Translations under genes and position numbers: made by a program | Origin: an uncultured Candidatus Binatia bacterium | GTDB taxonomy: Bacteria; Desulfobacterota; Binatia; Bin18 | DNA length: 64,000 nt | Direction: 5' to 3' | Assembly: GCA_958296235.1 (NCBI GenBank) | Contig: OY282457.1 | Coordinates: 823,769-887,768, forward strand | Shown: piece after piece, positions 1 to 64,000 of the stretch | Layout: every line of letters begins with the position of its first letter | Position numbering within the stretch: position 1 is the stretch's first letter | Notes under the pieces: generated by a model | The model's input: only the letters and a program-made list of their open reading frames with translations | Databases searched by the model: none | Told to the model about the DNA's origin: nothing

Positions 1-608
1 TTATTAATGAACGCGTGCAGTTTTTCTGCGTCTTTCCGTCCGGGGGCCGACTCAACACCACTGGCGACATCGACCGCCCACGGCCGCACGACCTCAACCG
101 CGGTGGCCACATTCTCGGCATTAAGCCCTCCGGCCAAAATCGTCCGGTCCAAGGTCAACCGGGGAAGAGTCGCAGCACGCTCCCAGGCAAAGGGCTCGCC
201 CGTCCCTCCGTATCCGCGGGAACTATACGTGTCAAGGAGGAGGTAATCGGCCTGAATCCCTTCGAGTTGATCAGGCAGAAATGTCTCCGAGCCAATCCGA
301 ACCGCCTTGATGGTCGCCACTGACCAGTCTGTCAGGGCAGCGGCGTCCTCATCACCATGAAACTGAATTGCGTCAAGCGCGAGTGCCCGAACATAGGCGT
401 CGATATGCTCCCGCTCCGCATTAACGAAAACGCCTACACAGCGAACGTGCTGAGGAAGAATGCTTCGGATCACTTTGGCAGTTGACTCGGAAATATAGCG
501 TGGGCTGGGTGGATAAAAGTTCAGACCAATCAGATCAGCGCCGGCCTGCACGGCAAGGCGGGCATCGGCGACCGTCGTAATACCACAGATTTTGACGTGG
601 ACGGACAT
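1..608 (-). CDS. trpF: Phosphoribosylanthranilate isomerase (partial, 3' end cut by window)
   Basis: Third enzyme-step gene of the tryptophan branch: isomerises N-(5-phosphoribosyl)anthranilate to the CdRP precursor in the cytoplasm. The frame is open from ATG at 608 to the left edge. It begins MSVHVKICGITTVADA, the usual KICG start with the catalytic Cys, and near the C-terminus shows LAGGLNAENV and VDVASGVE, the phosphate-binding (beta-alpha)8 signatures. About 202 codons are visible, against roughly 205-220 for the family, so only a few residues are missing. It starts 8 bp after trpC and is the last visible gene of trpD-trpC-trpF. It is not fused to TrpC, unlike in E. coli. Confidence 0.95.
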   Translation of the reverse strand, partial: MSVHVKICGITTVADARLAVQAGADLIGLNFYPPSPRYISESTAKVIRSILPQHVRCVGVFVNAEREHIDAYVRALALDAIQFHGDEDAAALTDWSVATIKAVRIGSETFLPDQLEGIQADYLLLDTYSSRGYGGTGEPFAWERAATLPRLTLDRTILAGGLNAENVATAVEVVRPWAVDVASGVESAPGRKDAEKLHAFIN

Positions 609-615
609 GAGCGGG

Positions 616-1398
616 CTACGTGTTATGTCCTAACAGCGAGCGGAGCGGCTCTCCAGGGTCTGGAGCCGCCATAAAGGTCTCACCAATTAAGAATGCCCGC
701 ACCCCCTGCGCTTCGAGTCGGTCTAATTGGCACCGGGTTGACAGTCCGCTTTCAGACACTACCAGTACATCGGAGGGCAGACCTTGCACCAGACGTTCAC
801 TGGTCTCAATCGTGGTATGAAAGGTACGCAAGTCCCGGTTGTTAATACCCAGCAGAGACACTCCACAGGCCAGGGCGCGCTCACACTCTGCTTCGTCATG
901 CACTTCGACCAGACAGTCCATCCCCAGCGTTTGAGACAGATGCCTCAGGTCTTGCAGCTGGGCGTCTTCGAGAATCGCGACGATTAAAAGGATGGCGCTC
1001 GCCCCGTGGGCGCGAGCTTCGTACACCTGGTAGTCGTCAAAGACGAAATCTTTTCTGAGGAGGGGGAGCCCTACCTGCTGGCGGATCTGTTTGAGATAAT
1101 CGAGACTGCCCTGAAAAAACTTTTTTTCCGTGAGTACTGAGATGGCCGCTGCTCCCGAGGCTTCATAGCTGCGGGCGAGAGCAAGGGGATCAAAGTCTTG
1201 CCGAATCACCCCCTTGGAGGGAGAGGCTTTTTTCACCTCAGCAATAATCGCCCGCCCGTTCCAGGTAGACAATGTCTGGAAAAGACCGGGCGGCTGAGAG
1301 TGGAACAGCGGCATGTCTTGAAGCTGGCCGAGCGCTACCTGCTGTTTTTGGAGCGTCAGTTCCTCGCGTTTATAGGCCACGATGTCGTCAAGAATCAT
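616..1398 (-). CDS. trpC: Indole-3-glycerol phosphate synthase
   Basis: Converts CdRP to indole-3-glycerol phosphate. The 260-residue protein has the family pattern: MILDDIVAYKREEL start, AEVKKASPSKG near residue 55 (catalytic and phosphate-binding Lys and Ser), LLRKDFV near 113 (catalytic Lys), VEVHDEAE, GINNRDL near 185 and VSESGL near 215. Length is normal for a monofunctional enzyme. Its ATG overlaps the trpD stop by 4 bp (1395-1398), which points to translational coupling. trpF follows after 8 bp. Confidence 0.96.
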   Translation of the reverse strand: MILDDIVAYKREELTLQKQQVALGQLQDMPLFHSQPPGLFQTLSTWNGRAIIAEVKKASPSKGVIRQDFDPLALARSYEASGAAAISVLTEKKFFQGSLDYLKQIRQQVGLPLLRKDFVFDDYQVYEARAHGASAILLIVAILEDAQLQDLRHLSQTLGMDCLVEVHDEAECERALACGVSLLGINNRDLRTFHTTIETSERLVQGLPSDVLVVSESGLSTRCQLDRLEAQGVRAFLIGETFMAAPDPGEPLRSLLGHNT

Positions 1399-2414
1399 AC
1401 CACTTCCCTATGCGTCAGCGGGATAAAATGTTCCAGCGTCCGAGCCGCGGCTCCACTGTCAACCGTTGCCCTGGCAAGCGCAATCCCGTCTTCGAGTGAA
1501 GCAGCCGCATTCCCGGCATACAGGGCTGCTCCAGCATTGAGCACCACAACGTCTCGGTGGGGCCCTGGAGTGCCAGCTAAGACAGACTGGATGATATCTG
1601 CCGATTCCTGGGCACTGGAGACCTGTAAGGCGGTTAACGGACGACACTGAAAGCCGTAGTCAGTCGGATTGATGCGATACGTGAGGACGCCCTGTGGCCC
1701 CCATTCAGCAACGTGCGTCGGGCCGCTCAGAGACACTTCGTCGAGTCCATCCTCGCCATGCACGATCAGGCCGTGCTGACAGCCCAATCGTCCGAGTGCG
1801 GCGGCCAGCGGCTGAACCCAACGCTGATCAAAGACGCCAATGAGTTGGTATTGCGCTCCCGCCGGATTCGTGAGGGGCCCAAGGATATTGAAGATGGTCC
1901 GTATCCCAACTTCCCGACGTGGGCCAACGGCATGGCGCATGGCTCGATGGAAAGCTGGGGCAAGCAGGAACCCGAAGCCGACTTCCCGCATGCAATATGC
2001 CACTTGCTGCGGAGACAGCTCAATACGAGCGCCAAGGGTTTCCAGGACATCGGCGCCGCCGACCGTTCCAGACATTGCCCGGTTGCCGTGTTTCGCCACA
2101 CATAAACCCGCAGCGGCAACCACAAAGGCAGCACAGGTCGAAATATTAAACGTATGACAGCCGTCCCCACCAGTTCCGCAGGTATCAATAACCGCGCGCC
2201 CCGGACGGACTGGTGTCGCCATAGCGCGCATGGCCCCAGCCGCCCCAGAGATCTCTGCAACGGTCTCACCCTTGATGTGAAGCGCAGTCAATAAGGCTCC
2301 AATCTGAGCTGGGGTGGCCTGTCCGTCCATCAAATCGGTGATGACGGCATGCATCTCTTCTTCCGTCAGATCTGCGCCGGCAACCACGTGGGCGATGGCC
2401 TCTTTGACCGTCAT
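1395..2414 (-). CDS. trpD: Anthranilate phosphoribosyltransferase
   Basis: Transfers the phosphoribosyl group from PRPP to anthranilate. The ATG at 2414 gives 339 residues (MTVKEAIAHVV), the usual family length. The open frame extends upstream to 2657, but that part overlaps the preceding SPOR gene and has no family similarity. Motifs seen are DTCGTGGDG near residue 83 (PRPP loop), KHGNRAMSG near 110 and GPLTNPA near 170. No trpE or trpG lies beside it; upstream is a SPOR-domain gene 17 bp away, so the anthranilate synthase genes must be elsewhere. Confidence 0.95.
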   Translation of the reverse strand: MTVKEAIAHVVAGADLTEEEMHAVITDLMDGQATPAQIGALLTALHIKGETVAEISGAAGAMRAMATPVRPGRAVIDTCGTGGDGCHTFNISTCAAFVVAAAGLCVAKHGNRAMSGTVGGADVLETLGARIELSPQQVAYCMREVGFGFLLAPAFHRAMRHAVGPRREVGIRTIFNILGPLTNPAGAQYQLIGVFDQRWVQPLAAALGRLGCQHGLIVHGEDGLDEVSLSGPTHVAEWGPQGVLTYRINPTDYGFQCRPLTALQVSSAQESADIIQSVLAGTPGPHRDVVVLNAGAALYAGNAAASLEDGIALARATVDSGAAARTLEHFIPLTHREVV

Positions 2415-2431
2415 AGATACAACGCGAGGGG

Positions 2432-3076
2432 TTAATCTGAGACCAGGTAGGCCTGGGCGAATTTCTCTTCGCGTCGAAAGCGCGCAGCCACGCGTTGGGC
2501 CTCTTCTTGGGTAAATGTTCCGACGCGCAAACGATACAATGTTTCTCCGTTCTTTGTCAGCCTGTTGACGGAGGCCGTATAGCCTCTTTTGCGGAGTTCC
2601 GCGGCCAGTTGACGTGCCGTACTTCGACTCTTTGTAACATGAACCTGAATATTCCACCCACGCCCAACCTGCCGCTCTTTTTGGCCTGGCGCTTTGGCGT
2701 CGCCTGGAGCAGGTGCAGGCAGTGCGATCTCTCGTTTTTTATTTTGCGGCGGCTGTGCTGAGTTCGCAGAAACGCTCTCCCCAGCAGGCGGGGTCGAGGG
2801 CCTCGTCTGCGATTGGCTATTCTGAGTCTGTTTCTCCAAGGTCTTCCTTAAAGTCAGCGGGAAGGTCTGGGCCGCGGGAATCGCAGCCTCGTTGTGGTCA
2901 GCCTGCTCAACAGGGAAACGCACGGTCCTTGTTTCCTGGGCAGTTTTGTACGCCTGTACTTCTTTTCCGATATAGACTCCACAAGCAAAGATAAGAAGAA
3001 AACTCACCACAGTACTCAAGAATACGATACCCCCCTCAGGAAGATTGAAGTGAAAGGCATACTGCCGAACAGCCAT
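2432..3076 (-). CDS. SPOR-domain membrane protein
   Basis: A 214-residue bitopic protein. A short cytoplasmic N-terminus is followed by one membrane segment at about residues 18-38 (GIVFLSTVVSFLLIFACGVYI). Next is a Pro/Gln/Ser-rich linker (about 80-135) and a C-terminal SPOR-like domain (about 140-214, with WNIQVHVTKSRSTARQLAAEL and YRLRVGTFTQEEA). SPOR domains bind denuded septal peptidoglycan, so a role in cell division or the envelope is likely; this is family knowledge, not shown here. It lies between rplQ and trpD, 17 bp ahead of trpD, and may be cotranscribed with the trp genes. It cannot be assigned to FtsN, DedD or another named member. Confidence 0.8.
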   Translation of the reverse strand: MAVRQYAFHFNLPEGGIVFLSTVVSFLLIFACGVYIGKEVQAYKTAQETRTVRFPVEQADHNEAAIPAAQTFPLTLRKTLEKQTQNSQSQTRPSTPPAGESVSANSAQPPQNKKREIALPAPAPGDAKAPGQKERQVGRGWNIQVHVTKSRSTARQLAAELRKRGYTASVNRLTKNGETLYRLRVGTFTQEEAQRVAARFRREEKFAQAYLVSD

Positions 3077-3132
3077 GGCGGGTCCTTCCTTCTATTGCCT
3101 GCTATCCATCCGTCTCGTCCAGGAGAACGACA

Positions 3133-3155
3133 AAGGGGGAGCTACGCTCCCCCTT
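3133..3155 (-). terminator. Hairpin terminator after rplQ
   Basis: A perfect 10-bp stem, AAGGGGGAGC/GCTCCCCCTT, with a 3-nt loop lies about 90 bp downstream of the rplQ stop. On the minus strand it is followed by only a short T run (TTTG). It probably ends or attenuates the alpha-operon transcript before the SPOR-trpDCF group. The weak T tract makes full termination uncertain. Confidence 0.6.
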
Positions 3156-3242
3156 CCCGACTCGTCTTCTGAGGTGTGCTCATCGAAGAGCTATTCAGAT
3201 TCTCGACCACCCTGGCTGAAACACCGACCATCAACATTGCTG

Positions 3243-3638
3243 CTATGCGCTCCCAGTGTCTCCTCCCGTTGGGGGAGTACTTGCCCGTTCAGTAAACTCG
3301 ACGAGTGAGACAGGAGCGGCATCTCCCCGGCGAGGTCCTATTTTCAGCACTCGTGTGTATCCACCTGCCCGCCCATGAAAACGCGGGGCAACTTCATCAA
3401 ATAAACGTTGTACCAGTTTTCGGCTGCCAAGATACGAGAAGGCAAGGCGGCGCGCGTGGACCGAATTCTTTTTTCCAAGAGTCACCATACGGTCCGCCCA
3501 GCAGCGGAGTTCTTTGGCCTTCGCGTCAGTCGTTCGGACTTGTTCACGCAGCACCAACGCTTTCAGCAAGTTCCGCAGCAGCGCCTTTCTATGCGCTGCC
3601 GTACGATTCAGTTTTCGTCCTGCTTTCAGATGTCGCAT
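3243..3638 (-). CDS. rplQ: 50S ribosomal protein L17
   Basis: 131-residue large-subunit protein located near the polypeptide exit tunnel. The N-terminus MRHLKAGRKLNRTAAHRKAL and the motif GGYTRVLKIGPRRGDAAPV are diagnostic of L17. Residues after about 117 form a low-complexity Ser/Thr/Gly tail. It is the last gene of the alpha cluster, 29 bp after rpoA, which is its usual position. Confidence 0.97.
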   Translation of the reverse strand: MRHLKAGRKLNRTAAHRKALLRNLLKALVLREQVRTTDAKAKELRCWADRMVTLGKKNSVHARRLAFSYLGSRKLVQRLFDEVAPRFHGRAGGYTRVLKIGPRRGDAAPVSLVEFTERASTPPTGGDTGSA

Positions 3639-3667
3639 CTTCCTTGCTTTCCTGTTGCCCTGACACT

Positions 3668-4693
3668 CTATGAGGTCAGGTTGCCCTCGCGGGATACTCG
3701 TATCCGGTCCAACTCTTCCCGAGGGGGGAAGGCTTCCAGGTGCATCCCCAGTTCCAACCCCATCTCATGGAGCAATTCCTTAATCTCGTTAAGTGATTTC
3801 CGTCCGAAATTTTTCGTTTTGAGGAGTTCGGGCTCGGCCTTGACAACGAGCTCTCCCACATATCGGATATCTGCACTCTGGAGGCAGTTGGCAGAACGAA
3901 CAGAGAGCGCCAATTCTTCAATAGGTCGAAAAAGATTCTCATTTGCTGGTGACTGGTCTTCCTGCCCCATGCGCTCTTCTTGGCTGTCGATCTCTTCTGT
4001 CGGGCCGGAAAAAATAGCCATCTGATCTTGAGCGACCCGTGCGGCCTCGGCCACAGCTTCCCTCGGATCAATGCTACCATCGGTCCATATTTCAAGCGCC
4101 AGTCTTTCGTAGTCCGTCCGCTGACCAACGCGCGCATTGGTCACAGTTACATTGACCTTTCGAACAGGGGAAAACACTGCATCAAGGGGGATTGTGCCAA
4201 CGGGGTCCTCTTCGGACTTGTTCCGTTCAGCCGCGACATACCCACGCCCCGAGCGAATCTCGGCTTCAACTTCGAGCTTGCCGTCCTTGCTCAGTTTTGC
4301 AACATGGGCCTCTGGATTGAGAACCTCGACCTGGGGGCCTACTACCAAATCCCCGGCGCTGACACTCTTCGCGCCATTCACTTTCAATGTGGCGGTTTCC
4401 ACAGCGCTGTCATGGAGATGAAATCGTACCTCTTTGAGGTTCAGCAGGATATCCGTAACATCTTCTGTGACACCGGGAAGCGTCGAGAATTCATGCACAA
4501 CATCTTGAATCCGCACCTTGGTGATGGCCGCTCCAGGTAAGGAGGAGAGAAGAATACGCCTCAGGGCATTGCCCAACGTTGTGCCGAATCCACGTTCAAA
4601 GGGCTCACCGATAAAGCGACCGTATGTGGGGGTCAGGGTTTTATCCTCAACATCGAGTGTCTTGGGCTTGATGAGATCATCAATATTCTGCAT
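3668..4693 (-). CDS. rpoA: RNA polymerase subunit alpha
   Basis: Forms the dimeric platform for assembly of beta and beta-prime, and contacts promoters and activators through its C-terminal domain. The ATG at 4693 gives 341 residues (MQNIDDLIKPKT); the frame runs open to 4765 but without family similarity. The N-terminal domain carries FGTTLGNALRRILLSSLPG (about residues 36-54). A charged linker around 240 leads to the C-terminal domain with LSVRSANCLQ and LLKTKNFGRKSLNEIKE (about 255-315). It sits between a coiled-coil protein gene and rplQ. Confidence 0.97.
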   Translation of the reverse strand: MQNIDDLIKPKTLDVEDKTLTPTYGRFIGEPFERGFGTTLGNALRRILLSSLPGAAITKVRIQDVVHEFSTLPGVTEDVTDILLNLKEVRFHLHDSAVETATLKVNGAKSVSAGDLVVGPQVEVLNPEAHVAKLSKDGKLEVEAEIRSGRGYVAAERNKSEEDPVGTIPLDAVFSPVRKVNVTVTNARVGQRTDYERLALEIWTDGSIDPREAVAEAARVAQDQMAIFSGPTEEIDSQEERMGQEDQSPANENLFRPIEELALSVRSANCLQSADIRYVGELVVKAEPELLKTKNFGRKSLNEIKELLHEMGLELGMHLEAFPPREELDRIRVSREGNLTS

Positions 4694-4825
4694 TGTGATT
4701 CTTTCATGCCTATCTCCGTTATTCGTCGGAGAGGCGACAGGCACTCCTTCCTCTCTGCTCGTCATCTAGATACCCGCTTCAAAAGACCAGAAGTTTATAA
4801 TGCTCCGTAGGAGAGCCGTACTTAG

Positions 4826-5218
4826 TTATCCCGTCCGCCGCAACAATTCTTCTAGCGCATTGGTCTGTACTTCCAATGATCGGGTCTGCTCTCGGTTCTG
4901 CTCTGCCAGCGACCGGGTCGACTCTTCCAGCGACCGGGTCTGCTCCGCCAGTGCCCGAGTGGACTCGCGGTTCTGCTCCGCCAACGACCGGGTCTGCTCC
5001 GCCAGTGCCCGGGTGGACTCGCGGTTTTGTTCTACTAGCGCCTGGGTCGATTCTTCCAGAGATCGGGTCGTCGCCTCGCTCTGTGCTAGCATGGTGTCCA
5101 GTTGCCGGTCGCGCCGCTGCCCGGCGAGGTGCATCATCCACAGCCCCCCGCCTATCAGAGCGAGTTGAAGATAATACGCCAGCAAAGACGCCGCCTCAAA
5201 GAAAGTAAGAGCTGCCAT
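4826..5218 (-). CDS. Membrane-anchored repetitive coiled-coil protein, function unknown
   Basis: 130-residue protein with no family I recognise. Residues about 5-32 are hydrophobic (LLAYYLQLALIGGGLWMMHLAG), a likely N-terminal membrane anchor. From about 50 to the end it is an uninterrupted coiled-coil-like repeat of 7-residue blocks (RALAEQT, RSLAEQN, RSLEEST) with RES/REQT insertions, giving an 18-residue (54-bp) period that is also visible as DNA repeats. It starts 15 bp after rpsD and lies in the same direction as rpoA, inside the alpha cluster where normally nothing stands between rpsD and rpoA. The ORF is coherent (start, anchor, repeat, stop), so I consider it real. The repeats also open other frames, and those are artefacts. 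Confidence 0.65.
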   Translation of the reverse strand: MAALTFFEAASLLAYYLQLALIGGGLWMMHLAGQRRDRQLDTMLAQSEATTRSLEESTQALVEQNRESTRALAEQTRSLAEQNRESTRALAEQTRSLEESTRSLAEQNREQTRSLEVQTNALEELLRRTG

Positions 5219-5233
5219 TGGAACTCGCCGGCC

Positions 5234-5866
5234 CTAGACTTTCGAGTACAGCTCAACAATAAGTTGTTCGTTGATAGGCAAGGTGATCTCCGACCGAGCC
5301 GGTAGGGAGCGAACTTTTCCAGAAAAGGAATCCGTTTGGACCTCAAGCCATTCCGGCACTCCACGTCGCTGGGCAAGCTCGACGGACTCCTGGATACGGG
5401 TGATTTTTCGGCTCGCCTCGCGCACCTGCACCTCGTCTCCGGCTTTTACACAAAACGATGGAATCGTCACTCTGCGTCCGTTGACGTGAAAATGGCCATG
5501 ACGTATCAACTGCCGAGCCTCTGAGCGTGAGGTCGAGAATCCCATCCGGTACACCATATTGTCGAGACGACTCTCGAGCAGAATCAAAAGATTTTCCCCG
5601 GTGATTCCACGTTGGCGCTCGGCCCGTGCGAAAAGGCGCCGAAACGGCCCCTCAAGCGTTCCATAGATACGTTTCAGCTTTTGTTTCTCTCGTAGCTGAA
5701 CACTGTACTCGGTCGCCTTTCTGCCTCTCCCCTGGCCGTGTTGTCCCGGCGGATAGCTTCTTCTCTCAATTGCACATTTATCCGTGTAACACCGCTCGCC
5801 TTTCAGAAAGAGTTTCAATCCTTCTCGGCGGCATAGACGGCAGGATGGGCCTCTATATCGTGCCAC
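5234..5866 (-). CDS. rpsD: 30S ribosomal protein S4
   Basis: Primary 16S rRNA-binding protein that nucleates 30S assembly. 210 residues, starting [19 protein letters not shown]. The Cys pattern C-x2-C and C-x5-C in the first 32 residues marks the zinc-binding (C+) form. The S4 RNA-binding domain is seen at about 100-160 ([29 protein letters not shown]). It lies between rpsK and the coiled-coil gene. Confidence 0.97.
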
Positions 5867-5915
5867 AAAAACCTCCTGACTCTCGTATCAGCTCCCTGCT
5901 CGTAGACCCAAACTC

Positions 5916-6314
5916 TTAGACTCGGCGACGCTTGGGCGGACGACAGCCATTGTGAGGGATAGGCGTGACGTCCCGGATAAGGCTCACCGCAAACCCGGCG
6001 GACTGCAGTGCCCGCAGAGCGGACTCTCTCCCGGCACCGGGCCCCTTCACGTGCACTTGAACCGAGCGCATACCAGCATCGGCCGCTTTACGCGCAGCGC
6101 TCTCCGCCGCCATCTGGGCGGCAAACGGCGTGCCCTTACGTGACCCCTTCAGTCCCACACTTCCCGCACTCGCCCAGGCCACAGTATTTCCTTGCGGGTC
6201 GGCAATGGTCACAATAGTATTGTTGAAGGTCGAATAGATATTCACCACACCTTCTGGAATGTTTTTCCGAATTTTCTTCTTCCGTGAGACAGAGCGCCTC
6301 GCAGCTTTTGCCAT
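5916..6314 (-). CDS. rpsK: 30S ribosomal protein S11
   Basis: Platform protein of the 30S subunit that interacts with S7 and mRNA near the E site. 132 residues, with [35 protein letters not shown] and the invariant C-terminus [12 protein letters not shown]. It follows rpsM by 27 bp and precedes rpsD, as in most bacteria. Confidence 0.98.
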
Positions 6315-6341
6315 ACAGTGACTCTCTCCTTACGCCGTGTC

Positions 6342-6725
6342 TTATCTGGGAGTAGGCGCGACTTTCTTTCCGGCAACGGTCCGTCTCGGTCCCTTACGTG
6401 TCCGAGAATTATTTTTTGTCTTTTGGCCACGGACCGGCAGATTGCGGCGGTGTCGGAGGCCCCGGTATGCCCCAATGTCAATATAATGTTTAATATGACT
6501 CGCAACATCACGCCTGAGGTCTCCCTCGACACGGTGGTCTTGATCGATAACCCGCCGAATATTTGCGATCTCATCATCCGCCAGCGTGTCAGAATTTGCA
6601 TCCGGGGCAACTCCTGCCTCGGCCAGAATTTTGAGTGCGGTGACCCGTCCTATCCCATAGATATAGGTGAGGCCGACGCCGATTTTTTTGTTCCGGGGTA
6701 ATTCGATACCCGCAATCCGTGCCAT
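6342..6725 (-). CDS. rpsM: 30S ribosomal protein S13
   Basis: Head protein that contacts the P-site tRNA and forms the inter-subunit bridge with L5. 127 residues: [14 protein letters not shown] start, [13 protein letters not shown] helix-two-turn-helix near residue 22, and basic C-terminal tail with [19 protein letters not shown]. It follows rpmJ by 42 bp. Confidence 0.98.
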
Positions 6726-6767
6726 ACGCTTTCTCCGCTCTTGCTTTCGCCCGCGCCAGGAAAACCC

Positions 6768-6881
6768 CTAGCCTTGTCGTTGCTTGTGTCGCGGGTTTTC
6801 ACAGATGACCCGTATAATTCCCCTGCGCTTAATAATTTTACACTTTCGACACATTGGTTTCACAGAAGCGCGAACTTTCAT
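6768..6881 (-). CDS. rpmJ: 50S ribosomal protein L36 (zinc-binding form)
   Basis: 37-residue protein beginning [16 protein letters not shown] and ending NPRHKQRQG. It has the C-x2-C...C...H zinc ribbon (C11, C14, C27, H32) of the C+ form of L36. An AATGAGG-like ribosome-binding site precedes the ATG. Upstream lies map after only 57 bp, so infA, which often sits between these genes, is absent here. Confidence 0.93.
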
Positions 6882-6938
6882 GCCAACCTCATTCCCATTC
6901 TTGATCTGAAAACGGTTACGTAGATGGGTACTGGTCTC

Positions 6939-7706
6939 TTACATCTTGCTGAGCACCACCGGTCCATCTGCCAGGATTGCGACCGAATGCTCGAAGTGTG
7001 CTGAGAGGCTGCCGTCTTTTGTCACAGCAGTCCACCCATCCTCCAGCATAGCGACTTCCGGAACGCCCATATTCACCATAGGCTCAATCGCGATGACCAT
7101 CCCTTCGCGCAAACGGATACCCCGATTCCGCACGCCGTAATTGGGAACAGGCGGGTCTTCATGGAGCCTGCGCCCAACCCCATGACCAACAAATTCTCGC
7201 ACCACAGAGAAGCCATTCCGCTCGACATGCTCCTGAACTGCGGCAGATATGTCGCCAAGACGATTACCAATACAGGCGTGACATATTCCGGCTTCAAGAG
7301 CGGCAGTTGTCGTCCTTAAAAGCTGCTGTACGGAGGGGTCAACTTCTCCAACCGCAAAGGACACAGCAGCGTCACCATAAAATCCCTCATACACTACACC
7401 AAAATCCAGACTGACAACATCCCCATCTTGAATGAGACGCTGGTGAGAGGGGATGCCATGGACTACTTCGTTATTCAAAGAGATACAAATATGGGCCGGA
7501 AACGGAACGGAACCATTCCGGATCGTATACCCCTTAAATGCAGTTTTTGCCTTCTTTTTTGCAATCCATTCTTCCGCGATAGCATCAAGCTCTCCGGTTG
7601 ATATGCCTGATCGAACACGCTGTCGCAGTTCACCCAGAATTTCTGCAACAATGCGGTTCGCGGTTCGCATTATCGCTATTTCTTCAAGAGATTTCAGAAA
7701 AATCAT
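6939..7706 (-). CDS. map: Methionine aminopeptidase type I
   Basis: Removes the initiator Met from nascent proteins. 255 residues starting MIFLKSLEEIAIM. Metal ligands are visible: Asp in SLDFGVVYEGFYGDAA (two Asp, about 99 and 110), His in FVGHGVGRRLHEDP (about 170), Glu in AIEPMV (about 205) and Glu in HFEHSVAI (about 236). It lacks the N-terminal zinc-finger extension of type Ib enzymes. It follows secY by 25 bp with no adk in between. Confidence 0.95.
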   Translation of the reverse strand: MIFLKSLEEIAIMRTANRIVAEILGELRQRVRSGISTGELDAIAEEWIAKKKAKTAFKGYTIRNGSVPFPAHICISLNNEVVHGIPSHQRLIQDGDVVSLDFGVVYEGFYGDAAVSFAVGEVDPSVQQLLRTTTAALEAGICHACIGNRLGDISAAVQEHVERNGFSVVREFVGHGVGRRLHEDPPVPNYGVRNRGIRLREGMVIAIEPMVNMGVPEVAMLEDGWTAVTKDGSLSAHFEHSVAILADGPVVLSKM

Positions 7707-7731
7707 CGCTGAGAAAACCGTGGCGGGTCCG

Positions 7732-9042
7732 CTAGCCTCGTCTTCCCCTGAGACGACCGCGCTTCATAAAGCCCTCATAGTTTCTCATAATGAGCTGTGT
7801 TTCAATCTGCGCTACGGTGTCCAGCGCAACGCCGACGACAATCAGCAGCGCCGTTCCCCCAAAGAAAAACGGGACATTAAAAGACCCAACCAGGAGATTA
7901 GGCAAAACACAGATAATGGAGACATAAATGGCTCCAGTCAGCGTTATACGACTTAAGACCCGATCAATATAGTCGGCTGTTCGTTGCCCAGGGCGAATGC
8001 CAGGAATAAATCCGCCATTTTTTTTCATATTGTCGGCAACGTCAGTCGGGTTGAAGACAACCGCAGTATAAAAATAGCAGAAGAAGATGATCATCGCGAC
8101 ATAACTGAGGTTGTAGATCGACCCTCCCGGCGTCAAAACATTTGCAACGGTTTGGGCCCACGGATGGTCGGCAAAGCCGGCGATTGTTGCCGGGAAAATC
8201 AAGACCGAGGAGGCAAATATCGGGGGAATCACCCCAGCGGTGTTCACTTTCAGTGGCAGATGAGAACTCTGCCCGCCATAGACTCTTCGACCCACGACCC
8301 GTTTTGCATACTGAACCGGAATGCGCCGCTGCCCGCGTTCCATAAAAATCACTGCGGCAACAATGGCAACCATGCCGACTAACAGGAGAAGCAACAAAAG
8401 GATGCTTAATTCGCCCTCTCGAACAAACTCCGTCGTTGCGGTTACCGCAGAGGGAATACTGGCGACAATACCGGCGAATATGATGAGCGAAATACCATTG
8501 CCAACGCCACGCTCGGTAATCTGTTCGCCTAACCACATGATGAAAGCCGTACCGGCGGCAAGCGTGAGCATCGTCATGAGACGAAATCCCCAGCCTGGAT
8601 TAAAAACAACCAGGCTCCCTCCAGGCGCCTGAATCTGTTCGAGTCCGATGCTGATAAAGAGACCCTGGAGAAGCGCTAAACCGACAGTGCTGTAGCGGGT
8701 GTACTGGGTAATCTTACGTCGCCCCTGTTCCCCTTCTTTTGACAGACGCTCAAGGGTGGGGACCACGACGGTCAGAAGCTGAAAAATAATTGAGGCACTA
8801 ATATACGGCATAATGCCCAGTGCAAAGATAGAGAAGCGCTCCAGGGCACCGCCGGAGAAAAGGTTCACCAGACCAAAAACAGTGCTCGCCGCTTGCTCGA
8901 AGAACGCCGCAAGAGCCTCTCCATCAATACCCGGAGTTGGTATCGCCACTCCGATTCGATAGACGGCCAGCAAGCCAAAAGTGAAGAGGAGTCGGCGACG
9001 CAGGTCTGCTATCTTTGTCGCGTTTTGTAAGCCCTCAAACAT
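7732..9042 (-). CDS. secY: Preprotein translocase subunit SecY
   Basis: Pore-forming subunit of the SecYEG channel in the inner membrane. 436 residues with ten expected membrane helices. Signatures seen: FALGIMPYISASIIFQLL (helix 2, about 73-91), WLGEQITERGVGNGISLIIF (about 165-184), GQRRIPVQYAKR in the cytoplasmic loop before helix 7, and NGGFIPGIRPG before helix 8. It starts 2 bp after rplO ends. secE is in the same window at 31302. Confidence 0.97.
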   Translation of the reverse strand: MFEGLQNATKIADLRRRLLFTFGLLAVYRIGVAIPTPGIDGEALAAFFEQAASTVFGLVNLFSGGALERFSIFALGIMPYISASIIFQLLTVVVPTLERLSKEGEQGRRKITQYTRYSTVGLALLQGLFISIGLEQIQAPGGSLVVFNPGWGFRLMTMLTLAAGTAFIMWLGEQITERGVGNGISLIIFAGIVASIPSAVTATTEFVREGELSILLLLLLLVGMVAIVAAVIFMERGQRRIPVQYAKRVVGRRVYGGQSSHLPLKVNTAGVIPPIFASSVLIFPATIAGFADHPWAQTVANVLTPGGSIYNLSYVAMIIFFCYFYTAVVFNPTDVADNMKKNGGFIPGIRPGQRTADYIDRVLSRITLTGAIYVSIICVLPNLLVGSFNVPFFFGGTALLIVVGVALDTVAQIETQLIMRNYEGFMKRGRLRGRRG

Positions 9043-9044
9043 GA

Positions 9045-9485
9045 CTACCCGACCTCGGCTGTCCCCCCCAGCGCAGTAATCTTTTCACGCGCCTGTGCAC
9101 TAAAGGCATGGGCTCTTACAGTCAGGGCCTTTGTCAGCTCTCCCTTTGCCAATATTTTCACCTTGCCCTTGCGGCCGCCCACGAGCCCAGTCTGGCGGAA
9201 AACATCAAGGTCAACGACACTGCCCGCCTCAAAGCGTTCCAGACTCCCAAGGTTAATGACGGCGTACTCCTGTCGAAACGGATTGTGAAATCCCCGTTTG
9301 GGCAGCCGGCGGGAGAGCGGCATCTGTCCGCCTTCATAGCCAGGTGGTATATTGCCACCAGAGCGCGCCCCGCTTCCTTTATGCCCTCGACCTGCTGTTT
9401 TGCCGAGGCCGGAGCCCGGACCGCGGCCGACTCGCTTCCGCTTTTTCATCGCCCCGGGGGCGGGCTGTAAGTGACTAAGATCCAT
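9045..9485 (-). CDS. rplO: 50S ribosomal protein L15
   Basis: Late-assembly 50S protein. The ATG at 9485 gives [20 protein letters not shown], 146 residues, matching the family. The Gly-rich N-terminal extension [18 protein letters not shown] penetrates rRNA. The first 11 bp overlap the end of rpmD (9475-9485), so the two are probably translationally coupled. Confidence 0.96.
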
Positions 9486-9678
9486 TCTCACGCACCTCAA
9501 TAAGATGGGATACTCGATTCACCATCCCTTGGAGTGAGGGCGAATCGTTCCGCAGCACAGTCTTGCCAATATGGGTGAGGCCGAGGCCGCGCAGTGTCTC
9601 GCGCTGACGCCGCGTGCCCCCAATGGCACTCCGCTTCAAGGTAATGGCTAAGACCTGCCCTTTTCCTGCGTCGGTCAT
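9475..9678 (-). CDS. rpmD: 50S ribosomal protein L30
   Basis: 67-residue L30 with the typical ITLKRSAIGGTRRQRETLRG and GLGLTHIGKTVLRNDSPSLQGMV pattern. Slightly longer than the E. coli protein at both ends. It lies 3 bp after rpsE and overlaps the start of rplO. Confidence 0.95.
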   Translation of the reverse strand: MTDAGKGQVLAITLKRSAIGGTRRQRETLRGLGLTHIGKTVLRNDSPSLQGMVNRVSHLIEVRENGS

Positions 9679-9681
9679 GCC

Positions 9682-10200
9682 CTATCCTTTCATACTCAGC
9701 GCGGGTTTCCCCCTTCGCTCGGCAACTTGCTCCGGACCATCCAGGCTCTCCAAGGCAGCCAGGGTGGCCTTGACGGAGTTATGCGGATTCGTCGATCCGA
9801 GACATTTTGTGAGCGCGTTACGCACGCCAGCTAATTCCATAACGATACGCACGCCGCCACCCGCGATGAGGCCGGTACCGGCCGCAGCGGGTTTGAGCAA
9901 TACCTTGCCCGCGCCGTGCCGACCAATAACCGTATAGGGTAACGTATCTTCGACGAGCGGAACGCGAATCAAAGACTTCTTCGCGTGTTCAACGCCTTTC
10001 CGGATGGCTTCCGGGACTTCGTGAGCCTTCCCCAAGCCGTAGCCAACATGCCCCGCGCCGTCCCCAGCCACAACAACGGCGCTGAAACTGAAACGGCGCC
10101 CACCCTTGACCACTTTACTCACGCGATTGATATGAACGACCTTCTCTTGAATATCGAGTTCGTCAGGATTAATCCGATCATCGTCAGCCGCCACAGGCAT
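9682..10200 (-). CDS. rpsE: 30S ribosomal protein S5
   Basis: Protein of the mRNA entry channel, involved in translational accuracy. 172 residues with the dsRNA-binding-like N-domain ([19 protein letters not shown], about 30-48) and the C-domain ([18 protein letters not shown], about 108-125). It is 5 bp downstream of rplR. Confidence 0.97.
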
Positions 10201-10205
10201 CCTCC

Positions 10206-10577
10206 TTAGAGTTGTAGGCCAGCCTCGCGCGCTGCATCGGCGGCCGCGCGGATCTGTCCGTGAAAGAGGAATCCGTTCCGATCAAAAACGACGGTCTGTA
10301 TTCCCTGCTCTTGACACTTTTTCGCAATGAGCTGTCCCACTTCTTTTGCCGCAGAGACCGTTGCCGCCTTGTGTTGAACACCTCCCTTGATGTCTGCTGA
10401 AAGGGTTGAGACGGACGCTAAAGACCGGCCACTCTCATCAGAGATCACTTGGGCGTAGAGATGTTTATTGCTGCGGTAGATGCATAGGCGCGGTCGGCTG
10501 TCCGTTCCACGCACCTTTCGTCTTATCCGCTTTCGACGGAGCAGGCGGCTCCGTTCACGAGGGTTCATCCCTGCCAT
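10206..10577 (-). CDS. rplR: 50S ribosomal protein L18
   Basis: 5S rRNA-binding protein of the central protuberance. 123 residues, with [18 protein letters not shown] (about 28-45) and [21 protein letters not shown] near the C-terminus. It is separated from rplF by 2 bp. Confidence 0.97.
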
Positions 10578-10579
10578 GC

Positions 10580-11125
10580 CTATCCTCCAGCAACAGCGGT
10601 CTTTCCGGCCTTTCTCCGCACGTGCTCATCTATGTACTTAATCCCTTTTCCCTTATATGGCTCAGGTGGCCGGAGGCGACGGATTGAGGCCGCAACTTCT
10701 CCGACGAGTTGCTTATCGGCCCCCTCAATTGTAATCTGCGTCTGCCGCTCAACCTTAGCGCTGACCCCGACAGGAAGTTGGAAAAAAATGGGATGAGAAA
10801 ACCCGAGGTTCAGCTGGAGGATGTCCTTCACCGCGTCCGCCCGATATCCGACCCCGTTAATTTCCAGCACTTTTGAAAACCCGGTCGAGACCCCTCGAAC
10901 CGCATTGGCGACAAGCTTCCGGGTGAGCCCTTGCCGCGCTTTAGAACGGCGAGAATCATCTGCCCGTGTCAATGACACACTGGACGGCGCAATTTCGACC
11001 GAGAGGGCGGCGTCAACCGGCACGTCCAAGACCCCCTTTGGTCCTTCAGCCGTGAGCATTCCCTGATCGTATGAAATTTTTACCGTATCCGGTAGTGGAA
11101 CCGGCTTGTGCCCAACACCAGCCAT
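10580..11125 (-). CDS. rplF: 50S ribosomal protein L6
   Basis: Binds 23S rRNA near the factor-binding centre. The ATG at 11125 gives 181 residues (MAGVGHKPVPLPDTVKI); the frame is open to 11218 but without L6 similarity. Two L6 repeats are present. The second ends in RPPEPYKGKGIKYIDEHV and RKAGK, the L6 signature. It is 22 bp after rpsH. Confidence 0.97.
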   Translation of the reverse strand: MAGVGHKPVPLPDTVKISYDQGMLTAEGPKGVLDVPVDAALSVEIAPSSVSLTRADDSRRSKARQGLTRKLVANAVRGVSTGFSKVLEINGVGYRADAVKDILQLNLGFSHPIFFQLPVGVSAKVERQTQITIEGADKQLVGEVAASIRRLRPPEPYKGKGIKYIDEHVRRKAGKTAVAGG

Positions 11126-11147
11126 GCGTTCTTTTCCTCTTGCTGTT

Positions 11148-11543
11148 TTACCACGCGCTACACAGGACTTCTCCGCCGACGCGGAGCGCGCGTGCCTCTC
11201 GATCAACGATGACTCCACGAGAGGTTGACAAAATATTCACGCCAAGTCCGTTCCGCACGGCTGGAATCGCATCGGCCCGTACATAGATTCGCAGACTCGG
11301 CTTACTCACGCGCTGCACACCGTGGAGCGCGGGGCGTCCTGCGGCGTCGTACTTGAGCTCAATAGTGAGATAGGGAAATCCGTTATCCTCAACGTGACGA
11401 TAATTCTGAATGAAGCCTTCAGTGATAAGGATGTGAACAATGGATTCCTTGATGCGGGAGCGCGGCACCGAGACGGTCTTTTTCCGTGCCCGCAACGCGT
11501 TGCGGATACACGTCAACAAATCGGCAATAGGGTCAGTTTGCAT
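11148..11543 (-). CDS. rpsH: 30S ribosomal protein S8
   Basis: Primary 16S binder and, in E. coli, the translational repressor of the spc operon. The ATG at 11543 gives 131 residues (MQTDPIADLLTCIRNA). The C-terminal motif STSRGVIVDREA and the terminal GGEVLCSAW are typical. The upstream open frame to 11663 covers the end of rpsZ and is not used. Confidence 0.97.
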   Translation of the reverse strand: MQTDPIADLLTCIRNALRARKKTVSVPRSRIKESIVHILITEGFIQNYRHVEDNGFPYLTIELKYDAAGRPALHGVQRVSKPSLRIYVRADAIPAVRNGLGVNILSTSRGVIVDREARALRVGGEVLCSAW

Positions 11544-11554
11544 AATCCTCTTCC

Positions 11555-11740
11555 CTACCAACTTGCCTTGGTCATACCAGGAATTTGGCCCTTCAGCGCA
11601 TAGGCCCGCAGACAGATACGACACATGCGGAAGCGACGGTAGAAACCACGAGAGCGGCCGCACAGCGGACAGCGATTATATTCCCGAACGCGAAACTTAG
11701 GCTTCCGTTGTGCCTTTACGCGCAAACATGTTCGTGCCAT
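11555..11740 (-). CDS. rpsZ: 30S ribosomal protein S14, zinc-binding type
   Basis: 61-residue short S14 with the zinc ribbon C-P-L-C and C-R-I-C (residues about 24-43), the C+ form found in many non-enteric bacteria in place of the ~100-residue zinc-free form. It is 5 bp after rplE and 11 bp before rpsH. Confidence 0.96.
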
Positions 11741-11745
11741 AGCTC

Positions 11746-12285
11746 TTAACTCCGAAAAGGCATGCCAAGGGCGCGCAGTAACGCACGCCCTTCTATATCT
11801 GTTTTTGCTGTTGTTACCATAGAGACGGTAAATCCTTTTATTTGATCAACCTTATCTAAATTTATTTCAGGGAAGATGGTGTGCTCCCGAATCCCCAGAG
11901 AATAATTCCCGCGACCGTCAAAAGAGCTATCGGATATGCCTCGAAAGTCTCTCACTCGGGGAAGCGCCACATTGACCAGGCGGTCAAAAAATTCATACAT
12001 GCGCTCCCCGCGTAATGTAACAGCGCAACCGATCGTCATTCCTTCACGAAGTTTAAAATTCGCAATAGATCGGTGTGCCCGAGTGACCACCGGCTTCTGC
12101 CCCGCAATAAGGCCAATTTCCTCGACACTATTTTCGAGCAATTTGGCGTTTGTGGCCCCTTCTCCCAGCCCCATGTTAATAACAATTTTTGACAGACGAG
12201 GGACCTGCATCACATTCGCGCACCCCAACTCTTGCTTCAGAGCGGGCAGTATTTGTCTGTAGTAGAGGTCTTTGATACGAGCCAT
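11746..12285 (-). CDS. rplE: 50S ribosomal protein L5
   Basis: 5S rRNA-binding protein that forms the bridge to S13. 179 residues. [16 protein letters not shown] (about 32-47), [15 protein letters not shown] and [20 protein letters not shown] are L5 signatures. Normal length, 5 bp after rplX. Confidence 0.97.
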
Positions 12286-12290
12286 AAATA

Positions 12291-12605
12291 TTAGTCCAAC
12301 ACGTTCCTGGTGCGCCGACTCACCCGCATCTTCCGTCCATCAACGAGCTTGAATCCGACCCGAGTCGGGCGCCCGTCTTGAGGATCCACCAGCATCAGAT
12401 TTGAAAGATGAATGGAAGCCTCTTTTTCCAATATCCCGCCAGAGTCCTGTGGCCCACGCGGTTTGACGTGGCGCTTGACCATATTGAGGCGCTCAACAAC
12501 GGCGCGCTCCTGTTGCGGCTGTACCCGGATGACTTTTCCGACTTTCCCTCGCTCTTTCCCGGCGATAATCATCACAGAATCGTTTTTTTTAATACGTGCA
12601 GCCAT
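12291..12605 (-). CDS. rplX: 50S ribosomal protein L24
   Basis: Assembly initiator of the 50S subunit, near the tunnel exit. 104 residues with the KOW motif at the N-terminus ([18 protein letters not shown], about 11-28). The C-terminal part contains [19 protein letters not shown]. It is 8 bp after rplN. Confidence 0.96.
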
Positions 12606-12613
12606 GGCCTGTC

Positions 12614-12982
12614 CTACAACACCTCTGGGGCGAGGGAAATAATTTTCATAAAACGCTTCGCCCGCAGCTCACGCGCCACAGGCCCGAAAATACGTGTTCC
12701 AAGCGGCTCACGTTGGTTATCGAGCAGTACAGCGGAGTTGGTATCAAAACGAATATACGAGCCATCTGGACGACCAAGCTCCTTAGCCGTCCGAACAACG
12801 ACAGCCCGCATCACATCGCCTTTTTTCACTTTCGCATTGGGAATAGCTTCTCGGACCGAAACAACAACTTCATCACCAACCGAGGCGTACCTCCGACGTG
12901 TGCCACCCAGGACACGGATACACCGGACGCGTCGCGCCCCCGAGTTATCGGCAACGTCAAGCACGGATTCCACCTGAATCAT
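12614..12982 (-). CDS. rplN: 50S ribosomal protein L14
   Basis: Inter-subunit bridge protein. 122 residues, the exact family length. It starts [19 protein letters not shown] and carries [19 protein letters not shown] (about 54-72). Its Val codons are a mix of GTT, GTC and GTG, a useful contrast to the nearby tuf gene. Confidence 0.98.
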
Positions 12983-12994
12983 ACGCCTCCCTCT

Positions 12995-13261
12995 TTACTG
13001 TACCGCCCCTGACGTCTCGGACTTCAATATCGCTCGTACGCGCCAGCGTTTATCCCGGCTGAGGGGTCTCGTTTCTGTGATGGTGACAACATCGCCGGTC
13101 CGGCATTCGTTGGCAGGGTCGTGCGCTTTATATTTTTTCCGTTGGCGAATGTACTTCTTGTACATCGGATGACGGACCAGCCGTTCAACTTGGACCGTGA
13201 CAGTTCTGTCCATCTTGTCACTGACGACGACTCCTTGTCTGACTTTCCGGTTTCCAGGCAC
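12995..13261 (-). CDS. rpsQ: 30S ribosomal protein S17
   Basis: OB-fold primary 16S binder. 88 residues. [18 protein letters not shown] (about 10-27), [18 protein letters not shown] and [18 protein letters not shown] are typical. It is 2 bp after rpmC. Confidence 0.97.
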
Positions 13262-13263
13262 AC

Positions 13264-13473
13264 CTAGCTCCGTTCTTTACTCGCGGTGCGAATACGTTCG
13301 AGTTGTATAGTCTTCACCCGAGCAATATCTCGACGAATTTTTCGGATCCGCGTGGCGTCTTCAATTTGCCCTGTCCCTCTCCTCAAACGGAGACGAAAGA
13401 GTTCTTCGCTCAGCTCTTGCGCTTTGCCCTGCATTTCTTCGTCGGTCAACTCTCGGACTTCACTCGCCCGCAT
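13264..13473 (-). CDS. rpmC: 50S ribosomal protein L29
   Basis: Two-helix protein at the tunnel exit that takes part in SRP and trigger factor docking. 69 residues with [21 protein letters not shown] near the middle. It overlaps the end of rplP by 14 bp (13460-13473). Confidence 0.95.
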
Positions 13474-13888
13474 ATGTCGCTCCTAGTCGTTCTCGTATCT
13501 GCGTGCTGACGGGCAGTTTATTGGCAGCAAGCCGGAGCGCCTCGCGGGCGGTTTCGCGCGGGACGCCTTCAATTTCGAAGAGCATCCGTCCCGGCTTGAC
13601 AACGGCCACCCAAAATTCGGGCGATGCCTTGCCCTTCCCCATGCGTGTTTCCGTTGGCTTTTTGGTCACTGGCTTATCAGGGAAGACCCGTATCCAAATA
13701 CGCCCCCCGCGGCGGACATGACGGGTCAACGCAATCCGGGCGGCTTCTATCTGTCGGGCGGTCACCCAGCCGCGCTCAAGCGTTTGCAGGCCATAGTCGC
13801 CAAACGAGAGCACCGCGCCACGCTGGGCGTTTCCGTATATGCGCCTCCGTTGCTGTTTTCGGAATTTCGTTTTCCTGGGCGAGAGCAT
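13460..13888 (-). CDS. rplP: 50S ribosomal protein L16
   Basis: Protein near the A site and peptidyl transferase centre. 142 residues. It starts [16 protein letters not shown] and contains [20 protein letters not shown], then [18 protein letters not shown] (about 82-99). It is 12 bp after rpsC and overlaps rpmC. Confidence 0.97.
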
Positions 13889-13900
13889 ATCCGGCGTCCT

Positions 13901-14563
13901 TTATGCGCTCACGGGTGAGCGATGCTGCTCTTCGTCTTTGGTGAGAATCTCACCTCGGAAGATCCACACCTTTACCCCTATCACACCATATGTGGTTCGG
14001 GCTTCTGCTACACCATAACTAATATCGGCACGCAAGGTATGCAGCGGAACCCGGCCTTCTCGGTACCACTCGGTCCGGGCGATCTCCGCCCCACCGAGCC
14101 GCCCCGAACAACGCACCTTCACTCCTTGTGCGCCCATGCGAATGGCCCGTGTCACACTCTCCTTCATGGCCCGCCGAAAGGCCACCCGTCGCTCAAGCTG
14201 AAGTGCGACATTTTCAGAGACGAGCTGCGCGTCCAGGTCAGGACGGCGTACTTCGTGGATGTTCAGATAAACTTCCCGGTCGGTCCGCTGGGCAAGGTCG
14301 GCCTTCAGCTTTTCTATCTCTACCCCTTTTTTCCCAATCACAATGCCGGGACGAGCGGTATAAATATTGATCTTTGCCTTATTCGCGGCGCGCTCCACCT
14401 CAATTTTTGCAATCCCGGCATGATAGAGACGCTTTTTAATGAACTCCCGGATACGGATATCATCGTGCAGCAACGTGGCGTAGTCTCTTTCTGCAAACCA
14501 GCGAGACTCCCACCCTTCGAGCACGCCAACCCGGAACCCTTTTGGATGTACTTTCTGCCCCAT
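13901..14563 (-). CDS. rpsC: 30S ribosomal protein S3
   Basis: mRNA entry-tunnel protein with helicase function. 220 residues. It has the [14 protein letters not shown]-terminus, the KH domain with [14 protein letters not shown] (about 73-86), and the C-domain with [26 protein letters not shown] cut into [10 protein letters not shown] and [14 protein letters not shown]. It is 16 bp after rplV. Confidence 0.97.
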
Positions 14564-14579
14564 CCTGTTCTTCTTTCGT

Positions 14580-14912
14580 TTATTTCTCGTCTACAACAAT
14601 GGTGAAATGACTCGTGCGCTTCCGAATCGGTGTTGCGCGTCCATGCGCACGTGGGGTAAAGCGCCGAAAGGTTGCTCCCCCGTTTACGGTGGCCTGCTTC
14701 ACATACAACGTGTCAGGATCAACATTCTGCGTATCTGTGGCGTTGGCAATGGCTGATTGCAGAGTTTTTATAAAAACACGAGCGGCCTTCTTTTGAGAGA
14801 AGCGCAGAACCATCAACGCTTCTTCGACCTGTTTCCCCCGGATGAGGTCCGCGACTAAACGGGCTTTCCGCGGCGCCATCCGCACCTGACGAGTAATTGA
14901 GCGAACCTCCAT
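14580..14912 (-). CDS. rplV: 50S ribosomal protein L22
   Basis: Lines the exit tunnel near the macrolide site. 110 residues, with [17 protein letters not shown] (about 11-27), the beta-hairpin region [18 protein letters not shown], and C-terminal HFTIVVDEK. It is 12 bp after rpsS. Confidence 0.97.
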
Positions 14913-14924
14913 AGCCGATACCTT

Positions 14925-15209
14925 CTATCTCCTTTTTACGTCACCCTTTTTGTCCCCGGCATGGCCATAGAATGTCCGCGTTGGAGAAAATTCACCGAGT
15001 TTATGGCCCACCATATTTTCAGTCACATAGACGGGGATAAATTTTCTTCCATTGTGAACGGCGAAGGTCAATCCGATCATTTCAGGGGTAATCGTGGAAC
15101 GGCGTGACCACGTTTTAATCACCTTTTTATCACCGCTTTGCACAGCGGTATCGACCTTCTTCAACAAGCGGTCGTCAATGAATGGACCTTTTTTGACTGA
15201 GCGGGGCAT
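14925..15209 (-). CDS. rpsS: 30S ribosomal protein S19
   Basis: Head protein close to S13. The ATG at 15209 gives 94 residues ([16 protein letters not shown]). The frame is open to 15287, but that part lies inside rplB. Signatures: [21 protein letters not shown] (split by residues W59 onward), [13 protein letters not shown]. It begins 1 bp after rplB. Confidence 0.97.
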
Positions 15210-15210
15210 C

Positions 15211-16038
15211 TTATTTCTTTCTCTTTTGGACAATATATTTGTCTGACTTTGAGTGTCGTCTGGTCTTATACCCCTTGGCCAGTACACCCCAGGGACTCAT
15301 GGGATGATTGCCTTTACTTCTTCCTTCACCTCCCCCAAGTGGGTGGTCTACCGGATTCATGGCAATGCCTCGCACACGTGGCCGACGGCCAAACCACCGA
15401 CTCCGACCAGCTTTCCCGTATGAAACATTCTCATGCTCAAGGTTGCCGACCTGACCGATGGTAGCTTTGCAGTTGTGATGCACCAGCCGCATTTCTCCCG
15501 AAGGGAGCTTCACTGTTGCGTACACGCCTTCCCTCGCCATCAGTTGCGCAGAGGTCCCGGCGCTCCTGACAATCTGAGCCCCTTTGCCTATCTTCATCTC
15601 TATGTTGTGGATAATCGTCCCGACCGGAATACACCGCAACGGCAAACAATTGCCAGGACGAATATCTGCTGATTCTCCTGACATGACCGCATTCCCAACC
15701 ACCAGACCGACAGGGGCAAGAATGTAGCGCTTCTCTCCATCCCGATAATGGAGTCGGGCAATATACGCAGAGCGATTGGGATCATATTCTATGGCAGCAA
15801 CCGTCGCCCCAATCCCGTCCTTGTCGCGACGGAAGTCTATCAAACGATACCGTCGTTTATGTCCACCGCCCCGGTGCAGGACAGTGAGTCGCCCTCTATT
15901 ATTCCGCCCACCGTGCTTATGGAGGGGTGCCAGCAAGGACCGCTCCGGCCCCTTTTTTGTCTTCGTCACATCACTAAAGCTGGAAACACTTTGGGAGCGT
16001 CTCCCAGCAGACGTTGGTTTGTACTGTCGGACAGCCAC
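15211..16038 (-). CDS. rplB: 50S ribosomal protein L2
   Basis: Subunit association and peptidyl transferase centre assembly. 275 residues, normal length. It has [20 protein letters not shown] near 28-47, and the functional His in [20 protein letters not shown] near 232-251. It is 3 bp after rplW. Confidence 0.98.
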
Positions 16039-16041
16039 GAG

Positions 16042-16329
16042 TTACGCCCCTTCAAAAAAGTCGATCCGGTCGCCATCACGCAGGGTGACATAAGCCTTCT
16101 TCCAGGCTGCCTTTCTCCCCTGCGACCGACCAACGCGCCGATGTTTGCCGATATATTGAATAGTCCGCACTTGTTTGACTTTCACATCAAAAAGCGCCTC
16201 AACCGCGTTTTTAATACTCACCTTATTAGCCTGTGGATGGACACGAAAGACGACCTGATTCCCGACCTCACTGGCCAGGGTTGACTTCTCGGTGATCAAA
16301 GGCGCAACAAGAACGGTATAGACATCCAT
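16042..16329 (-). CDS. rplW: 50S ribosomal protein L23
   Basis: Exit-tunnel docking site for trigger factor and SRP. 95 residues, with VLVAPLITEKSTLASEV (about 6-22), FRVHPQANKVSIKNAVEALF and a basic loop (GKHRRVGRSQGRKAAWKKA). Trigger factor itself is encoded at 41955-43277. Confidence 0.96.
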   Translation of the reverse strand: MDVYTVLVAPLITEKSTLASEVGNQVVFRVHPQANKVSIKNAVEALFDVKVKQVRTIQYIGKHRRVGRSQGRKAAWKKAYVTLRDGDRIDFFEGA

Positions 16330-16330
16330 A

Positions 16331-16972
16331 CTACTCTCCGCCTAGTCGCTCACTGACCTGTTGCAGCGCTGCTTGTGTCACTAATACCTTCCGGTAGCGG
16401 AGCAGATCATACACATTCAGCCCTTTACTCAGCAGGACTTTTACCCCCGGCAAATTGCGGGCAGATTTCTGGACGTTGACGTCCGCATCCGCCAAGACGA
16501 TCAGAACGCTATCGCCCATCTCGAGTTGTGCCAGCAGGGTGACCATCTGCTTTGTTTTTGGCTCGTCAAACTGAATGGCGTCGATGACAACCACCTCGTC
16601 TTGGCGCAGCTTCTGCGCGAGTGCGGCTCGCAGAGCAGTCTTCCGGGCTGATCGCGGCATACGGTACGCATAAGAACGTGGCTGGGGGCCAAACACCGTT
16701 GCTCCACCGACCCACACCGGAGACCGGTTACTGCCCGCTCGCGCCCGTCCCGTTCCTTTTTGTCGCCACGGTTTTCTTCCTCCACCGCGCACCTGCGCCC
16801 GCGTCTTTGTCGCCGCCGTCCCGGAGCGACGATTGGCCAGCTGCATTCTCACTATTTCGAACAAGAGGTGCTCCCGCTGCGGCTGCTCGGATATCACAGC
16901 AGGAAGAGGAATCTCTCCAACCTTCTCTCGTTGGGCAGAGAGAACGCTAATAGACGTTTCTTGGGCTGCCAT
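16331..16972 (-). CDS. rplD: 50S ribosomal protein L4
   Basis: Tunnel-wall protein and, in E. coli, autogenous regulator of the S10 operon. 213 residues. The extended loop is GGGRKPWRQKGTGRARAGS (about 64-82), followed by WVGGATVFGPQPRSY. It is 1 bp before rplW and 12 bp after rplC. Confidence 0.97.
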   Translation of the reverse strand: MAAQETSISVLSAQREKVGEIPLPAVISEQPQREHLLFEIVRMQLANRRSGTAATKTRAQVRGGGRKPWRQKGTGRARAGSNRSPVWVGGATVFGPQPRSYAYRMPRSARKTALRAALAQKLRQDEVVVIDAIQFDEPKTKQMVTLLAQLEMGDSVLIVLADADVNVQKSARNLPGVKVLLSKGLNVYDLLRYRKVLVTQAALQQVSERLGGE

Positions 16973-16984
16973 TGGTTATCCTTG

Positions 16985-17608
16985 TTAGGGCTTATGGATA
17001 AGGACAACTTGTCCTCTCGCACCCGGTATAGACCCACGCAGGAAGAGGAGATTCTCATCTGGCTGGACATCAACCACTTGCAGATTTAACGCCTTCATCC
17101 GATCATTCCCGTAATGGCCGGCCATTCTCTTGCCTTTGAAAATTTTTCCAGGGTAGGAGCGGTTTCCGATGGCCCCACCATGACGAAAATACTCATGCGT
17201 TCCATGACTCTTCGGAAACCCTCCCATGCCGTGTCGTTTCATCACGCCGGCATAGCCCCGGCCTTTTGTCCGACCGACAACGTTGACTCGATCTCCAGAC
17301 TGGAAGACTTGTCCAACGGTGATTTCACCACCGACCTCGTAGCCATCAATGTCATCGACCCGAAATTCCCGGAGGACGGCGAAGGGACCGGCACCGGACT
17401 TCTGCGTATGTCCTAAGACAGGCTGAGAAACACGGTGTGGTTTTTGACTTCCAAATCCAAGTTGGAGCGCAGTATACCCATCTCTCTGCTGGGTCTTTTT
17501 TTGCACAACAGTACATGGTCCGGTCTTTATGACCGTGACCGGGACAAGGTTCCCCTCAGCGGAAAAAACCTGAGTCATGCCAAGCTTCTTACCTATTAAT
17601 CCTTGCAT
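16985..17608 (-). CDS. rplC: 50S ribosomal protein L3
   Basis: Early-assembly 50S protein reaching the peptidyl transferase centre. 207 residues: MQGLIGKKLGMTQVFSAEG start, GRTKGRGYAGVMKRHGMGG (about 121-139) and KGKRMAGHYGNDRMK. It is 14 bp after rpsJ. Confidence 0.97.
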   Translation of the reverse strand: MQGLIGKKLGMTQVFSAEGNLVPVTVIKTGPCTVVQKKTQQRDGYTALQLGFGSQKPHRVSQPVLGHTQKSGAGPFAVLREFRVDDIDGYEVGGEITVGQVFQSGDRVNVVGRTKGRGYAGVMKRHGMGGFPKSHGTHEYFRHGGAIGNRSYPGKIFKGKRMAGHYGNDRMKALNLQVVDVQPDENLLFLRGSIPGARGQVVLIHKP

Positions 17609-17622
17609 CGTCGCCGCTCCCG

Positions 17623-17943
17623 CTACTCCAGCTTGATTTCAACATCAACTCCAGCGGCCAATTCCAGTTTCCCGAGCGCATCAATTGTTTGCTGAGTGGG
17701 GTCAAGGATATCAAGCAAACGCTTGTGGGTCCGTATCTCGAACTGTTCCCTCGACTTTTTGTCAACATGGGGTGAACGGTTCACCGTAAACCGTTCGATC
17801 CGCGTCGGAAGCGGGATAGGACCAGCGACCCGCCCTCCGGTCCGCTTGACTGTTTCGACAATCTCTCTGACCGATTGATCAAGTACCCGGTGGTCATAAG
17901 CTTTGAGGCGGATACGGATCTTTTCATTCATCATAGTGGTCAT
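17623..17943 (-). CDS. rpsJ: 30S ribosomal protein S10 (NusE)
   Basis: Head protein that also acts as NusE in antitermination with NusB and NusG. 106 residues from the first ATG ([18 protein letters not shown]). The third ATG would give the more usual 103. I keep the first because the GGAG within the end of tuf (TTGGAGTAG) is well spaced for it. Motifs: [20 protein letters not shown] and [13 protein letters not shown]. It starts 6 bp after tuf. Confidence 0.96.
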
Positions 17944-17949
17944 AGGACC

Positions 17950-19134
17950 CTACTCCAAGATTTTCGTGACGACCCCCGCGCCCACCGTGCGCCCGCCCTC
18001 CCGAATCGCAAACCGCAACCCCTCATCCATCGCAATCGGAGTCAATAACGCCACCGTCATCTGTGTGTTGTCCCCCGGCATCACCATCTCTGTCCCCGCC
18101 TGTAAGGTCACCGACCCGGTCACATCCGTCGTCCGAAAGTAAAACTGCGGCCGATACCCATTGAAAAACGGCGTGTGCCGGCCTCCCTCATCTTTCGTCA
18201 ATACATACACCTCGGCCTCATACTGCGTGTGCGGCGTGATACTCCCCGGCTTGGCCAACACCTGCCCCCGCTCAATCTCTTCCCGCTTGATCCCCCGCAG
18301 TAAACACCCCACATTGTCTCCCGCGACCCCTTCATCCAGGAGCTTGCGAAACATCTCGACACCGGTCACGGTCGTCTGCTGGGTCTCCCGTATCCCGACG
18401 ATCTCGACTTCTTCGCCCACTTTGATCCGCCCCCGCTCTACGCGCCCTGTCGCCACGGTCCCGCGCCCTGAGATCGTAAACACGTCTTCGACTGACATTA
18501 AAAACTCTTGGTCTACATCCCGCGCTGGCTCGGGAATAAAACTGTCAACCGCAGCCATCAGTTCCAGCACTTGCTCCTCCCCCGCGGCGGCTCCCTCTAA
18601 CGCCTGCAACGCACTCCCCCGAATGATGGGCGTGTCATCGCCCGGAAAGTCGTACTTCGACAGTAACTCCCGCATCTCTAATTCGACTAAGTCCAGTAAC
18701 TCCTCGTCATCCACCATGTCCACTTTGTTCATGAACACCACGATCGCCGGCACCCCCACTTGCCGCGCTAATAAAATATGCTCCCGTGTCTGCGGCATCG
18801 GCCCGTCGGAGGCGGCCACTACCAGGATCGCGCCGTCCATCTGCGCCGCCCCCGTGATCATGTTCTTGATATAGTCCGCATGCCCCGGACAGTCCACGTG
18901 CGCATAGTGCCGCTGCTCGGTCTCGTATTCCACGTGCGCGGTGTTGATCGTGATCCCCCGCTCTTTCTCCTCTGGCGCTTTGTCGATCTCGTCAAACGCC
19001 ACGGCCTCGGCCATCGCCCGTGCCGCCAAGACTTTCGTGATCGCCGCTGTCAGCGTTGTCTTCCCATGGTCAATATGCCCTATCGTCCCCACATTCATGT
19101 GCGGCTTCGTCCGCTCAAACCGCTCCTTCGCCAT
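17950..19134 (-). CDS. tuf: Elongation factor Tu, copy 1
   Basis: GTPase that delivers aminoacyl-tRNA to the ribosome. 394 residues from the second of two adjacent ATGs ([16 protein letters not shown]). G1 is [10 protein letters not shown] (about 18-27), G3 DCPGHADY (about 80), G4 NKVD (about 135), and the C-terminus is [11 protein letters not shown]. The protein is identical to copy 2 at 31798. By eye the genes differ only at 19066 (a synonymous His codon) and the stop codon (TAG here). Codons end strongly in G (GTG, GCG, GGG, ACG, CGG), unlike the neighbouring ribosomal genes. The usual upstream neighbour fusA is missing, and a promoter lies at 19271-19298. Confidence 0.98.
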
Positions 19135-19270
19135 CATTCTCCCTTTCTGCGTAATGCGATAAGAGTATCTACTACGAACAGAGGGGGCCTGTACGACCAC
19201 CTCATCGTTGGAGCTCGTCTTCGGAGGAGCGTACCAGTACCTGGCGCGCTCCGTTATTCTGAAGTTCGCA

Positions 19271-19298
19271 ATTCTAAATGCTATTTCAGAAGAGTCAA
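19271..19298 (-). promoter_or_regulatory. Sigma-70-type promoter ahead of tuf copy 1 and the S10 cluster
   Basis: On the minus strand, TTGACT (-35, 19293-19298) is separated by 16 bp from TAGAAT (-10, 19271-19276). It lies in the 291-bp gap between rpsG and tuf where fusA is usually found, about 135 bp upstream of the tuf start. It probably drives tuf-rpsJ and onward independently of the rpoBC-rpsL-rpsG transcript. Nothing else is recognisable in this gap. Confidence 0.65.
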
Positions 19299-19425
19299 CC
19301 GCCTACTGCTGTAGATAGTCAGGCCCGTTTCCCTCTGCTCTTCCCTTGCCTTTTCTTCAGGTCACATATGGTCGAAATATGAAAAAGAAATCTGTTTATC
19401 CGCCCGATGAGTAATTGTATCTCTC

Positions 19426-19896
19426 TTACCAGCGATAATGGGCAAAAGCTTTATTGGCTTCCGCCATGCGGTGCGTGTCTTCCCGTTTCTTCACGGCCCC
19501 CCCTCGATTCTGAGACGCCTCAAAGAGTTCGCCGGCCAACTTCTGTTCCATGCTCTTTTCCGAGCGTTGCCGGGAAGACTGGACAAGCCAGCGCATAGCC
19601 AGGGAATTCCGCCGGACTTGGCGGACTTCAACCGGCACCTGGTAGGTCGCGCCACCAACTCGACGTGAACGGACCTCAACCAGAGGTTTTACATTTTCTA
19701 ATGCGCGCTTAAAAACCTCAAGCGCCTCCTCTCCCGTTCTCTGCTGGATCAGCTCCATTGCTCCGTATATGATTTTCTCGACTTTGCCCTTTTCTCCATC
19801 GAGCATCATCATATTGGCGAATTTTGAGACACTAATATCGTGGTATTTTGGGTCTGGTATGATCTCGCGTCGCGCGGCAGGTCCCTTACGTGGCAT
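19426..19896 (-). CDS. rpsG: 30S ribosomal protein S7
   Basis: Head-assembly initiator. 156 residues, standard length. [20 protein letters not shown] start, the [20 protein letters not shown] motif (about 75-94) and [14 protein letters not shown]-terminus. It is 15 bp after rpsL. Downstream is a 291-bp gap, not fusA. Confidence 0.98.
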
Positions 19897-19911
19897 GCTC
19901 TTCCCTCTCGT

Positions 19912-20283
19912 TTACTTGGGCTTTTTTGCGCCGTATTTTGATCGGCTCTGCTTTCGTTCCTGGACACCAATGGAGTCAAGGGTGCCACGGATAATATGAT
20001 ATCGGACGCCAGGCAAGTCCTTGACTCGACCGCCACGGATAAGCACAACCGAGTGTTCCTGCAGATTATGTCCGATTCCTGGGATATAGGCTGTCACTTC
20101 AATACCGTTAGTCAGTCGAACACGGGCGACTTTTCTCAAGGCTGAGTTCGGCTTCTTCGGAGTCGTCGTATAGACCCGCGTACACACCCCCCGCCGTTGG
20201 GGGCAGGATTGCAGAGCTGGAGCGGTCAATTTTCTGCGTTGTTGCGCTCTCCCTTTTCGTACGAGTTGCTGAACTGTAGGCAT
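19912..20283 (-). CDS. rpsL: 30S ribosomal protein S12
   Basis: Decoding-centre protein. 123 residues with [18 protein letters not shown] (about 40-57) and [15 protein letters not shown] (about 84-98). The lysines whose changes give streptomycin resistance in E. coli (in KKPNSALRK and RVKDLPG) are present, so a sensitive-type S12 is expected; this is inference. It is 33 bp after rpoC. Confidence 0.98.
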
Positions 20284-20316
20284 GCATCCTCCTTGCGAGC
20301 CTCGGCCTTCCCTTCT

Positions 20317-23300
20317 CTATGCTTCGAGTATTTGGGCAATGGGCAAAGGCTCTTCTTCCTCGGGCAAAATTTCTGGGCTTCCGGCAGTGAGCTGCGTATA
20401 GCTCGGGGTGCCGGTCCCAGCAGGAATGAGCCGCCCCATGATGACATTCTCTTTGAGCCCCAACAGATAATCGACTTTGCCGTTAATGGCCGCTTCCGTC
20501 AGCACCTTGGTCGTTTCCTGGAACGAGGCGGCTGAGATGAAACTATCGGTCGAGAGACTCGCTTTTGTAATTCCCATTAAGAGCGATTCCGCTTCTGGGG
20601 GGGTTCCTCCATCAGCCAGAACACGTTCAACCTCTTCTTGGAAACGCCACTTTTCTACTTGCTCACCAACCAGGAAATCCGAATCTCCGACCTTGGTCAC
20701 AAGAACACGCCGCATCATTTGTCTTACGATCACTTCGATATGTTTATCATGGATACGCACGCCCTGAAGACGATAGACTTCCTGGATAGCGTCCACGATC
20801 CTCTTTTGGAGATCACGGTCTCCGCGAACGCGAAGGATATCATGGGGGTTTTCAGAGCCATCCATCAGCGGGTCTCCAGACCGGACATAATCGCCTTCTC
20901 GCACGCTGATGTGTTTTCCCCGAGGAATGAGATACTCCCGTGTTTCGCCAACCTCAGGAGTAATCACCACCTTCCTTTTCCCCTTGGTATCTTTCCCAAA
21001 GGAGACTGTCCCTTCAATTTCGCTGATAACGGCGAACTCTTTAGGCTTCCGGGCCTCAAAGAGTTCAGCTACCCGCGGCAGGCCACCGGTAATATCCTTC
21101 GACTTGGCGGTCTCTCGTGGAATTTTGGCGAGCACATCCCCTGCTTCAACACGTTGGCCGGCGCTCACATTCATATTGGAGCCAACCGGCAGCAGATAGC
21201 GCGCATCCAGTCCATTCGACAGCTTCGCCGTTTTACCGCTGTCATCTTTGATTGATACCCGTGGACGCATATTCGGATCGCGGAATTCGATAATGACCCG
21301 CGTGGACAGGCCCGTCCGCTCATCCACTTTCTCTTGCATAGTCAGATCGTTGATATCACCGAATCTGACCTCACCGCTGACTTCAGTCAGGATGGGGACG
21401 GTGTAGGGGTCCCATTCCGCAATCAAGTCGTTGGTTTTGACCTTTGCTCCATCTTTCTTTTTCAGCTTGGCACCATAGACGATAGAATAACGTTCTCTTT
21501 CACGCTCCCGTCCTGACTCAAGCATCTCAACTACTGCGACCTCCCCGTTTCGGTTCATTGCGACCAGATCACCATTCCGGTCAATCACGGTTTTGAGCTT
21601 AATATAGCGAAGGACACCTTCATTCCGAACCGTTAGCGTCGTCTGCTCGGCCAGCCGACTGGCCGTCCCACCAATGTGGAACGTCCGCATGGTCAGTTGG
21701 GTGCCTGGCTCACCAATCGACTGCGCGGCAATGATGCCGACCGCCTCGCCAAGATGCACCAGCCGACCGCGGGCCAAGTCACGTCCATAACAGCGGGCGC
21801 AGAGGCCTCGTTTGGTCGCACAGGTCAAAGCAGATCGTATCGATACGCGCTCAATCCCGGCTTCTTCGATGCGTACGACGCGGTCTTCATCAATTTCTTC
21901 GTTTGCGTGAACAAGGACTTCTTGGGTAAAAGGATCGCGAATATCATCAAGGGCAACGCGCCCCAAGACACGCTCGCCAAGGCGCTCTATTATTTCCCCA
22001 CCCTCAACCAGCGGGGTCATCTCGATACCATCAATCGTACCGCAGTCCTCTTCGCTCACGATCGAGTCCTGAGCGACATCGACCAGCCGGCGGGTCAGAT
22101 AGCCGGAATTCGCCGTCTTGAGGGCGGTATCCGCTAATCCCTTCCGCGCCCCGTGGGTTGAGATGAAGTACTGGAGCACGGAGAGCCCGTCACGGAAGTT
22201 GGCCGTGATCGGCGTTTCGATGATTTCTCCCGAGGGCTTTGCCATTAATCCGCGCATACCCGCGAGCTGGCGGATCTGCTGCGCGCTGCCACGCGATCCA
22301 GAGTCCGCCATCATATAGATGGGACTAAATCCGTCCTTGTCTTCTTGGAGCCCTCTGAACATATCGTTGGCCGCTTCATCCGTGACCGAGGCCCAGGTAT
22401 CAACAACCTTGTTATGCCGCTCGCCATCCGTAATCAGCCCATTGGTATACTGCTCTTGGATTTTTTGTATTTCCTTCTGCGCATCGGAAAGCAGCTTCGC
22501 TTTGGTATCAGGGACCTTCATGTCTTGAATGCCAATAGAGATGCCAGCCCGAGTGGCATACTCGAAGCCAAGGTCTTTCAAACGGTCGGCGAAAATCACG
22601 GTGGCCTTGTTGCCCGCTTTCAAAAAGGCAGCATCAATCAAGGCGCCGAGTTCTTTTTTCTTCATCACCCGGTTGATATCCGAGAAAGGAATCTCGGGCG
22701 GCGCAATTTCCGCCAGCAAGATACGACCCACTGTTGTCTCGACCCGCTCGCCGTTCAGGCGCACCGTAATCTTGGCCTGCAAATCGACCGCGCCTTGATC
22801 GTAGGCGACCCGGACCTCACCCGGACTACTGAAAATCTTTCCCGTGCCGAGCGCGCCGGGACGTTCACGGGTCGCGTTATACAGTCCAAGAACGATGTCC
22901 TGGGTGGGGGCGATCACCGCCTTGCCATGAGCCGGCGAGAGAATATTATTGGTTGACATCATCAAGCTGCGCGCCTCAACCTGGGCCTCAACCGACAGCG
23001 GGACATGCACGGCCATTTGGTCGCCGTCAAAGTCGGCATTATACGCCATACAGACGAGAGGGTGCAGCTGAATGGCCTTGCCCTCAATCAGGACGGGTTC
23101 AAAGGCCTGGATGCCGAGCCGATGCAGGGTTGGAGCGCGGTTGAGCAGAACCGGATGCTCCTTGATCACTTCGTCCAGGATATCCCAGACTTCCGGCCGT
23201 CCATTTTCCACCATCTTCTTGGCACTCTTGATCGTGGTCGTATAGCCCCGCTCCTCAAGCTTGTTGTAGATGAAAGGTTTGAACAATTCCAAAGCCATAT

Positions 23301-24414
23301 ACTTCGGCAGGCCGCACTGATGCAGGCGTAATTCCGGTCCGACAACAATGACCGAACGCCCCGAATAATCCACGCGCTTTCCGAGCAGATTCTGGCGAAA
23401 ACGCCCACTTTTTCCTTTCAGCATGTCGGACAAAGACTTGAGGGGACGCTTGTTGGGGCCAGTCAAGGGTCGGCCCCGACGGCCGTTATCAAAGAGGGCA
23501 TCGACCGCCTCTTGCAGCATGCGCTTCTCGTTTCGGATAATAATATCCGGCGCGCTCAGCTCCATGAGCCGTTTGAGGCGATTGTTGCGGTTAATCACGC
23601 GACGATACAGGTCGTTCAGGTCTGAGGTCGCAAAGCGGCCTCCATCGAGCGGGACGAGGGGACGCAGGTCTGGTGGAATGACGGGGATGACTTCCAGAAT
23701 CATCTCTTCCGGATGGTTGCCCGATTGCCGAAAAGCATTGACGACCTTCAGACGTTTCGCGGTTTTCTTTCGTCGGGCTTCGCTTGATGTCTCGATCATT
23801 TCAACCCGGAGCTCTCGCGCCAGCTGTTCCAGGTCAAAGTCCTGTAATAACTCGCGGACCGCCTCCGCGCCCATCCCTGCTCGGAAGCTGCCCGGACCAA
23901 ATTCCTCAACGGCTTTCCGATACTGGGTTTCACTCAGCAGGTCTTTTTGCTTGAGCGGCGTTTCACCCGGATCAAGAACGATATAGGACTCGAAGTACAG
24001 CACCCGCTCAAGGTCTTTGAGCGTCATATCCATGAGTGTCCCGATCCGGCTGGGGAGGCTCTTCAAAAACCAGATGTGCGCCACCGGACTGGCAAGGTCA
24101 ATATGGCCCATTCGTTCGCGCCGGACTTTCGACTGAATGACCTCGACCCCGCACTTCTCGCAGACCACGCCTCGATGGCGCATCCGTTTGTATTTGCCAC
24201 AATTACACTCATAGTCTTTGGTCGGTCCAAATATTTTTGCACAAAAAAGCCCGTCACGCTCAGGCTTAAACGTGCGGTAATTGATGGTTTCAGGCTTCTT
24301 GACCTCACCATGAGACCAGGAACAGACCATCTCTTTGGACGCCAGCGAGACCTGGATCGCATTGAAACGGAGCGGATTTTGGGGTTTTTCAAAAAGACCC
24401 AGAAAATCTTCCAT
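20317..24414 (-). CDS. rpoC: RNA polymerase subunit beta-prime
   Basis: Catalytic subunit with the active-site metal triad [13 protein letters not shown] (about residue 458). 1365 residues. The N-terminal zinc ribbon is C-N-C-G...C-E-K-C (about 69-88). A second zinc site is [16 protein letters not shown] (about 825). The bridge-helix/trigger-loop region includes [15 protein letters not shown] and [19 protein letters not shown]. It is 17 bp after rpoB. Length is close to the E. coli protein, without large insertions. Confidence 0.98.
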
Positions 24415-24431
24415 TTTGTCCTCACCTCACC

Positions 24432-27400
24432 TTATTGATTTTCTTCAAGGGGATGCAGCTCGACATTGAGCCCTAGGCTCTGGAGTTCGCGAATCATCAC
24501 ATTGAATGACTCGGGCAGTCCAGGCTCCAGGACATTTTCTCCCTTGACAATCGCTTCATACATGCGAGTGCGGCCGGCAACATCGTCCGATTTGACCGTG
24601 AGCATCTCTTGCAGGCTGTACGCGGCGCCATAGGCTTCCAGTGCCCACACTTCCATTTCCCCGAGCCGTTGTCCCCCAAACTGGGCTTTGCCACCAAGAG
24701 GCTGTTGCGTCACAAGGGAGTAGGGCCCAGTTGAGCGCGCGTGAATCTTGTCTTCAACAAGATGGTGCAGTTTCAGGATATACATTACGCCAACGGTCAC
24801 TGGCTGACTGAAGGGCTCCCCGGTTCGCCCATCGTAGAGCGTTGTCTGCCCGGTATCGGGCAGGCCGGCCTGCTCAAGCAAAGAGAAAATTTCGGTCTCC
24901 GGGGCACCGTCAAAGACCGGCGTCGCAACGTGAGAGCCGTGTTTCGAGCGACCGGCCAGCTCTTTAACCTCGGCCTCCGAGAGTCCGTCAATCAGCCGGG
25001 ACACCTCGGTTGAACGAGCGAGGTCCTTCAGCCGCGCGCGCAGACTGGCGACCGCCGCTTTTCCCCGTCTCCCCGTATCACTCCCGACCTGTTTGCCAAG
25101 GGACTGCACCGCCCAACCCAGATGGGTCTCCAGGATTTGCCCAACATTCATACGAGAAGGGACGCCCAGAGGATTCAGGACAACATCGACCGGCGTGCCG
25201 TCCTCAAGGTATGGCATGTCCTCTTCCGGGAGAATCCGGGACAGCACCCCTTTGTTCCCATGTCTCCCAGCCATCTTGTCCCCAACTTGGAGGCGACGTT
25301 TTATGGCGATAAAGACCTTCACCATCTTGATAATCCCTGGGGGCAACTCGTCTCCACTCTTCAGTCTCTCAACTTTTCTTTCACATTCCTCGCGGATGGC
25401 GCCAACATGGTCGGCAAGAGAACCGACCGTCTTCCGAATCTCCTCCTCTACCGTCTCATCCCCGACTCGAACCCTGCTCCACAACTGATCTGGCAGCGTC
25501 TCCAGAAGCTCTGCCGTAATCTCCTGCCCTTTCGCGACCACGACGCGTCGAGAATCGTCGTCACTGACCCGCATCGTTGCCGTCTTCCCGACCAACAGTT
25601 GCGTGATCTTGCCACGCGTACTGTCTCGGATAATGCGAACTTCCTCATCCCGATCGTGTTGCAGCCGTTGAATCTCAGCCTCTTCAAGGTCCTGGCTGCG
25701 CTCGTCCTTGGTCTCGCCTTTCCGTGAGAACACACGAACATTAATCACCGCGCCTTCGACCCCAGGGGGGACACGGAGTGAGGTATCACGAACCTCTCCG
25801 GCTTTTTCACCAAAAATTGCCCGGAGCAGTTTCTCTTCTGGAGAAAGTTGCGTCTCGCCTTTGGGCGTTATTTTTCCAACCAGAATATCGCCCGGGCGCA
25901 CTTCAGCGCCGATTCTGACGATGCCGCTCTCGTCGAGGTCCTTGAGCGCTTCTTCTCCAACATTCGGAATGTCTTGGGTGATTTCCTCCGGTCCGAGTTT
26001 TGTGTCCCGAGCGACACACTCAAATTCCTCGATATGGACCGAGGTAAAGACATCGTCGCGGATAAGTCGCTCACTCACCAGGATGGAATCCTCGAAGTTA
26101 TAGCCCCCCCAGATCATAAAGGCGACCAGGACGTTTCTCCCCAGCGCGAGTTCTCCCATTTCTGTGGCTGGGCCATCGGCGATGACATCTCCCACCTCAA
26201 CCCGATCGCCAATCTGAACGATGGGGCGCTGGTTAATACACGTATTTTGGTTAGAGCGTTGGTATTTCGTGAGACCATAGATATCAACACCAACATCGCC
26301 CTGTGTGGTCTGCGATTCAGCCTTGATCACGACCCGGGTGGAATCCACACTCTCGACGATTCCGTCACGCTGGGCGACAAGGGCGGCTCCAGAGTCCCGA
26401 GCCACGACCTGCTCCATTCCCGTGCCAACAAGCGGAGCTTCTGTCCGCAGCAGGGGCACCGCTTGCCGCTGCATATTGGAGCCCATTAATGCCCGGTTGG
26501 CATCGTCATGCTCCAAGAAGGGAATCAGGGCGGCTGCTACACTCACCAGCTGCGTCGGGGAGACATCCATGAGCTGGACCTGGTCGGGCGGCACCATCAC
26601 AAACTCTCCGCCAAGGCGGGCGGAAACCAAGGTGTTGACAAAATTGCCTGTGGCATCAACCGGCGCGTTCGCCTGCGCGATTGTCTGACTCTCCTCCTCC
26701 AGGGCGGATAAATAGTGAACGTTCTCCGTCACTCGTCCGCTCTCCACTGTCCGGTAGGGCGTCTCAATGAACCCAAACTCATTGACCCGAGCATAGGTCG
26801 AAAGACTTGAAATCAGCCCGATATTGGGCCCCTCCGGCGTTTCAATCGGGCAGACGCGGCCATAGTGAGTGGGGTGAACGTCCCGCACCTCAAAGCCGGC
26901 ACGTTCCCGTGTCAGCCCGCCAGGCCCCAGCGCGGAGAGCCGGCGCTTGTGGGTGACCTCCGACAAGGGGTTCGTTTGGTCCATGAATTGGGAGAGTTGG
27001 CTCGATCCGAAAAACTCCTTGAGCGCCGCTGAAACCGGCTTATAGTTGACCAATTCTTGCGGCATTAAGGTCTCAACATCCTGGAGACTCATCCGTTCTT
27101 TCACCGCCCGCTCCATACGGACTAAGCCGATACGGAACTGGTTTTCGACGAGTTCCCCGACCGCACGGACGCGACGATTTCCTAAGTGGTCAATATCATC
27201 GACAACGCCATTACCGTTTTTGAGTTCGACGAGATACCGAACGGCCTCCAGGATATCTTCACGACGGAGGGTCCCTTGACCCAGCCCATCGTCGTCGGTG
27301 GGGAATCCGAGCTTATGGTTGAGCTTCAGACGCCCCACTCGGGAGAGATTGTAACGCTCGGGATTAAAGAACAGGTTCTGAAAAAACGACGTGGCCGCAT

Positions 27401-28577
27401 CGTCGGTCGGCGGGTCGCCAGGACGGAGGCGGCGATAGATCTCAATCTTCGCCTCTTTTGAAGAAGTGATCTTGTCCTGGAGGAGGGTATTGCGGAACGC
27501 AGAGCCGACATACGCATCGTCAATAAACAAGACTTCAAACTGGGGCACGCCACGCTCAATGAGGAGATCAAGAGAGTCTTGCGTCATTTCCTCATTACAT
27601 TGGACGAGCACTTCTTGTGTCGCGGGATCGACGATATCGCGTGCCGCCACACGTCCGAGCAGTTCCTCCCGCGTGATGGGTATCTGCTCAAGACCAGCCG
27701 CCTCTAATTGCCTGAGGGCTCCGCGGGTAAACTTCCGGCCCTCCTTTACCAACACATCACCGGTTTCAGGGTTGCGAACGTCCTGCGTTGCCCGCAGCCC
27801 GAGCAGGTGGTCTGGCAGAAAGGCCCGTGTGAGCGCTTGTTCACCCGTGCTGTTGAGAAAGATCGTATCTCTTCGATAGAAATAATTGAGCAAATCCTCG
27901 GTTGACATCCCCAACGCTCGGAGGAGCACGGTTGCGTGAAACTTGCGACGGCGGTCAATCCGAACATAGAGAATATCTTTGGGGTCAAACTCAAAGTCGA
28001 TCCACGACCCCCGGTATGGAATGACGCGTGCGGAGTAGAGTAATTTCCCGCTCGCATGCGTTTTCCCTTTGTCATGATCAAAAAAGACTCCGGGGGACCG
28101 GTGGAGCTGACTCACAATCACCCGCTCAGTCCCGTTGACCATAAAGGTACCATGATTGGTCATTAACGGGACTTCGCCAAAATAGACTTCCTGCTCTTTT
28201 ACATTTTTGATCGTCCGCGCACCGCTACTGGCATCAACATCCCACAGGACGAGTTGAATGGTGACTTTGAGGGGAGCGGCATAGGTCATCCCTCTTTGGT
28301 GGCACTCTTCGACTGAGTATTTCGGTTCGCCCAGCGCATAATCCACAAACTCAAGGGACGCCGTCTCGTTGAAGTCTTTGATCGGAAAAACGGACCGAAA
28401 AACCCCTTGGAGTCCGGCATCAGTCCTCTGGTCAGCAGTCAGCAACCGTTGGAGAAATTCGTCGTAAGAATGACGTTGAATTTCCAACAGATGCGGGAAT
28501 TCGATAATTTTTTCGATATGACCAAAGGACCGTCGAATACGGAAGTTGTGCGCGAGCTTTCCAGCCGTATCAGCCAT
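24432..28577 (-). CDS. rpoB: RNA polymerase subunit beta
   Basis: 1381 residues from the ATG at 28577 ([16 protein letters not shown]), preceded by GGGAGGAGGGC. The frame is open 7 codons further. The rifampicin-pocket segment reads [34 protein letters not shown], with the Asp, His and Ser positions that mutate to resistance intact. The C-terminal [20 protein letters not shown] and [21 protein letters not shown] (split) are conserved. It is 23 bp after rplL. Confidence 0.98.
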
Positions 28578-28600
28578 ACATGCCCTCCTCCCACTCAAAT

Positions 28601-28993
28601 CTACTGCAACTCAACCGATCCTCCAGCCTCTTCCAACTTGTTTTTGATCTCTTCCGCTTCCGCCTTGGATGCCCCTTCTTTGACTGCTTTGGGCGCGCTA
28701 TCGACAAGCCCTTTGGCTTCTTTGAGTCCGAGCCCGGTCAATTCACGCACGACCTTAATAACCTGGATCTTTTTCTCCCCAGGCCCTGTCAACACAACGT
28801 TGAATTCGTCTTTCTCCGGTTCCGCAGCAGGCGCGGCCTCACCCCCAGCAACCCCTCCAGCAACGACGACCGGAGCAGCGGCGCTGACTCCCCATTTTTC
28901 TTCGAGCTTCTTGACTAAATCGGAAGCCTCAAGAATCGTGAGGTCAGAAAGCGTGGTAATGAGTTCATCCATCTTCTCTTCTGTCAGAGCCAT
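28601..28993 (-). CDS. rplL: 50S ribosomal protein L7/L12
   Basis: Stalk protein that recruits translation GTPases. 130 residues. The N-terminal dimerisation part ([20 protein letters not shown]) is followed by an Ala/Gly/Pro hinge (about 38-60) and the C-domain with [20 protein letters not shown] and [20 protein letters not shown]. It follows rplJ by 30 bp. Confidence 0.98.
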
Positions 28994-29023
28994 ACATTCC
29001 TCCTTCAGGAAAGTAATTTTCGA

Positions 29024-29545
29024 TTAGTCCGAGTCCAGTTGGGACATGCGTTCATTCAGTAATCGGGCAAGTTGGCCCCCAGAGGCGGACAACGCCCCGA
29101 CAAGGCGGGTGGCAGGTTGAGAGAGCGTCCCGAGCAATTGTGCCAGGAGCGCCTCACGACTGGGCAGTGTCGCTAACTCCTCTATGCCGGCAGGCTCCAG
29201 GAATTGCCCCTCTGTTACCCCTCCCTTAATAGTGAACTTCCCGTTTTCAGAAGCATAACGGGCAACAATTTTTGTGAGCCCAACAACATCACCGTATCCA
29301 AGGACCAGGCCATTCTGACCGGCCAGGAGTTCCTTCAAGGACAGATACGGCGTGCCGTCAATAGCGAGCGCTACCAGCGTATTCTTGGCGACGCGGTATT
29401 CCCCGGACACTTCGCGCAGTTCGCGGCGGAGAACGTTGATCTCTTCAACTGTTAAACCTTTGTATTCGGTCACCACTGCTGCAGTCGCACTGGCAAATCG
29501 ATTCTGCAGGTCAATAACCGTTTCTTCCTTTGTTTGTCGGTCCAT
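29024..29545 (-). CDS. rplJ: 50S ribosomal protein L10
   Basis: Base of the L7/L12 stalk. 173 residues, with VVTEYKGLTVEEINVLRRELR (split), YRVAKNTLVALAIDGT (about 52-67) and a C-terminal amphipathic helix for L12 dimers (LVGALSASGGQLARLLNERM). The 48-bp gap to rplA is short, so a long L10-type leader is not obvious. Confidence 0.96.
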   Translation of the reverse strand: MDRQTKEETVIDLQNRFASATAAVVTEYKGLTVEEINVLRRELREVSGEYRVAKNTLVALAIDGTPYLSLKELLAGQNGLVLGYGDVVGLTKIVARYASENGKFTIKGGVTEGQFLEPAGIEELATLPSREALLAQLLGTLSQPATRLVGALSASGGQLARLLNERMSQLDSD

Positions 29546-29593
29546 TGTTTCTCTTTCGTCGCACTGAGAGGAATAGTGTCGCTTTTCCTTGCC

Positions 29594-30292
29594 TTAACGG
29601 GAGGAGCCAGCCGGGTCGACTCGGACTCCTGGCCCCATACTGGTACTCACCGTAATACTTTTGAGATAGGTGCCTTTGGCCGAGGCAGGTTTCGCGCGTA
29701 CCAGGCTCTCAAGAAGAGACTGGGCATTGTCAACAAGCTGCGCCTTTTCAAATGATGCTTTACCGATAGGCACATGCACATTGCCAGCTTTGTCAACCCG
29801 ATATTCAACCTTTCCTCCTTTAAGGTCTTGAACCGCCTGGGCAATATCTGTGGTCACCGTCCCAACTTTCGGGTTCGGCATCAGGCCTCGCGGCCCGAGA
29901 ATTTTTCCGAGTCGCCCAACGACTCCCATCATGTCTGGAGTGGCAACCGCCTTATCGAACTCCAGCCATCCTTCATCACTAATACGCTTTGCAAGGTCCT
30001 CACCACCGACAACGTCCGCCCCTGCTTCCTCTGCCTCTTGGGCCTTCTCGCCTTTTGCGAAAACAGCAACACATATGGACTTGCCGGTTCCGTGCGGAAG
30101 GAGCACTGTCCCACGGATGTTTTGGTCGGCCTTCCGCGGATCAACACCAAGTCGTACCGCAAGTTCGACACTCTCATCGAACGTGGCGCGTTTCGTCTCG
30201 CTGGCAAGGGCTAGCGCTTCCTCTAAGGGGTAGCGCTGAGTCCGGTCAACCTTCTCCTGAGCGGAGCGATAGCTTTTGCTTTTTCGAGCCAT
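29594..30292 (-). CDS. rplA: 50S ribosomal protein L1
   Basis: L1-stalk protein that moves E-site tRNA, and in E. coli represses the L11 operon. 232 residues. Signatures: [22 protein letters not shown] (split at 46-67), [20 protein letters not shown] (about 125-144). It is 1 bp after rplK. Confidence 0.97.
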
Positions 30293-30293
30293 A

Positions 30294-30719
30294 TCAGTTC
30301 ACCACCTCTATTCCCATGCTGCGCGCCGTCCCTGCAACAATGCGCATTGCGCCCTCAAGGTCTTTCGCATTCAGGTCTGGCATCTTCGTTGTGGCAATCT
30401 CTTCAATCTGTTTTTGGGTAACGGAGCCCTTCATTTCTCTCGCCGGTTCACTGGAGGCTTTTTCCAGTCCGGCAGCCTTTTTCAGGAGCGTGGAGGCGGG
30501 CGGCGTCTTGGTGATAAAAGAAAAGGAACGGTCCGCATAAACGGTAATCACAACCGGAATCAGCAACCCTTGCTGGTCCTGTGTTTTCGCATTAAACGCT
30601 TTACAGAACTCCATGATATTAACCCCCCTTTGCCCAAGGGCAGGGCCGACGGGCGGGCTGGGGTTCGCTTGTCCAGCCGGAATCTGAAGCTTGATTGTCG
30701 TGTCTATTTTCTTTGCCAT
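30294..30719 (-). CDS. rplK: 50S ribosomal protein L11
   Basis: GTPase-associated-centre protein. 141 residues. The N-domain has [21 protein letters not shown] (about 10-30) with the conserved prolines, and the C-domain ends in [20 protein letters not shown]. It is 16 bp after nusG. Confidence 0.97.
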
Positions 30720-30735
30720 CGTTTCTCACCGTTAT

Positions 30736-31275
30736 TTATGCTTTTTCAACTTGGACGAGATCAAGCTCAACCGGAGTTGCCCGACCAAATATACTAATTA
30801 AGACCCGTAACTTCCCCTTATCCGGTTTCACTTCCTCAACAACACCGGTAAAATCCTGAAAGGGGCCATCAACAACCTTCACACCTTCTCCTGTCGCAAA
30901 TGAGATTTTTGGCTTAGGCCGCAAAGCCCCCTCTTCAACTTGCTGGTGAATCTCGGAAACCTCGGCTTCTGACACTGACGGGATAGTCTGAGGGTCGTTT
31001 GTTCCGCCAACAAATCCAGTCACTTTGGGCGTTGACCGAACAACATGCCAAGTCTCATCATTCATCTCCATCTGTACGAGGATGTAGCCTGGAAAAAATT
31101 TCCGAGACGAGGTGCGCTTTTTTCCTTTTACTAACTCAACGACTTGCTCCTCTGGCACGAGCACGTCCCCAAACGCTTCCTGCTTCCCCAGAGTCCGAAT
31201 ACGTTCCTCCAAAGCGGCTTTCGCTTTGCGTTCGTACCCGGAATAGGTATGGACGATATACCATTGCTTGCCCAT
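30736..31275 (-). CDS. nusG: Transcription termination/antitermination factor NusG
   Basis: Links RNA polymerase to Rho or to the ribosome through S10. The ATG at 31275 gives 179 residues (MGKQWYIVHTYSGYERKA), the usual length. The frame runs open to 31467 but that part overlaps secE. The NGN domain covers about 1-120 with FPGYILVQMEMNDETWHVV, and the KOW domain about 125-179 with VKVVDGPFQDFTGVVEEV. It is 26 bp after secE. Confidence 0.96.
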   Translation of the reverse strand: MGKQWYIVHTYSGYERKAKAALEERIRTLGKQEAFGDVLVPEEQVVELVKGKKRTSSRKFFPGYILVQMEMNDETWHVVRSTPKVTGFVGGTNDPQTIPSVSEAEVSEIHQQVEEGALRPKPKISFATGEGVKVVDGPFQDFTGVVEEVKPDKGKLRVLISIFGRATPVELDLVQVEKA

Positions 31276-31301
31276 AACCTCAGGCCCCTTTATGCCGATA
31301 G

Positions 31302-31496
31302 TTAATTTCCAAGGAACGAGCGAAACAGCCACGACAGTACAGCATCGACTGAGAACAAGAACAGGGCAACGATTGCAACAAGGAGGAGAACAACCAGCGT
31401 CGCAGAGCGAACCTCTTTGCGGCTCGGCCAATGGACCTTTTGGGTCTCTGCCCACGCCTCTTGGCAATATGCCCGTGCTGTCTCAAACGCGCCCAT
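31302..31496 (-). CDS. secE: Preprotein translocase subunit SecE
   Basis: Short single-span SecE. 64 residues with the amphipathic signature EAWAETQKVHWPSRKEV (about 13-29), then one membrane helix (about 34-58). It partners SecY (7732-9042). It lies between tRNA-Trp and nusG, the standard place. Confidence 0.95.
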   Translation of the reverse strand: MGAFETARAYCQEAWAETQKVHWPSRKEVRSATLVVLLLVAIVALFLFSVDAVLSWLFRSFLGN

Positions 31497-31544
31497 ATAG
31501 TACTATCCTCTCTCGCCAGAGGAAGCGCACCTGTCCAAAGGAGA

Positions 31545-31619
31545 CGGGTCAGGCAGGACTCGAACCTGCAACCCCCGGATTTGGAGTCCGGTGCTCTATC
31601 CAATTCGAGCTACTGACCC
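31545..31619 (-). tRNA. tRNA-Trp (CCA)
   Basis: Complete cloverleaf: acceptor GGGTCAG/CTGACCC, D-arm GCTC/GAGC, anticodon loop CTCCAAA, T-arm GCAGG-TTCGAGT-CCTGC, discriminator G. The 3' CCA is not encoded. It sits between rpmG and secE. Confidence 0.97.
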
Positions 31620-31626
31620 TCCTCTC

Positions 31627-31779
31627 TCATACCTTTACTTCTTTATGTGAGGTATGAGAGCGACAGACCGGACAAAATTTTCGTCGAACAAGTTTATCGG
31701 GAGTGAGTTTCTTATTTTTAGTTGCGGTATAATTTTTATTTTTGCACCGCTCACAGGAAAGTCCCACAAGGTCTCTCAT
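31627..31779 (-). CDS. rpmG: 50S ribosomal protein L33 (zinc-binding form)
   Basis: 50 residues, starting MRDLVGLSCERCKNKNY and ending HKEVKV. The pairs C-E-R-C and C-P-V-C make the zinc ribbon of the C+ form. It starts 18 bp after tuf copy 2 and ends 7 bp before tRNA-Trp. The order tuf-rpmG-tRNA-Trp-secE-nusG is a common bacterial arrangement. Confidence 0.95.
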   Translation of the reverse strand: MRDLVGLSCERCKNKNYTATKNKKLTPDKLVRRKFCPVCRSHTSHKEVKV

Positions 31780-31797
31780 AGTAACTGCTCTCTTCTC

Positions 31798-32982
31798 TTA
31801 TTCCAAGATTTTCGTGACGACCCCCGCGCCCACCGTGCGCCCGCCCTCCCGAATCGCAAACCGCAACCCCTCATCCATCGCAATCGGAGTCAATAACGCC
31901 ACCGTCATCTGTGTGTTGTCCCCCGGCATCACCATCTCTGTCCCCGCCTGTAAGGTCACCGACCCGGTCACATCCGTCGTCCGAAAGTAAAACTGCGGCC
32001 GATACCCATTGAAAAACGGCGTGTGCCGGCCTCCCTCATCTTTCGTCAATACATACACCTCGGCCTCATACTGCGTGTGCGGCGTGATACTCCCCGGCTT
32101 GGCCAACACCTGCCCCCGCTCAATCTCTTCCCGCTTGATCCCCCGCAGTAAACACCCCACATTGTCTCCCGCGACCCCTTCATCCAGGAGCTTGCGAAAC
32201 ATCTCGACACCGGTCACGGTCGTCTGCTGGGTCTCCCGTATCCCGACGATCTCGACTTCTTCGCCCACTTTGATCCGCCCCCGCTCTACGCGCCCTGTCG
32301 CCACGGTCCCGCGCCCTGAGATCGTAAACACGTCTTCGACTGACATTAAAAACTCTTGGTCTACATCCCGCGCTGGCTCGGGAATAAAACTGTCAACCGC
32401 AGCCATCAGTTCCAGCACTTGCTCCTCCCCCGCGGCGGCTCCCTCTAACGCCTGCAACGCACTCCCCCGAATGATGGGCGTGTCATCGCCCGGAAAGTCG
32501 TACTTCGACAGTAACTCCCGCATCTCTAATTCGACTAAGTCCAGTAACTCCTCGTCATCCACCATGTCCACTTTGTTCATGAACACCACGATCGCCGGCA
32601 CCCCCACTTGCCGCGCTAATAAAATATGCTCCCGTGTCTGCGGCATCGGCCCGTCGGAGGCGGCCACTACCAGGATCGCGCCGTCCATCTGCGCCGCCCC
32701 CGTGATCATGTTCTTGATATAGTCCGCATGCCCCGGACAGTCCACGTGCGCATAGTGCCGCTGCTCGGTCTCGTATTCCACGTGCGCGGTGTTGATCGTG
32801 ATCCCCCGCTCTTTCTCCTCTGGCGCTTTGTCGATCTCGTCAAACGCCACGGCCTCGGCCATCGCCCGTGCCGCCAAGACTTTCGTGATCGCCGCTGTCA
32901 GCGTTGTCTTCCCGTGGTCAATATGCCCTATCGTCCCCACATTCATGTGCGGCTTCGTCCGCTCAAACCGCTCCTTCGCCAT
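31798..32982 (-). CDS. tuf: Elongation factor Tu, copy 2
   Basis: Same 394-residue protein as copy 1 at 17950. DNA identity covers the whole gene plus about 14 bases upstream of the ATGs and stops abruptly at the stop codon (TAA here, TAG in copy 1). The visible internal difference is at 32914. The two copies are in direct orientation 13,848 bp apart. This copy follows the four-tRNA cluster (Thr-Tyr-Gly-Thr), as tufB does in E. coli, and it shares the G-ending codon preference of copy 1. Confidence 0.98.
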
Positions 32983-33084
32983 CATTCTCCCTTTCTGCCC
33001 TGCACGCTCAACAGTGAGAAACTTGTCCCAACCTTCTCGACAGTCAAGCTTTTAGCAGTCCGTTTCTTTCGTGAAAATGGGACA

Positions 33085-33157
33085 AGCCCAGGAGCGGGCT
33101 TGAACCGCCGACCTCGTCCTTACCAAGGACGTGCTCTACCTACTGAGCTACCTGGGC
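33085..33157 (-). tRNA. tRNA-Thr (GGT)
   Basis: 73-nt cloverleaf: acceptor GCCCAGG/CCTGGGC, anticodon stem CGTCC/GGACG with loop TTGGTAA, discriminator T. CCA is not encoded. Last tRNA before tuf copy 2. Confidence 0.97.
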
Positions 33158-33261
33158 GCTGTGGTCAATTTTCTCACTATCATAACCTACTGAATGAAGT
33201 ATCTGTCTTATTAGAATTCCAGAAGAATTGTAGGAAAACGCCGTTCCTTCTTGCAAAATGT

Positions 33262-33338
33262 TGGAGCGGGAAACGGGACTCGAACCCGCGACCCCGAGCT
33301 TGGAAGGCTCGCGCTCTAGCCAACTGAGCTATTCCCGC
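33262..33338 (-). tRNA. tRNA-Gly (TCC)
   Basis: Acceptor GCGGGAA/TTCCCGC, anticodon stem CGAGC/GCTCG with loop CTTCCAA, discriminator T followed by an encoded CCA. Only this tRNA and tRNA-Asp encode CCA in the window. Confidence 0.97.
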
Positions 33339-33361
33339 CCAAAGTCTTCCCTGTTTTATAG

Positions 33362-33444
33362 TGGAGAGGGAAGGATTCGAACCTTCGAAGGCATGTGCCG
33401 GCAGATTTACAGTCTGCTCCCTTTGGCCGCTCGGGCACCTCTCC
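33362..33444 (-). tRNA. tRNA-Tyr (GTA)
   Basis: 83-nt class II tRNA with a long variable arm. Acceptor GGAGAGG/CCTCTCC, anticodon stem CAGA/TCTG with loop CTGTAAA, discriminator A. CCA is not encoded. Confidence 0.96.
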
Positions 33445-33470
33445 ATGTACACGGTTTTCATCTCGACGAA

Positions 33471-33542
33471 GGCTGGCGATAGGAATTGAACCTACAACCT
33501 ACTGATTACAAATCAGTTGCTCTACCGTTGAGCTACGCCAGC
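33471..33542 (-). tRNA. tRNA-Thr (TGT)
   Basis: Acceptor GCTGGCG/CGCCAGC, anticodon stem ACTGA/TCAGT with loop TTTGTAA, T-arm GTAGG/CCTAT with a G-T pair. The discriminator would be C, which is unusual for tRNA-Thr. CCA is not encoded. First gene of the tRNA-tuf transcript. Confidence 0.95.
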
Positions 33543-33633
33543 GTTCCAGAGTATGGTTTCCCGTAGCTCAATAGTTATGTGGATTTCAGGACCTTTTCAA
33601 ACGAAACCTTGTTATATCTCAGAAGAGCGGATT

Positions 33634-33662
33634 ATCCTACCCTAGCTCATTCCAGCAGTCAA
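33634..33662 (-). promoter_or_regulatory. Sigma-70-type promoter of the tRNA-tuf-secE-nusG transcript
   Basis: On the minus strand TTGACT (33657-33662) is 17 bp from TAGGAT (33634-33639), about 90 bp upstream of tRNA-Thr(TGT). Downstream come four tRNAs, tuf, rpmG, tRNA-Trp, secE and nusG in tight order. The rest of the 33543-33791 gap holds nothing else I recognise. Confidence 0.6.
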
Positions 33663-33791
33663 TAGCAATCAAATGTCTTAATCCATTTTCTCCTGGAGAA
33701 ATAAAATCCCTTTCAATTTGCGCACTTACGGATGACTGGTAAAAAAACAACCTAACGCCAAACAAGTACGCTCTCATGAGACTTCATAGTA

Positions 33792-34544
33792 CTATGGTTT
33801 ACGAATTTGACGGAGACGTTCATAGAGTACGAGGGCACCGGCAACAGAAACATTCAGAGAGGAAATCCGTCCTTCCATCGGTATTGATACTAAGTAGTCA
33901 CAGGTGTTCTGGACAAGCGGGCGAATTCCCTTCCCTTCGCCACCGAGAACGAGAGCGACTTTTCCAGGCATATCGAGATCATAAATTGTGGAGGTTGCCT
34001 GCGGATTGAGCCCGACAAGCCAGAAATTCGCTTGTTTTAATGCCATAAGGGCATGCCGCAAATTTCCAACTCGACATATAGGAAGATACGCCGTTGCCCC
34101 AGCCGCTGCTTTTTCAACACTCGCCGAGAGTTGCGCAGAACGTCGTTTCGTCAGTATCACGCCTCCAACCTTTGCTGACTCCGCTGTTCTCAGCAGCGCC
34201 CCAAGATTTTGAGGGTCCACTATCTCGTCAAGTACCAGAATACAGTCTATCGAACTCTGTATGAGGTCAGTCAGGACAGCATACTGAAACGGACGCATCT
34301 GAGCGGCGATTCCTTGGTGATTTCCCCCGTGCGTCAGGGTATCCAGGAAAGCCACGGATTGGTATTGAACGGGTATGTGAAGCTGTCGAGCCGATTGAAT
34401 TATACCCTCTGTTTTCTGCAATCGGAGGGCATGAATGGTCTCGATTGTCTCCGGCTGTGTTCGGAGGTACTCGTTGAGGGGGCGGAGTCCGTATAGTACA
34501 CGCGATTTACAGTGTAAGGTATTTCTTCTAGGATTTCGTTTCAT
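33792..34544 (-). CDS. rlmB: 23S rRNA (guanosine-2'-O)-methyltransferase RlmB-type (TrmH/SPOUT family)
   Basis: SPOUT methyltransferase expected to methylate the ribose of a guanosine in 23S rRNA (G2251 in E. coli). About 250 residues. An N-terminal substrate-binding domain (VLYGLRPLNEYLRT) is followed by motif 1 NLGALLRTAESAKVGGVIL (about 118-136). The knotted SAM site is LVLGGEGKGIRP, with IPMEGRISSLNVSVAGALVLY at the C-terminus. The start chosen, ATG at 34544 (MKRNPRRN), shares bases with the lptF start on the other strand. A track-level longer start (34550) is possible. Confidence 0.85.
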   Translation of the reverse strand: MKRNPRRNTLHCKSRVLYGLRPLNEYLRTQPETIETIHALRLQKTEGIIQSARQLHIPVQYQSVAFLDTLTHGGNHQGIAAQMRPFQYAVLTDLIQSSIDCILVLDEIVDPQNLGALLRTAESAKVGGVILTKRRSAQLSASVEKAAAGATAYLPICRVGNLRHALMALKQANFWLVGLNPQATSTIYDLDMPGKVALVLGGEGKGIRPLVQNTCDYLVSIPMEGRISSLNVSVAGALVLYERLRQIRKP

Positions 34545-35721
34545 GGGCAAAATTCTGACACGCTACATCTTCTTTGAAATCACCATGCCCTTCTGTCTCA
34601 GCTTGCTCATCTTTACCTGCATTTTGTTCACAGCTCGTATCCTGGAACTCGTTGATTTAGTCGTCAGTCGAGGCGTATCAATCCTGCATATCAGCAAAAT
34701 GCTATTTTTCGTCCTTCCTTCTTTTCTTGAGGTGACCGTGCCGATGGCCTTCCTCCTGGCCATTCTCTGGGGATTTGGCCGTCTCTCAACAGACAAAGAA
34801 ATCATTGCGCTGAAAAGTTGCGGCATGAGTCTTTCTCAAATGGCCGTGCCGCTGTATCTGCTAACAGGAGTCCTTTTAGGGATATCTTTTTTCCTTACCC
34901 TCTCTGTCCGTCCATGGAGTAACGCAGGACTCGACCGTGTATTCTATGATGTTTCGAGAACACGGGCAACCGCCGGCTTAAAAGAAAAGACGTTTAATAG
35001 TGAGTTTTCAGGTCTGGTTATCTATGCAGAAGAAATTGAACCGCCAGGGACGGTTCTCAAGGGAATCATGATCGCTGATAGTCGGACTCCATACAGAAAA
35101 GATACCATTTTTGCCCATGATGGCCTCATTGTTCCTAGTACTGAAGGCAATCTGTTGACCCTCCGCTTAAACAAGGGGACGGTGCATAGTATGCAACAGA
35201 CAGAAAAGGGCCATCAGACAACCCACTTTTCTGTCTATGATGTGACTTTGGATACGGCGGCGCTGCTCGCTCACGAGAGCGAACCGAACCATAGCCCCAA
35301 AGATATGACAATGACGGAGCTCCTCCACCGCTTGTCTCAGAGTCAAGAGGCGTCTTCACAACATAATAAAGCACTTGTTGAATTGCATCGTCGCCTTGCC
35401 CTGCCGTTCGCGTGTGTAGTCTTTAGTCTGATTGCTCTTCCTCTCAGCGTGCGAACGATCTGGGCCTTTCGTTCGGTCGGATTTGGCATGAGCCTCGGTA
35501 TTATCCTGTTCTACTATCTTCTGCTTACTGCAGGAGAGACCTTTGGAGAAAGAGGGGTACTCTCTCCTGCAATTGCCCTATGGATACCGAATGGTGTCTT
35601 AGGCGGTCTCGGCATCTATCTCTTCTCTCGGGTGACGCAAGAAAAACCTCTTTTCCCTCTCTTGACCTGGTTGTCGCAGGCTTTTTCCAAGCGTTCATTG
35701 TCCTCTTTGGTCATCCAATGA
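34543..35721 (+). CDS. lptF: LPS export permease LptF
   Basis: YjgP/YjgQ-family inner-membrane subunit of the LptB2FG transporter that extracts LPS from the inner membrane. 392 residues from ATG at 34543 (MGKILTRYIFFEITMPFCL). Helices lie at about 15-40, 55-80 and 100-125, followed by a periplasmic jellyroll-like domain (about 140-270) and three C-terminal helices (about 290-375, with HRRLALPFACVVFSLIALPL). It overlaps lptG by ATGA. There is no room for a promoter outside rlmB, which begins at the same bases on the other strand. Confidence 0.9.
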   Translation: MGKILTRYIFFEITMPFCLSLLIFTCILFTARILELVDLVVSRGVSILHISKMLFFVLPSFLEVTVPMAFLLAILWGFGRLSTDKEIIALKSCGMSLSQMAVPLYLLTGVLLGISFFLTLSVRPWSNAGLDRVFYDVSRTRATAGLKEKTFNSEFSGLVIYAEEIEPPGTVLKGIMIADSRTPYRKDTIFAHDGLIVPSTEGNLLTLRLNKGTVHSMQQTEKGHQTTHFSVYDVTLDTAALLAHESEPNHSPKDMTMTELLHRLSQSQEASSQHNKALVELHRRLALPFACVVFSLIALPLSVRTIWAFRSVGFGMSLGIILFYYLLLTAGETFGERGVLSPAIALWIPNGVLGGLGIYLFSRVTQEKPLFPLLTWLSQAFSKRSLSSLVIQ

Positions 35722-36830
35722 GTCCGACACGGGTTATGGGTCAAACCGGATTTCCTTTTCCTTCTCGACTCATAGCAGTTTATCTGTGCAAAGAATTTAT
35801 TCGTCTTTTTGCACTCTGCCTCCTCCTCTTTCTCGGACTTTCACTGCTGGTTGATTTTTTTGATCGCTTTAATAGTTTCGTAAAATACAAAGCGCCCCTG
35901 TCCGCTATAGGCAGCTATTTCCTTTTTAAATTACCCCTCTTTGTCACCCAAGCTGTCCCTGCCGCGGCACTCGCCGGATCGCTGCTCAGCCTCGGAATGC
36001 TCTCCCGCCATAAGGAACTCCAGGCCCTCAAGGCCTGTGGTGTGAGCGCCTGGCAGATGGCTGCCCCACTCCTCTTAGCTGCTGGTGTGTTAAGTCTTGG
36101 TGGATGGGTGTGGAATGAGAATGTCGTTCCGTACGCCTTCCACAAGTCTCGCTATATCAATACCGTGGAGATTAAAGGCAAGGCTTTTAAGGGTCTCTTT
36201 CAGACGCGAGGGTTCTGGTATCATGGGGCAAATAGCTTCTACCATATCAACCACTTTGATTCGCGCCGGAATATCATTTCCGGTCTCACTATTTATACCC
36301 TTGGTGAGAATTTTCAGGTGCAGGCTTTGACCGAGATTGCTCAGGCCTCTTGGCGAGACGAAAAATGGCATTTTGAAGGAGTCCAGGAAAGCAAGCTAGA
36401 ACGAGGAGACGCGCATCATTCGCTTCCGCTCTCTCTTTTGCTCAAGGAAAAACCAGAAGACTTCTCCCTTGTTGCCATGAAATCCGAAGAATTTTCATCA
36501 CAGGCACTCAGGGCTTATATCGCCGACCTCCAACAAAAAGGTCTCGATACGACAGAGTATCAAGTAGACCTCAAACTCAAGGGGGCAATCCCTTTTGCGG
36601 CATTCGTTATGACACTGTTAGGAGCGGCGCTTGCGATACCCGGCGCGAAGCAGCTCACCGTGCCAACAGCCCTCGGTTCGGCGCTGCTTGTCGGGTTTGG
36701 CTACTGGGTCTTTCTCGCCCTCACCGTTTCTCTGGGTAACGGCGGGATTCTTCCTCCGACCCTGTCCGCTTGGCTCGCTAATGGGACGTTAGGCTTAGTC
36801 GGTATTTATTTCCTTCTCGGCATTGACTAA
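35718..36830 (+). CDS. lptG: LPS export permease LptG
   Basis: Partner of LptF in LPS extraction. 370 residues from the ATG overlapping the lptF stop (35718-35721). The frame is open further upstream, but inside lptF. It has the same six-helix plan: LIAVYLCKEFIRLFALCLLL at the N-terminus, ELQALKACGVSAWQMAAPLL coupling-helix region (about 97-116), a periplasmic domain, and DLKLKGAIPFAAFVMTLLGA near the C-terminus. It ends 15 bp from the convergent rpsI. Confidence 0.9.
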   Translation: MSPTRVMGQTGFPFPSRLIAVYLCKEFIRLFALCLLLFLGLSLLVDFFDRFNSFVKYKAPLSAIGSYFLFKLPLFVTQAVPAAALAGSLLSLGMLSRHKELQALKACGVSAWQMAAPLLLAAGVLSLGGWVWNENVVPYAFHKSRYINTVEIKGKAFKGLFQTRGFWYHGANSFYHINHFDSRRNIISGLTIYTLGENFQVQALTEIAQASWRDEKWHFEGVQESKLERGDAHHSLPLSLLLKEKPEDFSLVAMKSEEFSSQALRAYIADLQQKGLDTTEYQVDLKLKGAIPFAAFVMTLLGAALAIPGAKQLTVPTALGSALLVGFGYWVFLALTVSLGNGGILPPTLSAWLANGTLGLVGIYFLLGID

Positions 36831-36845
36831 TTGGCCTACAAGGTA

Positions 36846-37244
36846 TTACCGCTTTGAATACTGAGGACGCTTCCGCGCCTTGTGCCTGCCATACTTCTTG
36901 CGCTCAACTTCTCGTGAGTCGCGGGTAATAAATCCTTCTTTTTTCAGGAGGGTCCGAAAGTCCGGGTTGGCTTTGAGCAGGGCACGGGTAATCCCATGAC
37001 GAATCGCCGCTGCCTGGGCAGAGTTTCCGCCCCCTTGGACATTGACCTTGACATCGTATTGGTCTTCCGTTTGCGTCACAATGAGTGGCTGCCGCGCAAT
37101 CATGCGGATCGCTTCCCGGCCAAAATATTCGTTCAGGGATTTTCTGTTGACCGTGCACTGCCCTTCCCCAGGAAGAAGGCGGACTCTGGCAATCGCAGTT
37201 TTTCGTTTTCCAGTTCCCCAACATTCTGATTGATTCTCGGCCAT
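36846..37244 (-). CDS. rpsI: 30S ribosomal protein S9
   Basis: Its C-terminal tail reaches the P-site tRNA. 132 residues, with [20 protein letters not shown] (about 9-28), [21 protein letters not shown] and the basic C-terminus [17 protein letters not shown]. It is 39 bp after rplM, the universal pairing. Confidence 0.98.
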
Positions 37245-37283
37245 ACAAAGCGCCTTCCTTCTCTCTTTCTCGACCCCTACCCT

Positions 37284-37718
37284 CTATCTGGCGGTTGGCA
37301 TCTGGGCGGCGTGCGGGTGTAATGCGTCAGGATAAATTTTTAATTTCTTTACCAACTGGCGTCCGAGCGCATTCTTCGGCAGCATTCCCGCCACCGCTTT
37401 TTTCAGGATGTGTTCAGGAGACGATTTGATAATCTGTTCCGCAGACTGTTGTCGTATACCACCCGGGTATCCCGTATGCCGGTAATATTGTTTATCCTGA
37501 AGCTTCTTTCCCGACAGTCTCACATGACGGGCATTAATGACGACAATAAAGTCTCCAGTGTCAGTATGAGGAGAAAAGGCAGGATTTCCCTTGCCGCGCA
37601 AGGCGCTCGCGATGTTACTTGCAAGACGCCCAACAATCTGGTCTTTCGCATCTACAAGATACCAATGACGGGCCTGGAGCGCTTGCTCCTGGGGTAATGT
37701 TTGAGTTTCTTTCTTCAT
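37284..37718 (-). CDS. rplM: 50S ribosomal protein L13
   Basis: Early-assembly protein. The ATG at 37718 gives 144 residues (MKKETQTLPQEQ), with a GAAGG upstream. A GTG six codons further (37736) is possible but has no ribosome-binding site. Motifs: WYLVDAKDQIVGRLAS, HTDTGDFIVVINARHVRLSG, KMLPKNALGRQ-like AGMLPKNALGRQLVKKL. Confidence 0.97.
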   Translation of the reverse strand: MKKETQTLPQEQALQARHWYLVDAKDQIVGRLASNIASALRGKGNPAFSPHTDTGDFIVVINARHVRLSGKKLQDKQYYRHTGYPGGIRQQSAEQIIKSSPEHILKKAVAGMLPKNALGRQLVKKLKIYPDALHPHAAQMPTAR

Positions 37719-37751
37719 AGCTCGCAGCACCTTCACCTAAAGGTATGGGGA

Positions 37752-37829
37752 TGGCGGGGCCGACGAGACTCGAACTCGCGACCTCCGGCGTGACAGGCCG
37801 GCGTTCTAAACCAGCTGAACTACGACCCC
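37752..37829 (-). tRNA. tRNA-Asp (GTC)
   Basis: Acceptor GGGGTCG/CGGCCCC, anticodon stem GCCGG, loop CCTGTCA(C), T-arm GCGAG-TTCGAGT-CTCGT, discriminator G and an encoded CCA. It lies between tRNA-Val and rplM. Confidence 0.97.
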
Positions 37830-37835
37830 ACCATA

Positions 37836-37907
37836 TGGGCGGTATCCGATTTGAACGGATGGCCCTCGGCTTGTAAGGCCGATGCTCTTCCTCTGAGCTA
37901 ACCGCCC
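37836..37907 (-). tRNA. tRNA-Val (TAC)
   Basis: Acceptor GGGCGGT/ACCGCCC, anticodon stem TCGGC/GCCGA with loop CTTACAA, discriminator A, no encoded CCA. It is 6 bp ahead of tRNA-Asp and shares its promoter. Confidence 0.97.
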
Positions 37908-37964
37908 TACTACATACAGGGACAAGAGGTGAGCGGACGAGCCTTACCCTAAACGAGGCTCTGA

Positions 37965-37993
37965 ACTCTACCATTGCTCCCTTTCTCAGTCAA
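37965..37993 (-). promoter_or_regulatory. Sigma-70-type promoter ahead of tRNA-Val, tRNA-Asp, rplM and rpsI
   Basis: On the minus strand TTGACT (37988-37993) is exactly 17 bp from TAGAGT (37965-37970), about 58 bp upstream of tRNA-Val and just after the lon stop. The early transcript could fold GAGCC/GGCTC. The -35 matches the other two strong promoters found in the window. Confidence 0.65.
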
Positions 37994-38007
37994 TCACCTC
38001 AGGTGCA

Positions 38008-40452
<2,445 letters not shown>

Positions 40453-40489
40453 TCTGGAACAACATGGTTCTGCTTTCCGAGTAGGGGCG

Positions 40490-41743
40490 TCAGGCGCTCT
40501 CGGCCGTTGCCTTTTGGTACATCACAATAGGCTGCACATTGCGCGACACCACTTCTTCGGAAATGAGGACTTCTTTGATATTCGGCTGTGAGGGGATATC
40601 GTACATGATATCCAGCATGATGTTTTCCATGATAGCGCGCAGCCCACGAGCCCCGGTTTTTCTGGCGAGTGCCTCACGGGCAATCGCAGTCAGCGCGCCT
40701 TCAGTAAAACGCAGGTGCACACTCTCCAGTTCAAAGAGCTTTTGATATTGACGAACAAGGGCATTTTTTGGCTCGCGCAAGATCCGGACTAACGCCTGAT
40801 CGTCCAATTCCTTGAGCGTCGCTAAAACGGGAAGACGGCCGATAAATTCCGGGATCATGCCAAATTTCAGGAGGTCTTCAGGTTGCACCTCTGTGAGCAG
40901 GCTCCTCCCCTTCTGGCTGGTGCTCCGAACATCAGCCCCAAACCCAAGGCTCTTCCCCCCGATCCGTCGTTGAATAACATCTTCCAGACCGACAAATGCG
41001 CCACCACAGATAAAGAGGATATTCGTCGTATCGACCTGAACAAACTCTTGCTGCGGATGTTTTCGGCCTCCTTTTGGAGGGACGCTCGCGACCGTCCCTT
41101 CAATAATCTTGAGCAACGCTTGTTGAACACCCTCACCGGAAACATCTCGCGTAATCGAAGGATTATCCCCTTTTCGGGCGATCTTATCGATCTCATCGAT
41201 ATAGACGATTCCCTTCTGACATTTCTCGACGTCATAGTCCGCGTTCTGTAATAAACTTAAAACAATATTCTCGACATCTTCCCCAACATACCCAGCCTCG
41301 GTCAGGCTGGTTGCATCACCAATCGTAAAGGGAACCTGGAGAAAACGCGCCAAGGTTTGGGCCAGGAGGGTTTTCCCTGAGCCCGTCGGACCAAGGAGGA
41401 GAATATTAGACTTTTGGAGTTCCACCTCACTTGTCATCAACTGTGAATCAACGCGTTTGTAGTGATTATGAACGGCGACAGAGAGAATTTTCTTTGCCTG
41501 CTCTTGCCCGATGACGTATTGGTCCAGAACACGCTTGATCTCTGCCGGCTTGGGGACGGCTGAGGAGGCCGCCAACGTGTCTTCCTGGTCACACTCTTCC
41601 GCGATAATGTCATTACACAGATCTATACATTCGTCACAGATATAGACCGTAGGGCCGGCAATCAGTTTACGAACCTCATCCTGACTCTTGCCACAAAAAG
41701 AGCAAACCAGATTTCCGGGACGATCATCGCCATTTCTGGGCAT
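40490..41743 (-). CDS. clpX: ClpX ATPase, specificity subunit of ClpXP
   Basis: AAA+ unfoldase. The ATG at 41743 ([18 protein letters not shown]) gives 417 residues. The frame is open to 41779. The N-terminal C4 zinc domain is C-S-F-C...C-D-E-C (about 14-40), Walker [14 protein letters not shown] (about 117), pore loop GYVGEDVEN and Walker [12 protein letters not shown]. The tripeptide LGF in [10 protein letters not shown] matches the IGF loop that docks to ClpP, so a ClpP partner is expected although clpP is not in its usual place between tig and clpX. Confidence 0.97.
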
Positions 41744-41954
41744 ATCGACTCCTTGGATCGTTTTTATACCGTACGGCATAGGGATGCGTGTTCCAGGCTA
41801 GAACGTCCCTTCGCTCGGAAGAAAAAACAGTATCCATGCTAGCTCACCTATTCGTACTGGGTAACCAGCCGATACATCGTGTTACAGGGAGGAGCATTCA
41901 TCTGTTAGTCCTATCGCATGGGGAGCGAAAAAGGTTCTTCACAAAGAGTCTATA

Positions 41955-43277
41955 CTAATCGTTTTCCTCGGCACCAGCAACGTCCTCTTGGACCACTCGA
42001 ATATGGGCCTTCCCGACAACTGCCTGAAGTGCCTTTTCTCTACGCAGCCGCCCTTGCAGCATCTGACGATTCGTCGGATCAGCGTAGAACGCCTCAATCT
42101 GCTGCCGCTGTTCGACACTCGCCGCTCCAAAATCCTCAATCTTCAGAGCAACCTCGTCCTCCGTGCTTGAGATACCGAGTTGCTCCACGAGTGCGTCAAG
42201 AAGCAGGGTCGTCTCAATCTGCCGCTTTGCCCGCTGGGAGAAGTCCTCACGTATAGCCTCAGGAATAGTCGGGTCATCAAAGCTGCCATTGCCCCGCCCC
42301 TGCATGCCCGACTCAACGAATAACTGCTGCGCTTGTTCACGGATAAGGCCGGGAGGGACTTCAAAGGGATTTTTATTGAGTATTTGGCTCAGCACAGCAT
42401 CATGCATCTGCCCCTCGGCTGTCCGCTCCGCCATCTGTTCCATATTATCTCGAATCTTGGCGCGCAATTCTTCGAGGGTATCACACTCTCCGTGGTCTTT
42501 TGCAAATTCATCGTCTAAAAGAGGCACTTCCTTTTGAGCGATATCGTGTATGGTGACACGAAAAGTAGCGGTAGGAATGGCCTGCTGCTGATCGGAGTCC
42601 GTCTCTTGAGGCCCCTGGGGTAATGGCAGCGAAAATTCAACAGTCTGTCCTTTCTTGATGCCACTGAGTTGCTCTTGAAACCCAGGCAGGAAAGACTCTT
42701 TGCCCAACTCAACCAATCGTCTCTTTCCTTCGAGCCCCGGAATGACTCGCCCGTGTTGTACGGCACGGTAGTCCAGAGTCACAACATCTCCCGACTCAGC
42801 CTGCTCTCGATCCGTTACGGGGTGAAGCTGAGCAAAAGATTCGGCAAGTCGGGCTAAGGACTCGTCAACCTCCTTCTCCGCTACTGACGAGATTACTTTG
42901 TCAACCGCTATCCCCTCGTAATCAACATTCGTGACTTCAGGCTTCGTCTCGACAGTCGCTGAATAATAGAAAGGATTGCCCGCAACCAAGCGCTCAGTCA
43001 CAATTTGGGGCTTTGTCACAATGGCAAGTTCATGTTCCTCTATGGCTCTGGTCAGAGACTCCTCAACCAGAGAGGAGCTCACTTCTGCAGCAATCTCTTC
43101 TCCAAAGCGACGTTCGAGCACCTGCCTTGGCACCCGCCCAGCGCGAAAGCCTTTCAGTCGAACGCGGTTTTGATAAGTTCGATACGCCTTCTCCAGTCCG
43201 GCTTGGACCTGATCCGCAGGAATCTCGAAGGCAATTTTTTTCTGGACCGAGCTCAGCCTCTCAATCGAAATCTTCAT
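41955..43277 (-). CDS. tig: Trigger factor (ribosome-associated chaperone and peptidyl-prolyl isomerase)
   Basis: Binds L23 at the tunnel exit and shields nascent chains. 440 residues. The ribosome-binding signature is RLKGFRAGRVPRQVLERRFG (about 38-57), the FKBP-like PPIase domain about 150-240 (ESGDVVTLDYRAV), and the C-terminal chaperone domain to 440. The 211-bp stretch between tig and clpX holds no clpP or other gene. Confidence 0.95.
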   Translation of the reverse strand: MKISIERLSSVQKKIAFEIPADQVQAGLEKAYRTYQNRVRLKGFRAGRVPRQVLERRFGEEIAAEVSSSLVEESLTRAIEEHELAIVTKPQIVTERLVAGNPFYYSATVETKPEVTNVDYEGIAVDKVISSVAEKEVDESLARLAESFAQLHPVTDREQAESGDVVTLDYRAVQHGRVIPGLEGKRRLVELGKESFLPGFQEQLSGIKKGQTVEFSLPLPQGPQETDSDQQQAIPTATFRVTIHDIAQKEVPLLDDEFAKDHGECDTLEELRAKIRDNMEQMAERTAEGQMHDAVLSQILNKNPFEVPPGLIREQAQQLFVESGMQGRGNGSFDDPTIPEAIREDFSQRAKRQIETTLLLDALVEQLGISSTEDEVALKIEDFGAASVEQRQQIEAFYADPTNRQMLQGRLRREKALQAVVGKAHIRVVQEDVAGAEEND

Positions 43278-43336
43278 ACAGCAACCTAATTACGGATATT
43301 AACGGCCCCCTTCAGACCACCCGGATACAACACGCA

Positions 43337-43421
43337 TGCGAGAGGGGGGACTTGAACCCCCATCCGCTTCAAGCGGACTAGATCCTAAGTCTAGCGCGTC
43401 TGCCAATTTCGCCACTCTCGC
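43337..43421 (-). tRNA. tRNA-Leu (TAG)
   Basis: 85-nt class II tRNA. Acceptor GCGAGAG/CTCTCGC, anticodon stem CTAGA/TCTAG with loop CTTAGGA, long variable arm, discriminator A. CCA is not encoded. Last of a five-tRNA group ahead of tig. Confidence 0.96.
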
Positions 43422-43442
43422 ATATGTCTTCACCGAGGGTGA

Positions 43443-43515
<73 letters not shown>

Positions 43516-43606
43516 GCGGGCACCATAACTACTATTCCTGGTGATGGCAACCGGAGCCGTAACCGCGATTATCAGGAGAATGCCCTGCTATGAAGTGGGG
43601 GGACAA

Positions 43607-43680
43607 GGTGGGTGAAGGGACTTGAACCCTCGACTCCTGGGACCACAACCCAGTGCTCTACCAACTGAGCTACACCCACC
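43607..43680 (-). tRNA. tRNA-His (GTG)
   Basis: Acceptor GTGGGTG/CACCCAC with an extra encoded G at position -1 opposite C73, the identity element of tRNA-His. Anticodon stem CTGGG/CCCAG with loop TTGTGGT. CCA is not encoded. Confidence 0.97.
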
Positions 43681-43683
43681 CTA

Positions 43684-43757
<74 letters not shown>

Positions 43758-43814
43758 CCTCAAGGCCTCGCGTGTCAGGAGTATTGGGCTTTTCCTCCTG
43801 ACAGTGACATCGTA

Positions 43815-43888
43815 TCGGGGCGAGCCGATTTGAACGGCCGACCCCCTGCTCCCAAGGCAGGTGCGCTACCAAGCTGCGCTACGCCCCG
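43815..43888 (-). tRNA. tRNA-Pro (TGG)
   Basis: Acceptor CGGGGCG/CGCCCCG, anticodon stem CCTGC/GCAGG with loop CTTGGGA, discriminator A. CCA is not encoded. First of the Pro-Arg-His-Lys-Leu group upstream of tig. Confidence 0.97.
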
Positions 43889-44005
43889 ACATGGTTCAGT
43901 TCCTGTTCAACGTGAGGGTTGCGCCGTCCTTGCTCTCCTACCCCAATATGCCGTCAGCTGCTGGACAAATCGAGCCCTCTTCCCGCTCCAACGTAACCTC
44001 GTTCG

Positions 44006-45520
44006 CTAGCTGCCCAGGAAAAAACGTGTCGAACGGTCGGCAAAATCGAAAACGGGCGCCCAATACACCCCGAGGACAACAGTCGCAACACTCAAGATTG
44101 CCAATAAGGAGCCATTGTGTGGATCGAGAGCGACCTCACCTTCCAAATCAGACGGCTCATCCAGGAACATCGTCTTTACAATGCGCGCATAATAATAGAG
44201 GGACACGACACTGTTCAATATCCCGACCACGGCAAGCCAATAGAATTGGCCCTTCACCACCGCGGCAAAGAGGTAGAATTTGCCAATAAAGCCCGCGAGC
44301 GGGGGAAGACCCGTGAGCGAAAAGAGGAAAATTGCCATCGCTGCCGCGGGCAAAGCCCCTCCTCTCCAGGCCAGCCCACGAAAGCCTTCTAGATCTTCGC
44401 GGCCAGTATTATTCGCCACAACCATGACGACGATAAACGCCCCGAGATTCATCAAATAATAGACGACGATGTAGAACAGCATCGCCCGCAGCCCTTCGTC
44501 GCTGAGCACAACAAACCCCATGAGGATGTAGCCAGCGTGAGCGATGCTGGAATAGGCTAAGAGACGCTTCACGTTATGCTGGTTCAGAGCGGCGAGGTTC
44601 CCAAGCGTCATGGTCACCATCGCCACAATAAGCATGAGCTGGGGCCACTCGACGCCGGGGACGAATTGCCACATGCCGGCGTCTCCACTTTGAGAGAGCG
44701 CTGGATAGAAAAATCTCATGAGAAGAGCGAAGCCCGCAGCCTTTGAGCCGACTGAAAGAAAAGCCGTCACAGGAATGGGCGCCCCGTGGTAGACATCGGG
44801 CGCCCACATATGGAAGGGAACGGCGGCAATTTTATAGCCAAACCCAGCCAACATGAGGACAAGGGCGATAAAGAGCGTGAGATGATCCGGAGCATTTTGC
44901 AGCAGCGCCGCGTTAATTTCCGCATAATCCAGGCTGCCGGTCAAACCGAAGATCCAACTCATGCCGTAGATCATGGTTCCCGATGCGACCCCACCGTAAA
45001 TGAGATATTTCAGCGCGGCTTCTCCAGACCTTCGATTCCGCGTCAAATATCCTGTGAGCACATATGATGTCAGACTGACGAACTCTAAAGACAGGTAGGC
45101 CAGGAGCAGATTCGTTGCCGAGGCCATGAAAAACATGCCCAGCCCGCTCGCCAGTAAAATCCCATAGTATTCACCCTGATTCGGCCCATTGATCTCCCGT
45201 GAGCCAAGCGACATCCAGACGGTCCCCACTACCGACAGGGAAAGAATCACCTTAAAGAAAATGGCAAAACTATCCAGCGCAATCATGCGATGAAACAGCC
45301 ACCCTTCCCCAGCTCCTTGTAATCCTTCGATAAAGCGAACGCCAAAGAAGGACAGGCCTGAAGTAAAGACCAGGGCCAGAGCGGCTCCAATCAGGGCAAT
45401 ATTGCCGAGCCGCTCCTTATCCTCCACACAGAGGTCAACAAGAAAAATCGCCAAAATAGAGAGAACAAGAATCCCTTCAGGGTAGAGATATGCCAGGCTT
45501 TCAATACTGCCGAGGTTCAT
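44006..45520 (-). CDS. nuoN: NADH-quinone oxidoreductase subunit N
   Basis: Antiporter-like proton-pumping membrane subunit of complex I. 504 residues and about 14 helices. Conserved elements: LLLAYLSLEFVSLTSYVLTG with the TM5 Glu (about 140), the discontinuous TM7 region with AVPFHMWAPDVYHGAP Lys/His neighbourhood (about 234), and LLAYSSIAHAGYILMG (about 308). It is the last gene of the nuo run. Confidence 0.96.
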   Translation of the reverse strand: MNLGSIESLAYLYPEGILVLSILAIFLVDLCVEDKERLGNIALIGAALALVFTSGLSFFGVRFIEGLQGAGEGWLFHRMIALDSFAIFFKVILSLSVVGTVWMSLGSREINGPNQGEYYGILLASGLGMFFMASATNLLLAYLSLEFVSLTSYVLTGYLTRNRRSGEAALKYLIYGGVASGTMIYGMSWIFGLTGSLDYAEINAALLQNAPDHLTLFIALVLMLAGFGYKIAAVPFHMWAPDVYHGAPIPVTAFLSVGSKAAGFALLMRFFYPALSQSGDAGMWQFVPGVEWPQLMLIVAMVTMTLGNLAALNQHNVKRLLAYSSIAHAGYILMGFVVLSDEGLRAMLFYIVVYYLMNLGAFIVVMVVANNTGREDLEGFRGLAWRGGALPAAAMAIFLFSLTGLPPLAGFIGKFYLFAAVVKGQFYWLAVVGILNSVVSLYYYARIVKTMFLDEPSDLEGEVALDPHNGSLLAILSVATVVLGVYWAPVFDFADRSTRFFLGS

Positions 45521-45547
45521 GGCATTCTTTCTATCTCGTTCAATACG

Positions 45548-47119
45548 CTAGCGTAGCGCTACTGCCGCAGCATCAGGACTACTCGTGCTTGCCGACAGCA
45601 CCACCTCGTTGAGCCCCTGGAGCGAGACATCGAGCAGGTCCAGAACGGCATGCGGATAAAATCCCAGGACCACAACAATAACCCCAAGCGGGGCTAACAT
45701 ACACAGCTCTCTCGTATTGATTTCTGAGAGGTGCATGTCTGCGTACTCCTCACGAGGTTTTCCGAGAAACATTTGTTGGATCGTCCAGAGCAGGTAACTC
45801 GCTGTAATGATTACGGTCAGAGCGCCAAGCAAGGTCGGAATTTTATGCGTGTGCCAGGCGCCGAGGAGACACAGGACCTCAGAGATAAAAGCCGACAGAC
45901 CCGGGAGCCCCATGGCGGCAAAAAAAGCGAGTCCCATCACGCCGGTATAGACCGGCATCACCGAAGCTAAGCCGCCAAACCCATCGATGCGCCTATGGTG
46001 GGCCCGATCATAGATGACTCCGACAATGAGGAAGAGCATGGCGGTAATCGTTCCATGATTGAACATCTGCAAGACCGCACCGTTGATTCCCTGTGGGGTA
46101 AACGACGCCATCCCCAGCATGACATACCCCATGTGACTGATGCTGGAATAGGCCACGAGTTTTTTCAGATCCTTTGGCTCGGTAAAACACTGGGATAAGG
46201 CGCAGAAGGCCCCGTAGACGATATTCCACGCTCCCAAGGCAGCCAAACAGTACGGCGCAAAAAAGAAGGTTTCTTCCGGTAGCAGGGGATAATTGACGCG
46301 TAAAATCCCATACGTTCCCATTTTCAGCAGGACTCCCGCCAGAATAACGGAGATCGCGGTTGGCGCTTCGACATGGGCGTCCGGCAGCCAGGTGTGGAAG
46401 GGGAAGGCGGGAATTTTCACGGCAAAGTTAATAAAGAGCGCGAGCCACATGATTTGTGGCAAAGAAAAGCCGAACAAGAGCGGCTCGGCCTGAAAGTGCT
46501 GCGCCACGGCAGGGAGTTGGGTCAGATCAAAAGTGTAGCCAACGCCTTCGACAGCCCCGGCTTGAAAATAGAAGACCAGCATACAGACCAGCATCAGGGC
46601 ACTGCCGAGCATGGTATACAGGAAGAATTTAATCGCCGCATATTCACGCCGCGGCCCACCCCATATGCCAATCAGGAAATACATAGGCAGCAGCATCAAC
46701 TCCCAGAAGATGAAAAACAGGAAGAAGTCCATGGCGCAAAAAACACCGGTCATGGCGGTATCCAACAGCAGGAAAAGGGCAAAATAGCCCTTCTCGGCCC
46801 GCTCAATATTCCACGAAGCGAGAATGCAGATAGGACACAGAAGGGCGGTCAGCAAAATCATGGATATGCTGACTCCATCGACGCCAACAAAATAGCGGAT
46901 ATTAAAGGACTCAATCCACGGGACATTCACGACAAACTGAAGCGCTGTGGTCGTGGTATCAAAGTTCTGGTAGAGCCAGATTCCCAAAAAGAAGGCCGGC
47001 AGGGTAAAAGCAAAAGCAGTCCATCGAATTAAATCTTTTGCTTGACTCGGCAGGCAGAAAACGGTGATCATGCCTGCCAGAGGAAAAAAAATCATTAAGG
47101 TGAGAATAGAGGACTCCAT
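45548..47119 (-). CDS. nuoM: NADH-quinone oxidoreductase subunit M
   Basis: Second antiporter-like pump module. 523 residues. The TM5 Glu lies in FFIFWELMLLPMYFLIGIWG (about 135), with AFPFHTWLPDAHVEAPTAIS (about 232-251) and LKKLVAYSSISHMGYVMLG (about 316). It is 27 bp ahead of nuoN and 50 bp after nuoL. Confidence 0.96.
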   Translation of the reverse strand: MESSILTLMIFFPLAGMITVFCLPSQAKDLIRWTAFAFTLPAFFLGIWLYQNFDTTTTALQFVVNVPWIESFNIRYFVGVDGVSISMILLTALLCPICILASWNIERAEKGYFALFLLLDTAMTGVFCAMDFFLFFIFWELMLLPMYFLIGIWGGPRREYAAIKFFLYTMLGSALMLVCMLVFYFQAGAVEGVGYTFDLTQLPAVAQHFQAEPLLFGFSLPQIMWLALFINFAVKIPAFPFHTWLPDAHVEAPTAISVILAGVLLKMGTYGILRVNYPLLPEETFFFAPYCLAALGAWNIVYGAFCALSQCFTEPKDLKKLVAYSSISHMGYVMLGMASFTPQGINGAVLQMFNHGTITAMLFLIVGVIYDRAHHRRIDGFGGLASVMPVYTGVMGLAFFAAMGLPGLSAFISEVLCLLGAWHTHKIPTLLGALTVIITASYLLWTIQQMFLGKPREEYADMHLSEINTRELCMLAPLGVIVVVLGFYPHAVLDLLDVSLQGLNEVVLSASTSSPDAAAVALR

Positions 47120-47169
47120 AACGGCTCCTTACCGCACATCCACACACTGGACTTGATAAAAGGTCTGGT

Positions 47170-49353
47170 TCACCGGAGCTCCGAGACTCCCTCTTTTGTC
47201 AACATCAGACGCCACTGGATGCGTCTGGTGGAGAGCCATAGCGCTATTCCGACCACGATCACCAGAGAGAGAAACACGATAACGACAGGGAATAATATGT
47301 CCGCTCCTACCCGCGGTAAGAATTGGGAGACGGCAATCGCACCAACAATGACATACAGATAAATACTGAGATTGCCGGTCTGGATTTGGCGCAACCGATT
47401 GCCAATGCCAAAGGTGACATCGGCCAGTCCGTTCACCAACCCATCAATGATATAATGATCAAATCGACCAACCGCCCAGCCTATCACGCCAGTGACTTTG
47501 GCAACGTTATTTACGATAAAGTCGATGACATTACGATCAAAGACGGAACAGAGCCAGCTGACAGCCAGGGTCCCTCGGACGGCGGTCGCATGGTAGAGTT
47601 CGTCAATATAGTATTTATTAAACACGGCTTGATACGGCACACCGCCCCCGACCGCAGTAAACGTGTCGGCTGATACGGACCGCCGATAGTAAATCAGATA
47701 CGCAAGGAATATACCGACTGCCGCAATGCCAACGGAAGCTGCCATCAGGACATACTCAATCACCTCAACGTGATGATGGGCAGTATGGCCGCCGCCATGA
47801 CCACCGGCAAAGACGGGCTCCAACCAGTGTTCCAGGATATTACTCCCGCCGAGGGCGGGTGGCACCCCGAGAAAACCGGCAAAGAGCGCCCCCACGGCCA
47901 GAACAATCAAGGGGTACGTCATCACTGGAGGGGATTCGTGCAAATGCTCTTTGGTGTGCTCATCCGCCCGATTCTCTCCAAAAAACACCATGAAGATCTG
48001 ACGGAACATATAGAACGCGGTCATCCCGGCAGCAGCGAACCCGATCAACCACAGGAGCGGATGTCCACCGGAAAACGTCAGCCACAGAATTTCGTCTTTT
48101 GAAAAAAATCCAGCCAGGGGCGGGATACCCGCAATAGCAATAGTGGAGATCAAAAATGTCCAAAAGGTGATTGGCATTTTCTCTCTGAGCCCACCCATCT
48201 TGCGCATGTCCTGCTCATCGCCCATCGCGTGAATAACGCTTCCCGAGCCAAGAAACAGGCAAGCCTTAAAAAAGGCGTGCGTCATCAGATGAAAAACAGC
48301 AGCGCCATACGCTCCCACGCCGACGCCAAGCACCATGTAGCCGAGCTGACTGACCGTTGAATAGGCAAGCACCTTCTTAATATCAAACTGGGCGAGGCCA
48401 ATGGTTGCCGCAACGAGCGCGGTGAGGGCCCCAACCGTCGCCACCACGCCGAGCGCAACCGGCGACATGGAAAAGAGAAAGTGCATCCGGGCCATCATAT
48501 ACACGCCGGCGGTCACCATGGTCGCAGCATGGATCAAAGCACTTACCGGAGTCGGTCCGGCCATCGCATCCGGCAACCACACATAGAGTGGAATTTGGGC
48601 GGACTTCCCGGCCGCCCCGACAAAAAGACACAGCGCTGCGAGCGTCGCCGCGGGGATACCCCAGACCAGCTGACCTTCCAGATGATGAATCAGCTGACTC
48701 AGATCGCGAAAGACCGCGGTCGTCCCGTGTCCCGCTTCAAAGAGACTCCAGAAAATAATGAAAATACCCAGCGTAAAACCTGCGTCACCAATCCGGTTGA
48801 CAATAAACGCCTTGTTTCCAGCGGTGGTGTTCGCATGTTCCTTGTACCAGAAGCCAATCAGGCCATAGGAGCACAGACCAACGCCTTCCCAGCCCACAAA
48901 CATCAACACCAGATTATCGGCCAGCACCAGGGTCAACATCGCCGCGGTAAAAAGATTGAGGTAGGCGAAAAAGCGCCAGTACGCTTCGTCATCGTGCATA
49001 TAGCCGATCGAATACAGATGGATCAGACCGCCAATGCCGGTGACGATCAGGATCATCATGGCGGATAGTGGATCGACAGCGAACGCAATATCGACCTGAA
49101 GAGAACCGATGTGTATCCAACGCAGGAGCGTATCGAGCAGATACCGTTCTTCGGGCGCTACGCCGGTGAGCTGAAAGAAGGCACGCAGCGCAAAGATAAA
49201 GGCAAGGCCAACAGCAGCGCAGGCAACGATACTGATTCCATTCTTCCCAAAGCGCTCCTGAATTTTCGCCCCGAAAACACCATTGACCACGGCTCCGAGC
49301 AGGGGAAAGAGGACGATCCAGCGCAGGTAGGAGACGAGAAGCGGGTGATCCAT
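47170..49353 (-). CDS. nuoL: NADH-quinone oxidoreductase subunit L
   Basis: Distal antiporter-like subunit, with the long lateral helix that spans the membrane arm. 727 residues, longer than the E. coli protein (613). Motifs: MFVGWEGVGLCSYGLIGFWY (about 150), QIPLYVWLPDAMAGPTPVSA (about 236) and VLAYSTVSQLGYMVLG (about 330). Around residues 520-535 is a Gly/His-rich loop (GGHGGGHTAHHH). The extra length is in the C-terminal third. It starts 3 bp after nuoK. Confidence 0.96.
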   Translation of the reverse strand: MDHPLLVSYLRWIVLFPLLGAVVNGVFGAKIQERFGKNGISIVACAAVGLAFIFALRAFFQLTGVAPEERYLLDTLLRWIHIGSLQVDIAFAVDPLSAMMILIVTGIGGLIHLYSIGYMHDDEAYWRFFAYLNLFTAAMLTLVLADNLVLMFVGWEGVGLCSYGLIGFWYKEHANTTAGNKAFIVNRIGDAGFTLGIFIIFWSLFEAGHGTTAVFRDLSQLIHHLEGQLVWGIPAATLAALCLFVGAAGKSAQIPLYVWLPDAMAGPTPVSALIHAATMVTAGVYMMARMHFLFSMSPVALGVVATVGALTALVAATIGLAQFDIKKVLAYSTVSQLGYMVLGVGVGAYGAAVFHLMTHAFFKACLFLGSGSVIHAMGDEQDMRKMGGLREKMPITFWTFLISTIAIAGIPPLAGFFSKDEILWLTFSGGHPLLWLIGFAAAGMTAFYMFRQIFMVFFGENRADEHTKEHLHESPPVMTYPLIVLAVGALFAGFLGVPPALGGSNILEHWLEPVFAGGHGGGHTAHHHVEVIEYVLMAASVGIAAVGIFLAYLIYYRRSVSADTFTAVGGGVPYQAVFNKYYIDELYHATAVRGTLAVSWLCSVFDRNVIDFIVNNVAKVTGVIGWAVGRFDHYIIDGLVNGLADVTFGIGNRLRQIQTGNLSIYLYVIVGAIAVSQFLPRVGADILFPVVIVFLSLVIVVGIALWLSTRRIQWRLMLTKEGVSELR

Positions 49354-49356
49354 AGA

Positions 49357-49686
49357 CTAGCCTTGCAAGCTATCGACGGCTTCGATATCGATCGACGAAA
49401 AATTCTGGTATATCCCGAGCACAATGGCCAGGCCAATCACCGCTTCGGCAGCGGCGAGCATAATCACGAAAATCGCAAATACCTGGCCATCGTAATTGCC
49501 GGAAGAAAAATGTGAGAAGGCAATATAGTTAATGTTGGCGGAGTTCAGAATCAACTCTACGCCCAAAAGGATTCCGATGGCATTCTTCCGGGTCAGGACG
49601 CAATAGAGGCCAAGCACAAAAACAGCCAGACTGACAAACAGAAAGTGCCGTAGCCCTATATCGAGCAGTAGTCCATCCATAAGCAT
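49357..49686 (-). CDS. nuoK: NADH-quinone oxidoreductase subunit K
   Basis: Small three-helix membrane subunit. 109 residues with the conserved Glu residues in LGVELILNSANINYIAFS (about 41-58) and AAAEAVIGLAIVLGIYQN (about 74-91). The 92 bp to nuoJ contain no recognisable gene. Confidence 0.95.
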   Translation of the reverse strand: MLMDGLLLDIGLRHFLFVSLAVFVLGLYCVLTRKNAIGILLGVELILNSANINYIAFSHFSSGNYDGQVFAIFVIMLAAAEAVIGLAIVLGIYQNFSSIDIEAVDSLQG

Positions 49687-49778
49687 TCGTAGAGTGAGGA
49701 AGGTTGCCCCGTCTTAAATGGGAGGAGGAAAAAAATCAAGGGAGGCTGTCGAGCGCGCGCCGATCCTTGACTCAGCCA

Positions 49779-50294
49779 TCATCCGTCGACCATGGGCCCA
49801 CGCAGTTCCTTCCGTGATACGACAACCGCTCCAATCAAGGCCACGAGCAACACGACTGAAGCGAGCTCAAATGGCAATATATACGGCCCAAGGAAAGCCT
49901 CTCCAATACCGAGCGTCGTTGGCTCAACCACCGGCTCAGCATGCTGTACCCATTCAGCCGCCTCAATACAGACGCCCATGACTGTCCCAACAACGCCAAG
50001 AATCAAGGCAGCGGGAATACGTCCGACCGTCCGATTCGAGACCTCGACATCGGCGATCCGATGGGTAAGCATCACCGCAAAAAGGATGAGCACGAGAATG
50101 CCACCGATGTAGAGCATGACCTGAATCACCGCGACAAAGTCGGCGGCTAACAGAGCGTACAGGCCGGCGACCCCCATGAATGTTCCCAACAGCGCAAAGG
50201 CAGAATACACCAAGTTATGAGAGCCCGCGACGATGAGCGCCGACCCGATAGTCAAGGCGGCCAGCAGATAGAAAACCAACGCTTCCAAAGGCAT
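49779..50294 (-). CDS. nuoJ: NADH-quinone oxidoreductase subunit J
   Basis: Five-helix membrane subunit. 171 residues, with VYSAFALLGTFMGVAGLYALL and FVAVIQVMLYIGGILVLILF (about 53-72, the pi-bulge helix) and an extra C-terminal helix around 130-155. It is 23 bp after nuoI. Confidence 0.94.
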   Translation of the reverse strand: MPLEALVFYLLAALTIGSALIVAGSHNLVYSAFALLGTFMGVAGLYALLAADFVAVIQVMLYIGGILVLILFAVMLTHRIADVEVSNRTVGRIPAALILGVVGTVMGVCIEAAEWVQHAEPVVEPTTLGIGEAFLGPYILPFELASVVLLVALIGAVVVSRKELRGPMVDG

Positions 50295-50317
50295 GGCGAT
50301 ATCTCCTCATCCGCAAC

Positions 50318-50899
50318 TTATGGGGCGGCCTCTTCTTGCTCTTTTTTATACTTCTTCATATCAACGGGCTCCGCCCATTCTGCAAGAAATTCCATGCCTC
50401 GATCCAGGACCGGCGCAATCAACGGATCAGTCTCCTCCCCTTTCTTCGCCTTATACGCCAATACGGGGTCCTTCACGAAACGGCGGATCATGCTCTCCAG
50501 TGAGTAATCCGCCCCTTCAAACTCGGTCGTATGATGGATCGATCCGGTGGGACAGACCTCGCTGCACAGGCCGCAGTACATACATTTGGCGATGTCGATA
50601 TCAAAACGGCTCAGGAGCATCGCCCGAGTCGCTTTATCCTTTGGCGCGTCAATCACAATACAGTCAATCGGACACGCCCGCTCGCACGCCAAACAGCCAG
50701 TGCAAATCTCCAAGTCAACTTCAAGAATGCCGCGATAGCGAAGGGGAAGCGTATCTTGAACGCGAACCGCAGTCCGGTCAGGGTACTGAATAGTATATGG
50801 CTTACGAACGAAGTGAGACATGGTGACACTCAGCCCTTCGAAAATCGTGGCAACCGCATCTTTCGCGTGCTTCAGATATCGGCCTATACTACTCACCAT
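50318..50899 (-). CDS. nuoI: NADH-quinone oxidoreductase subunit I (two 4Fe-4S clusters)
   Basis: Carries clusters N6a and N6b on the path to N2. 193 residues with the two ferredoxin motifs C-T-G-C-L-A-C-x3-C-P (about 67-77) and C-M-Y-C-G-L-C-x3-C-P (about 107-117). The Lys/Glu-rich C-terminus extends beyond the core. In a complex without NuoEFG, this subunit and NuoB would be the first Fe-S centres met by incoming electrons (inference from family knowledge). Confidence 0.96.
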   Translation of the reverse strand: MVSSIGRYLKHAKDAVATIFEGLSVTMSHFVRKPYTIQYPDRTAVRVQDTLPLRYRGILEVDLEICTGCLACERACPIDCIVIDAPKDKATRAMLLSRFDIDIAKCMYCGLCSEVCPTGSIHHTTEFEGADYSLESMIRRFVKDPVLAYKAKKGEETDPLIAPVLDRGMEFLAEWAEPVDMKKYKKEQEEAAP

Positions 50900-50922
50900 A
50901 GAGCGTTCCCCTTATGGTCACT

Positions 50923-52113
50923 TTAGATTGCCGGATTAAAATAGAGTTCCGGCTTAGCCCGACGTAAATGGTATAGGACGCGTCGGAAGAAAATGACAAC
51001 AAGCGCCAGCGTACCGATAACCATGAGATACGGCACGAACGGATTTCCCTCGGGCCAAATCACCATCCAGACCGCGGTCCCAACCAAATTCACAAAGCCA
51101 AGCGGCACCAAATACTTCCAACACAGCGACATCATCTGATCCACCCGGATACGAGGCAGGGTGGCGCGTATCCACATGGCCAGGAACACCCAGAAATACG
51201 CCTTGAGGAAAAAGACCGCGAGCTGCACGATATTCAACACCACCGTGTTATTTGTCCAGCCAGTCGGGACCTGCCAGCCACCCAGGAATAAGACGGCCAT
51301 AATGGCACCCGTCACGTATAAGCTGCCCCATTCTGCCAAGAAGAAGAGCGCAAACCGGAAACCGCTGTACTCGGTCGCAAATCCAGCCACCAGTTCCGAT
51401 TCCGCCTCTGGAATGTCAAAAGGCGTCCGGTTGGTTTCCGCAAGGGCGGAAATATAGAAAGCAAAGGCGGCAATGAACGTAAACGGACTATGGAATAGGA
51501 ACCAGTCCCAGGGGGCCCAGCCTTGCGCTTGAATAATGCCTTGGGTACTCAACGTTCCGGTAAGCAACACAACGGGCAGCAAGGCCAGTCCAGCGGGGAT
51601 TTCATAACTCACGACCTGGGCGGCGGAGCGAATGCCTCCCAGCAGCGACCATTTATTATTCGAGGCCCAACCTGCCATCAGGACACCGACGGCGGAGAGG
51701 GCAACGATTGCCGTGATGTAGAGAATTCCCACATTGAGGTCAGCCACAACGAGCGCACTGCTGAACGGAATAACGACAAAGGTCGCCAGAAATCCCCAGA
51801 CCAGCAGATAGGGCGCAAACACAAACAGCGGACGGTCCGCGGCATCAGGGACCACATCTTCCTTCAGGATATTTTTTACCCCGTCGGCCAACCCTTGCAG
51901 GACGCCTTGAGGTCCAACCCGATTCGGCCCAACCCGTGACTGAATGCGCGACCAGACCCGGCGCTCAAGCCAGATGGTGATCGTCACCAAGGGCAAAACA
52001 AAGCCAAAGACAACGAGGGAGGCAAACAGAAACATCATGGCGGGATAGACTGCCTCCGCAGGGAGCCCACCAAATACTCCGCTGGCAATTAGACCGTCAA
52101 TAAAGCTCTGCAT
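50923..52113 (-). CDS. nuoH: NADH-quinone oxidoreductase subunit H
   Basis: Membrane subunit forming the quinone entry channel. 396 residues and eight or more helices. Signatures: ERRVWSRIQSRVGPNRVGP (about 50-68), GLADGVKNILKEDVVP, and ETNRTPFDIPEAESELVAGF (about 236-255). It has a slightly long N-terminus compared with E. coli. It is 24 bp after the nuoI start region and 27 bp from nuoD. Confidence 0.96.
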   Translation of the reverse strand: MQSFIDGLIASGVFGGLPAEAVYPAMMFLFASLVVFGFVLPLVTITIWLERRVWSRIQSRVGPNRVGPQGVLQGLADGVKNILKEDVVPDAADRPLFVFAPYLLVWGFLATFVVIPFSSALVVADLNVGILYITAIVALSAVGVLMAGWASNNKWSLLGGIRSAAQVVSYEIPAGLALLPVVLLTGTLSTQGIIQAQGWAPWDWFLFHSPFTFIAAFAFYISALAETNRTPFDIPEAESELVAGFATEYSGFRFALFFLAEWGSLYVTGAIMAVLFLGGWQVPTGWTNNTVVLNIVQLAVFFLKAYFWVFLAMWIRATLPRIRVDQMMSLCWKYLVPLGFVNLVGTAVWMVIWPEGNPFVPYLMVIGTLALVVIFFRRVLYHLRRAKPELYFNPAI

Positions 52114-52140
52114 AGCGCCGCACTCGTACCGTATTTCCCG

Positions 52141-53295
52141 TTACCGGTCAACTTCAGGAGCCACCACATCGAGGCTGGCAATCAACGCAATCAAGTCGGC
52201 AATCATAATCCCGCGACTGAGTTTGTCCACTATGCTCATCGCTGAAAACGAGCCAGTTCTAATTTTTGTTCGATAGGGAAACTCACTCCCGTCACTGACC
52301 ACATACCAGCCCATATCCCCCCGAGAGGCTTCGACACGGACATGCGCGTCGCCAACCGGCGGTTTGAGCTTCTTGGCCACTCTCGCCAGAACCGGCCCGT
52401 CAGGAATCATATCCAGGCATTGGCGGACGATTTTGCAGGATTCTTTTAATTCTTTAATCCGCACCATGTAGCGGTCAAAGCAATCGCCCAGGGTGCCGAC
52501 TTCGCCAGTCCCAACTGGGACATCAAAGTCTAATTCCGGGTAAATCGAATACGGCTCATCCCGACGCACATCATACTGAAAACCACAGCCGCGCAGATTA
52601 GGGCCAACCAAGTTGTAGTTAATCGCCTCTTCTTTGCTGACCGCGGCAACATTGGCTAAGCGTTCGACATAGATCTTATTATAGGAAATCAGGTCGTTGT
52701 ATTCGGCAATGAAGGGTTCAAATCGATCCAGGAAGGCCGTCACTTGTTCTGCATACCCCGGCGGCAAATCCCAGGCGACGCCGCCAATACGCATATAGTT
52801 AAAGGTCAGCCGCGCCCCGCACAGATCTTCAAGCAGGTTATTCACCTTCTCCCGCTCCCGAATCGCATGCGTAAATGGGGTCATACCACCAATATCCATG
52901 ACCATGGTCCCAACCGAGAGCAGGTGACTGGCGATCCGGCCTAATTCGCAAGCAATAATTCGACAAAATTCTCCCCGCCGAGGAACCTCAATCCCGGCCG
53001 CGCGCTCGCAGACCATGGCCCAGCCCTGGTTACACTGCATAGCCGACACATAATCGACGCGGTCCGTATAAGGCATGAAGCCGTGATAACCGACTTTCTC
53101 GGATATCTTCTCTATGGAGCGATGCAGATAGCCGATATCAGGAAGCGCCGTCCGCATGATTTCGCCATCAGCCTTGACCACGAAACGCAACACCCCATGC
53201 GTACTCGGGTGTTGGGGACCCATATTCAGGGTCATCTCTTCTGTTGCCAGACCATCATCACGTTGGACTTCAAACTCATACCCTGCCAGGCTCAT
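52141..53295 (-). CDS. nuoD: NADH-quinone oxidoreductase subunit D (49-kDa type)
   Basis: Forms the quinone-reduction site with NuoB. The ATG at 53295 ([13 protein letters not shown]), preceded by GGGAGG, gives 384 residues. Motifs: [15 protein letters not shown] with the quinone His, [12 protein letters not shown] with [16 protein letters not shown] (Tyr), and C-terminal [20 protein letters not shown]. It is separate from nuoC, unlike the fused E. coli NuoCD. Confidence 0.97.
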
Positions 53296-53370
53296 AGAGG
53301 CCTCCCGCTTTGGGTTTGCATACAAGGGGCGATAGAAAAGACGAAGGTGGGTTGGAACACGAGCGTGAAT

Positions 53371-53865
53371 TTATTTCAGCAAGCTCTCTCGGCGCGTGCT
53401 GATGCCATGGTACTCTTCAGGCTCGATAAAATCCTTGCGGAGCGGATGCCCGACCCAGTCTTCCGGCATTAATAAACGCCTCAAGTCCGAGTGTCCGGTA
53501 AAAACGACGCCAAGCAAGTCGTAGATCTCGCGTTCCAGCCAATTGGCTGCTTTCCAGATCGTTTCCACAGAGGGCATGCTGGGCTCTTCGCGCGACATAT
53601 TGACCTTGACCACAATCGCATGTCGATGAGTATAGGAGTAAAGGTGGAGAACAACCTGAATATATTCCTCTTTTAAGAAGTCAACGCCGGACATATTCGT
53701 TAGGCAGTCAAAGGCCAGATCTGGATCGTTATGAAGAAATTGACAGACCTCAACAATAGAGTCTGACTTGACAAGGACAAAGGGATCAAGGGCGTCCGCC
53801 TCAAAGGCTGTAATGGCGTCGTCGTGCTGGTCTTGTAATCTCTGGTGTATCTCTGTGGGACTCAT
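53371..53865 (-). CDS. nuoC: NADH-quinone oxidoreductase subunit C (30-kDa type)
   Basis: Peripheral-arm structural subunit. 164 residues ending with the family signature WLEREIYDLLGVVFTGH, DLRRLLMPEDWVGHPLRKD (about 110-146). It is 75 bp ahead of nuoD and 52 bp after nuoB. Confidence 0.96.
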   Translation of the reverse strand: MSPTEIHQRLQDQHDDAITAFEADALDPFVLVKSDSIVEVCQFLHNDPDLAFDCLTNMSGVDFLKEEYIQVVLHLYSYTHRHAIVVKVNMSREEPSMPSVETIWKAANWLEREIYDLLGVVFTGHSDLRRLLMPEDWVGHPLRKDFIEPEEYHGISTRRESLLK

Positions 53866-53917
53866 AGTTCACACACTGCCGTGCCCTTCCTGATGCGTCG
53901 CTTGTCGTCAATATCCT

Positions 53918-54418
53918 TTATGCTGCGGCTTGCGCAGAGGAGCCCCTCACCAACCAGCGCTCCTGCATCATCTTTTCCTGGAGTTTAAGCAAGCCCTCTG
54001 TCAGGGCTTCAGGACGGGGCGGACAGCCGGGAACGTATACGTCAACGGGAATCACCTTATCGACACCATCGCAGACCGAGTACGCTAACTGGAACAGCCC
54101 ACCGCAATTTGAACAACTCCCCATAGAAATCACATATTTAGGATCGGGCATTTGATCGTAAAGGACTTTAGTCCTGAGTGCCATCTTCAATGTGAGCGTC
54201 CCAGCAATAATCATCATGTCAGACTGACGCGGGGTCGCCCGTGGGGCTGCCCCGAAACGTTCCAAGTCTGCTCGGGGACCGCCGGTTTGCATGAGCTCAA
54301 TCGCACAACACGCAAGGCCGAAGAGCATGTACCATACCGATGATTTCCGGGTCCAATTAAGAACCTCATCAAGCTTGGTTGTGACCACCATCTCTGGAAC
54401 ACTATTGATCAGGGACAT
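53918..54418 (-). CDS. nuoB: NADH-quinone oxidoreductase subunit B, operon copy (cluster N2)
   Basis: Binds terminal cluster N2 next to quinone. 166 residues. N2 ligands: the tandem Cys in [10 protein letters not shown] (about 36-37), Cys in [10 protein letters not shown] (about 101) and Cys in [13 protein letters not shown] (about 131). It has an extra Cys after the third ligand (SCSNC). It lies between nuoA and nuoC. A second, divergent NuoB is encoded at 55539-56069. Confidence 0.96.
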
Positions 54419-54427
54419 GCTTCCTCC

Positions 54428-54877
54428 TCATGCGGCTTTCGGCAATTCGGATTCTTTCGCTACGGTCTGAGCTTCGGCGGCGGTTGGTTGCAGTCGCTTG
54501 AGCCATTCAAGGTCGCGCTTGGCCCAGACATAAACCAGCCCAACAACAAGAATACCCAGAAAGATCAATATCTCGATAAGAGCAAAGAGCCCCTGCCCAT
54601 TGAGCAGCCAGTCGCGAAAAGCGACGGCAACCGGGAAAATAAAAGCAACCTCGATTTCAAAGATCACAAACACGAGGGCGATCAGATAGAAACGGATATT
54701 AAAATTAATCCAGGCGCTCCCGGTCGGCGGCTCTCCACACTCATACGTGGTCAGCTTCTTTGCCTCTGGATTATGCGGACGCAACAGCTTTCCCAGCGCG
54801 AGGTGCACGGCGCAGAACGCAATGGCAAGGATGGAAAAGACCAGAACATTCCCAAGATTAAACAGCACCGTACACAC
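54428..54877 (-). CDS. nuoA: NADH-quinone oxidoreductase subunit A
   Basis: Three-helix subunit next to NuoH. 149 residues, with TTYECGEPPTGSAWINFNIR (about 44-63, the loop with the conserved Cys near the quinone site) and FYLIALVFVIFEIEVAFIFP. A charged C-terminal tail after the last helix is a little long. First gene of the nuo run, 10 bp ahead of nuoB. Confidence 0.95.
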   Translation of the reverse strand: MCTVLFNLGNVLVFSILAIAFCAVHLALGKLLRPHNPEAKKLTTYECGEPPTGSAWINFNIRFYLIALVFVIFEIEVAFIFPVAVAFRDWLLNGQGLFALIEILIFLGILVVGLVYVWAKRDLEWLKRLQPTAAEAQTVAKESELPKAA

Positions 54878-54938
54878 TCCTTCTGTTTAACAGGTTCCTC
54901 CCAGGTGGCCGTACTTCCAGTTGGAAAGCAGTCCACCT

Positions 54939-55436
54939 TCAGAGCGACGGCTCAGCAATATCAGCAGCATAAGGGCGAGCAGATTCTGTATACTCTCCCT
55001 GCTCTCGATGGGCAAGCTCCTCTCGCAACCCCAGCTTATGTGCGATCTGTCCGATGGAGACATTAGCCAGATACGATCCCAACAAGCGCTGCGCCTCCCC
55101 CCATACAGAGATCTGACGACACACCGGATGATAGCAGCAGGCATTCCCGTCCTCGTCGAGACATTCCATCAGCAATAGCGGTCCTTCTAAACACTCATAC
55201 ACCGCTCGCAAGCTGATATCAGACGCAGGCTTCTTGAGCGTAAACCCGCCACGCGCCCCCATATGGGATTCAACCAATCCACCAGTCGCAAGCTGTTTCA
55301 TAATCTTCGACAGGAAGTGCGCGGGGATATCTTGTTTTGTCTGGATCTCCCGCCTTGGAACAACCCTGTCCTGGGGCTGAGCAGCAAGATATGTCAACGC
55401 CCGAACCGCGTAGTCTACCCGCCTTCCGATATTCAT
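54939..55436 (-). CDS. Rrf2/IscR-type transcriptional regulator
   Basis: Winged-helix regulator. The ATG at 55436 (MNIGRRVDYAVRALTYLA) gives 165 residues; the frame is open 15 codons further. The DNA-binding part has DIPAHFLSKIMKQLATGGLV and SHMGARGGFTL (about 35-70). The Cys-rich segment C-L-D-E-D-G-N-A-C-C-Y-H-P-V-C (about 96-110) is placed like the Fe-S ligands of IscR/NsrR, so it may sense Fe-S, NO or redox state. It lies between nuoB2 and nuoA in the same direction, and the targets are most likely iscU or the nuo genes. The exact subfamily is uncertain. Confidence 0.85.
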   Translation of the reverse strand: MNIGRRVDYAVRALTYLAAQPQDRVVPRREIQTKQDIPAHFLSKIMKQLATGGLVESHMGARGGFTLKKPASDISLRAVYECLEGPLLLMECLDEDGNACCYHPVCRQISVWGEAQRLLGSYLANVSIGQIAHKLGLREELAHREQGEYTESARPYAADIAEPSL

Positions 55437-55538
55437 CAGAGAGCTACGCTCGGTTGATTTTGGGAGTACTCCGGCATCCATAGTCGCCCGTTATCAGCAC
55501 TTCAGTCGAGATACCACTCTATTATGATTCCATGACTT

Positions 55539-56069
55539 CTACAGTTCAGCTCCGCGGAATTTCTGCTTCTGGCTTTGAATTTTGCGCTGCAATGCCATAA
55601 GGGCGTCTAAAACATTCTCAGGACGGGGTGGACAGCCAGGCACGTATACGTCAACCGGGACAATATGGTCGATACCAGCGACGGTGGTGTAGTTATCATA
55701 AAACCCTCCGGTTGAAGCACAGGCCCCAAAAGCCATCACCCAGTTCGGCTCTGCCATTTGCTCGTATACACGTTTCAGGATGGGAGCTTGGCGACACGTC
55801 ACCGTTCCAATCACCATCAGTAAATCAGCTTGTCTAGGGCTAAACCGGGGCAGTAACGCCCCAAAACGATCAATATCATACGGCGTCATAGACAGCGCCA
55901 TATATTCCATGGCGCAGCACGCCGTTGCGAATGGGTAAGGAAAAATCGAATATTTCCGGGCCCAGCCAATGGCCTTATCCAATTGGGTCAAAACAACCGC
56001 ATCACCGAGCAAGGCTTCTTCTCCACCCTGTAGCCGTGTGGCCGTTACCTGCGTGGCGCTGTTTTCCAT
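55539..56069 (-). CDS. nuoB: Second NuoB-like subunit (cluster N2 type), outside the nuo run
   Basis: 176 residues of the 20-kDa/PSST family. All four N2 ligand Cys are present: FATACCAMEYMAL (tandem), AFGACASTGGFY and [13 protein letters not shown]. It is clearly different from the operon NuoB (CASTGGFYDNY instead of [12 protein letters not shown]) and has an N-terminal extension of about 20 residues. It lies between iscU and the Rrf2 regulator, separated from nuoA by that regulator. It could substitute for NuoB under some condition or serve another NiFe-hydrogenase-like complex; the role is unknown. Confidence 0.9.
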   Translation of the reverse strand: MENSATQVTATRLQGGEEALLGDAVVLTQLDKAIGWARKYSIFPYPFATACCAMEYMALSMTPYDIDRFGALLPRFSPRQADLLMVIGTVTCRQAPILKRVYEQMAEPNWVMAFGACASTGGFYDNYTTVAGIDHIVPVDVYVPGCPPRPENVLDALMALQRKIQSQKQKFRGAEL

Positions 56070-56108
56070 ATCTTCCCCGTCCCGCTGTCGGTCGCGTTGT
56101 CCGTTGGT

Positions 56109-56522
56109 CTAGGCGGCATCCTTCTTGGGTGCCCCCGCTCCTTCTGCCCGGTCCCGCCAGTCCGCCACCGCCGCCTTGATCGCATCCTCCGCTAACACCG
56201 AACAGTGAATCTTCACCGGCGGTAACGCCAACTCGGTCACGATCTCCGTGTTCTTGATCGCCCCTGCCTCCGCCACTGTCTTCCCCTTTACCAACTCCGT
56301 CACATAACTCGACGACGCGATCGCCGACCCACACCCAAAGGTCTTGAATCTCGCATCTTCGATCACTTCGGTCTGCGGGTTGATCTTCAACTGCAACTTC
56401 ATCACGTCCCCGCACTCCGGGGCCCCCACCACGCCCGTGCCCACGTTGCCTTCCTCGGCCGCAAAACTCCCCACGTTCCGCGGTCGCTCGTAATGCTCTA
56501 CCACTCGCTCGGTGTATGCCAT
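56109..56522 (-). CDS. iscU: Fe-S cluster assembly scaffold IscU/NifU-like
   Basis: Scaffold on which 2Fe-2S clusters are assembled before transfer to apoproteins. 137 residues. The three ligand Cys are in GAPECGDVMK (about 37), TFGCGSAIASS (about 63) and KIHCSVLAED (about 106), with the Asp after the first. An Ala/Lys-rich tail follows about 125. No iscS, iscA or hscBA lies beside it. Codons end strongly in G (13 of 15 Val codons are GTG), like tuf and unlike most neighbours. A strong promoter at 56581-56610 reads into it. Confidence 0.95.
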   Translation of the reverse strand: MAYTERVVEHYERPRNVGSFAAEEGNVGTGVVGAPECGDVMKLQLKINPQTEVIEDARFKTFGCGSAIASSSYVTELVKGKTVAEAGAIKNTEIVTELALPPVKIHCSVLAEDAIKAAVADWRDRAEGAGAPKKDAA

Positions 56523-56580
56523 CGGTGTCTCCTTGTAAAAAGCAGTTATGCCGAAAATCCCTCACTTATTGATTGAGCTG

Positions 56581-56610
56581 ATGATAGACTTCTAAGGTCC
56601 AACTTGTCAA
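56581..56610 (-). promoter_or_regulatory. Strong sigma-70-type promoter ahead of iscU
   Basis: On the minus strand a perfect TTGACA (56605-56610) and TATCAT (56581-56586) are separated by 18 bp, about 60 bp upstream of the iscU ATG. It would transcribe iscU, nuoB2, the Rrf2 regulator and perhaps the nuo genes. A direct repeat at 56655-56676 lies about 45 bp upstream of the -35. Confidence 0.7.
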
Positions 56611-56654
56611 CCGTTCCGCTGTGGAAGAAGCGCCGGACAGATTCCTTTCTGCCG

Positions 56655-56676
56655 GTTGTTCAACATTGTTGTTCAA
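56655..56676 (-). repeat. Direct repeat GTTGTTCAA x2, possible regulator site upstream of the iscU promoter
   Basis: Two perfect 9-bp copies of GTTGTTCAA (56655-56663 and 56668-56676, plus-strand reading) are separated by 4 bp (13-bp period). The first copy, extended to GTTGTTCAAC, is itself close to a GTTG/CAAC palindrome. It lies in the 164-bp gap between the oxidoreductase gene and iscU. Binding by the adjacent Rrf2 regulator is a guess. Confidence 0.4.
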
Positions 56677-56686
56677 TATCATAGCG

Positions 56687-57406
56687 CTACCATTTTTCAT
56701 ATTTCACCGCCTGACGCTCGTATCCGGCTCCACGCAGCAGGTCTCTCAATAACAGAACGGGCCGACCTATCCCGCAGATATAAAACTGCCGGCTGCGCGG
56801 TCTCGCCTCTTTCACAAAATGCTGTTCGATGTAAGGCAGGAGGACTCGCTCTATTGAATATTTCTCTGGCTCACACTGATCGGTCAACGGTCGAAAGGAA
56901 AAACGAGCGCGCTGGCATTCCCACTTTTGCCACTCGGCAGCGTACAGCACATCTCTTGCCTGTGGCGCGGCGTACAGCAACCGGGCAGGGTGAGGCCCTT
57001 TCGTTGTCAGGAGGCGGGCAATCATCGGACGAAAAGGCACGACACCAACTCGGTCGGCAATAAAAATGTATTCAGTGTCCAGTGGCTGGTCGAGGACGAA
57101 AGTTCCCCACGGTCCGGTAAAGCACAAGAGGTCAGTTTCTTTCAGGCTGAAGAGGTATGCGGAACCAGGACCACCACGAACCTGATTCAAACAAATCTCA
57201 AAACATCCCTCTTCCTCGGGCACGGAGGCAATCGTGTATGCCCGAGTGAGCGTCTGTCCACTAATCGGGAGTAAAAACGAGAGGAATTGGCCCGGCAAAA
57301 ATGAGAGCTTCTGGCCATTCACAACCCGGAGAAAAAAAGAGCGGGTCTCTGGGGTTCGTTCAATAATCTTCTCGATAGTTGCGGTAAAGGTCGGCGAGGA
57401 AGACAT
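56687..57406 (-). CDS. Flavin oxidoreductase of the ferredoxin-NAD(P)+ reductase type
   Basis: 239 residues with an FAD domain (FSFLPGQFLSFLLP-like LPGQFLSFLL at 37-46, RAYTIAS at about 55-61) and an NAD(P)-binding domain. The usual nucleotide motif GGxGxxP is replaced by ADRVGVVPFRPMIA (about 116-129), keeping only GVVP. CGIG at about 211 is the usual CG site, and the protein ends in an aromatic KYEKW. It is 18 bp after the ferredoxin gene, so it likely exchanges electrons with that ferredoxin. Direction and pyridine nucleotide preference cannot be read from the sequence. Confidence 0.8.
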   Translation of the reverse strand: MSSSPTFTATIEKIIERTPETRSFFLRVVNGQKLSFLPGQFLSFLLPISGQTLTRAYTIASVPEEEGCFEICLNQVRGGPGSAYLFSLKETDLLCFTGPWGTFVLDQPLDTEYIFIADRVGVVPFRPMIARLLTTKGPHPARLLYAAPQARDVLYAAEWQKWECQRARFSFRPLTDQCEPEKYSIERVLLPYIEQHFVKEARPRSRQFYICGIGRPVLLLRDLLRGAGYERQAVKYEKW

Positions 57407-57424
57407 GCGTGCGTCCGCTCCCCG

Positions 57425-57778
57425 TTATACCTGTTGGTTAATCGTGTGGCGAGGAATAAGAATTTTCACCTTACCTTCCGCCATAACCGCTTGGCAGCCC
57501 AGCCGCGAGGTTGACACCAGACCGGGCGCCTTGTCGAGCATATCGTCTTCTTCCTCTTCGTTCTCAGTCAAATGCGCCATACCCTGGGTGACAATTACGT
57601 GGCAGGTCGTGCAGGCACAATTGCCGCCACACGCGTGTTCGAGATCAACCCCATGGCCGAGTAAGATGTCGAGTATGGAACCCGGCTCGCCATCATGATG
57701 AAAAGGCGCTTGGGAGGGATCAAATTCAATAAGCTGTTCAGGATTCCCGTTTTCAAACGAGACGTATAACTTTGCCAT
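57425..57778 (-). CDS. fdx: ISC/adrenodoxin-type 2Fe-2S ferredoxin
   Basis: 117-residue electron carrier. The cluster ligands are in HACGGNCACTTCHVIV (C-x5-C-x2-C, about 50-59) and SRLGCQAV (about 95). An acidic stretch ENEEEEDDMLD between them matches the partner-binding helix of vertebrate-type ferredoxins. The family reduces Fe-S assembly intermediates. Here it sits between mrp and the flavin oxidoreductase. It could also donate electrons to the NuoEFG-less complex I (inference). Confidence 0.92.
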   Translation of the reverse strand: MAKLYVSFENGNPEQLIEFDPSQAPFHHDGEPGSILDILLGHGVDLEHACGGNCACTTCHVIVTQGMAHLTENEEEEDDMLDKAPGLVSTSRLGCQAVMAEGKVKILIPRHTINQQV

Positions 57779-57798
57779 GTCAAGGAACGGAGGTTGAC

Positions 57799-58866
57799 CT
57801 ATTGGAGAGGCCCTGGGCGAACGGACGATGTTTCGACCTGCTTCAGGACTTGCTGTGCAATCTCAAGGAAAGTCTGACTCTGCGGGTGGTCAGGCTGGGC
57901 GATGACAAGCGGGATGCCGGCATCCCCTCCGGCGACAATCTCATGGACGAGGGGTAGCTGGCCAAGGAACGGAAGACCAAATTGCTCGGCCATTTTTATT
58001 CCGTTGCCATGAGAAAAAATATGCGCTTCATGTCCACAGGAACGACAGAGCAGGTAACTCATATTTTCAATAACACCTAAGACTGGAACGTTGACTTCCT
58101 CAAACATCTTGATGCCCCGCCGCGCATCGAGCAGCGCCACATCTTGGGGCGTCGTCACGATGACCCCCCCGGAGAGTGGAACCTTTTGCACCATGGTCAG
58201 CTGCGCATCACCGGTACCGGGCGGCAGGTCCACAACAAGCACATCCAATTCTCCCCACTCGACCTTGGTAATAAACTCGGTCAGCAGCTTATCAATCATC
58301 GGTCCGCGCCAAATGACAGCGTGGCTGTCTGGAATCAGAAAGCCCATGGACATGATCTGCATGTCGTATTTGGTAACGGGGATCAAGCGTTTATCTTCCG
58401 TACTCTTGGGCTTCTCGGTAATACCCAACATGAGGGGGATACTCGGGCCATAGACATCGGCATCCATCACCCCAACCCGCTGGCCGGCTCGAGCCAGCGC
58501 GGTTGCCAGGTTCACCGAAACCGTTGATTTTCCAACTCCCCCTTTGCCACTGGCCACCGCGACCACATGCCGCACCCCTGGAATCTCAGGCTTGGACTGC
58601 GGCGTGGGTTTTGGGGCGTCCGGCTGCTGGATGGAAATCTCTACAGGCAGGTGGACGAGCCGGCTCAGCGTTTCAATCACGCGCTGTCGAATGTTTGCGA
58701 TGACCTCCGCATTGCCGGTTGAAGGGGCGAGTTCTACCGTCACCGCCGCGCCGCCGACAGCAATATCTTTGACCACGCCGAAGGCGACAATATCTCGGCT
58801 AAAGCCAGGATATTTGACCTGCTTGAGGGCTTCTAATAATTCCTGGGGTGTTGGTGGTGTTGACAT
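57799..58866 (-). CDS. mrp: Mrp/ApbC-type Fe-S carrier ATPase, copy 1
   Basis: 355 residues. The N-terminal MIP18/DUF59-like domain (about 5-80, LLEALKQVKYPGFSRDIVAF) is followed by a ParA/NBP35-type P-loop ATPase with the deviant Walker A SGKGGVGKSTVSVNLA (about 107-122). VDLPPGTGDAQLTM (about 218) is the family motif. The C-x2-C pair in LLCRSCGHEA (about 282) binds the bridging cluster in homologues. It is 10 bp after the DUF971 gene. Copy 2 at 59224 has the same plan but clearly different sequence. Confidence 0.93.
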   Translation of the reverse strand: MSTPPTPQELLEALKQVKYPGFSRDIVAFGVVKDIAVGGAAVTVELAPSTGNAEVIANIRQRVIETLSRLVHLPVEISIQQPDAPKPTPQSKPEIPGVRHVVAVASGKGGVGKSTVSVNLATALARAGQRVGVMDADVYGPSIPLMLGITEKPKSTEDKRLIPVTKYDMQIMSMGFLIPDSHAVIWRGPMIDKLLTEFITKVEWGELDVLVVDLPPGTGDAQLTMVQKVPLSGGVIVTTPQDVALLDARRGIKMFEEVNVPVLGVIENMSYLLCRSCGHEAHIFSHGNGIKMAEQFGLPFLGQLPLVHEIVAGGDAGIPLVIAQPDHPQSQTFLEIAQQVLKQVETSSVRPGPLQ

Positions 58867-58876
58867 AGATTGGCCT

Positions 58877-59203
58877 TTAGTCGGGCTCCTCGGGATTATT
58901 GTGGCTGTGCGGATGATCTTGGCTCTGGCCTAAACTCCGCAGGTAGGCATAGGTGTAAATGCCCGTTTCGTGGCCATCATTCCAGGTCGGATTCACGGCA
59001 TAATTGCCGACCATATCAATACTTACAAGCTGAGGATTTTCCACCTTAATAAAGTGGCGTTCGCCACCATGCCCCTGGCAGACCGCACACGGACACCAGC
59101 CCCGCAGATAGGCGAAGGGATAGTCGTTCAGGGTATCGTCATCCCACAGCACCCGCAGGAGCTGGTCTTCCATAATGGGCGTTAGGAGCAGGGGCGTCGG
59201 CAT
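58877..59203 (-). CDS. DUF971 (GBBH-like) domain protein
   Basis: 108 residues. The DUF971 pattern is LRVLWDDDTLNDYPFAYLRG, then W-C-P-C-A-V-C (about 36-41), VGNYAVNPTWNDGHETGIYTY and AYLRSLG. The two Cys pairs suggest a metal or Fe-S site. A His-rich tail (DHPHSHNN) is at the C-terminus. Genes of this family are often beside mrp, and here it lies exactly between two mrp copies (20 bp from one, 10 bp from the other). The function is not established; a role in Fe-S delivery is inferred from position. Confidence 0.85.
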   Translation of the reverse strand: MPTPLLLTPIMEDQLLRVLWDDDTLNDYPFAYLRGWCPCAVCQGHGGERHFIKVENPQLVSIDMVGNYAVNPTWNDGHETGIYTYAYLRSLGQSQDHPHSHNNPEEPD

Positions 59204-59223
59204 AGCATCCTCGTTATTCAGCC

Positions 59224-60312
59224 CTAGTGAACCGACTGGGGCAACTGCATTTCCTCTGCCGCGACGACCTGCCGGGCGATCCCGAAAAACTCCTGGGCAA
59301 CCGGATGGTCAGGAGCCGAGACAACCACCGGCTTGCCCGCGTCGGCCCCAGCTCGGACTTCTTCAACCAGGGGCACCGCGCCCAATACCTTCAGGCCCGT
59401 TTTCTGCGCGCCGCCACGGCCAAAGACTTCTTCTCTTTCGTGGCAGACCGGGCACTCGTAAAAACTCATATTCTCGATCACCCCAAGAAGCGGGACATTG
59501 ACCTGTTTGAACATGCTGATTCCACGTTGGACGTCAAGCAGGGCCACATCTTGCGGCGTCGTCACGACAACGCCCCCGTGCAAAGGAACTTCCTGAGCCA
59601 GGGTGAGGGCAATATCGCCTGTGCCGGGCGGTAGGTCCACAACCAAATAATCCAACTCACTCCAGATCACGTCGCGCAGGAACTGGCGGACAATGCTCAT
59701 CACAATGGGACCTCGCCAGATCACCGGAGACTGGTCATCCAGAAAAAAGCCCATTGAGATGAGACTGACCCCATACTTTTCAACCGGGTAGATCTTTTTG
59801 TCCTGCCCTGCCCGTGGCGTGGCGTCAGTCCCCATCATCAGCGGCACACTGGGTCCATAAATATCCGCATCAAGCAGCCCGACCTTATGCCCTAACGATG
59901 CCAAGGCCAGGGTGAGGTTGACCGCAACCGTAGATTTCCCGACCCCGCCTTTCCCGCTGGCCACCGCCAGAATACGCCGAACACCAGGGATATCCGCGCG
60001 CTCTCGCACAGCTTGATTCCCCGCTTGGCCCCCTTGGTGTGGTTGCCCGGATTGAGCGGCAAACGCGTGGATATGGACGTGCACGACCTCGGGTAAGGTC
60101 ATCAATTCTTGTGTTATGCGTCCGCGCAGGTGGCGGAGGACATCTTCTTTGATACTGCTGGCCCGAATCTGCACCACCACACTGTCTGCCTGGACTTGAA
60201 CCTTGCCAACAAGTCCTAAAGTCACAATATCCCGCTGTGAGCCTGGATATTGAATCTGCCGGAGGCGCTCAGTGATACGGGTGTGGATGTCGGGAGTGTT
60301 GTGTTCGCCCAC
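59224..60312 (-). CDS. mrp: Mrp/ApbC-type Fe-S carrier ATPase, copy 2
   Basis: 362 residues starting at a GTG (60312) with AGGAGG upstream. The DUF59-like N-domain (RLRQIQYPGSQRDIVTLGLV) is linked by a Gly/Gln-rich stretch (about 80-105, GQPHQGGQAGNQ) to the P-loop ATPase domain with SGKGGVGKSTVAVNLT (about 118-133), VDLPPGTGDIALTL and C-x2-C in YECPVCHERE. First gene of the Mrp-DUF971-Mrp-Fdx-oxidoreductase series. The 290 bp upstream (60313-60602) hold no convincing gene or promoter. Confidence 0.93.
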   Translation of the reverse strand: MGEHNTPDIHTRITERLRQIQYPGSQRDIVTLGLVGKVQVQADSVVVQIRASSIKEDVLRHLRGRITQELMTLPEVVHVHIHAFAAQSGQPHQGGQAGNQAVRERADIPGVRRILAVASGKGGVGKSTVAVNLTLALASLGHKVGLLDADIYGPSVPLMMGTDATPRAGQDKKIYPVEKYGVSLISMGFFLDDQSPVIWRGPIVMSIVRQFLRDVIWSELDYLVVDLPPGTGDIALTLAQEVPLHGGVVVTTPQDVALLDVQRGISMFKQVNVPLLGVIENMSFYECPVCHEREEVFGRGGAQKTGLKVLGAVPLVEEVRAGADAGKPVVVSAPDHPVAQEFFGIARQVVAAEEMQLPQSVH

Positions 60313-60602
60313 CCAGTTTCCTCCTCAGCATCGACGCTGCTGTTGATCTCTCTCCTGTTTAAGACATGCGAGAACGATTCTGCACGCATTTCGCTTCCCC
60401 GCCGCTTGCCTCTGTCGCACCGCACAGCAGAGATGACGAAACCCGTACAAATGTAGACCTGTAAAGTCTTCATTATCAAGCCCCGTGGATCCATTCAAGA
60501 ATGGTCGTGTTACACCTTAAAAAGGGAGACGGACTATGAGACGACCGAACGGGGAGGCGATGAAGACGGCTCCGAGAGGAGGCCAACGCCAATTGCAAGG
60601 GC

Positions 60603-61133
60603 TTAGTCGGCGTCTTCTTTTTCTTTCCTTTGGGGTGGCAGAGTGAGCGTATCCGGGGGGTTGGCTGAGACGCTCCTGAGCAAAATATACGGATCTCCAC
60701 CAACGCCCATTCCCCGCGTAATGCCCATCGTTCCGTACTGATAGCCGATCAACGTCCCGGTAAACCAGTACGACTCGCCCTTGAGAGGGATATCTTTCAC
60801 CAAAGCCCGGTCCGAATAGAATAGGAGTATCCGGTCCATGATACTCGCCTTCATGGAAACGACACCATTACCGGCAATCAAGGTCGGAAGCATCGTCATC
60901 CCATAGTACTCCACGTACTCAACATTACCCGTTTGACTATCCCGTATAAAATAGCGCCGTTTGTCCTGATCGGGAAAACGTCGGAAGCCGCCTGTCACCG
61001 TGATCTCCTGTCCGACTTTTTGATTTGCCAAAAAGCGCACCAATGCACCCGCCCGCGCCTCCGCGCTGGGGTAGAGGAGTGCCATTCCAATGAAGAGATG
61101 GAGCCAGAGCGTCACCGTCCGACCTGTCCGCAT
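60603..61133 (-). CDS. Exported hypothetical protein
   Basis: 176 residues, family not recognised. A signal peptide is likely: positive N-terminus MRTGR, hydrophobic stretch about 8-22, and an AxA site in AEARAG near 28. The mature part begins with VRFLANQKVGQEITVTGGF, followed by strand-rich sequence (RYFIRDSQTGNVEYVEYYG), which could be an OB-like fold, and ends in a charged KEKEDAD tail. It is alone, downstream of no obvious partner. Upstream are three tandem copies of TCCTCTTG, which read as repeated ribosome-binding-like AGAGGA on its strand. Confidence 0.65.
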   Translation of the reverse strand: MRTGRTVTLWLHLFIGMALLYPSAEARAGALVRFLANQKVGQEITVTGGFRRFPDQDKRRYFIRDSQTGNVEYVEYYGMTMLPTLIAGNGVVSMKASIMDRILLFYSDRALVKDIPLKGESYWFTGTLIGYQYGTMGITRGMGVGGDPYILLRSVSANPPDTLTLPPQRKEKEDAD

Positions 61134-61140
61134 CGTCTTC

Positions 61141-61164
61141 TCCTCTTGTCCTCTTGTCCTCTTG
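61141..61164 (-). repeat. Tandem 8-bp repeat x3 (TCCTCTTG) next to the start of the exported protein gene
   Basis: Three perfect copies of TCCTCTTG at 61141-61148, 61149-61156 and 61157-61164. On the minus strand this gives CAAGAGGA repeated just before GAGAAGACGATG, so GAGGA-type Shine-Dalgarno sequences are repeated ahead of the start codon at 61133. Copy-number change could alter the leader without shifting the coding frame. Confidence 0.6.
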
Positions 61165-61294
61165 CCAAAAATTGACCGCCCGCAGTCTATCTATGCAATT
61201 CCCAGATAAAAGAAAAGGATTGCGGCCCCTGCCGCTCTCTTGCCGCGTCGCTCCTTTCAGGCCACAATAAGTGAGGGTGTGCAGGAGGGCTGCA

Positions 61295-61891
61295 ATGCGG
61301 CGACACTGGCGTGCAAAACTGACTCCTTTTCAGCAGCGAATTTTTGATCGCAGCACTGGGATCACAACGATTGAATTTGACCCCACCCCACAACTTCGAG
61401 CCGCGGTCAGAGCCCTGCCTGCCGCGCTCAAGGCGCAAGAGCAGGCCCGCGTCGCAACGCTCTCCCAAACCATTGTCAATCACATCTGCTGGCGGCTCAG
61501 GGTCCGCACGGTCCAGGTCCGCGTACACGGCACTCGTCCGTCGAACCAGCAGGGAGAACTTCACGGGCTCTATACGCAATACGGCGGGGGCAGTAAAAAC
61601 GACTCGATCCAAGTCTGGATGCGAACGGCAAAACGCAAACAAACCGTTGCGTTCCGAACCTTTCTCAGAACCCTGTTACATGAGGTCTGTCATCATTTAG
61701 ACTATACGTACTTCCACTTTCGGGAATCCTACCATACTGAGGGGTTCTTTCAGCGCGAGTCTTGCCTCTTTCACCGCGTCATGTCTCCACCGACAAAAAC
61801 GTCGCCGACGGCTCGGAAGTCGTCCCGCTCATTATCCTCTCTGGTGCAAGAATTCCTCCCAAGTCAGAGCCCTGCTCAGCCGGAACAATAG
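61295..61891 (+). CDS. Zincin-like (HExxH) protein, possibly a metallopeptidase
   Basis: 198 residues from the ATG at 61295 ([14 protein letters not shown]), with GGAGG six bases upstream. The frame is open 8 codons further. The motif [11 protein letters not shown] (about 132-142) is an HExxH metal site. [16 protein letters not shown] about 15 residues later may supply a third ligand or the catalytic turn, a layout seen in SprT-like zincins. A basic, Ser-rich C-terminal tail (about 160-198) looks disordered. Divergent from the exported protein gene, 104 bp ahead of asnS. Substrate unknown. Confidence 0.65.
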
Positions 61892-61995
61892 CAATCCCTG
61901 ACCAGGGCTCTCCAGTGTCCGCCTCATGCCTTTCTCTTCCTTTGTGCTATAGTGCTCCTCTGAACCGCATCCAACAGTCCAGGAAGGGAATGGCT

Positions 61996-63291
61996 ATGCC
62001 TGAGTGGGTTTATATAAAGGATATTGCCCAATACGAAGGGCAAGAGGTCGAACTGCGAGGCTGGTTGTATAATAAGCGCTCCAGCGGGAAGCTGCACTTT
62101 CTTCAGGTGCGCGACGGCACCGGCACGCTCCAGTGTGTGGTGTTCAAGGGCGACGTCTCAGCCGAAACCTTTGCCTTGGGCCAGGACCTCACCCAGGAAT
62201 CGTCCGTTGTGGTCCAGGGTACGGTCCGGGCGGATACGCGCTCGCCGATTGGATTTGAACTTGGCGTGAGCGCCTTACACCTCACCCAGCAGGCCCACGC
62301 CTACCCGATTAGCCCCAAAGAACACGGGGTTGCCTTTCTGCTCGACCACCGCCACCTGTGGCTGCGCTCCTCACGCCAGCAGGCTCTCCTGCGTGTTCGC
62401 AGTGAAGTCATCAAAGCGTGTCGAGACTACTTCGATACGCGGGGCTTTACCCTGCTCGATGCCCCGATCTTCACCCCTGCCGCCTGTGAAGGCACAACCA
62501 CCCTCTTTCCAGTCGACTATTTCGATGACACCGTCTATCTCACCCAGAGTGGGCAGCTCTATATGGAAGCCGGCGCTATGGCGTTCGGCAAAGTCTACTG
62601 CTGCGGTCCGACTTTTCGTGCCGAGAAGTCCAAGACGCGACGCCATCTGACTGAATTTTGGATGATTGAGCCCGAAGTGGCCTACTGCGACTTGGATGGC
62701 GATATGGACCTGGCCGAAGATTTTCTGGAGACCGTTGTCCAGCGCGTCCTGACCAACCGGCAGGCAGAACTCCAGACGCTTGAGCGTGATATCACCAAAC
62801 TCGCTCAGGTCAGGAAGCCGTTTCCGCGTATCAGCTACGGCGAAGCTATCGAACGCCTGCAATCCACGGGCGTTGACATTCAGTGGGGAGACGACTTTGG
62901 CGGTGATGACGAGACCATTTTATCCGAACAATTTGACCGGCCGGTTATAGTGCATCGCTATCCGATAGCGAACAAAGCCTTTTATATGAAGACCGACCCG
63001 CAGCATACGACAGTTGCCTTATGTATGGACGTCTTAGCGCCAGAAGGCTATGGCGAGATCATCGGAGGCGGCCAGCGTGAGGACGACCTGCCCGTCTTAC
63101 AAGGAAAACTGGAGGCGCACGACCTGTCCGAAGAAGCCTTCTCTTGGTATCTGGACCTGAGGCGCTACGGCTCCGTTCCCCATGCCGGTTTCGGCATGGG
63201 TATTGAGCGCATGGTCACCTGGCTGTGCGGCCTGCATCACGTTCGAGAATCAATTCCATTTCCCAGAATGCTGGAGCGGGTGACACCCTAA
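61996..63291 (+). CDS. asnS: Asparaginyl-tRNA synthetase
   Basis: Class II synthetase that charges tRNA-Asn. The ATG at 61996 ([15 protein letters not shown]) gives 431 residues with AGGAAGGG well spaced; the ATG two codons earlier is too close. An N-terminal OB fold ([20 protein letters not shown]) precedes class II motif 2 ([21 protein letters not shown] split at about 205-225) and motif 3 [15 protein letters not shown] (about 402). The ending [12 protein letters not shown] is AsnRS-like rather than AspRS-like. A TATAGT hexamer at 61948-61953 may be its -10. Confidence 0.94.
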
Positions 63292-63295
63292 CGGG

Positions 63296-64000
63296 TTACT
63301 GGAGAGCCGAGGCGGTTTTTGGCGCCGGCGCGTGTGGAGCCTGCTCTTCGCGGATTGCCCGCAGCAGCGCGATATTGTCGCCATGTCCCGTCCGGTAGGC
63401 AGTCACCTTGCCGCGGATAGGTTGGCCTAACAGGTAGAGATCGCCAAGCAGATCAAGAATCTTGTGGCGGACAAGCTCATCCTCAAAGCGGAGGGGCGGA
63501 TTGAGGATCCCGTGCTCACCAATCACGAGGCAATTATTCAGCCGACCGCCGTTGGCAAGACCCATCTCTTCAAGTGCCTCAATCTCCTTGAGAAAGCCGA
63601 AGGTCCGCGCCGGCGCAATAGTCTCACGATAACTGTCAGCATCGCGCTGGACGTAGTGGAACTCCTGTCTCCCAACTGGCTCTGGATATTCCAGGCAGTA
63701 GTCGATCTCAAGCTGCTCCGAGGGTTCAATGCGGAGGAATTTCCCCGCGCTGTGGTCGCCGACCTGATAGGTCCGGTCTACGCTCAGGGCCTCCACCTCT
63801 TCGTCTTGTTCAACACTGCCGGCACTGTCGAGCAATTGACAGAATTCCAGCGCCGACCCGTCGAGAATAGGGACCTCCCCCTGCATTTTAATCAGCAGGT
63901 TGGTGATGCCATATCCGTGCAGAGCCGAGAGCAGATGTTCAACCGTTTTCACCCCCGCCCCCTCCCGATACAGGCTGGTTGCATAACCGGTCGATTGGAC
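63296..64000 (-). CDS. lpxC: UDP-3-O-acyl-N-acetylglucosamine deacetylase (partial, 5' end beyond window)
   Basis: Committed step of lipid A synthesis; a zinc-dependent deacetylase. About 234 residues are visible and the frame is open to the right edge, so a GTG at 63952 that looks like a start is internal. Zinc ligands: His in TVEHLLSALHGYGI, and His and Asp in VRHKILDLLGDLYLLG. The catalytic His is in TGHGDNIALLRAI. LDGSALEFCQLL is also typical. About 75 N-terminal residues are missing. It ends 4 bp from the convergent asnS. Confidence 0.93.
   Translation of the reverse strand, partial: VQSTGYATSLYREGAGVKTVEHLLSALHGYGITNLLIKMQGEVPILDGSALEFCQLLDSAGSVEQDEEVEALSVDRTYQVGDHSAGKFLRIEPSEQLEIDYCLEYPEPVGRQEFHYVQRDADSYRETIAPARTFGFLKEIEALEEMGLANGGRLNNCLVIGEHGILNPPLRFEDELVRHKILDLLGDLYLLGQPIRGKVTAYRTGHGDNIALLRAIREEQAPHAPAPKTASALQ

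Follow-up and report, generated by a model that had tools for sequence, protein, structure and literature searches.

What is a gene for a repetitive, putatively membrane-anchored protein doing between rpsD and rpoA, two genes of the alpha operon that ordinarily adjoin? In the window (the whole 64,000-nucleotide stretch of Candidatus Binatia DNA analyzed here), an ORF of 130 codons, running from an ATG to a TAA, occupies positions 4826–5218 of the minus strand. It starts 15 nt past the stop codon of rpsD (ribosomal protein S4; 5234–5866, minus strand, called from the ORF and homology), and 132 nt separate its end from the conserved ATG of rpoA at 4693 (3668–4693, minus strand, called from the ORF and comparison with congeners). 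Immediately beyond the alpha operon, on its downstream side, the ORFs at window positions 616–3076 look by eye like trpC, trpD and a gene for a SPOR-type protein. The initial annotation had placed the 130-residue ORF 15 nt past rpsD; we confirm that location and further find, from paralogues and codon positions, that the ORF is protein-coding.

Comparison with related genomes showed how unusual this arrangement is. The distance from the rpsD stop codon to the aligned rpoA start is 19–82 nt at all 29 related loci examined, bearing out the earlier statement that the two genes are normally adjacent, versus 540 nt in the focal genome. These 29 loci, out of a search covering 57 other genomes, come from six congeners (G001–G006), eight other genomes of the same family and 15 of the class (the same-family genome G010 has no proper rpsD match). 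The gap measures 58 nt in each of the six congeners, all of which lack the focal gene there, and 52–66 nt in the eight same-family genomes. Aligned with its congeners, the focal genome loses similarity where rpsD ends, at its stop codon, and clearly regains it from codon 6 of rpoA onward; between these points, about 555 nt of unrelated DNA with the focal gene (4679–5233) stand where the congeners have a homologous 58-nt spacer and the first codons of rpoA, of which codons 1–2 (ATG CAG) may be retained. As far as this alignment goes, the event is shown to have exchanged the spacer, to roughly where rpoA begins, for other DNA, rather than to have simply added a gene as first described, and a gain by insertion after the split from the congeners is well supported by the same comparison. 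An ancestral gene at rpsD–rpoA, repeatedly lost in the relatives, would be the converse reading, and losses are possible in this family, whose presence and absence vary (its sites A and B are empty in the focal genome); however, the absence of the gene from all 29 relatives and the single homologous 58-nt spacer common to the six congeners render it exceedingly improbable. The structure is seen in one genome only, as a chimaeric join made during assembly would be, but such an artefact is hardly credible for a genome assembled as one contig of 4,624,001 bases (4.62 Mb), in which both flanking genes, rpsD and rpoA, are intact and the family of the insert is present in multiple copies.

The replacement also changed what precedes and begins rpoA. 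A new spacer of 132 nt (4694–4825, minus strand, examined by DNA search and RNA folding) now stands before a gene whose product, if started at the conserved ATG, would begin MQNIDDLIKPK instead of the MQESDLIKPK of the congeners, and the purine-rich GAGGGAG found ahead of rpoA in the latter is absent. The rpoA frame stays open for 24 further codons upstream, to an ATG at 4765 (window 4679–4765). The new spacer has no matches longer than 23 nt elsewhere in the nine genomes searched, and the donor of the focal DNA was not found among them, the best non-self match of the whole insert being 63 nt at 77% identity. The predicted fold of the rpoA leader RNA is no better than that of shuffled sequences (z 0.64), and an Rfam search of 4600–6400 returned nothing.

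Whether the inserted ORF is a gene at all required attention to its repeats. Tandem Repeats Finder recovers the 54-bp repeat of the initial annotation as 2.3 copies at 4927–5048 (score 181), along with a 21-bp unit present 3.1 times at 4901–4966. The repeat tract leaves other frames open too, and openness alone is thus no proof of coding; several open frames and the lack of an ortholog at the site are what one would expect of a non-coding or chance repeat that is open by accident. The initial annotation had taken absence of the frame in close relatives as a sign of precisely that. The frame is indeed absent at this site in the six congeners, but the paralogues are coding and the gene is a lineage-specific gain, so that the conclusion does not follow. 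In paralogues, the stretch comprising the membrane segment and its juxtamembrane continuation is found again in the same reading frame, with a conserved protein sequence (E 1.7e-13 to 3.0e-13, single-sequence search), and over 28 codons of this stretch the focal gene differs from each of the site-A copies of the congeners (L034–L037) at three first, three second and 19 third positions. This dominance of third-position changes (19 of 25) indicates a protein under selection and largely refutes the chance-repeat reading, which we regard as highly improbable. Among other copies of the family, seven same-site pairs in five sets yielded dN of 0–0.204 and dS of 0.122–0.91, with dN < dS in all seven (L160, L168 and L181 were excluded, and L143 and L162 entered as partial sequences), and the site-A orthologs, with dN and dS both ≤0.05, are too alike for a selection test. 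Judging by these codon comparisons, the focal ORF is a genuine protein gene; for the focal copy itself, which has no ortholog, selection is evident against paralogues only.

From the ORF call, codon-position counts and an AlphaFold2 model, its product is predicted to be a membrane helix with a long helical tail. The membrane segment (residues ~5–29; approximate limits 5132–5206, minus strand, from alignment and hydropathy) is of modest hydropathy, its best 19-residue Kyte–Doolittle mean being 1.53, and is followed by an R-rich QRRDRQLD motif. Three arginines lie directly after the segment and none in the first ten residues; by the positive-inside rule, the tail is probably cytosolic. In this tail (residues 42–128; 4835–5095, minus strand, delimited by AlphaFold2 and leucine spacing), successive leucines are mostly 7 or 11 residues apart, a spacing that fits the 7+7+4-residue units first described. 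The strongest hydrophobic period of the tail, 3.56 residues, is longer than that of a heptad (3.5) and shorter than that of a hendecad (3.67), which implies a nearly untwisted helix if a coiled coil forms, and the polarity of the tail (12 leucines in 89 residues) suggests that any such coiled coil may be weak. The AlphaFold2 model, computed from an alignment of the focal protein with ten other family members, is one uninterrupted helix spanning residues 2–129 (mean pLDDT 94.8, pTM 0.49), for which a Foldseek search of the PDB gave no match at E up to 10. The focal product probably crosses the inner membrane once, with a short N-terminus on the outer side and a helix of ~100 residues in the cytosol, and such helices are predicted to be able to assemble into a coiled coil that is weak and almost untwisted. 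Taken with the paralogues and the congener comparison, the model supports the original description of a gene for a repetitive, membrane-anchored helical protein lodged between rpsD and rpoA.

What the first description missed is that the focal gene belongs to a dispersing family with about 23 copies in this genome. The members of this family share a short N-terminus, one membrane helix, an RRDRQLD-type motif, Leu-spaced helical repeats and an E-L-L-R-R-type end; the focal protein displays the membrane helix, an R-R-D-R-Q-L-D type motif, the Leu-spaced tail and an L-x-E-L-L-R-R type C-terminus. A profile built from 20 members (A1) detects it with E 6.8e-22, a value inflated by its being a row of that profile. 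The same profile has 23 matches in the focal genome, 8, 19, 17, 5, 14 and 3 in the congeners G001–G006, and 16 and 25 in G007 and G012, which belong to a sister genus, with none in 19 other genomes (seven of the same family and 12 of the same class). Counted in the total of 130 matches over nine genomes are the members from which the profile was built and a small number of split matches; ten of the 130 report an internal stop, in some cases merely from the match overrunning the true end. In one congener, four family matches lie within ~20 kb of a 39.9-kb contig (G003:C11; L155, L156). When 395 genomes of the phylum were scanned, with at most 12 candidates scored in each, the family was recovered in the focal genome only, and there just 12 of the 23 matches, so that weak members could be missed. 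A scan of genome_contigs with a closer alignment produced 14 loci, ten of them labeled Candidatus Binatota/Binatia, three 'Desulfurellaceae bacterium bin18' and one a 'Gammaproteobacteria' bin; the copy on this last contig (L119, 277–579) reflects either misbinning or transfer. The range of the family may exceed what the profile catches. Binatota-type bins often come from sponges.

Database searches left the family without a name in the libraries consulted, even though its kind, small dispersing accessory genes, is known. Nothing exceeded the curated cut-offs in Pfam for nine members or in NCBIfam for the focal protein, and no toxin or antitoxin family of either library reaches its cut-off in the latter; PHROGs (four members) and the sequences of solved structures likewise gave either no match or nothing above such cut-offs. 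Neither phages nor PHROGs contain a match to the focal protein, one other member has none in plasmids, and no occurrence of a second family alignment (A2) was confirmed in viral_contigs. NCBIfam matches at E 0.0009–0.01 (maltokinase, TraP, ZorA and others) were rejected, as they look like low-complexity helix matches. We found no account of the family in the open-licence literature, a restriction that makes this weak evidence of absence.

Comparison of individual sites points to rapid turnover of these genes. Many pairs of copies share ~150–340 bp at 66–95% identity despite unmatched flanks, while some sites are truly shared. For one subfamily found at nine unrelated sites, the alignment begins up to ~45 nt before the ATG, with a AGGAGAAAA-like element in most copies, and runs through the stop codon, not beyond it. 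Three other sites occupied in the focal genome are largely empty in its congeners. First, the FTHFS gap is empty (10–46 nt) in five of the six, with G001 holding ~3.3 kb of other content that has no profile match. Second, the SDR gap is empty in all six (15–26 nt). Third, the argJ gap is empty in four, with two convergent stop codons abutting, and in G004 and G006 (L212, L213) it carries a ~0.9-kb insert coding for antitoxin-like and PIN-like proteins (named by eye). The opposite pattern holds at two sites that lie 3.5 kb from each other in G001: copies are present in G001, G003, G004 and G005, and the focal genome has 71 and 19 nt; a HigBA-like pair, recognized by eye, adjoins the G004 copy at one of them. 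Inspection by eye of the junctions at four sites in the focal genome revealed no clear terminal inverted repeats or target-site duplication. At three of them (focal, FTHFS and SDR) some bases were exchanged, not cleanly duplicated, and the argJ site shows a weak 5-bp inverted match. Two further intergenic repeats were noted in passing, one of ~130 nt (L129, ~4256–4397) with dozens of matches at ~70–90% identity in all six congeners, and the other of ~150–185 bp with 81–95% identity between focal-genome copies (L126, 2136–2290; L137, 3753–3927; L138, 1–192; L140, 1682–1892; L130, 946–1131).

The best matches of the focal protein are to the site-A copies of the congeners (55–59% identity over ~50 residues), and site A is empty in the focal genome, which might suggest that the focal copy recently moved from there. 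Yet 19 of 28 third codon positions differ between them, against site-A flanks that are ~84–93% identical, indicating that the divergence of the focal and site-A copies probably predates that of the species. We accordingly reject a recent relocation as very unlikely.

Copies at the same site also differ from one another. In four of five same-site sets, the repeat tracts vary in frame, by 7, 14, 14 and 21 residues; those of L144/L151 do not. The suggestion that the tract may vary in length between strains finds indirect support in these other family members, whereas the focal tract itself is present in no second genome. The L123/L162 pair, with its 7-residue difference, is the only clear ortholog pair among the length-variant sets. 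For L145/L169, 43 of 249 nt differ against flanks that are 89–95% identical, and for L127/L173, 47 of 183 nt against flanks 89–91% identical. Same-site copies in two species that are more diverged than their flanks strengthen the case for turnover and weaken the use of the word 'ortholog'; to judge from these alignments, the members of each pair may be distinct copies, one having displaced the other at the site.

The position of the focal gene invites the proposal that it serves the ribosome or RNA polymerase under alpha operon co-regulation, for example by tethering either to the membrane: it lies on the same strand, 15 nt after rpsD and 132 nt before rpoA, and the only terminator-like match in the region falls inside the ORF, at about the frequency expected from shuffled sequences (1 versus 0.6). 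Co-transcription with the ribosomal genes, which the initial annotation had taken as certain, is probable from shared direction and position. We surveyed the neighbors of 21 other focal-genome copies at 20 loci, leaving out the match at 1722130 (E 2.5e-4). Neighbors were picked by eye without control regions, so the counts carry no claim of enrichment, and 29 neighbor proteins were checked with Pfam. No ribosomal gene was recognized among the displayed neighbors of these 21 copies, which, together with the absence of the gene here in six congeners, makes a dedicated role in ribosome or polymerase function quite improbable; a dedicated ribosomal role for the focal gene is, on this ground, unlikely. 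At seven of the 20 loci a restriction-modification, CRISPR, toxin or defense-type gene lies within about three genes: a type III methyltransferase and HicA (L122); Cas6, which together with CRISPR-like repeats recognized by eye flanks one family copy (L125, 2191–5393); an AAA_15/DUF3696 ATPase (L130); an Eco57I methylase (L134); PIN and MazF (L135); SIR2-like and MmeI-type enzymes (L138); and YafQ (L141). The remaining 13 loci have no counted neighbor of this type; L128 (DUF2442, DUF2204) and L137 (a helicase-nuclease with a PADLOC match to MkoA) were doubtful and left uncounted. Copies also adjoin ordinary genes, such as argJ, FTHFS, uvrB, SDRs and thioredoxin, and 15 of the 21 are co-directional with the next upstream ORF of at least 100 residues, some of which may be spurious.

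Several known systems offer partial parallels. Type II toxin-antitoxin modules are dispersing small genes that are patchy between close species and land in intergenic gaps. The family shares its small size, patchiness and intergenic placement with them, and antitoxin/PIN-like and HigBA-like pairs, identified by eye, occur in the same gaps; however, the focal insert is one same-strand family ORF with no partner, in contrast to their two-gene makeup. Miniature inverted-repeat elements and repetitive extragenic palindromes are likewise short, dispersed intergenic units, but the unit here is a selected protein gene with no terminal repeats or target duplications clear by eye. Rare foreign genes within a conserved operon cluster have been described in Gammaproteobacteria and Bacilli (PMC8046335), and the focal gene shares that character; the portions of that account available to us mention neither an rpsD–rpoA insertion nor small membrane proteins. 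Finally, the membrane-anchored helical tails of ZorA, the RNase Y N-terminus and Rz-like spanins give weak low-complexity helix matches that cover the helix only and, where curated cut-offs exist, fall far below them: the ZorA profile of Zorya defense scores 17.8 bits for the focal protein against a cut-off of 250, over part of the profile only.

Taken together, we think it likely that the focal gene is a coding copy of a lineage-restricted, dispersing family, gained at the rpsD–rpoA spacer. As the congener comparison shows, a piece of DNA carrying one family copy took the place of the short spacer on the branch leading to this species. The simplest mechanism would be illegitimate recombination, the donor being foreign or diverged; the gene, given its orientation and spacing, is probably carried along by alpha operon transcription. 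The family at large would spread by illegitimate recombination or through an unseen enzyme. In being dispersing, polymorphic between species, selected at the protein level and placed in gaps like those of toxin-antitoxin-like pairs, it resembles a small toxin-antitoxin or defense-type accessory module. By analogy with such modules, we tentatively propose that the protein could act as a membrane-tethered helical adaptor or effector, and not as a ribosomal or transcription factor. More speculative still is the idea that these Binatia harbor a new class of mobile membrane-protein genes of 60–170 codons, spreading through gaps without a transposase of their own, with a selected protein that changes in seven-residue repeat steps and a genome-wide set of paralogous membrane-anchored helices that might co-assemble (or form a set of phage-defense decoys or sensors).

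Whichever role applies, every relative examined keeps rpsD next to rpoA, and a natural insertion that alters the beginning of rpoA as well illustrates how changeable this spacer is. With nine genomes, 130 matches, and both empty and occupied sites, the family provides a countable system for the spread of small genes, and its many copies and fast turnover offer a way to ask what membrane-tethered helices do.
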